In this document: piece by piece, positions 1-35,717 of the stretch
Layout: the number at the start of each line of letters is the position of its first letter
Numbering within the stretch: position 1 is the first letter of the stretch
Origin: SAR116 cluster bacterium AG-426-A06
GTDB taxonomy: Bacteria > Pseudomonadota > Alphaproteobacteria > Puniceispirillales > Marisalimonadaceae
NCBI GenBank assembly: GCA_003210115.1
Contig: QCNM01000007.1
Coordinates: 1-35,717, forward strand
Length of the DNA: 35,717 nucleotides
Reading direction: 5' to 3'
Made by a program: the position numbers and the translations under genes
The notes under the pieces: generated by a model
Database searches by the model: none
What the model was told of the DNA's origin: nothing
What the model saw: only the letters and a program-made list of their open reading frames with translations

Positions 1-1
1 A

Positions 2-979
2 ACTGGAACTGGTAAAGACGTAATTGCAAGAGCAATTCATAACTCCTCTCTAAGAAATGGACCTTTAATAACTGTAAATTGCGCAGCTATTCCATCAGAA
101 TTATTGGAATCAGAACTTTTTGGACATGAAAAAGGATCATTTACTGGTGCTGATAAATTAAGAAAAGGTAAGTTTGAACAATCAAGTGGTGGTTCAATGT
201 TCCTTGACGAGATAGGTGATATGCCATTGGCACTCCAAGCAAAATTATTAAGAGCAATTGAAAATAAGACAATTCAAAGAGTTGGAGGATCTGCAGATAT
301 TAAAATTGATCTTAGACTTATATGTGCAACTCATAGAGATTTAGAAAAAAAAGTTGAAAATGGTGAATTTAGAGCTGATCTTTTTTTTAGAATAAATGTA
401 TTACCTATACAGGTTCCATCACTTTCTGAAAGAAGGGATGATATACCTGACTTAGTATTAAATCTGCTAAAAAATGTAGATGCCGAAGATGAATTTAAGC
501 CAAAATTTACAACTGATGCAATCACAGCACTTAGAAGACATAATTGGCCTGGTAACGTAAGAGAATTAAAAAATTTAATTGAAAGAGCGTGCATACTTTT
601 TCAAGGTCAAGAAGTTACAAGTACAAATGTTACTGAAAACCTCTTAAGGTTAAAAGCTCCAAATACAATTGAAGAACAAAATGAGATTTGGGATGTAACA
701 TCAGAGTTAATTGATGAAGTCGAATTTGATGATGATCATGAAGAAAATAAGATTGATAATCTTCCTCATCCAAATAATTATAAAGACTGGTTTACTTTTT
801 ATGATGAAATTGATGTTCGGCGTCATTTACAAGATATTGAGATAATATTAATAGAAGCAGCTTTAGAAAAAACTAATGGGAAAATTGCCAACGCAGCAGA
901 CATTTTAAAGCTAAGAAGAACTACACTAATTGAGAAAATGAAAAAATTCTCAATTACAAAAAATGATACAAATTTATAA
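2..979 (+). CDS. Sigma-54-dependent transcriptional regulator (NtrC/FleQ-type AAA+ with Fis-like HTH), 5'-truncated by window edge
   Basis: Frame is open from base 2 ([16 protein letters not shown]...); GTGK Walker [16 protein letters not shown] sigma-54 contact loop, [17 protein letters not shown]-terminal HTH '[19 protein letters not shown]' as in FleQ-like proteins. Confidence 0.9.
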
Positions 980-1009
980 ATTTTTAAATTTTATATTAAC
1001 TGCTTTGAT

Positions 1010-1456
1010 ATGATCAAAAATAAATATTTTGAAGATTTTAATCTTGGTGAAAAATACATACTTCCTTCAAGAACTCAAACAAGTGGTATTTTTTCAATGT
1101 TTCAGGGTGTATCAGGAGATAACGACCCAATTCACTATGATGTAGAATTTTGCAAACAAAAAGGTCATAAAGATATGCTTGCTCATGGAATCCAAGTTAT
1201 GTCTCAAACAGCTGCTGGTGCAGGAAGTTTTCCATCAGAAGTTAGACAAAGTTTATTAGGAATGATCGAAATTAGTGGCAAGTTTCTAAAGCCAGTATAT
1301 AAAAATGATACTTTATATCCAGAACTTAAAATAATTAATTTAGTTTCTCAAAAAACTACAGGTGTTATTGAGATGGAAGCAACAATATTTAATCAAAATA
1401 AAGATTTAGTATTTAAGGGGACTCAAAAATACTTAGTTAAAAAAAATGTAAATTAA
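1010..1456 (+). CDS. MaoC-like hotdog dehydratase
   Basis: FxxFxxGxKY N-terminus, 'GDNDPIHYD...AHGIQVMS' MaoC/hotdog motif. Confidence 0.85.
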   Translation: MIKNKYFEDFNLGEKYILPSRTQTSGIFSMFQGVSGDNDPIHYDVEFCKQKGHKDMLAHGIQVMSQTAAGAGSFPSEVRQSLLGMIEISGKFLKPVYKNDTLYPELKIINLVSQKTTGVIEMEATIFNQNKDLVFKGTQKYLVKKNVN

Positions 1457-1467
1457 CATCTCTCTAT

Positions 1468-1492
1468 AAACTACTTAAACTCAATAGTGTCT
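1468..1492 (-). other. Degenerate guaA 3'-end-like sequence (possible old attachment site)
   Basis: aaactacttaaactcaatagtgtct matches guaA end aaactactcccactcaatagtgcct (8229-8253) at 21/25 positions, with a perfect 11-mer actcaatagtg. Confidence 0.4.
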
Positions 1493-1649
1493 AAACTATA
1501 AAGCATTGATAAAGCTATATCATTTTGACTTAGTAACTCATACAACCTACAAATCCTTACTGTTTTTGTACTATATCATACTTAAAGTAATAAATCTGGT
1601 AGCTTAATTTATAAGAACATTAGTTATAGTAAAATAGGATTAATAAAAT

Positions 1650-1665
1650 CTCTATTACTAAAGTT
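1650..1665. repeat. Direct repeat copy 1 flanking the CC-peptide ORF (ctctattactaaagtt)
   Basis: 15/16 identical to 1824-1839 (ctccattactaaagtt). Confidence 0.7.
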
Positions 1666-1667
1666 TT

Positions 1668-1817
1668 TTAGTTGCAACAGTTATCTTTTTCACTGCAACA
1701 TCCTTCATTACAACAAGAACTACTGCACTCTCCAGTATTACAACCGTCACTACAACAACCATTTGTACAACAAGTGTTTTTACAACATGTATTTTCATTG
1801 TCAATATGTACAGTCAT
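1668..1817 (-). CDS. Small cysteine-rich CC-motif peptide (metallothionein-like?), 49 aa
   Basis: Hand translation: MTVHIDNENTCCKNTCCTNGCCSDGCNTGECSSSCCNEGCCSEKDNCCN*; 14/49 Cys; SD GGAG-6 nt-ATG (ggagtaaataatg). Antisense to the listed 1672..1947 ORF. Confidence 0.75.
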   Translation of the reverse strand: MTVHIDNENTCCKNTCCTNGCCSDGCNTGECSSSCCNEGCCSEKDNCCN

Positions 1818-1823
1818 TATTTA

Positions 1824-1839
1824 CTCCATTACTAAAGTT
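1824..1839. repeat. Direct repeat copy 2 flanking the CC-peptide ORF (ctccattactaaagtt), contains its SD
   Basis: 15/16 identical to 1650-1665; spacing 174 bp. Confidence 0.7.
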
Positions 1840-1954
1840 ACGACTAAGAATCTAGATTATATAGGGCTAATTATAATAATCATATTTATTTTAAAAATAC
1901 TTTTGATAAGAAAACAAATCATTGATATTATTGACTTTTATTTTTGAAAATCAT

Positions 1955-1968
1955 TCCCACTCAGTAGT
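1955..1968 (-). repeat. Distal attachment-site copy (tcccactcagtagt), reads ...T-T-E-W-E-stop on minus strand
   Basis: 13/14 identical to 8236-8249 within guaA end. Confidence 0.75.
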
Positions 1969-2020
1969 AACGTTAAAATTTTTCTATTTTAATATCAATC
2001 ATTTACTACCTAGCAATAGT

Positions 2021-2042
2021 TAGTGTGCAACTAGTGTGTAAC
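2021..2042. repeat. Tandem 11-bp repeats tagtgtgcaac/tagtgtgtaac, possible integrase arm-type sites
   Basis: Two adjacent 11-mers with one mismatch; related tttgtgtaac at 2073-2082 and 8122-8131, inverted gttacaca at 2114-2121. Confidence 0.5.
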
Positions 2043-2132
2043 TCACTATCCACTTTGCAGGTTTTATCTACGTTTGTGTAACTATTGCAATTCAATAGTT
2101 TACGCAATTCTTTGTTACACATTGTAAGACGA

Positions 2133-2159
2133 AGAACGTGCTTTCACCAAACACGTTCT
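2133..2159. other. Perfect 8-bp stem-loop AGAACGTG-N11-CACGTTCT at island left end
   Basis: Direct inspection; no T-tract on either side, so not a clear terminator. Confidence 0.55.
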
Positions 2160-2171
2160 CCATTTAACTTG

Positions 2172-2273
2172 TCATTTGTTCTTTTTTGTCACTCGTCTGC
2201 CAAACTGTGCTTGCCTCTCTATAAGCGCATCTAACTCACCATGTTCAGCAGCTTCACGCACCTTAGCTAGCAC
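2172..2273 (-). CDS. Possible small ORF (33 aa, GTG start) in same frame just after the 529-aa gene stop
   Basis: VLAKVREAAEHGELDALIERQAQFGRRVTKKNK*; coding-like, AGAGG 8 nt upstream of GTG; frame is contiguous with 2301..3890 except for the TAA. Confidence 0.35.
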   Translation of the reverse strand: MLAKVREAAEHGELDALIERQAQFGRRVTKKNK

Positions 2274-2300
2274 ATCAGCAACCTCTGCTTCACTTGCTAC

Positions 2301-3890
2301 TTAATATGCGTGGTCTCCACCAATCTGCTTGTCCATCACAGAGAAGTAATATGCATCGGTTAAATACGACCTAGATGTGACCATACACCATCCACCGTGC
2401 TTTCCTAAGAAGTCATTTAATTCATTGTCTTGCTTGACATCAAGGAGAACACTCCCATTGCTCTTGACATTAATGTGCTTCACCAAAGTCTCGCCGTGAT
2501 GGTTAACAAACTCAAAGTCACACTCGGTGTTGGTACTAAGCTCAGCTAATTCTAACGAAGTATTGTGAACTGTCGCGACATAATTTCTTGATCCACCTAC
2601 TGGAAACCATCGCCTATTGAAAGGTTTAGTAAAGGTGTTCTCAGAGACAACTAATGGGGTAAAACATATGTTTGTTCCAAGGTTTTGAGTTTTCCTTTTA
2701 ACATTAAGACCCATTTTAAAGCGCTTAGGGAAGGGGTGTTCTTTACTCACAAAGGCAAGCTTTAAGCTATAGAATTGATCTGTTTCAGCATTGGCTGATC
2801 TTAAAATCTTAGAAAGGTCCAACTTACCTGATCCATTGAAATTAAACATTTCCGCTTGGGAAAGACTTCTCGAATAGATACCTTCTCCTCGCATTGTATA
2901 GATAGTCAAAAGCGCGTCCCCAGCAAAAGATAGGTTTTGTCCGTAAGTTCGTAGCGCCGTATCGAAAGAATTTGAGGGAAAAATTGGAGCTGTAAAAGCA
3001 GAGTCGAAATAGCGATGATGATTCTTATTGCTTGCCCTTAAACTCAACACATTGGCGTTTAGCACCTCCTCTGCTTTGGAAGTGTCGTAGAATGTATGGG
3101 TCAATGTAGGCGGACAATCCTTGTTTAGAATACCAACGTAAAAACGAGGGAAAACATCTTGTAAGTCGTGATTAATTGAACACTTTGGATTCTTTAACAA
3201 CCCAGTATCTGAACTGTTTATAAGGTCTTCCAGCCATATGATATGCATTTGGCCGTATGAATTATTAGTTAATTCTAGATTATAGCTCCTCGAAAAGTCA
3301 TCCTCAACGAGCTCAATACAAAGATTGTAAGTTGAAGAATGGCCACCAAAGAAGCATATGAAATTTTTAGTTTGATTACTAAGGTAAGTATCAAATCCAG
3401 TTTGCGGATACATAATTGCGTAGTCATTTACTGTTTCAGATTTATTATATGTTCGAATACCACTGTGCACTAACGAACTCGATCCATTGCCCTCATAGCA
3501 AACCGTTATAGCAGGAAAAGTGTAAAGAGGCTTATTTTTAGAATAAACCTCAACCTCAACAGACCCACAAAACCCATTTTCCAGATCAGAAAAATAATCT
3601 GAAATTTGCAGTTCGTAAGAGTTATATTCGATGATTATTTTGTATTTTTTATCAAACTGCTTTCCATCTATGCCACGTAAGGTCAAGCAAATAATTACGC
3701 TATTTCCGTGTTTTTTTAACCAATAAGATAAAAATTGAATAGAGGTGGTAATGCCAGAACTCTTAAAAACTGGGAAGATTGTTGATGAACGATTTTCTGC
3801 CTTTAAAAACTCTTCACTGCTTTGGAGTGAGAGATCATCAATGGAATTTAAATTATCCCAAAATTGTTCATAATCGAGAGCTCTACTCAT
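2301..3890 (-). CDS. Island-encoded protein of unknown function, 529 aa, beta-rich
   Basis: Long ORF; more likely start MSRALDYEQFW at 3890, ATG overlapping the TGA stop of the upstream gene (AAAATGAG). No family recognised. Confidence 0.85.
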   Translation of the reverse strand: MSRALDYEQFWDNLNSIDDLSLQSSEEFLKAENRSSTIFPVFKSSGITTSIQFLSYWLKKHGNSVIICLTLRGIDGKQFDKKYKIIIEYNSYELQISDYFSDLENGFCGSVEVEVYSKNKPLYTFPAITVCYEGNGSSSLVHSGIRTYNKSETVNDYAIMYPQTGFDTYLSNQTKNFICFFGGHSSTYNLCIELVEDDFSRSYNLELTNNSYGQMHIIWLEDLINSSDTGLLKNPKCSINHDLQDVFPRFYVGILNKDCPPTLTHTFYDTSKAEEVLNANVLSLRASNKNHHRYFDSAFTAPIFPSNSFDTALRTYGQNLSFAGDALLTIYTMRGEGIYSRSLSQAEMFNFNGSGKLDLSKILRSANAETDQFYSLKLAFVSKEHPFPKRFKMGLNVKRKTQNLGTNICFTPLVVSENTFTKPFNRRWFPVGGSRNYVATVHNTSLELAELSTNTECDFEFVNHHGETLVKHINVKSNGSVLLDVKQDNELNDFLGKHGGWCMVTSRSYLTDAYYFSVMDKQIGGDHAY

Positions 3891-4063
3891 TTTCTCCCCC
3901 GTCCTTCTGCAAGTGAGCCTTTCAACATGCCAGCCGTAAAGCCAAACTCTTTGCAAAGACGCTTTACTTCTTTCAGTGCGTTAGCACGTTCGTTCTTCTT
4001 AGCTTCAACCATCTGCTGCTGAATTGCTTCCATTTCAGCTTTCAATTCGTCATAAGACTTCAT
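3887..4063 (-). CDS. Truncated H-NS/HvrA-like protein, 58 aa, no C-terminal DNA-binding domain
   Basis: MKSYDELKAEMEAIQQQMVEAKKNERANALKEVKRLCKEFGFTAGMLKGSLAEGRGRK; resembles the oligomerisation region of HvrA-type proteins; GGAGGTGTGAG SD upstream of ATG at 4063. Confidence 0.6.
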   Translation of the reverse strand: MKSYDELKAEMEAIQQQMVEAKKNERANALKEVKRLCKEFGFTAGMLKGSLAEGRGRK

Positions 4064-4257
4064 CTCACACCTCCGTTGGTTATGTGTCAGTCTTACATTA
4101 TAGATTTGTTGAGAGGATGAAAAGCACGTTTTATCGACGCTTGCTGTAACGTGTTGTATTTTGACAAAAGTATTTGCACAGCGTCTCACTATGCCAGTCT
4201 TTCACTGTGTCAACCATTCAGTCAAATAGCTTCAAACCGTGCACTTTAAGCGTGTTT

Positions 4258-4578
4258 TCAGCGTTTTTCTCTGCTGTCTTGTTGATTTGGTAACGGTGGT
4301 TGTGGACGGATAGGTGTGAAGTCTGTTTGTTCTGTGTCTTTTGATGCGGTTTGTTGCTGTGGTTGCTGCGTGACTATCTTTGTCTTTGGAATAGCTACAG
4401 TGCGTGTGACTGTCTTTGTTTCTGGCTTTGCCATCTTCTTAGCTAGTGCTACTACACTACTGCTTGTGCCTAGCATCAATTCAAGTGCTGCCCACTTTGT
4501 TTCGTCATCAACACGTTCAATCTCACCACGTATCACATTCAATGCTTGCTGTATGTCTTGTAGGGCACTCTTGTTCAT
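4258..4578 (-). CDS. Hypothetical protein, 106 aa (helical N-term, Q/P/T-rich C-term)
   Basis: ORF in island operon orientation; ATG at 4578 preferred over upstream TTG. Confidence 0.55.
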   Translation of the reverse strand: MNKSALQDIQQALNVIRGEIERVDDETKWAALELMLGTSSSVVALAKKMAKPETKTVTRTVAIPKTKIVTQQPQQQTASKDTEQTDFTPIRPQPPLPNQQDSREKR

Positions 4579-4586
4579 ATAGTTAT

Positions 4587-4769
4587 TTAGCAACTAGCAG
4601 ACTGGGGTGATGCCAAATCACCACCTAACTTCTGTAAGTACTCCACCACAGAAAACTGCAGCACGAAAATTTCACGCTTAAAACCCAATTTCGGATGACG
4701 AGGTTGTTGACGTGAAGCTACAGTGTTACTTGTCAAACCCTCAACTCTTCTTTCCACCACCCACAGCAT
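4587..4769 (-). CDS. Possible small hypothetical protein (~50-60 aa)
   Basis: ORF ends ...FVLQFSVVEYLQKLGGDLASPQSASC; tightly packed between 4258..4578 and 4741..5046; start uncertain. Confidence 0.4.
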   Translation of the reverse strand: MLWVVERRVEGLTSNTVASRQQPRHPKLGFKREIFVLQFSVVEYLQKLGGDLASPQSASC

Positions 4770-5046
4770 CCGTATTAATCTGCTTGTGACACTGTTCGCT
4801 CAGTTCAATAAAACGCTTGCCAAGCTGCGTATGCTGTTCTGTAGCCGTCATACAGCGTCCGTAGTGCTGTAATTTGCTTGCACATATAGCCAATGTACCC
4901 ACACTGGGTTTAACACGCTTAAAACGCAGCGTACGCATATAGCACTCGCTTCTACACAGCCAATCTTTGCTGAACTCGCTTTCGCTGCTTACAGCGCCAA
5001 TTTGCACCAATAACTCAAATACGTCGTTTAGAACCGTTTTCTGCAT
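4741..5046 (-). CDS. Hypothetical protein, resembles DUF6626-type small proteins
   Basis: N-terminal 'VLNDVFELLVQIGAVSSESEFSKDWLCRSECYMRTLRFKRVKPS' recalls the DUF6626 pattern (SxxxFSxDWLgrSxxYxxxLRxxxxxPS); family not verified. Confidence 0.55.
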   Translation of the reverse strand: MQKTVLNDVFELLVQIGAVSSESEFSKDWLCRSECYMRTLRFKRVKPSVGTLAICASKLQHYGRCMTATEQHTQLGKRFIELSEQCHKQINTDAVGGGKKS

Positions 5047-5733
5047 CCTTTTTTCCTCAGTTGATAAATAACAATATGCAAAGCTTGTAAGTGTTACTGT
5101 GTATTTAGCACGTGTTGCTAGTTACAAATGAGATTAAGGTTGGTACGCCGATTGAAATAGTACTGCTGATGCCTTCTGATGTGAGAGGACAAGCAAACGG
5201 ACTGCTCATTGTCTGCTTCAATGCACTACCCCAGTGATGCTGGGATGCCTTAAACGACACACCTAAGTGTGATTAACGATTTTGCATTGTCGGAATGGTT
5301 GAATAGGAACGCCTATTGTAAAGTGAGTTGGAACTGTCATTAAACCAACAAAGTCGCTACGCTGCTTCTGGCTGGCGCGTAGCAATGACTTGCGTAAGAC
5401 AGCACGTAATAGGTGATAGCAAAACCTACCTTCCTCGTTAAGAGTTGTGTAAGCCCAGTTGTGTAATCCTCAGTAAATGAGTGAAGAACTACAGTCATTG
5501 CCTAAAAGTAGGCTTTGACTTGTTCTTCCTAGTAAATGAGTAAGAGATAACTATTCAATCAAAGAAAATCACGTTGTGCTGTATGTGATTGAGCGAATGC
5601 GAAAGAACAAACAGCACAAGTAGTGTTAGCGAAGCTGACACTCAAACAGCACTTCAAATAAGTAAGAAAAGTACAATTATCTTACATTTCTACGTAAGTC
5701 TTTGATGTATGGAAGGAATTATATGAGCACTTA
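5047..5733. other. Non-coding, inverted-repeat-rich island region
   Basis: No listed ORF; hairpins at 5230-5244, 5302-5317, 5327-5349, 5356-5383, 5410-5428, 5483-5528, 5574-5619, 5622-5642; direct repeats agttgtgtaa (5443, 5457), agtaaatgagt (5472, 5531), caaacagcac (5608, 5643). Confidence 0.7.
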
Positions 5734-5802
5734 TTGGTTGCTCAAATAGAACCTCAGAAAATACGCTATATGCACGAAAACATTACATTTAGGTGGTGGC
5801 AT

Positions 5803-6375
5803 ATGGCACAAGCAAAGACACTTAACAAAACAGAACTCAAGCAACTGCTAGACGTAACAAATTCATGCAGTCGTTATCCACTGCGTGACACTACGATGCT
5901 GTTGTTTACGCACTTGTGCGGTTTACGTGTTGGAGAAGTAGCTGCACTACGCTTTGATGACGTACTTGATGCAAACGACACAGTGCGAGACGAAATGACA
6001 CTTGATGCAGCACGTACCAAGTCCAAACGAGCACGTAAGATATTTCTGCCAAAGCAGATGCAACGTCAACTACAAGCATACGTTAGCAGCGTAGCGAAGC
6101 GTCCACAGCACGGTTATTTGTTCGCTACGCAAAAGAGTGCAAGGTTTAGTGCAAACACTGCTACACAGCATCTACAACGCTTGTATGCACGTGCTGGGAT
6201 TGCTGGCGCTACGTCACACAGTGGCAGACGTTCTTGGTTAACTACGTTAAGTCAGAAAGGAGTAAGTGTGTTTGTGCTAGCTGACATGGCTGGACATGCG
6301 AGCATTCAGACAACGCAGCGTTACGTTACTGTGAACGATGAGATGAAGCGTAACGCAGCAGAACTCATTGTGTAG
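5803..6375 (+). CDS. Minimal tyrosine recombinase (catalytic domain only, ~190 aa)
   Basis: GLRVGEVAALRFDD (Arg I), HSGRRSWLT (HxxR), GHASIQTTQRYV (H/Y); start MAQAKTLNKTEL at 5803 preferred over listed 5734; no N-terminal SAM-like core-binding domain. Confidence 0.88.
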   Translation: MAQAKTLNKTELKQLLDVTNSCSRYPLRDTTMLLFTHLCGLRVGEVAALRFDDVLDANDTVRDEMTLDAARTKSKRARKIFLPKQMQRQLQAYVSSVAKRPQHGYLFATQKSARFSANTATQHLQRLYARAGIAGATSHSGRRSWLTTLSQKGVSVFVLADMAGHASIQTTQRYVTVNDEMKRNAAELIV

Positions 6376-6820
6376 ATAAGCTAAAAAGGTATCCATAGTC
6401 TAGCTTCTCAACCAACTCGAATGTTCCGTCCTTACGTAGAGCAGAAAATTCTCCATTTGAGTTTAGCTTTAATGGAACGGGTAGTTGAACTTCTTTAGAA
6501 ATGAATTGAGCGATATTGTAATCACTTACGTACTCATAGGTTTGGGTATCTTTGCTATTTCTTGGTGTTATATCGAAATGCTTACGTTGAGCATCCACTA
6601 CCCAGAAATGTGGGATGATTGCTGTACCGCGTTCACCTAAATAGTCTCCAATTAACCCTCCACTATGCATTGTCCAATCACTATGATAATCAAGGAACAT
6701 CATCATGTTCTGAAAACACTCATTTGGCTTAGCATATTCAAACTTCATCGGTTTTACTTCAACAGATTTTACTTTTTCATCGTTTAACCAATTGACAAAA
6801 ATACGTGTGGCTTTTTTCAT
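6365..6820 (-). CDS. Hypothetical protein, 151 aa; possible papain-like/NlpC-like C-H-D fold
   Basis: Pattern NECFQN...GGLIGDYLGERG...PHFWVVDAQRKHFDITP; convergent with and overlapping the recombinase stop. Confidence 0.6.
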   Translation of the reverse strand: MKKATRIFVNWLNDEKVKSVEVKPMKFEYAKPNECFQNMMMFLDYHSDWTMHSGGLIGDYLGERGTAIIPHFWVVDAQRKHFDITPRNSKDTQTYEYVSDYNIAQFISKEVQLPVPLKLNSNGEFSALRKDGTFELVEKLDYGYLFSLSTQ

Positions 6821-6832
6821 TTACTTACCTTT

Positions 6833-8068
6833 CTATAACACTTCAATAGTGCCATCATCTCTACGTCTGTAGTCAGCTACAGCGTTGGTTAAGCGAATTT
6901 CGTCATTCAAGTGGTAATACGTCTTTTCAATTTGCGCCACGCTAGTGCCACACATATCTGCTATTTGTCTAAACGTTAAGCCACTCATAATACGCTGCGT
7001 AATCATAAAGTGACGCAAGCTGTAGGGTACTAAGTCACGTACTTCCCTATCTACAATATCTGCTAACTCAATCATCTTGTGCCAGTGGTATAGCAGCGTA
7101 CGCTTGCTTAGTTCGTTCTCGTTATCCACTGTAAAGATTAGTTCGTCAGCACTTTTAGGCTTAGAGATTTCGCGTAAGCGTTCAAAGTACTGTCCATTAC
7201 GACACAAGAAGGTACGACTTGTGCGCACTTTACTCGTCTCTGCGCGAACGTGGATACGCGCTAGCTTTTGTTCCTCGCCATTCACTTTGTGCTGTTCAAT
7301 CTGCACGTCACTCCAACGTAGCTGTCGCTGTTCACCAACTCGTAAACCACTATTAGCTGCGATTAGAACGTAATGCTGCACGATTTTTCGCACTTTAAGT
7401 TCTGCATCATCTAGCTTGTTATGTTTGGCAGTGTAGGTACGCATAGCGCGATACAGTGCTTCGTATTCGTCATTAGTAAGTGTTGCACGACGAATAGCTT
7501 CATTGCCTTTATCCAAGCGTGGCAACTTCTTAAAGTCGAAGCCATCAATGTGTGTTTCACCATTCTTATGCAGCCACTTCATCAACGCATTAATTGTGCT
7601 TTGTTCGTTTTGCACAGTGACTTGTTTGACGTTCCCGTTGGTGGCTTTGTGGCGATGGTAGAAGTAGTTTTCGCAGTCAGTACGTTCTAGTTCTTTCAGC
7701 TTAGTATCTTTGCCAATGAAGCTAAGAAAGTGCTGTAGATGCGTTGCGATTGTTGTGTGTCGTCCTTTGACTATTTGTCCAAGTTCAACGTCACGCTGTC
7801 GAAAGCTAAGATACTTCTCCACACCTTCTTTTGTGGTTATGGAGAAGTATGATTTGCCTTGTTGTAGATTAGCGTAAATCTCTAAATACGCAGCTTTACC
7901 CTTTTCTATTGCAGTGGCTTCACTGCGTGTACGAAGGCTTTTACGTGCGTACTTGTTTTCTTTTGGTAACCACATGCGAAACTGCCAATACTCACCTCGC
8001 TTGTAGATACAAGCTTCGTCAAATATTGCTATTTCGCCTTCAGCAAATTGCTGTTTCTTCAGTGCCAA
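6833..8068 (-). CDS. Tyrosine-type site-specific integrase of the guaA island
   Basis: N-terminal arm-binding-like segment (YKRGEYWQFRMWLPKENKYARKSLRTRSEATA), SGLRVGEQRQLRW, YSLRHFMIT, TYYHL; adjacent to guaA attachment site. Confidence 0.93.
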   Translation of the reverse strand: MALKKQQFAEGEIAIFDEACIYKRGEYWQFRMWLPKENKYARKSLRTRSEATAIEKGKAAYLEIYANLQQGKSYFSITTKEGVEKYLSFRQRDVELGQIVKGRHTTIATHLQHFLSFIGKDTKLKELERTDCENYFYHRHKATNGNVKQVTVQNEQSTINALMKWLHKNGETHIDGFDFKKLPRLDKGNEAIRRATLTNDEYEALYRAMRTYTAKHNKLDDAELKVRKIVQHYVLIAANSGLRVGEQRQLRWSDVQIEQHKVNGEEQKLARIHVRAETSKVRTSRTFLCRNGQYFERLREISKPKSADELIFTVDNENELSKRTLLYHWHKMIELADIVDREVRDLVPYSLRHFMITQRIMSGLTFRQIADMCGTSVAQIEKTYYHLNDEIRLTNAVADYRRRDDGTIEVL

Positions 8069-8109
8069 ATCTTAGTCTCTAAGTTACTACGAGTTTCAGT
8101 AGTCACACG

Positions 8110-8131
8110 TTTGTGCAACATTTTGTGTAAC
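8110..8131. repeat. Right-end repeats tttgtgcaac / tttgtgtaac, possible arm-type sites
   Basis: tttgtgtaac identical to 2073-2082 at the left end; both near att cores. Confidence 0.5.
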
Positions 8132-8231
8132 TGTATGAAAAAAGACTAAGGAAATCAACGATTGATTTTTTAGTGTGAAAGTAATGTGTAAGTCAATAAT
8201 ACAATTAAATCAATAATTTACAATAGAAAAA

Positions 8232-11281
<3,050 letters not shown>

Positions 11282-11287
11282 CTAATT

Positions 11288-11980
11288 TCAACCTTTAAAA
11301 TCTAAGCAAACCGTATAACTTTCTACAGATTCTGGCCTGCTAGCGGGAGGCTTTATATTCTTTACGTAATTGAATTTTTTTTTCATGATATTTAACAATT
11401 CAGATTCAGATCCACCTTTAAAAGTTTTTACTAAAAATGTTCCATTTTTTTTTAAGTTTTTTAAAGTGAAATCAAGTGCTATTTCAATTAATTGTGTTGT
11501 TCTTAAATGATCTGTTTGCTTATGACCAATAACATTTGCTGCCATATCAGACAAAATTATATCTGGATAATCACCTAAAAAATCAATTAACTTATTGTCG
11601 ATTTCAGTATCATTTACATCTCCTATAAATGTCTTAGATCCTAGAATTTTTTCAACAGGCAAAATATCAACACCTATCACCCTTACTTCATTTTCTGTTG
11701 AACGTACTTTTTGAACTGCAACTTGCAACCACCCACCTGGTGCACAACCTAGATCAATGACTTTTCTATTAGGCTTTAAAAAATTATACTTTTCATCAAT
11801 TTGAAGTAGTTTAAACGCTGCCCTCGATTTGTAACCTAATTTATTTGCTTCAATAACATATGGATCATTAATTTGTCTTTTTATCCAATTTGTACTTGAT
11901 AATTTACGCTTATTAGATTTTCTGATTTTTTGTTTTTTACCTCTATTTGAAGGTAATAAATTTTTAACAAAATTACTCAT
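11288..11980 (-). CDS. rlmE: 23S rRNA (uridine-2'-O-)-methyltransferase RlmE/FtsJ
   Basis: VIDLGCAPGGWLQVA, DIILSDMAANVIGHKQTDH, LVKTFKGG; start MSNFVKNLL at 11980 overlapping hisI end. Confidence 0.93.
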   Translation of the reverse strand: MSNFVKNLLPSNRGKKQKIRKSNKRKLSSTNWIKRQINDPYVIEANKLGYKSRAAFKLLQIDEKYNFLKPNRKVIDLGCAPGGWLQVAVQKVRSTENEVRVIGVDILPVEKILGSKTFIGDVNDTEIDNKLIDFLGDYPDIILSDMAANVIGHKQTDHLRTTQLIEIALDFTLKNLKKNGTFLVKTFKGGSESELLNIMKKKFNYVKNIKPPASRPESVESYTVCLDFKG

Positions 11981-12290
11981 TGTCAAAACAAGTTTTTGTT
12001 CCAAGATGACAAGCAGGACCTATTTGTTTCACAGTTAGTAAAATTGTATCATTATCACAATCTGATTTTATTTTTTTGAGATATTGATAATTTCCACTCG
12101 TTTCACCCTTAACCCATAATTTATTTCTTGATCTAGAAAAATAAGTTACATTTTTAGTTTCAATTGTTAACCTTATAGACTCTTTATTCATCCATGCCAT
12201 CATTAAAACATCTTTAGTCTCTGAACATTGCGCAATTGCAGGAATTAAACCAGATGAGTTAAAATTTAAATTTTCAATATCAAAGTTCAT
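11973..12290 (-). CDS. hisI: Phosphoribosyl-AMP cyclohydrolase
   Basis: VLMMAWMNKES, YFSRSRNKLWVKGETSGN, CDNDTILL, GPACHLGTKTCF. Confidence 0.95.
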   Translation of the reverse strand: MNFDIENLNFNSSGLIPAIAQCSETKDVLMMAWMNKESIRLTIETKNVTYFSRSRNKLWVKGETSGNYQYLKKIKSDCDNDTILLTVKQIGPACHLGTKTCFDNE

Positions 12291-12298
12291 TTTTTTCT

Positions 12299-15200
12299 CT
12301 AATGTATTTTACTACCTTTTATTAACAATGATAGATCTTTTCCAATACCCATCATAGATGGAATTACAACTAAAACTAATATTGCTGTAATGCCTAAGCC
12401 AAATACAATAGTTGCAGCCATTGGTATAAGAAATTGTGCCTGTAGAGATTTTTCAAACATTAGAGCAGACAAGCCACCGATTGTTGTAAGTGAAGTAAGT
12501 AAAACTGGTCTAAGTCTATTTATAACTCCAGATATAACTGCCTGCTTAAATATCTCATAATTAATTGTATTTCCCTTAATCAATTCATCTAATCTTCTTT
12601 CAATTGTTGAAACTAATATTATTGAGTTGTTTACTACTATCCCAGCAAGAGCTAACAATGCGAACATAGAAAGAATTGACATAGTCAAATTTAAAAAATA
12701 ATGCCCAAAAACTGCACCTATAAATGATAGAGGAATCATTATCATAATTGTAAATGGCCTTAACCATGATTTAAAAACCCAAGTTAAAACAATATAAATA
12801 ATTATTAACCCAATTATTGAGCCAATAAACATATCTGCAAAAGTTTCTTTTTGCTCCAGGTCTTTTCCTGCAAAACGATAATCAAGATTATATTTTTTTG
12901 CTAATTCCACTAGTCCATTCTGTAATAAGAAGTTTCTTGCTTGTGTTGTATTAACTACAGAAGAGTTTAAATCACCTGATATGGTAACTTCTCTAAATCC
13001 ATCTTGACGAGATATTGAAGAAAAAGGAATTTTATTTTCGATTACTGCTATTTCGTTCAACATTACAACATTATTTTTGGAACCAACTAACCTTAGATTT
13101 TCTAAATTGCCATTAATTACGTCATCTTGATCTAATTTAACTCTTACAATAACCTCTTCATCACCTCTAGGAAATGTTGAAACAATTTTCCCATTTATTG
13201 CTGTTCTAATTTGAGATCCTATTTCTGATATAGAAAAACCTAAGGCTCTACCTCTATTATTTAAAACAATTACTCTTTCTTGAACACCAACTTCAAAATT
13301 ATCATTTACAGCACTTATGCTTGGAATTGTATTTACAATTTTCAACAAATCACTAGATGCATTTTTTAAAGTTTTTAAATCATTTCCTTTTAACCTTACA
13401 TCAACATCTCTTCCTGGGGGCCCACCACGTGGAGCTCGAATAATAAGTTTATCTAACCCAGAAACTTTCTCTACATTTTCTTTCCAAACTTTAATAAATT
13501 CATTTGTTCTAACCTTTCTTTTGTCTGCAGTTATCAATTCAACTACCATCGAACCCTTAAGATAATTTCCCTTTTTATTAACTGTTTGATCAGTCGCAAA
13601 TGAGGTTGATTTTCCAAAATTACTCATACTAAAATTGACTAACTTTGGATCATTTTTGAAATGTAGTTTTGTAAGTTGAAGACCTTTTTCTAAGCTATCA
13701 ATCATTTCATAAGTTTGTTTCTTTTTTGATCCCGGAGACATTTCAAAATTTGCTATAATTAAGTCAGATTCTGGTGTAGGAAAAAAACTAAACTGTACCC
13801 TACTACTTTTCATCATTCCTATAGAAATAAAAAACATGCCAAAAACAGTTACCATAGTTAAATATCTATAGTCATAACAGTAAGTAATTATATTTTTAAA
13901 AATACCATCTTGAAAATTTTTAAACTTATTATCAAACCAAATTCTGAATTTTCCAGGAGAATAACTGCCTTTATCAAAATGAGCTAAATGTGCGGGTAAA
14001 ACCAAAAAACATTCAATCAAACTTGCTATCAAAACAGCACAAATCACCATAGGAATTGCAATGATTATTTGACCTATTATTCCTTTAATTAAGAATAAAG
14101 GTAGGAACGCACCTACAGTAGTTAACATAGCACAAATTACTGGAGCAGACATTCTAGTTGCTGCTACTATGGGTGCATCATTGTAATTAAGATTTCTATT
14201 TTCTCTTAGATAATTTGAATGTTCGCCTACTACAATTGCATCGTCGACTACTATACCTAAAGCCATTATTAAGCCAAATAATGAAATCATATTTATTGAC
14301 TGTCCAGAAAAAAACATGACACCAAATGTTGCTAAAAAAGCGATTGGTATACCCAGTGCTACCCATATAGCAGTTTTCCAAGCAAGAAATACAAATAAAA
14401 CAATTAAAACAATAATTAATCCTGAAATTCCATTTTTTACTAATAAAGATATCCTCTCTTTAATTAGATTTGAGGCTGTATTATAAGTCATTACCTCTAT
14501 AAAATTGGACTTCTCTTTCTTAAATTTTATTAATTCTTCTTCAACGATTGCTGCAGTATTAAGAGCATCACTTGTTTTACTTCTACGAACTGAAATTTCT
14601 ACAGCTGGATTTCCATTCACATATTGTAATATACTTGAATCATCATAAGTTTCCTGAATTTCTGCAATATCTTTTAAAATTATTTTTCCACCATCATTAA
14701 AACTTTTAATTTGCAGATTTTCAAAATGTTCTACTAACGTTTTATCACCTGAAGTTCTAATACGTAATGAACCATCTGCAAAACTTCCTCCAGGAATATC
14801 TTTAGATTCTACAGAAATCAATTTTGAAATTTCATTTAAAGATAATTTAAATTTTGATATCTCACTTTGTGGAATCTGAATGAGTATCTCTTCATCTGGC
14901 AACCCAATTAAATCAACTTTATCAACTCCAGCATTTAATAACTTTTCTTTAAATGTTTTTGCTTCGCTTCTTAATTGGGATAAATCTAGATCACCTGACA
15001 AAACTATTCTAGTAACCGTGTCATAAAACTCTGCTTTAGTAATTTTAGGTTTTTTTGTGTCATCGGGAAAATCAATTCTTGAAATTGCGTTTTCCACATC
15101 AGACATTGCTTTCTGCATATCTGTGCCAAAGTTAAATTCTATTATTGAATAACCAAGCCCTTCAACAGATTTAGATTTCACTTTTTTAACACCGGATATT

Positions 15201-15436
15201 GGACGTAAGTCAGGTTCTAATAATTGAACAATATTGTTATCAACTTCTTCTGCAGTTGCACCAGGCCATTCAACGGAAACTGATATTGTTTCAACATCAA
15301 AATTTGGAAAAAATTGTCTATTTAATTTATTTATTGACAAAAAACCAGCTAGTAACATTAAAAACATAATTATATTTGCTGCAGTTTTGTGTTTAACAAA
15401 AAAAGCTAAAATTGAAGATTTAGGAAATTTAATCAA
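12299..15436 (-). CDS. RND-family efflux transporter permease (AcrB/MexF-like)
   Basis: 1045 aa; FPNFDVETISVSVEWPGATAEEVD, MALGIVVDDAIVVGEH, duplicated TM blocks. Confidence 0.95.
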   Translation of the reverse strand: MIKFPKSSILAFFVKHKTAANIIMFLMLLAGFLSINKLNRQFFPNFDVETISVSVEWPGATAEEVDNNIVQLLEPDLRPISGVKKVKSKSVEGLGYSIIEFNFGTDMQKAMSDVENAISRIDFPDDTKKPKITKAEFYDTVTRIVLSGDLDLSQLRSEAKTFKEKLLNAGVDKVDLIGLPDEEILIQIPQSEISKFKLSLNEISKLISVESKDIPGGSFADGSLRIRTSGDKTLVEHFENLQIKSFNDGGKIILKDIAEIQETYDDSSILQYVNGNPAVEISVRRSKTSDALNTAAIVEEELIKFKKEKSNFIEVMTYNTASNLIKERISLLVKNGISGLIIVLIVLFVFLAWKTAIWVALGIPIAFLATFGVMFFSGQSINMISLFGLIMALGIVVDDAIVVGEHSNYLRENRNLNYNDAPIVAATRMSAPVICAMLTTVGAFLPLFLIKGIIGQIIIAIPMVICAVLIASLIECFLVLPAHLAHFDKGSYSPGKFRIWFDNKFKNFQDGIFKNIITYCYDYRYLTMVTVFGMFFISIGMMKSSRVQFSFFPTPESDLIIANFEMSPGSKKKQTYEMIDSLEKGLQLTKLHFKNDPKLVNFSMSNFGKSTSFATDQTVNKKGNYLKGSMVVELITADKRKVRTNEFIKVWKENVEKVSGLDKLIIRAPRGGPPGRDVDVRLKGNDLKTLKNASSDLLKIVNTIPSISAVNDNFEVGVQERVIVLNNRGRALGFSISEIGSQIRTAINGKIVSTFPRGDEEVIVRVKLDQDDVINGNLENLRLVGSKNNVVMLNEIAVIENKIPFSSISRQDGFREVTISGDLNSSVVNTTQARNFLLQNGLVELAKKYNLDYRFAGKDLEQKETFADMFIGSIIGLIIIYIVLTWVFKSWLRPFTIMIMIPLSFIGAVFGHYFLNLTMSILSMFALLALAGIVVNNSIILVSTIERRLDELIKGNTINYEIFKQAVISGVINRLRPVLLTSLTTIGGLSALMFEKSLQAQFLIPMAATIVFGLGITAILVLVVIPSMMGIGKDLSLLIKGSKIH

Positions 15437-15454
15437 ATTTTACTCGTTTAAAAA

Positions 15455-16576
15455 TTAGTATTGTTTTATTTTGGTTCCTTCAACATTTGAAGAAAATCTA
15501 TTCAAAATTATTTCTAATCCATCCAAATTATCATTCTTTAATAAATAATATCCTGTATTAGAATGAAGAACATTTACTTTAATTTTTTTTGCTCTTCCGT
15601 TTTTAATTACAAATATAAATTGTTTATTAAACAAAGCTGACTCAGGAATTTTTATAACTGACTCAAATTTTTCTAATGGGTATATAATTTTGACAAAGCT
15701 ATCAAGGGGAATTAAATCATTATTATCATCACTAAATTTTGCAAATATTTTACCTCCTCCACTGTCATCATGAATTATACCTTGAAACCTAGTTATAATT
15801 GCAATTTTTCTAACCAATTTTTCACTACCTGTTTCCCAATAGACTTCAATTTTTTTTCCAATTAATTTTTCTGATATAGAAAAAATTTTTGCAGGTACAA
15901 TAAATTCAATTTCAACATGATCTAGGGATCTAAAAGTTCCCAACATTGAATTACTTGAAACAAGCAAACCTTCGTGAGCATTAACATTTGATATAATTCC
16001 ATTGCTTTTTGCAATTAATGTTGCGTCCTTCAAATCTTTTTTTGCTAACCCAAGATTTATTTTTGAATTATTTAACATTTGTTGACTTTTTGAATATTTA
16101 ATTAACTCTTCATCATAAACAGATGGACTAATAACTTTTTTTTCAAGCATTATTTTATTTCTATCTAGTTGTTTTTTTCTCAATTTAATTTGTTTTGCTA
16201 ATTCTTTAATATCTGTTTGAAGTCTCTTAACAATTAATAGAAATTTTTCTTCGTCTAATTTACCTAAAATCTCACCCATTTTAACCTTTCCACCATTGAC
16301 AAATTTTTCTGATAAATAAGAAATTGTTCCTGACACTCCAAAACTTAGATTACCTATCCTTTGGGTTTTTACTCGTCCAAAAGCTGAAAGAAAAGGCTCA
16401 TGATCTTGAACTTTTGCTATTAATGAATTAACAGCTATTTCATTTTCTTTTTGAACTTTTACCTTAGGTACTGGTTTTGTCATTTGCAAATATGAATTAA
16501 TTATAAAAATAATGATTAGTACAACAATAATGATTATTATTTTAAATGTATTTTTTTTAAGCCAATAAAGCATCAA
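15455..16576 (-). CDS. RND periplasmic adaptor (HlyD/MFP family)
   Basis: N-terminal TM, lipoyl-like GTISYLSEKFVNGGKVKMGEILGKLD, coiled coil, ATLIAKSNGIISNVNAHEGLLV. Confidence 0.9.
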   Translation of the reverse strand: MMLYWLKKNTFKIIIIIVVLIIIFIINSYLQMTKPVPKVKVQKENEIAVNSLIAKVQDHEPFLSAFGRVKTQRIGNLSFGVSGTISYLSEKFVNGGKVKMGEILGKLDEEKFLLIVKRLQTDIKELAKQIKLRKKQLDRNKIMLEKKVISPSVYDEELIKYSKSQQMLNNSKINLGLAKKDLKDATLIAKSNGIISNVNAHEGLLVSSNSMLGTFRSLDHVEIEFIVPAKIFSISEKLIGKKIEVYWETGSEKLVRKIAIITRFQGIIHDDSGGGKIFAKFSDDNNDLIPLDSFVKIIYPLEKFESVIKIPESALFNKQFIFVIKNGRAKKIKVNVLHSNTGYYLLKNDNLDGLEIILNRFSSNVEGTKIKQY

Positions 16577-16980
16577 TAAAGTCCTAATTTGCTCAGTTCA
16601 TTGTTAAATTCATCATTAAATCCATCATCGGTTAAGTCAGGTGGAACATCTTTATTTTCATAATACCTCCAACCTTGAAAAGGTTTCATTGGAGTAGGTC
16701 TTACCTTAATTATTTTATTTTCAAGTAAAATGGCAGCAAAAAATTTATTATTGTCTCCAATTATTTGTTTAATATTTAAAATCTTTTGCCTTACTAAAAC
16801 TCTTCTGTTAATGACCCAAAACAAAGATCCTCCATTACACAATTCTTCTGATCTTTTTGGTTTGTTCCTTGTAATGTGAATAAGTTCGCCATTTTTTTCT
16901 ATATTGAACTTTAATCTCATTTCAAGATCTTCAATTGATCTCATGCCCACTGCCAATTTTTTTAGATTCACTATACTCAT
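16573..16980 (-). CDS. DUF1489 family protein
   Basis: KLAVGMRSIEDLEMR...RNKPKRSEELCNGGSLFWVI...RPTPMKPFQGWRYYENKDVPPDL. Confidence 0.85.
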   Translation of the reverse strand: MSIVNLKKLAVGMRSIEDLEMRLKFNIEKNGELIHITRNKPKRSEELCNGGSLFWVINRRVLVRQKILNIKQIIGDNNKFFAAILLENKIIKVRPTPMKPFQGWRYYENKDVPPDLTDDGFNDEFNNELSKLGLY

Positions 16981-17010
16981 TTTTTTTCACTGACAATATA
17001 TATAATCAAT

Positions 17011-18420
17011 CTACAAAATTACCCAAGCTGCAAGACCTAAAAATGTAAAAAAACCTATCACATCTGTTGCAGTAGTAAGCAAAACTGTGCTTGATATTGC
17101 CGGATCAATTCTAAACTTATATAAAGAAAGAGGTATCAATGTTCCTAAAACACCTGCAAACAAAAGATTTATTATCATAGATGCAGACATAATTATTGCG
17201 ATTTTAAAATCATTAAACCAAAGAAAAGCCAAGATAGAAGAAAATATTGCAAAAAGAACACCATTAAACATTCCAACCCATGACTCTCTTAATACAAATC
17301 TTTGTAAATTAATGTAACTTAACTGCCTAGTAGCCAAAGCTCTTACAGCTACAGTTACAGTTTGGGTGCCAGCATTACCACCCATTGAAGCTACTATTGG
17401 CATCAAAACAGCTAATGCTACAATTTTTTCAATTTCTTCTTGAAATAACCCGATAACCATAGAGGCTATTATAGCAGTTACTAAATTTATTGATAACCAA
17501 GAAAACCTATCTTTTAATGTTTTATATATAGATGTGCGTATAGAGCCATCGCTAACTCCTCCTAACCCAAAAAAATCTTCTTCGGCTTCTTCATTGATAA
17601 CATCAACAATATCATCAAATATTATTACACCAATAATTCTATTTGCTTTGTCTGTGACAGCCAAGTCGACAAGAGCATATTGCTGAAATAACAAAGCTAT
17701 TTCTTCTTGGTCTAGCTCAACATCAACTGATTGGAAATTATTGTTCATTATATCTTTTAATCTAATAGACCTTTTATTTGAAAGTAATTTACTAAGAGAT
17801 AATACCCCTAATAATCTTTGTCCTGGGTCGATTATAAATATTGAATAAAAATTTTCATCCTCAACAAATTCTTTATTCCTCATATAATCTATTGTTTGTC
17901 CAACAGTCCAAAACTCAGGAAAAGATAAAAACTCTCTCTGCATCAAACGTCCAGCAGAATTTTCTGGATATGTAAATGCTTCTTCAACAAGTATTCTGTC
18001 AGCTTTTGGTAATTTCTTAATGATTGTGTCTCTTTGATCTTCTTGAAGATTTTCTAAAATTTCGACTTCGTCATCAGTATTTAATTCTGGTAAAGCCTTG
18101 GCAATTGCATTAGGACCTATTCCTTTAATGACATCCTCTTGAACTGTATCTTCAAGATACACTAAAGTTTCCGGATCAAGTCTCTTTGATAATAGCCTTA
18201 AACAATTATCAAGTTGATCTTTTGAAAGCCTTTCAAGCATGTCTGCTTGATCAGCTGGATGTAACAAATCAAAAAGAAAAAGAAGTCTTTTTTTATGATT
18301 ATTTTTAATACAGAATTTTATTTCTGTTTCTACTTCAGAGGTTAGTCCAAAAAGATTATTAATACTATCTTCTTTAGATGAATCTATTGTTGAAACATCA
18401 TTTTCGTTTTGAACAGACAT
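17011..18420 (-). CDS. mgtE: Magnesium transporter MgtE
   Basis: MgtE N domain, CBS pair, MPIVASMGGNAGTQTVTVAVRALATRQL. Confidence 0.95.
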   Translation of the reverse strand: MSVQNENDVSTIDSSKEDSINNLFGLTSEVETEIKFCIKNNHKKRLLFLFDLLHPADQADMLERLSKDQLDNCLRLLSKRLDPETLVYLEDTVQEDVIKGIGPNAIAKALPELNTDDEVEILENLQEDQRDTIIKKLPKADRILVEEAFTYPENSAGRLMQREFLSFPEFWTVGQTIDYMRNKEFVEDENFYSIFIIDPGQRLLGVLSLSKLLSNKRSIRLKDIMNNNFQSVDVELDQEEIALLFQQYALVDLAVTDKANRIIGVIIFDDIVDVINEEAEEDFFGLGGVSDGSIRTSIYKTLKDRFSWLSINLVTAIIASMVIGLFQEEIEKIVALAVLMPIVASMGGNAGTQTVTVAVRALATRQLSYINLQRFVLRESWVGMFNGVLFAIFSSILAFLWFNDFKIAIIMSASMIINLLFAGVLGTLIPLSLYKFRIDPAISSTVLLTTATDVIGFFTFLGLAAWVIL

Positions 18421-18503
18421 AACTCTCCTAAAAAAGATTTAAATCACATTGACTATTTCATTTCCTTAACTCTAAAAATTGTTAAAAAAAAGACAATCAG
18501 AAT

Positions 18504-18881
18504 TTAAATATTTAATTCTTTAAATACTTTTCTAGCTATTCTCATTGAATCAATACCTGCAGGTGCACCACAATATACAGTAACTTGTAGAAAAATATCT
18601 TTTATTTGCTCTTTAGTCAGTCCATTATTTAAAGCACCTTTGATATGTAATTCTAACTCATGTGGTCTATTTAAAGCTGAAATCATTCCTAAGTTAATCA
18701 TTGATCTTTCTTTATCTGACAATGCTTCTTTATTCCAAACTTCTCCCCATGCATATTCAGTAATTAATTTTTGAAGATCTGCTCCAAAATCGTCAGCTGT
18801 AGAAAGAGCCTTATCAACATATTCGTCACCAAGAACTTTTCTTCTTTTACTAAGGCCTTTATTAAACATTTCACTATTCAT
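18504..18881 (-). CDS. Carboxymuconolactone decarboxylase family protein (PcaC-like)
   Basis: RRKVLGDEYVDKAL...ITEYAWGEVW...LNRPHELELHIKGALNNGLT...YCGAPAGIDSMRIA. Confidence 0.9.
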   Translation of the reverse strand: MNSEMFNKGLSKRRKVLGDEYVDKALSTADDFGADLQKLITEYAWGEVWNKEALSDKERSMINLGMISALNRPHELELHIKGALNNGLTKEQIKDIFLQVTVYCGAPAGIDSMRIARKVFKELNI

Positions 18882-18890
18882 AATTTTCTC

Positions 18891-19694
18891 CTAAAAATAT
18901 CCTTTAATAAATAAATTTATACCACATAAGAATAACGCTATGTGCGTAACATGATAAAATATTTTATCTGATAACTTTGAATTTAACCATTTGCCAAAAA
19001 AAATTCCAATGGGAATTATAGGAATTAACAAAATAGTTATAGCAATTGTCTCTAATGTAAATATATCTAATTCCCAAAAAAATGGGATTTTAGTAAAATT
19101 CACAAAAAAGAAATAAAAACTCATTATGCTTACAAAATTCTCTCTCTTTAATTTTAAGGGTAGTAAAAAAATATGGGCAGGTATTGCACCTGATAACGCA
19201 ATAAAACTTGAAAAGCCTGATAACGAAGACCAAGCAACACCTTTCTTATAATTAACGTTCACTTTTGTTTCATTAGTGACCTTTTTTTTATATAGATTTT
19301 TAAAATATCTTAATGATGTGATTATGGCTAATGATGCAATTATATATAAGATGGTTTGATCATCTAAATATTTAAAAAAATACCAACCAGCGATTTGTCC
19401 AATGAACCCTCCAAGACACATTACTAAAATAATTTTATAAATTGGAAATTTTCGCCAAACATAAATTACCCATAAATCCATCAAAACAATAAGAGGTAAA
19501 AATACAGCTAAAACTATTTTTGCAGGAAGTATAAACAACATTATAGGCACACCCAATCCTCCTAAGCCTCCTCCAAACCCAGACTTAGATATAGCTACAA
19601 CTGATACAGATAAAAATGCAATCAAATAAAATAAGATTGAATAATCAAAGTTAGAATAAGTTATAAATAAATTTTCTAAAAAAATTTCCATCAT
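18891..19694 (-). CDS. TauE/SafE family sulfite-exporter-like permease
   Basis: Multi-TM; AISKSGFGGGLGGLGVPIMLFILPAKIVLAVFLPLIVLMD. Confidence 0.88.
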   Translation of the reverse strand: MMEIFLENLFITYSNFDYSILFYLIAFLSVSVVAISKSGFGGGLGGLGVPIMLFILPAKIVLAVFLPLIVLMDLWVIYVWRKFPIYKIILVMCLGGFIGQIAGWYFFKYLDDQTILYIIASLAIITSLRYFKNLYKKKVTNETKVNVNYKKGVAWSSLSGFSSFIALSGAIPAHIFLLPLKLKRENFVSIMSFYFFFVNFTKIPFFWELDIFTLETIAITILLIPIIPIGIFFGKWLNSKLSDKIFYHVTHIALFLCGINLFIKGYF

Positions 19695-19743
19695 AAAAAT
19701 TTATTTATATTTAATTTGTTTTATTTATTCTATATAAAAAAGT

Positions 19744-20649
19744 ATGACCATAAGACCAATTAAGCAAACTTCAATTTCTCAACCAAAAATTGAGGGCGCA
19801 GGAGTTAAACTGAATAGAGTATTTGGATTTGGAGATACATCTCATTCAGATCCTTTTTTACTGCTAGATGATTTTAGAAATAATAAAAAAGAAGATTATA
19901 TAAATGGTTTTCCGTGGCATCCCCATAGAGGAATAGAGACAATAACATATATTTTAAAAGGTAATGTTGAACACGGCGATAGTCTAGGAAATGTAGGAAC
20001 TTTAAAAACTGGAGACGTTCAGTGGATGACTGCTGGCTCAGGTATTCTTCATCAAGAGATGCCAAAAGGGAATGAAAAAGGTGAAATGCATGGATTTCAA
20101 TTATGGGCTAATCTTCCATCTTCATTAAAGATGACATCACCTAATTACCAAGATATTCCCTCTAATGAAATTATGGAAATTCATGATGATGATGGTTCAA
20201 TAATTAGAATTATAATTGGAAATTACAGAGGATATTCTGGACCTGTAAAAGGAATATCATCTGACCCAATTTATTTAGATATTTTTATTCCAGCAAATAA
20301 AATTAAAACTATTCCTATTGAAGTTAATAAAAATGTACTTGCCTATATCTTTGAAGGTTCGGCAAATTTTGAATATGCATCAAAACCACAAGGAGTAATG
20401 GTTGAAAAAATGATTAATGGACAGGAAGTTAACATACAAGATATGACTGGAAACAGAACTTTGATTAATTTTGATAGAGGCGATGAAATTAAAATTAAAA
20501 CCTCTAGTGATGGTGTTCGTTTCCTTCTTATTGGAGGTACACCTATACAAGAACCAGTTGCTTGGCACGGACCAATTGTTATGAATACAAATGAAGAATT
20601 AATGCAAGCAATGAAAGAACTCAACAATGGGACTTTTATTAAAAAATAA
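19744..20649 (+). CDS. Pirin family protein
   Basis: HPHRGIETITYILKGNVEHGDSLGN, MTAGSGILHQEMP, ending GGTPIQEPVAWHGPIVMNT. Confidence 0.95.
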   Translation: MTIRPIKQTSISQPKIEGAGVKLNRVFGFGDTSHSDPFLLLDDFRNNKKEDYINGFPWHPHRGIETITYILKGNVEHGDSLGNVGTLKTGDVQWMTAGSGILHQEMPKGNEKGEMHGFQLWANLPSSLKMTSPNYQDIPSNEIMEIHDDDGSIIRIIIGNYRGYSGPVKGISSDPIYLDIFIPANKIKTIPIEVNKNVLAYIFEGSANFEYASKPQGVMVEKMINGQEVNIQDMTGNRTLINFDRGDEIKIKTSSDGVRFLLIGGTPIQEPVAWHGPIVMNTNEELMQAMKELNNGTFIKK

Positions 20650-20662
20650 TTAGGAGAATGAC

Positions 20663-21589
20663 ATGAAAGTTAGCGTGATAGGCACTGGTGCAATGGGATC
20701 TATTTATGGATCCTTTTTTGCTAAAAATAATTTTGATGTCTTATGTTATGATGTTTGGGATGAACATGTTGATGCCATAAACAATAAAGGTTTAAGAGTT
20801 TCTGGCATAAGTGGAGATCATACTGAAAAAAAAATTAGAGCAACAACCAATTTTAACGAACTCAAGGACAGAGACCTTTATATTATAGCTACAAAAGGTG
20901 ACGCAGTTGGATCAGTAGCCTCAAAACTTGCTGACATTGATTTAAGTAGTGCTATTGTTTTGACAATACAAAATGGCTTAGGTGCAGCTGAAAGAATAGA
21001 AAAATTCATGCCAACTGAAAATGTTCTCTTAGGAGTTGCTCAGGGTTTTGGCGCATCAATCAAAGGTCCTGGTCATGCTCATCATAACGGAATGAGCATG
21101 ATTAGAATAGGAGAAATAAACGGTGGTTTAACCGATAGATTGACAACAATAGTTAATGCCTGGGAAGAAGCGGGTTTTACTTCTAAAGGATTTGAAGATA
21201 TTCAACAATTAATTTGGGAAAAATTTATTTGTAATGTAGCTTATAGTGGACCTTGTTCTGTTTTTAAAAAAACCATTGGTGAAATTTTAAATGATAATGA
21301 CATGGCAGAAGTATCAATTCAATGTGCACTTGAAGCAAGAAAATTAGGTGATATTAAAAAAATTAATTTTTCATTTGATAATACTGAAAAATATATTATC
21401 GATTTTGGAAATAAAATGCCTTTATCTAAACCTTCAATGCTTCAAGATGTTGAAGCAAAAAGAAAATGCGAACTTAGCTCCATCAATGGAATGGTTGTAA
21501 CTTTAGGAAAAGAGTTAAATGTTAAAACACCTTACAATTCGGTTGTTAGTAAAATCATTTCAGCAAGAGAAAAAGAATATTTACAGTAA
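20663..21589 (+). CDS. Ketopantoate reductase family (PanE/ApbA)
   Basis: VIGTGAMGSIYGSFFAKNNFDV, TIQNGLGAAERI, WEKFICNVAYSG. Confidence 0.92.
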   Translation: MKVSVIGTGAMGSIYGSFFAKNNFDVLCYDVWDEHVDAINNKGLRVSGISGDHTEKKIRATTNFNELKDRDLYIIATKGDAVGSVASKLADIDLSSAIVLTIQNGLGAAERIEKFMPTENVLLGVAQGFGASIKGPGHAHHNGMSMIRIGEINGGLTDRLTTIVNAWEEAGFTSKGFEDIQQLIWEKFICNVAYSGPCSVFKKTIGEILNDNDMAEVSIQCALEARKLGDIKKINFSFDNTEKYIIDFGNKMPLSKPSMLQDVEAKRKCELSSINGMVVTLGKELNVKTPYNSVVSKIISAREKEYLQ

Positions 21590-21597
21590 AAAATACT

Positions 21598-22959
21598 ATG
21601 GATAAAATCGAGCTAATTGGTAAGCCGAATTACAAAAAATTAACTGAAGACTATAATTTTTTTAGGCTTTTTAAAAAAATTGAAAAAAAATTTGATACTT
21701 GTTTTCTCTTTGAATCGCTTGGGGAAGAAAGTTATATTTCAAGATATCATATTTTAGGATTTGACCCTAAATACATAATTTATCCAACTCATGAAAATCT
21801 AATTATAGAAAATAAAAATGGTAAGATTGATAAAATACAATGTAAAAACCCTTACTATAAAATTAGAGATGTAATCCCGAGTAATATTATTTCAAAAAAA
21901 TATGCTGGAGGATTAATCGGTTACTTAGGTTATGATTGCGTTAATTATTTTGAACCAAGTTTAAGTATAAAAAATAATAATGACTTCGAATCATTTAAAT
22001 TTGGAGTTTTTTTAGATGGCCTTGTATATGATCAAGTTACAGGTGAGATATTTTACTATTATTATGATGAAGACAGATTTGATCTGATTGAAAAAATTTT
22101 AAATGAAAACTTTGAAGATAATTCAAAATTGTCTTGTAGCTTTCTAAACAACTCAATGACTAATGATGAACATAAGAAACATGTACAACAAGTTAAAGAA
22201 AAAATCATTGATGGCTATATATTTCAATGTGAAGTTGGATTTAAAAGTTTTTATGAAGTGAATGGAGACACTACTAAAATTTATGAAAAACTTAGAATTG
22301 TTAATCCATCTCCACATATGTATTATCTGAAATTTAAAGATCAAAAAATTATTGGTGCTTCTCCTGAACTTTTATTTAGATTAAAAAATGGCGAAATGGA
22401 AACCTATCCATTAGCGGGAACAACTAAAAGAGGGAAGAATTCACGAGAGGATACCCAGCTTGCACGTGAATTGCTCAATGACCCTAAAGAGATTGCAGAG
22501 CATAACATGCTTGTTGATCTCCATAGAAATGATATCGGAAAAGTTGCTAAGTTTGGAACTGTAAAAGTTAGAAATTTAATGGATATAAAACGTTATTCTC
22601 ATGTTCAACATATATCTTCTGAAATTGTTGGAATTATTGATGATAAAAATGATATGTTTTCAGCATTAGCATCAAATTTTCCAGCTGGAACTTTAACTGG
22701 TGCACCAAAAATTGAAGCCATGAAGATTATCAATGAAATTGAAACTTCTGGTCGAGGTCCATATGGAGGTGCCATTGGTCAATTTGGTTTCAATGGTGAT
22801 TGTACTTTTGCAATTCCTATAAGATCAATTTTCATTAAAGGAAAAAATGGTTTTATTCAAACATGTGGTGGTATAGTCCATGATTCTATTCCTGAAAATG
22901 AACTACTTGAAATTGAAAGAAAACTTGCTGCAATGAAATCAGTTCTAGAGAGTTTTTAA
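21598..22959 (+). CDS. trpE: Anthranilate synthase component I / aminodeoxychorismate synthase-like
   Basis: PLAGTTKRGKNSREDTQLARELLNDPKEIAEHNMLVDLHRNDIGK, FPAGTLTGAPKIEAMKIINEIE. Confidence 0.85.
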   Translation: MDKIELIGKPNYKKLTEDYNFFRLFKKIEKKFDTCFLFESLGEESYISRYHILGFDPKYIIYPTHENLIIENKNGKIDKIQCKNPYYKIRDVIPSNIISKKYAGGLIGYLGYDCVNYFEPSLSIKNNNDFESFKFGVFLDGLVYDQVTGEIFYYYYDEDRFDLIEKILNENFEDNSKLSCSFLNNSMTNDEHKKHVQQVKEKIIDGYIFQCEVGFKSFYEVNGDTTKIYEKLRIVNPSPHMYYLKFKDQKIIGASPELLFRLKNGEMETYPLAGTTKRGKNSREDTQLARELLNDPKEIAEHNMLVDLHRNDIGKVAKFGTVKVRNLMDIKRYSHVQHISSEIVGIIDDKNDMFSALASNFPAGTLTGAPKIEAMKIINEIETSGRGPYGGAIGQFGFNGDCTFAIPIRSIFIKGKNGFIQTCGGIVHDSIPENELLEIERKLAAMKSVLESF

Positions 22960-22960
22960 C

Positions 22961-23608
22961 ATGAAAGTATTAATAATTGATAATTATGATTCATTCACTT
23001 TTAATCTTTATCAACTCACTGGTGAAGTTTTGTATGAAGAATTTTCTAATGAGATAAACAGCATTATTGTAATAAGAAATGATGAAGTTAGTTTATCTGA
23101 AATTAAAAAAAATAATTTCGATAAAATAATTATTTCACCAGGTCCTGGATCACCAGTTGATGACAGTTATTTTGGAATTTGTAAAGAAGTAATAAAAGAA
23201 CTTGGAAATGAAAATATTCCTATTTTAGGGATATGTCTTGGAATGCAAGGAATAGTTCATGTTTTAGGAGGTGAAATTATACATGCTAAATCTCCGATGC
23301 ATGGAAAATCTTCTTTTCTAATTCACAATGAAGAGGGAATTCATGCTGAGATTCCTCAAAGAATTGAAATCATGAGATATCATTCATTAATTGTCGATTG
23401 TTTAAAACTACCCAAAAGTTTAAAAGTCACTGCTTTTTGTAAAAACGAAGACAGTTACTTCACATTAAAAGATTTTAACCCAAATGAAGATGAAATCATG
23501 GCAGTTGAACATGAGAGTAAACCAATTTTTGGAATTCAGTATCATCCAGAGTCTTTTGCAACAGAAGGTGGAAAAAAAATAATTTTAAATTTTCTAAAAT
23601 TAACTTAA
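22961..23608 (+). CDS. trpG: Anthranilate/aminodeoxychorismate synthase glutamine amidotransferase component
   Basis: LIIDNYDSFTFNLYQ, ISPGPGSP, ILGICLGMQGI, GIQYHPES. Confidence 0.88.
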   Translation: MKVLIIDNYDSFTFNLYQLTGEVLYEEFSNEINSIIVIRNDEVSLSEIKKNNFDKIIISPGPGSPVDDSYFGICKEVIKELGNENIPILGICLGMQGIVHVLGGEIIHAKSPMHGKSSFLIHNEEGIHAEIPQRIEIMRYHSLIVDCLKLPKSLKVTAFCKNEDSYFTLKDFNPNEDEIMAVEHESKPIFGIQYHPESFATEGGKKIILNFLKLT

Positions 23609-23617
23609 AATTTCAAT

Positions 23618-24595
23618 ATGAAAACTAAATCAATAAGAATATATGAACAGGGTTCATATGATGTTTTAAAAATTGAAGAAACAAATATACCAATCCTAAA
23701 ATCAAATGAAGTGTTAATCAAACATCATTATTTAGGTCTAAATTACATAGATATAAATCAAAGAAATGGCTCTTATAAAATTAAAGAGTTACCAACCAAT
23801 GTTGGTATGGAAGCTTCAGGTATAATCGAAGAAGTGGGAAAGGATGTTAAAAGATTTAAAGTTGGTGATAAAATTACACATTGTATGAATTTAGGTTCAT
23901 TCACTGAATATTTTGTTCTAAATGAAAATCGTCTGGTTAAACTTAAAAACAATATTGATTTAAAACTTGCTGCTGCATCAACATTACAAGGTTTGACTGT
24001 TCAATATTTAACTCAAAAATCATGGGAAGTAAAAAATCAAGATTATGTTCTTATTCATGCCGCCTCTGGAGGAGTAGGGCAAATTTTAACGCAATGGTCT
24101 AAAATTATAGGAGCAACTGTAATAGGAACAGTTGGAAATGATTATAAAGCTTCAATTGCAAAAAATAATGGTTGTGATTTTGTGATAAATTATTCAAATG
24201 AAAACTTTGACAGTAAAGTAAAAGAATATACTAATAACTATGGTGCTGATGTAATTTATGATGCCGTAGGAAAAGATACTTTTGAAAAAGGATTAAAGTG
24301 CCTTGCAAAGCGTGGACGAATAGTCAGTTATGGAATATCCTCTGGTAAAATTGATCCAATAGATATCAATAAGTTAAGACCAATATCTGCGTCAATTGCT
24401 ACTGGGGGTCTTCTTGAATATACAAAAAATATAGATGAATATCAAAAAAATGCTAATGATTTATTTGATCTTGTTCATGAATCAAAAATTAAAATTCAAA
24501 TACATAAAGAATATAACTTTGATGAAATTCAAAAAGCGCATATTGAACTTGAACAAAGAAAAAGCGTTGGTAAAATTATAATCAATTTGAGATAG
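23618..24595 (+). CDS. Zinc-type/quinone oxidoreductase (MDR family)
   Basis: GLNYIDINQRNGSYK, VLIHAASGGVGQILTQWSKIIGATVIGTVG. Confidence 0.92.
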   Translation: MKTKSIRIYEQGSYDVLKIEETNIPILKSNEVLIKHHYLGLNYIDINQRNGSYKIKELPTNVGMEASGIIEEVGKDVKRFKVGDKITHCMNLGSFTEYFVLNENRLVKLKNNIDLKLAAASTLQGLTVQYLTQKSWEVKNQDYVLIHAASGGVGQILTQWSKIIGATVIGTVGNDYKASIAKNNGCDFVINYSNENFDSKVKEYTNNYGADVIYDAVGKDTFEKGLKCLAKRGRIVSYGISSGKIDPIDINKLRPISASIATGGLLEYTKNIDEYQKNANDLFDLVHESKIKIQIHKEYNFDEIQKAHIELEQRKSVGKIIINLR

Positions 24596-24602
24596 TGAAT
24601 TA

Positions 24603-25718
24603 ATGTTAAAACTTGGAATTTTTATGATGCCAATACATCCAGCTAATAAAAATTTAGTTGATTGTTTAGAAGAAGATAGAAATCTAGTGATAAAGGCAGA
24701 TAAATTAAATTATTCTGAAGCTTGGATGGGAGAACATTATAGCTCCTCAGGTGAACCAGTACCATCACCATTTATATTTAATGCAAGTTTAATTTCAGAA
24801 ACAAAACAAATTAAGTTTGGAACAGGTGTTATTTCACTTCCTCAACAACATCCAGCTATTTTAGCTGGACATGCAGCTTTATTTGATAATCTATCAAAAG
24901 GAAGATTTTTGTTTGGTGTAGGAGCAGGAGGATTAGTAAGTGACTGGGAACTTTTTGATAATCTTGATGGAAAAACAAGGGCTCTTACAATGCTAGACAG
25001 CATAGATGCAATTTTAAGTATATGGAACAGTAATGAAGCACTCAATTATAAGAGTGATTTTATAAACTTTAAAGTTGAAAATAACTATATTCCAGAACTT
25101 GGAATTGGAACATTTATAAAACCATTTCAAAAACCTCATCCACCTATCGCAGTTTCTCTAAAAAATGCAAATTCAATGACAGCTAAATTTGCTGGTAAAA
25201 AGGGATGGATTCCTATTTCTGGAAATTTTGTTCCTGCTGAAGATATTGCAACGCACTGGCCAACATATCTTGAAGGCGCTAGAGAAAGTGGAAAAAAAGG
25301 TGATTATGATTCATGGAGAGTTGGAAGAAGTGTTCTTATCACTGAAACATCACAACAAGCTAACGAAATCTTAAATGACCCTGAAGGTATTTTTACAGAC
25401 TATTTTTTATACCTAAATACTGTAGGAAAACTTGCTTCAGGAATTTCAAAAAATGAAATCAATATTGAAGAAGAAAAACAAGCGTCAATTCTAAAGGCAA
25501 AGGATTTGATAATTATTGGCACTGAAAAAGAAGTTTTAGACAAACTTATAAACTTTATTGATATTGTTGGACCTTTTGGAACATTACTTCTTACCGGTCA
25601 TGATCATTATGGTTGGAAAGAATTATGGTCTAATACATTATTGCAAATGTCTGAAAATATTAGGCCTAAATTAGATAACTACATTAAAAATCTAAAAACT
25701 CTCCAAGCGGCTGAATAA
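24603..25718 (+). CDS. LLM-class flavin-dependent oxidoreductase (luciferase-like)
   Basis: LGIFMMPIHP, SEAWMGEHYSS, GTGVISLPQQHPAILAGHAALFDNLSKGRFLFGVGAG. Confidence 0.93.
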   Translation: MLKLGIFMMPIHPANKNLVDCLEEDRNLVIKADKLNYSEAWMGEHYSSSGEPVPSPFIFNASLISETKQIKFGTGVISLPQQHPAILAGHAALFDNLSKGRFLFGVGAGGLVSDWELFDNLDGKTRALTMLDSIDAILSIWNSNEALNYKSDFINFKVENNYIPELGIGTFIKPFQKPHPPIAVSLKNANSMTAKFAGKKGWIPISGNFVPAEDIATHWPTYLEGARESGKKGDYDSWRVGRSVLITETSQQANEILNDPEGIFTDYFLYLNTVGKLASGISKNEINIEEEKQASILKAKDLIIIGTEKEVLDKLINFIDIVGPFGTLLLTGHDHYGWKELWSNTLLQMSENIRPKLDNYIKNLKTLQAAE

Positions 25719-25720
25719 TT

Positions 25721-26200
25721 TTATTTTGGCATAATTTCTTGAAATGGAAATTTGTAGGTTTTTAAAGTAAACTCATTATTTCTAGAACGCTTATCTCTAT
25801 CACCTTCTTTTTTTGGAATTACTTCACCCATTTGAGGAATACCAAATTGTTCTTGATTTCTTCTAGCCTGATCTAAACTATCTTCGTTTTCTTCAGTCCA
25901 TGGAAATTTGTATAATCTATTTTCTTTATTTTGAAGTGCCCATAATATAATCCATCTTTCACCTTTTTCGTAAATTACACTATGATACTGGTAAACAAAT
26001 TTTGAAGGAGGTCTCTCATAAAGTGGTTTTCCAATAAATTCATAATTTGTTATGAAACTTATATATATTGATAAAAATATAATTGGAACAGTTACAAAAT
26101 ATTGCCATCTTTTTTTAATAAAAAAAGGAAGACAACAAATAGCTCCAGCAAATGCCCATATTAACATTAACTGCCCGCCACTAATTGAAAAATCTAACAA
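25721..26200 (-). CDS. Membrane protein of unknown function, third gene of proton-channel cassette
   Basis: 159 aa with N-terminal TMs and soluble C-term; abuts 26201. Confidence 0.75.
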   Translation of the reverse strand: MLDFSISGGQLMLIWAFAGAICCLPFFIKKRWQYFVTVPIIFLSIYISFITNYEFIGKPLYERPPSKFVYQYHSVIYEKGERWIILWALQNKENRLYKFPWTEENEDSLDQARRNQEQFGIPQMGEVIPKKEGDRDKRSRNNEFTLKTYKFPFQEIMPK

Positions 26201-26818
26201 TTAGGCACCCTCTTTCCTAATAATTTCATCTTTAATTATCAATTCTTCAGTTGGTTTAACATGAACACTTTGATTATAATCTATTCTAAATGTCATTGCA
26301 GGCAATTCTTGTCCCTCTTGACTGAAAAAAAGTTTTTTGTGGAACTCTTCTCTATAAGGGTTAATTTTTATAAGCTTTACAGATGCATGAATTAAGGGTG
26401 CAGGATTTTTTCTAGCATTGTAGAAGTGAACTGTAACAAGGTAAGATCTAGGATCATTAGTCCTAATAGCAACAGTTTCTCTATTTTCTTTTAAATAAAC
26501 TAATTTACCATCAGCATCATAATAAGTGTCATTAATCGTACCCAAATCATCTCTCTCTAGATGAATTAAAGCATCATCTGGTCGTCTAAAACTAACAACA
26601 TGTCCTAAATTATCTTTTACCCACAAATCTAAATCATAAGGTTTCTCACCATCCCATTCTAATATTATAAAGTATTCTGCTTTAGGTTTAATTGTTTCTT
26701 TTTTTGCTACTGGATTTATTAACATGAAAGCTAACATGAACAAAAAAACAAATCCTATAAGAAGATTAAATAATAAATCTATAAATCCAAAAGATGATCT
26801 ATATCTTGGGTCATTCAT
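26201..26818 (-). CDS. ExbD/MotB-like single-TM partner with unusual beta-rich periplasmic domain
   Basis: FGFIDLLFNLLIGFVFLFMLAFMLI (Asp at start of TM) followed by YDLDLWVKDNLGHVVSFRRPDD...ERDDLG; overlaps the channel gene. Confidence 0.7.
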   Translation of the reverse strand: MNDPRYRSSFGFIDLLFNLLIGFVFLFMLAFMLINPVAKKETIKPKAEYFIILEWDGEKPYDLDLWVKDNLGHVVSFRRPDDALIHLERDDLGTINDTYYDADGKLVYLKENRETVAIRTNDPRSYLVTVHFYNARKNPAPLIHASVKLIKINPYREEFHKKLFFSQEGQELPAMTFRIDYNQSVHVKPTEELIIKDEIIRKEGA

Positions 26819-27272
26819 GGTTGTTATTCTCTAAGATTACCATTTGTATTTTTGTTAATACACTTGATACAAGACCAACGAGAGTAGTACACAAAGCTGT
26901 ACTCATTCCTAAAGACATATCTGTAATAACTTCTTGAACATTCTCAACATTTTTAACATCAAGATTATCAAAAGCTGAACTTAACATTAAAAGAAAACCA
27001 GCAACGGTTCCAATCAAACCTAAAGTAACCATGGTTTCAGAAGAAAACCAAACATAGTTAGACAGAACATTTCTATTAGATAGGTTTTTGTAGCTTAAAA
27101 CACCTACAGTTAAAGTAGCTCCGATAAATACAATTATTATTAAAAAACTTATTTTTGTTTGATCTGCATCATAAAGTGCTTCAAACCAGTTAAAAGTATA
27201 TATAAAAAAGGATGCAAAAGAAATGGTAACAACTTGTATCCACCACAATAAAAATGGTTTTGTTATTTTCAT
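26811..27272 (-). CDS. MotA/TolQ/ExbB-type proton channel protein
   Basis: VTLGLIGTVAGFLLML...GMSTALCTTLVGLVSSVL signature; start MKITKPFLLWW at 27272 with AAGGAGAA SD. Confidence 0.82.
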   Translation of the reverse strand: MKITKPFLLWWIQVVTISFASFFIYTFNWFEALYDADQTKISFLIIIVFIGATLTVGVLSYKNLSNRNVLSNYVWFSSETMVTLGLIGTVAGFLLMLSSAFDNLDVKNVENVQEVITDMSLGMSTALCTTLVGLVSSVLTKIQMVILENNNHE

Positions 27273-27389
27273 TAAATTCTCCTTATCATCATATACATTA
27301 CAACATCTAACAGTCCAATTAAACAAGCGTTAAAATAATTTCAAAGTGAGTATATTAAATTTTGATTAATATTTTCCCAAATACTATTG

Positions 27390-27444
27390 TTTCTAAATTA
27401 GAAATAATATATTTAATATTTATAAATAGTTTCCAAAATAGAAA
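27390..27444. promoter_or_regulatory. Two 15-bp palindrome-like repeats 40 bp apart in divergent intergenic region
   Basis: tttctaaattagaaa (27390-27404) and tttccaaaatagaaa (27430-27444), 13/15 identical; first is a perfect 7+1+7 inverted repeat. Confidence 0.5.
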
Positions 27445-27522
27445 TAATTATTTTCTATTTTTGTGTATTATCTTTTAAATAAGAAACAATTATATATTTA
27501 AAGTATTAAAAAGGAACAAATA

Positions 27523-27747
27523 ATGACTAATAATAAATTTATAAATACTATAACTTCTATTTTCGAAAAAATTGCGATTAATAGAACAAGACAAGCTTTG
27601 GCATTCTTATCAGACAATGAGCTTGAAGCAATGGGAATTACTAGAACTTCTTTAGATACAGGCGATTTTTACAATTACAAAGAAGTTACAAATTTTCCAA
27701 CTAAGAAGATAAGTAGAATTAAATCTACAAAAGCTGAAGCTGCTTAA
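27523..27747 (+). CDS. DUF1127-like small protein
   Basis: NRTRQALAFLSDNELEAMGITRTSL matches the DUF1127 R..L..Lsd.eL.diGi.R pattern. Confidence 0.75.
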   Translation: MTNNKFINTITSIFEKIAINRTRQALAFLSDNELEAMGITRTSLDTGDFYNYKEVTNFPTKKISRIKSTKAEAA

Positions 27748-27805
27748 ATACAAAATTTTTTTCTAGATATATATTCCTCCTCCTCTTCTTATCTAGATTA
27801 AATAC

Positions 27806-27834
27806 AAAAAGGGTGATTAATTTCACCCTTTTTT
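27806..27834 (+). terminator. Rho-independent terminator after the DUF1127 gene
   Basis: AAAAAGGGTGA-ttaatt-TCACCCTTTTTT perfect stem with T run. Confidence 0.85.
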
Positions 27835-27869
27835 ATTGCATTCAACATAAATAAATATAATTTTATTAA

Positions 27870-28751
27870 ATGAATTCTATTATCAAATTGTTTGAAGTTT
27901 CATCAAATAGATCAAAAGGTTTCTTTTTAATAATATCTACATACTTCATTTTTTCAATTATGGAACTTATAGCTAAAGACTTAGGTCAACGTTATGATCC
28001 TCTTTATATTGTATTCACAAGATATGTATCACAGTTAATTTTTTTAATATTATTATTTAATAAAGATTTTAGTAAATTATTAAAATCAGACATGCCTAAA
28101 TTACAACTAGGCAGAGGTGCTCTTTTAATGCTAACAACATGTTGTATGTTTGCTGGATTAGCAACTCTTCCTTTTGCAGATCACATAGCAATTTATATGA
28201 TAGGACCAATATTGACTATGATCCTAGCAATTATTTTTTTAAAAGAAAAAGTTTCAAACAAACAAATATTTCTGATTATTATAGGTTTAGTTGGAGCTAT
28301 AGTTATTGCAAATCCTGGTTCTAAAATTTTTAATCTATATATAATTTTTCCTTTTTTAGCAGCATTATTTTTTGCATTATTTACAATTTCAACAAAACAC
28401 TTAAATAAAAATGATAAGTCATCCACTACTTTAATTTATACAGCAATTTCAGGATCTTTTTTAGCAATCCCTTTTGGGATTTATTTTTTTGAAATCCCTT
28501 CTTTTTTTGATCTTTGTTTAATGATACTTATGGGAGTCTTAGTTACTTTAGGACATTTTTTCTTTATTAAATCATTAACATATATAAACGCCTCAGTTGC
28601 TTCACCATTTGTAAATATAACCCTTATACTAGCTGCATTTTGGGGATATGTAATTTATAATGAAGTTCCAGAAAAATCAACAATTCTAGGATCTATACTG
28701 ATAGTTGCTTCAGGATATTATCTTACAAAGTTAAAAAATATATCTAATTAA
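27870..28751 (+). CDS. EamA/DMT-family transporter
   Basis: Ten-TM-like hydrophobic protein; LPFADHIAIYMIGPILTMILAIIFLKEKVS, EamA repeat. Confidence 0.9.
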   Translation: MNSIIKLFEVSSNRSKGFFLIISTYFIFSIMELIAKDLGQRYDPLYIVFTRYVSQLIFLILLFNKDFSKLLKSDMPKLQLGRGALLMLTTCCMFAGLATLPFADHIAIYMIGPILTMILAIIFLKEKVSNKQIFLIIIGLVGAIVIANPGSKIFNLYIIFPFLAALFFALFTISTKHLNKNDKSSTTLIYTAISGSFLAIPFGIYFFEIPSFFDLCLMILMGVLVTLGHFFFIKSLTYINASVASPFVNITLILAAFWGYVIYNEVPEKSTILGSILIVASGYYLTKLKNISN

Positions 28752-29326
28752 TTATTTAATCCTGCATTAAATTTAAAACCAACATCTTCAAATTTTTTAG
28801 ACAAATTTGATTCAATTTTTTCCATTTGATCTTTTGCAACTTTTGTAAAAGCTATATCGTTCATATCGTGAACACCTCCAGAAATTATAACTTGAAGCAA
28901 CCCCTCTTCATCTGAAATATTTTTAAAAGATCTGCAAACACCAGGAGGAATTGAAATTGTGTCTAATTTATTTAATATAATTTCTTCTGACCCATCGTCA
29001 TTCCAAGCAATTAAAAATTTACCTTTTAAAACTGTAAAAGTTTCAAAAGTAGCTTGATGATTATGTAAACCTGGCCCTTGATTAGGTGGACATTTAGCAA
29101 TCGTCATTGTAATTCCAGCAGCTCCTGTTATCGGAGCATTTTTATTAATTGGCGTATTGTGTGAGTTATTCTCTAAGCCAATTATTGAAAGTAATTCTCT
29201 TGCATAAACAATATCTTTACCTTCTTGAGGAATATTTTTATCAAGTTGTATCGGCAAAGGCTTTAAGTCCTTAAAAACAGATACTCTTTTTAACATTTCT
29301 TCTTTTGAAATTTTAAGTGTCTTCAT
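28748..29326 (-). CDS. Cupin domain protein
   Basis: GPGLHNHQATFETFTVLKGKFLIAWNDDGSEEIIL...PPGVCRSFKN; start MKTLKIS at 29326 with GGAGG SD. Confidence 0.88.
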   Translation of the reverse strand: MKTLKISKEEMLKRVSVFKDLKPLPIQLDKNIPQEGKDIVYARELLSIIGLENNSHNTPINKNAPITGAAGITMTIAKCPPNQGPGLHNHQATFETFTVLKGKFLIAWNDDGSEEIILNKLDTISIPPGVCRSFKNISDEEGLLQVIISGGVHDMNDIAFTKVAKDQMEKIESNLSKKFEDVGFKFNAGLNN

Positions 29327-29330
29327 AAAT

Positions 29331-30236
29331 TTACCTCCTAAAAAAATGTTCAAACCATTTTATAATTTCTTTTGGGTTTTCTTCTTGAATGTAATGGCCT
29401 CCATTTATACTACTTCCAACAACTTTATTAGTACAATATTTTCTCCAAGTTTCTAAAACATTGCCATCAGAAACTTCTGTATGACTTTTCTTACCCCACA
29501 AAACTAGCAAAGGACAATCAACGTGGTTATTATTTTCAAAATCCTTATTCTCCATATCTAAATCGCAAGTTGGTGAAGCTCTATAATCCTCACATGAAGC
29601 ACATATAGTTTTCCAGTTAAAACATCTCACATATTCCTTAAATGTTTTTTTACAGAAATCTAAACCAACCCCAGGCTTTGATAATTTTTTTTTCATAAAA
29701 TAGGAGGGTGAAACACTGCTCATTAACTTTTCAGGAAAATCATAAGGTTGCAACATAAAAACCCAGTGCCAATAAGCTATTGACCAATCTTTATTTACAT
29801 GTTTCCATAAATGTCGATTTGGCAATATGTCAATGACTGCAGCTTTAGTTATATTATTTTTATAATCTAAACATAATCTATGAGTCACCCGGGCGCCTCT
29901 ATCATGACCAGCCACGTAGAATTTATCGAACCCTAGTTTTCCCATGATAAATTTAAAGTCATCACCCATAGCTCTAAAAGAATAATTAATATGGTTTTCC
30001 CCACCTGCTTTTGGGCCTTCACTATCGCCATAACCACGAATATCCACGGCTACAATATAAAAATTTTTTATAAGATCTGGTAAAATCTTGTGCCATGTTA
30101 GTTGGCACATTGGGTTGCCATGAATTAGTAATAGAGGTGGACCATTCCCACCATGGCTTGTATAAATTTTTGACTTGCCAAAACCCCTATCGGGAACATT
30201 TATAAACTCAGACTTCAATTTTGGGTGTAGTTTCAT
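29331..30236 (-). CDS. Alpha/beta hydrolase, haloacetate/fluoroacetate-dehalogenase-like
   Basis: HGNPMCQLTWHKILPDL, AVDIRGYGDSEGP, AGHDRGARVTHRLCLDY, YWHWVFMLQP, GGHYIQEENP. Confidence 0.82.
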   Translation of the reverse strand: MKLHPKLKSEFINVPDRGFGKSKIYTSHGGNGPPLLLIHGNPMCQLTWHKILPDLIKNFYIVAVDIRGYGDSEGPKAGGENHINYSFRAMGDDFKFIMGKLGFDKFYVAGHDRGARVTHRLCLDYKNNITKAAVIDILPNRHLWKHVNKDWSIAYWHWVFMLQPYDFPEKLMSSVSPSYFMKKKLSKPGVGLDFCKKTFKEYVRCFNWKTICASCEDYRASPTCDLDMENKDFENNNHVDCPLLVLWGKKSHTEVSDGNVLETWRKYCTNKVVGSSINGGHYIQEENPKEIIKWFEHFFRR

Positions 30237-30538
30237 TATTTAGTTGCATCTCCAGATTCAACTAAAATCAAATCAACTAATCCAGATCCATTTTTTCTAA
30301 ACGATGAAGCTTTCTGATATTCTTTTGATGACCAACATCTTTTCCCATCCTCAAGTGAAAGGAATTCTATAATCACAAATCTATGGAATCGATCGGTGCC
30401 TTCTAGAACTTTAAAGTTACCACCACGGGCTAAGATTTTACCGTTATATTTTTCAATTATATCAGGAACTAAATCTGTATATTTTTTATAATTAACTTTA
30501 TTTATAATTTTAGATCTAGCTACCCAATAGGCCTTCAT
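30236..30538 (-). CDS. DUF1330 family protein
   Basis: MKAYWVARSKI...ILARGGNFKVLEGTDRFHRFVIIEFLSLEDGKRCWSSKEYQKA. Confidence 0.88.
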   Translation of the reverse strand: MKAYWVARSKIINKVNYKKYTDLVPDIIEKYNGKILARGGNFKVLEGTDRFHRFVIIEFLSLEDGKRCWSSKEYQKASSFRKNGSGLVDLILVESGDATK

Positions 30539-30547
30539 ACTTGAGTT

Positions 30548-30757
30548 TTAAGCCTTGCTTAACTTTACAGCTGATATTTTACCATTTTCACCAGTTTCAA
30601 GCTCATAAGTCAATTTGTCACCTTCATCTAAATTAAATAATCCAGCTTCCTTAACTGCTGAAATATGAACAAATACATCTTTTTCATTTTCAGTTTCAGG
30701 TTCTATAAAACCATAACCTTTTTTTTTGTTAAACCATTTTACTGTACCGTTAGGCAT
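30548..30757 (-). CDS. cspA: Cold-shock protein (CspA family)
   Basis: GTVKWFNKKKGYGFIEPE...KDVFVHISAV. Confidence 0.95.
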   Translation of the reverse strand: MPNGTVKWFNKKKGYGFIEPETENEKDVFVHISAVKEAGLFNLDEGDKLTYELETGENGKISAVKLSKA

Positions 30758-30905
30758 AAAAACTCCTTTATATGTTTATGCTAAACTTAAGACTAGTTTG
30801 AACAAAAACTTGAGCAAGTTAGTCTCATAGAGATATTCTCTATATAATTTAGTATATATTTAAAATATAAAATTAAACTTAAATATGCAATTTTTTTATA
30901 TGTTT

Positions 30906-31190
30906 TTATGCTCTTAAACAACTTTTAATTTTCAAAACATCTGGGAACATTTTTTTTAACCTATACTCTGCCTCTTTATTTGATAAAGATGGTACAAATG
31001 CAACGCCACTAGAATGTTCTATTTCAAAACTTATGTCAGAATTATCTTCTCCTCTTACCAGGGAACACAATTCTGGAAGACTGAACTCTAACTTCCATAG
31101 AGGAACTTTTCTTGGATAACCTAGGTATCTGGTTGTATTAGAAGAATCAATTGTTAGTTTTTCAATAGTATTAATTTTTATAATTTCCAT
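30906..31190 (-). CDS. Hypothetical protein
   Basis: ORF only; no family recognised. Confidence 0.5.
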   Translation of the reverse strand: MEIIKINTIEKLTIDSSNTTRYLGYPRKVPLWKLEFSLPELCSLVRGEDNSDISFEIEHSSGVAFVPSLSNKEAEYRLKKMFPDVLKIKSCLRA

Positions 31191-31244
31191 ATAATAAGTA
31201 ATGATATATAAATAATTAGTATATAATTAATTTTTAAGGATACA

Positions 31245-31577
31245 ATGCTTTTAGATATTAGAACTTATAGATGCAAACCAGGAACTATAAAAAAACATTT
31301 AGAACTTTATGAAAAAATGGGAAAAAAGCCACAATCAAGAAATCTAGGACAACCCCTATTGTTTGCAGTATGTGAAACAGGTGATCCTAATGAGTATACT
31401 CATATTTGGGTTTATAAAAATGCAGATGACAGAGAAAAGAAGAGAGCGCAAATGTGGTTAGATCCAGATTGGATTAATTATACACAAGAAAGTGCTAAGT
31501 TAGAAGCATTAGAATCTCAAAAAAATAAGCTAGTAAAAACTGTTGATTTTTATGATTTTAAAAACCCTAATAACTGA
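31245..31577 (+). CDS. NIPSNAP family protein
   Basis: LLDIRTYRCKPGTIKKHLELYEKMG...YTHIWVYKNADDREKKRAQMWLDPDW. Confidence 0.88.
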   Translation: MLLDIRTYRCKPGTIKKHLELYEKMGKKPQSRNLGQPLLFAVCETGDPNEYTHIWVYKNADDREKKRAQMWLDPDWINYTQESAKLEALESQKNKLVKTVDFYDFKNPNN

Positions 31578-32714
31578 TTAAGCTGGTTTTGCAGATCTGT
31601 CGAGGTAATCATCTCTTCTACTTAAGAAAAAAGAATAACTATCAGGCAAAAAATCTTTAGAGTTAGATAAACCAAACTTCGTAGCTGCTTTATAAACCCA
31701 TTGCGTGTCAGCAAGAAGTTCTCGTCCTATTGCTATTAAATCAGCTCTACCATTAGTTATTATGTCTTCAGCTTGATCTGGTTCAATTATTGCTCCAACT
31801 GCCATGGTATTAATATTTGCTTCTTTTTTAATTCTTTCTGAATAAGGCACTTGAAAGCCTGGAATAATTTTAGTTTTTGTTAAAACAGGTGAGCCTCCGA
31901 TACCCCCTGAAGAACAGTCGATAATATCAACACCAGCTTTTTTAAGTTCTTTTGCGTAAGATATATTTTCTTCAAACTTTGTTCCATTTTCAGCACCATC
32001 TACAGAGGATAATCTAAAAAATAATGGAATATCATCAGGTAAAATTGACTTTATTATTTTTACAACCTCTAATCCAAAACGCATTCTATTTTCAAGGCTT
32101 CCTCCATAGTTATCAGTTCTTTTATTTGATAATGGAGAGAAAAATGAATGTAATAAATATCCATGCGCACCATGAATTTCTATCATATCAAAGCCAGCTT
32201 TAATAGATCTTATAGCTGAATTTTTAAAATCTTCTTTAACTCTATTGATATCGTCCAAACTCATTTCCAAAGGTGTTGGAGTATCAGCATTCACTGCAAT
32301 AGCACTAGGTCCAATTGTCTGCCATTTACTTTCATCACCATCATTTGTTTCAATTGGTTTAGCTCCATCCCATGGTCTTAAAAAACTTGCTTTTCTACCT
32401 GCATGAGCCAATTGTATTCCGCTTCTACAATTATGTTCTCTAAAAATTTTGGTTATATTTTTTAATCCTTCAATATGGTCATCATTCCATAAACCTGTAC
32501 AACCATAACCTATTCTACCTTCAGGTGAGACTGCTGTTGCTTCAATAAACGCGCCTCCCAAACCAGAGAAAGCAAATCTAGAATAATGTTGTAAATGCCA
32601 TTCATCTATAAAACCATTATATGCTTTATACTGACACATTGGTGATAAAATAATTCTATTTCTAAAAATTTTATTATTTAGACTAAAAGCTGAAAATAAA
32701 TTCGATTCTATCAT
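31578..32714 (-). CDS. NADH:flavin oxidoreductase (Old Yellow Enzyme, YqjM-like)
   Basis: RNRIILSPMCQYKA, GIQLAHAGRKAS, GFDMIEIHGAHGYLLHSFFSPLSNKRTDNYGGSLENRMRF. Confidence 0.95.
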   Translation of the reverse strand: MIESNLFSAFSLNNKIFRNRIILSPMCQYKAYNGFIDEWHLQHYSRFAFSGLGGAFIEATAVSPEGRIGYGCTGLWNDDHIEGLKNITKIFREHNCRSGIQLAHAGRKASFLRPWDGAKPIETNDGDESKWQTIGPSAIAVNADTPTPLEMSLDDINRVKEDFKNSAIRSIKAGFDMIEIHGAHGYLLHSFFSPLSNKRTDNYGGSLENRMRFGLEVVKIIKSILPDDIPLFFRLSSVDGAENGTKFEENISYAKELKKAGVDIIDCSSGGIGGSPVLTKTKIIPGFQVPYSERIKKEANINTMAVGAIIEPDQAEDIITNGRADLIAIGRELLADTQWVYKAATKFGLSNSKDFLPDSYSFFLSRRDDYLDRSAKPA

Positions 32715-32718
32715 ATAT

Positions 32719-33498
32719 CTAACCTTTACTTTTTAAATTTTTTAAACGTTCTTCAGCGCCTTTAACCAAAAAAGATAAATCTGATCCAGATAATATAAAT
32801 TTCATTCCTAGATCGATGTATTCATGCATCAAAATCTCATCATAGACGCCACCCATTCCTGGTAAAATATTGTTATTGTTACAAGCTTGAATGACTTTTT
32901 TAAATGCTTCTTTTACATCATTGTGATTAAATTCACCTGGAATTCCCATTTCCATACATAGGTCATTTGTTCCTACTAGTAATACATCTATTCCAGAGAC
33001 AGATGCAATTTCTTCTACATTTTTAATTGCTTTAGGTGTCTCCAGCATTACTACAATAATTATATCGTCGTTGATTATTTTGGACACTTCACCAACAGGA
33101 TATTTTTTAAAATCTAACTGAGGCAGTAATCCTGTCATTGATCTATGGCCTTTTGGAGGGAAAAGACAATTAGAGACTAAACGTTCTGCTGTTTCTTTGT
33201 CGTCTACATGAGGAAAAACTATACCTTGTGAACCACAATCTAAAACTCTTGTTGCATGATGATGAGCAAAATCAGGCACTCTTACAATAGGAGTAATGCC
33301 AGTATCTTGTGCGGCCATAGAAATCTGAGTTGCCATGTCAATATCCATACTATTATGCTCTAAATCAATAAACAGCCAATCGTATCCACATGTTTTCATG
33401 ATTTTTCCAATATCAACTGTTCGTGCTTGCCTAATACCAACACCAAAAGATATTTCTTTATTCAGTATTTTTGATTTTGTAATATTTTGAAGCTTCAT
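32719..33498 (-). CDS. HpcH/HpaI aldolase/citrate lyase family protein
   Basis: YDWLFIDLEHNSMD, MLETPKAIKNVEEIASVSGIDVLLVGTNDL. Confidence 0.92.
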   Translation of the reverse strand: MKLQNITKSKILNKEISFGVGIRQARTVDIGKIMKTCGYDWLFIDLEHNSMDIDMATQISMAAQDTGITPIVRVPDFAHHHATRVLDCGSQGIVFPHVDDKETAERLVSNCLFPPKGHRSMTGLLPQLDFKKYPVGEVSKIINDDIIIVVMLETPKAIKNVEEIASVSGIDVLLVGTNDLCMEMGIPGEFNHNDVKEAFKKVIQACNNNNILPGMGGVYDEILMHEYIDLGMKFILSGSDLSFLVKGAEERLKNLKSKG

Positions 33499-33599
33499 CT
33501 CAATTCCTCCACAAAAAAAATCTTATACAGTTAAGCTTTCATATCAAGCAAATTTATTTAATATTTGCACGATTTTCATATTTTTAATAAAATTAATCT

Positions 33600-34064
33600 A
33601 TGAAAGAGGAAAATAAAAATTCAGATAGTTTAATTTCTCTATTTGAAACTAAAAAATCCTTAACTATCACTTTACTAAGAGCCCGTGAATCTTTAATGAT
33701 GTCATTCCGGCCGATGTTAGCAAAGCACAATTTTACTGAACAGCAATGGAGAGTCTTAAGAGTTTTAGGAGAAAGGGGACCCTGCGATGCAGGTCAATTA
33801 GCTACTGAAGCTTGTATTTTATCACCAAGTTTATCTAGGATCATTAATACACTTATCGAAAATAATTTCATCACAAAAAAAGAAGATAAATTAGATAAAA
33901 GAAAAATTATTCTTGAGATTTCAGATGAAGGTAAATTAAAACTAGAATCCATCAAACCTGAATATCTTGCGATTTTGAAATCAATTCAAAAAAGATATGG
34001 TGAGGATAAAATTAATAAAATACTTAACCTACTCACTGAGGTAATTGACTGGAGATCCAGATAA
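33600..34064 (+). CDS. MarR-family regulator, HpaR-like
   Basis: FTEQQWRVLRVLGERGPCDAGQLATEACILSPSLSRII...KLDKRKIILEISDEG. Confidence 0.9.
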   Translation: MKEENKNSDSLISLFETKKSLTITLLRARESLMMSFRPMLAKHNFTEQQWRVLRVLGERGPCDAGQLATEACILSPSLSRIINTLIENNFITKKEDKLDKRKIILEISDEGKLKLESIKPEYLAILKSIQKRYGEDKINKILNLLTEVIDWRSR

Positions 34065-34068
34065 AAAA

Positions 34069-35091
34069 TTAAAATTTTTCATCAAATCTTGTGCTTAACT
34101 TTTTCATTGAAGATTTAGTTACCTCACTTAAAAAAATTCCATTATTTAGAGCTTCTTGTCTTTTCGTTAAAGCTCGCTCTCCTGGAATATATATAGTTTT
34201 TCCAGGAATGGGTTTATTTGCTTTTGCTTTTGAAATAGTATACGACATTTGTTTTTTAAATTCATCTAACCCTGAGAAAAATTCAGGATCTATAATTTGT
34301 ATAAAGGTTGATAAATTCATGCTTTTAGGATTATCTACTCTTCCAAATCCAGACAAACCTTGAGATAAGGCTTCAATTCCCAGTGCTAAGCCATATCCTT
34401 TATGCCCATACTCCATCCCTCCAACAGGAAGAACTGTTCCGCTTTTATCTCTAACTTCTAAAGGATCATTACTTGGAATTCCTTCAGATGTTAATAAGCA
34501 ATTGAAATCAAATTTTTGTTTATTTGCAATTTTTTCTGCAATCATATTATTTGTTGTTATAGACGCACTTATATCAATAATTACGGGCAAATTATTTGTT
34601 GGGAAACCTATTGCCATTGGATTTGGAGTAAAAAGAGGTTCAGTGCCACCGAAAGGTGCAACTGTTGAATTTGAAGGAACAGAACTTTTTATAATTGCAA
34701 TAAAACCTTCATCAACAATATTTTTTAAATATGCTGCAAGTGCTCCATTGTGATGACTATTTCCAATTGTTACAGTTGAGACACCAAAGTCTTTAGCTTT
34801 CTCAATTCCAATTTTTAATCCCTCTTGGGTAAGCCAAATTCCTGGTAGTAATTTTCCATCTATTCTTACATTTGATTTTTTTTCTGAAATTATTTTGTAA
34901 TTTCCATTGACATTCATTATCCCTTTTTCAATATCACTAACATAGTTCGGTAAGAGTCTAACACCGTGCGTGCTATGTCCCATCATATCAGCTTCAACTA
35001 ATATCTCAGAGGTAGCATGAGCTTTACCATAATCCATATTTAATTTTATTAAAATGTTTTTACAGAATTTTATTAAATTTTTTTTTTGCAT
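34069..35091 (-). CDS. Malate/L-lactate/ureidoglycolate dehydrogenase family (Ldh2) oxidoreductase
   Basis: ADMMGHSTHGVRLLPNY, NSHHNGALAAY, PFGGTEPLFTPNPMAIGFP, GHKGYGLALGIEALSQGLSG. Confidence 0.93.
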   Translation of the reverse strand: MQKKNLIKFCKNILIKLNMDYGKAHATSEILVEADMMGHSTHGVRLLPNYVSDIEKGIMNVNGNYKIISEKKSNVRIDGKLLPGIWLTQEGLKIGIEKAKDFGVSTVTIGNSHHNGALAAYLKNIVDEGFIAIIKSSVPSNSTVAPFGGTEPLFTPNPMAIGFPTNNLPVIIDISASITTNNMIAEKIANKQKFDFNCLLTSEGIPSNDPLEVRDKSGTVLPVGGMEYGHKGYGLALGIEALSQGLSGFGRVDNPKSMNLSTFIQIIDPEFFSGLDEFKKQMSYTISKAKANKPIPGKTIYIPGERALTKRQEALNNGIFLSEVTKSSMKKLSTRFDEKF

Positions 35092-35109
35092 AATTTTATT
35101 GGAAAAATA

Positions 35110-35717
35110 TTAGTCTAATTTTTTATTAAATGGTTTTGTAGCTGCTATAAAAATACTTGAAACAATGAATATGACAGCAACTACATCAAAATTTGTTAAA
35201 AACACTCCCATGAAAAAATAATCTATTAAGATTGCTAAAACAGGAACCATCATAACAGAAATAGATGTAATATTAACTGAAAATTTTTGTAACACAGTAA
35301 AATAAGCCCAATAGGTATATGCACTTGAAAAAAATATTGCATAAAAAATTATTAGGTAATGAATATAATTAGGATTTCCAAAGTTATTTAAGTCAAAATA
35401 AAGAACAAAGGGAATTAATGGTAATACACCAATAAGTTGTTGCCAACCAGCTACCAACATACCATCTGATTTGAACCCACCATATTTAACTATCATAGTA
35501 CCAATGCCCCAAGATAAACCTGCTGATAATGTTAAAAACAATCCTAAAATATTATCTAAAACACCGATTCCTATCGATAATGAAAAAATTCCAATCATTC
35601 CAAAAATTAAAGCAAGAGTTACTGATAAATTGATTTTTTCATAACCAATTAGTCCAGCTGATATTGTAGCCCAAACGGGCATAGTGTAGGCGAGAACAGC
35701 TGCCCTTCCTCCACCAA
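35110..35717 (-). CDS. EamA/DMT-family transporter, N-terminus truncated by window edge
   Basis: Frame remains open to the window end (GGGRAAVLAYTMPVWATISAGLIGYEKI...); multi-TM EamA-like. Confidence 0.85.
   Translation of the reverse strand, partial: GGGRAAVLAYTMPVWATISAGLIGYEKINLSVTLALIFGMIGIFSLSIGIGVLDNILGLFLTLSAGLSWGIGTMIVKYGGFKSDGMLVAGWQQLIGVLPLIPFVLYFDLNNFGNPNYIHYLIIFYAIFFSSAYTYWAYFTVLQKFSVNITSISVMMVPVLAILIDYFFMGVFLTNFDVVAVIFIVSSIFIAATKPFNKKLD

Follow-up and report, generated by a model that had tools for sequence, protein, structure and literature searches.

The minus-strand ORF at 1668-1817 of the window, the whole 35,717-nt stretch of a SAR116 genome analysed here, raises the question of whether a dense run of cysteine codons lying antisense to a called ORF is a gene at all and, if so, what its product does and how it came to this place. 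The first-pass annotation had described an overlooked 49-residue peptide of repeated Cys-Cys pairs (hereafter the CC gene and CC protein), and its reading of the letters was accurate: the frame opens with ATG, encodes 49 residues including 14 Cys spaced as CC-X3-CC-X3-CC-X3-C-X4-C-X3-CC-X3-CC-X5-CC, and closes with TAA, with a Shine-Dalgarno-like GGAG 6 nt before the start codon (1824-1827, minus strand). A 16-bp direct repeat, AACTTTAGTAAT(G/A)GAG, flanks this ORF only (1650-1665 and 1824-1839, 15/16 identical) and contains the Shine-Dalgarno site; it was seen in the window alone and in none of the relatives, and is possibly the remnant of a lost tandem copy.

Genome searches and alignments recovered homologues with the same Cys layout from dozens of genomes, mostly 55-77% identical to the window protein, which argues against a chance ORF. 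All 14 Cys were kept in 39 distinct sequences, where the Cys codons changed only between TGT and TGC (367 and 179 occurrences, respectively) and both codons were found in every Cys column. Synonymous changes prevailed, as had been anticipated for a translated frame: pN/pS was 0.18 overall and 0.36 at non-Cys codons. These 39 sequences had been selected for the full 14-Cys pattern, and alignments made without that selection agreed. In pairwise comparisons with the window gene, Ka ranged from 0.13 to 0.23 and Ks from 0.45 to saturation.

The ORF track does list, as had been pointed out, a Q/L-rich ORF of 91 aa on the opposite strand (1672-1947, plus strand, TTG start). Its pN/pS was also low (0.23), and it might be argued that no protein is made from the minus strand and that the opposite-strand ORF, or an RNA, is the conserved element. 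The low value is explained by the third positions of the antisense frame, which coincide with those of the sense frame; separating the two frames by their substitutions is therefore harder than had been assumed, and substitution bias alone was rejected as proof of frame. The boundaries of the frames were decisive. The first Cys followed the sense start by 10 codons in almost every locus (by 7 in the f3 subtype), a start codon together with a Shine-Dalgarno-like site was present in at least 37 of the 49 CC loci under a strict pattern, and the stop codon came no more than a few codons after the last Cys, whereas the equivalent antisense frame varied from 0 to 144 aa in relatives, with no common start or end. 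We thus consider the antisense ORF spurious, as first suggested, and its conservation in place of a protein exceedingly improbable. The ORF at 1668-1817 is a genuine, unannotated protein-coding gene. Sigma-70 promoter scores upstream of the CC genes were no better than those of shuffled DNA (median p 0.35), and no promoter is therefore claimed.

The distribution of the gene was narrow. When bacteria and archaea were scanned with a single genome for each species, 12 relatives emerged, every one of them from SAR116 or from a record labelled as another marine alphaproteobacterium. Whole-genome searches found the gene in 29 of the 136 genomes of the window's order (SAR116), species of the same genus included, in 17 of the 32 genomes of a second alphaproteobacterial order with genomes of 0.9-2 Mb, perhaps HIMB59/AEGEAN-169, and in a single genome of a third order; 398 further genomes sampled across the phylum yielded no copy. 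The window's own genome holds one copy. Two weak class-level matches (G331 and G202, E 0.004-0.009) were not counted, as the fetched loci contained no similar CC-rich ORF. No Pfam, NCBIfam, or PHROGs family matched the 26 members searched, a Keratin_B2 match (E 0.76) being attributable to composition, and no PDB match was obtained for the protein. Viral contigs, phages, and plasmids likewise contained no relative. A literature search combining SAR116 with metallothionein found no paper, and the family appears to be undescribed, small-ORF catalogues aside.

The CC protein has the sequence features of the metallothionein class, being short, more than about 25% Cys, with few or no aromatic residues and a conserved Cys spacing. 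Cys accounts for 28.6% of the window protein, which lacks Phe, Trp, and Tyr, while members from the second order carry one Y or F beside a CC pair; its single His is not conserved. The Cys, mostly in pairs, form a near mirror image about the centre (7 + 7). Inspection of the alignment by eye showed a hydrophilic N-terminus of 10 residues in nearly all members and no signal peptide. Variation in the family took several forms. One subtype (L060, L061) has an extra Cys inside the 5-residue gap, giving a 3-C-3 spacing, and three members (L054, L055, L056) lack one complete CC-X3 unit, deleted in frame, as would be expected of a modular set of metal ligands. In L055, a TGA removes the last Cys pair, and extra copies in three loci are decaying through Cys losses (L057), a deletion with Cys losses (L058), or a disrupted frame (L101). 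AlphaFold modelling of the metal-free chain was uninformative, with no confident fold (mean pLDDT 57.6), and this low confidence is compatible with, although not proof of, metal-dependent folding.

Comparison with known metallothioneins supported the earlier remark that regular CC pairs set the peptide apart from SmtA and BmtA: the corresponding family, PF02069, matched none of the 26 members. Nor did any of the 136 genomes of the order contain this family, with a positive control in Synechococcus elongatus. SmtA and BmtA have about 9 Cys plus His ligands. Together with the Pseudomonas metallothionein of the same family, they resemble the CC protein in being small, cytosolic-type, and Cys-rich, but the CC protein has no sequence match to them, carries 14 Cys mostly as CC pairs, and has no Zur box found upstream of its gene. 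The mycobacterial MymT is a bacterial, Cys-rich, copper-binding Cu(I) metallothionein of about 50 aa, whose Cys spacing appears to differ from that of the CC protein. The CC protein is likewise bacterial, Cys-rich, and about 50 aa long, but comes from a different lineage and had no NCBIfam match; MymT is named in PMC7387436. In marine Synechococcus WH8102, bmtA is activated by Zur and has a neighbour weakly similar to a phage integrase, a useful parallel to the CC gene (PMC9337993). The subfamily 7a metallothioneins of Tetrahymena contain CC and CCC clusters, and members are induced more strongly by Cd than by Cu (PMC1808422). As in these proteins, most Cys of the CC protein stand in consecutive runs; however, the Tetrahymena proteins are eukaryotic and much longer, with up to 54 Cys, and their commonest unit is C2X6 and not C2X3. 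We claim no homology between them, and the likeness would be convergent at most. Judged by sequence, the CC protein resembles no known metallothionein family; the novelty would lie in its sequence, its Cys pattern, and its island-borne distribution, while its probable metallothionein-like function is of a known kind.

The position of the gene in the window, an island and attachment-site setting that the first-pass annotation had not noticed, suggested how it may have been acquired. Beyond the downstream end of the CC gene lies a MaoC-like gene (1010-1456, plus strand, PF01575), whose place on the right of the site is conserved, and beyond the upstream end stands guaA, encoding GMP synthase (8232-9812, minus strand), the 3' end of which is the target. 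This 3' end provides a chromosomal attachment sequence (TTGAGTGGGAGTAG, 8229-8253, minus strand), a published island target at GAGTGGGA (PMC9376610). The guaA 3' end, AGGCACTATTGAGTGGGAGTAGTTT, recurs once on each side of the CC gene, in both cases imperfectly and on the minus strand. Copy B, upstream (1948-1972), matches at 18/25, keeps GAGTGGGA, and would be an internal att-like site; copy A, downstream (1468-1492), matches at 21/25 with a degenerate core, lies 11 bp from the maoC stop, and would be the outer one. With dinucleotide shuffles, a match of at least 18/25 had a P of 0.0025, and 21/25 was reached in 0 of 2000.

Between guaA and copy B, a 6-kb island of higher GC (1973-8228, mostly 0.34-0.46 against about 0.26-0.31 in its flanks) separates the CC gene from guaBA. 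It encodes two PF00589 tyrosine recombinases (5734-6375, plus strand, E 3.8e-29; 6833-8068, minus strand, E 3.2e-13). Also on the island are an ORF to which no Pfam family matched (2301-3956, minus strand, about 529-551 aa) and a gene for a DUF6626 protein (4741-5046). Two congeners (G052, G055) have an empty site, with a guaA-maoC gap of about 60-70 bp, while in three others (G053, G056, G060) guaA and maoC are 6-8 kb apart, with other cargo and further guaA-end copies; a relative of one recombinase is present in G056.

The same association was found elsewhere. Eight further loci have the CC gene close to guaA, and three of them (L047, L049, L002) contain a second guaA-end copy. The gene is enclosed by such copies in the window and in L049, and has them at its side in L047 and L002. 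At tRNA sites, the CC gene of L012 is bounded by tRNA-Arg and by a 29/30 copy of the tRNA-Arg 3' end, and those of L045 and L056 are bounded on both sides by identical (30/30) copies of the tRNA-Met 3' end. One genus of the second order has the gene downstream of tmRNA and of repeats of the tmRNA 3' end, beside zur. Direct repeats of this end were observed there in L085, where as many as three lie past the gene, and in L086, L098, and L101, and they mark an integration hotspot in that genus. Integrases were located less than 4 kb from the CC gene in L050, L059, L060, and L087, and no repeats of the glmS 3' end were found near the gene in five loci. The proximity of attachment-like repeats, empty sites, and integrases indicates that the CC gene is cargo of the flexible genome, and we infer that recombinases moved it. 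As a separate observation, small zinc-ribbon-like proteins of about 60-95 aa with a CxxC...CxxC pattern, a family with no Pfam match above the cut-off, recur near the gene, often on both sides (L006, L007, L008, L009, L010, L011, L012, L045, L049, L050, L055, L058, L059, L093, L094).

Island GIsul2 has GAGTGGGA in the guaA 3' end as its target, where it produces attL, attLR, and attR (PMC9376610). The window shows the same three-site arrangement: guaA comes first, two downstream copies follow, and the CC gene stands between the last two sites. The cargo differs, however, and the third, outer copy has a degenerate core. Tycheposons and other flexible islands of streamlined ocean bacteria encode tyrosine recombinases, occupy tRNA-type sites, and carry small cargo related to the niche, and tycheposons have reportedly been found in Methylophilaceae. 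The CC-gene islands, likened to them by description, share the tyrosine recombinases and the tRNA-type sites, but differ in having guaA as a target and a predicted metal-thiolate peptide as cargo.

The genes surrounding the CC gene offered some indications of the metal concerned. Genes for pseudoazurin-like cupredoxins are its neighbours in two different families, at 163 bp on the same strand in L060 and at 216 bp in divergent orientation in L045. In three genomes of a single genus, a CopA-like multicopper oxidase and CopD are encoded close by. Among the carriers in one second-order genus, most have a Zur regulator gene on the same strand, about 100-200 bp downstream, and next to it come a DUF3299 protein, an FtsX-type permease whose loop is His-rich, and its ATPase. 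In L099 (5342-8443), this set, with a long His-rich loop in the permease, looks like a Zur-linked metal ABC system of small-genome marine Alphaproteobacteria. The cupredoxin, CopA, and CopD neighbours point to copper and the zur neighbours to zinc, as clues rather than proof, since these metal-gene neighbours vary between lineages and the zur and copA/copD linkages may each reflect a single ancestral event. Control of the CC gene by Zur was considered and rejected: the box searched (ATGTTAN5TAACAT, scored of 12) reached 10-12 of 12 at znuA/zur of most SAR116 relatives, some perfect, but no CC gene had an upstream score above chance, a weaker test in the zur-linked genus, which may use a different box. 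Because copper genes adjoin the CC gene in three separate contexts, we slightly favour Cu(I) over Zn(II)/Cd(II). The metal is nevertheless left open, given that copper in three contexts is set against zur in one genus and that the CC/CCC-type metallothioneins of Tetrahymena are of the Cd type (PMC1808422).

Taken together, the CC gene probably encodes a conserved, self-contained, small cytosolic metallothionein-like metal-thiolate protein and is carried as a passenger at integration hotspots. On folding, its 14 Cys would surround a group of clustered soft metal ions, either Cu(I) or Zn(II)/Cd(II), and the peptide, presumably located in the cytosol and binding metal there, would buffer or store these ions and so spare other proteins. 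As passenger cargo at the guaA 3' end, tRNA-Met, tRNA-Arg, and near tmRNA in one order, the gene is present in some strains and absent from others. A more specific version is offered tentatively, and we regard it as somewhat doubtful: a new bacterial metallothionein class of regularly spaced CC pairs (mirror-like, 7 + 7) may have spread as a one-gene cassette of about 0.5 kb between guaA, tRNA, and other sites, captured and transferred by the tyrosine recombinases of resident islands. Equally tentatively, such a cassette might carry its own start signals and move through abundant ocean Alphaproteobacteria.

Other functions were weighed against metal buffering. Fourteen thiols in 49 residues could serve as a store of thiol or sulfane sulfur or as a redox buffer, the more so as metallothioneins themselves can buffer redox and the metal neighbours are inconsistent between lineages, but the strict spacing of the Cys pairs and the purifying selection on non-Cys residues exceed what a bulk store would need, and several neighbours are metal proteins; we consider this explanation unlikely. 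The first-pass annotation had also entertained a precursor of a modified peptide. A RiPP, such as a bufferin, a methanobactin, or another thiol-rich product with chemically altered Cys used outside the cell, would agree with a short, Cys-rich peptide with variable ends, and some known Cys-rich RiPPs bind copper. This option found no support: MNIO enzymes (PF05114) were missing from all 24 carrier genomes searched, with positive controls, which makes the reading very unlikely, no modifying enzyme or exporter was conserved beside the gene in 49 loci, and the peptide has no leader or signal peptide and keeps all its Cys and not just a core motif. A disulfide-rich secreted or toxin-like peptide, or a defence or addiction factor of the island, seems just as improbable; secreted disulfide peptides do contain Cys pairs and the gene does lie on islands beside recombinases, but it has neither a signal peptide nor a conserved adjoining partner gene, and no match was found in PHROGs, viral contigs, phages, or plasmids.

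The metallothionein-like reading is therefore the one we retain. To our knowledge, very few bacterial metallothionein families are known, and the CC genes would add an unannotated metallothionein-like family in abundant marine bacteria, in an order otherwise without canonical metallothioneins. Their regular CC spacing offers a clean natural test of the effect of vicinal Cys on metal preference. Phosphate genes are traded within populations in HIMB59 (PMC10734472), and we liken the CC gene to them: its patchy occurrence on islands suggests that the capacity to buffer metals depends on the niche and is exchanged in the same way.
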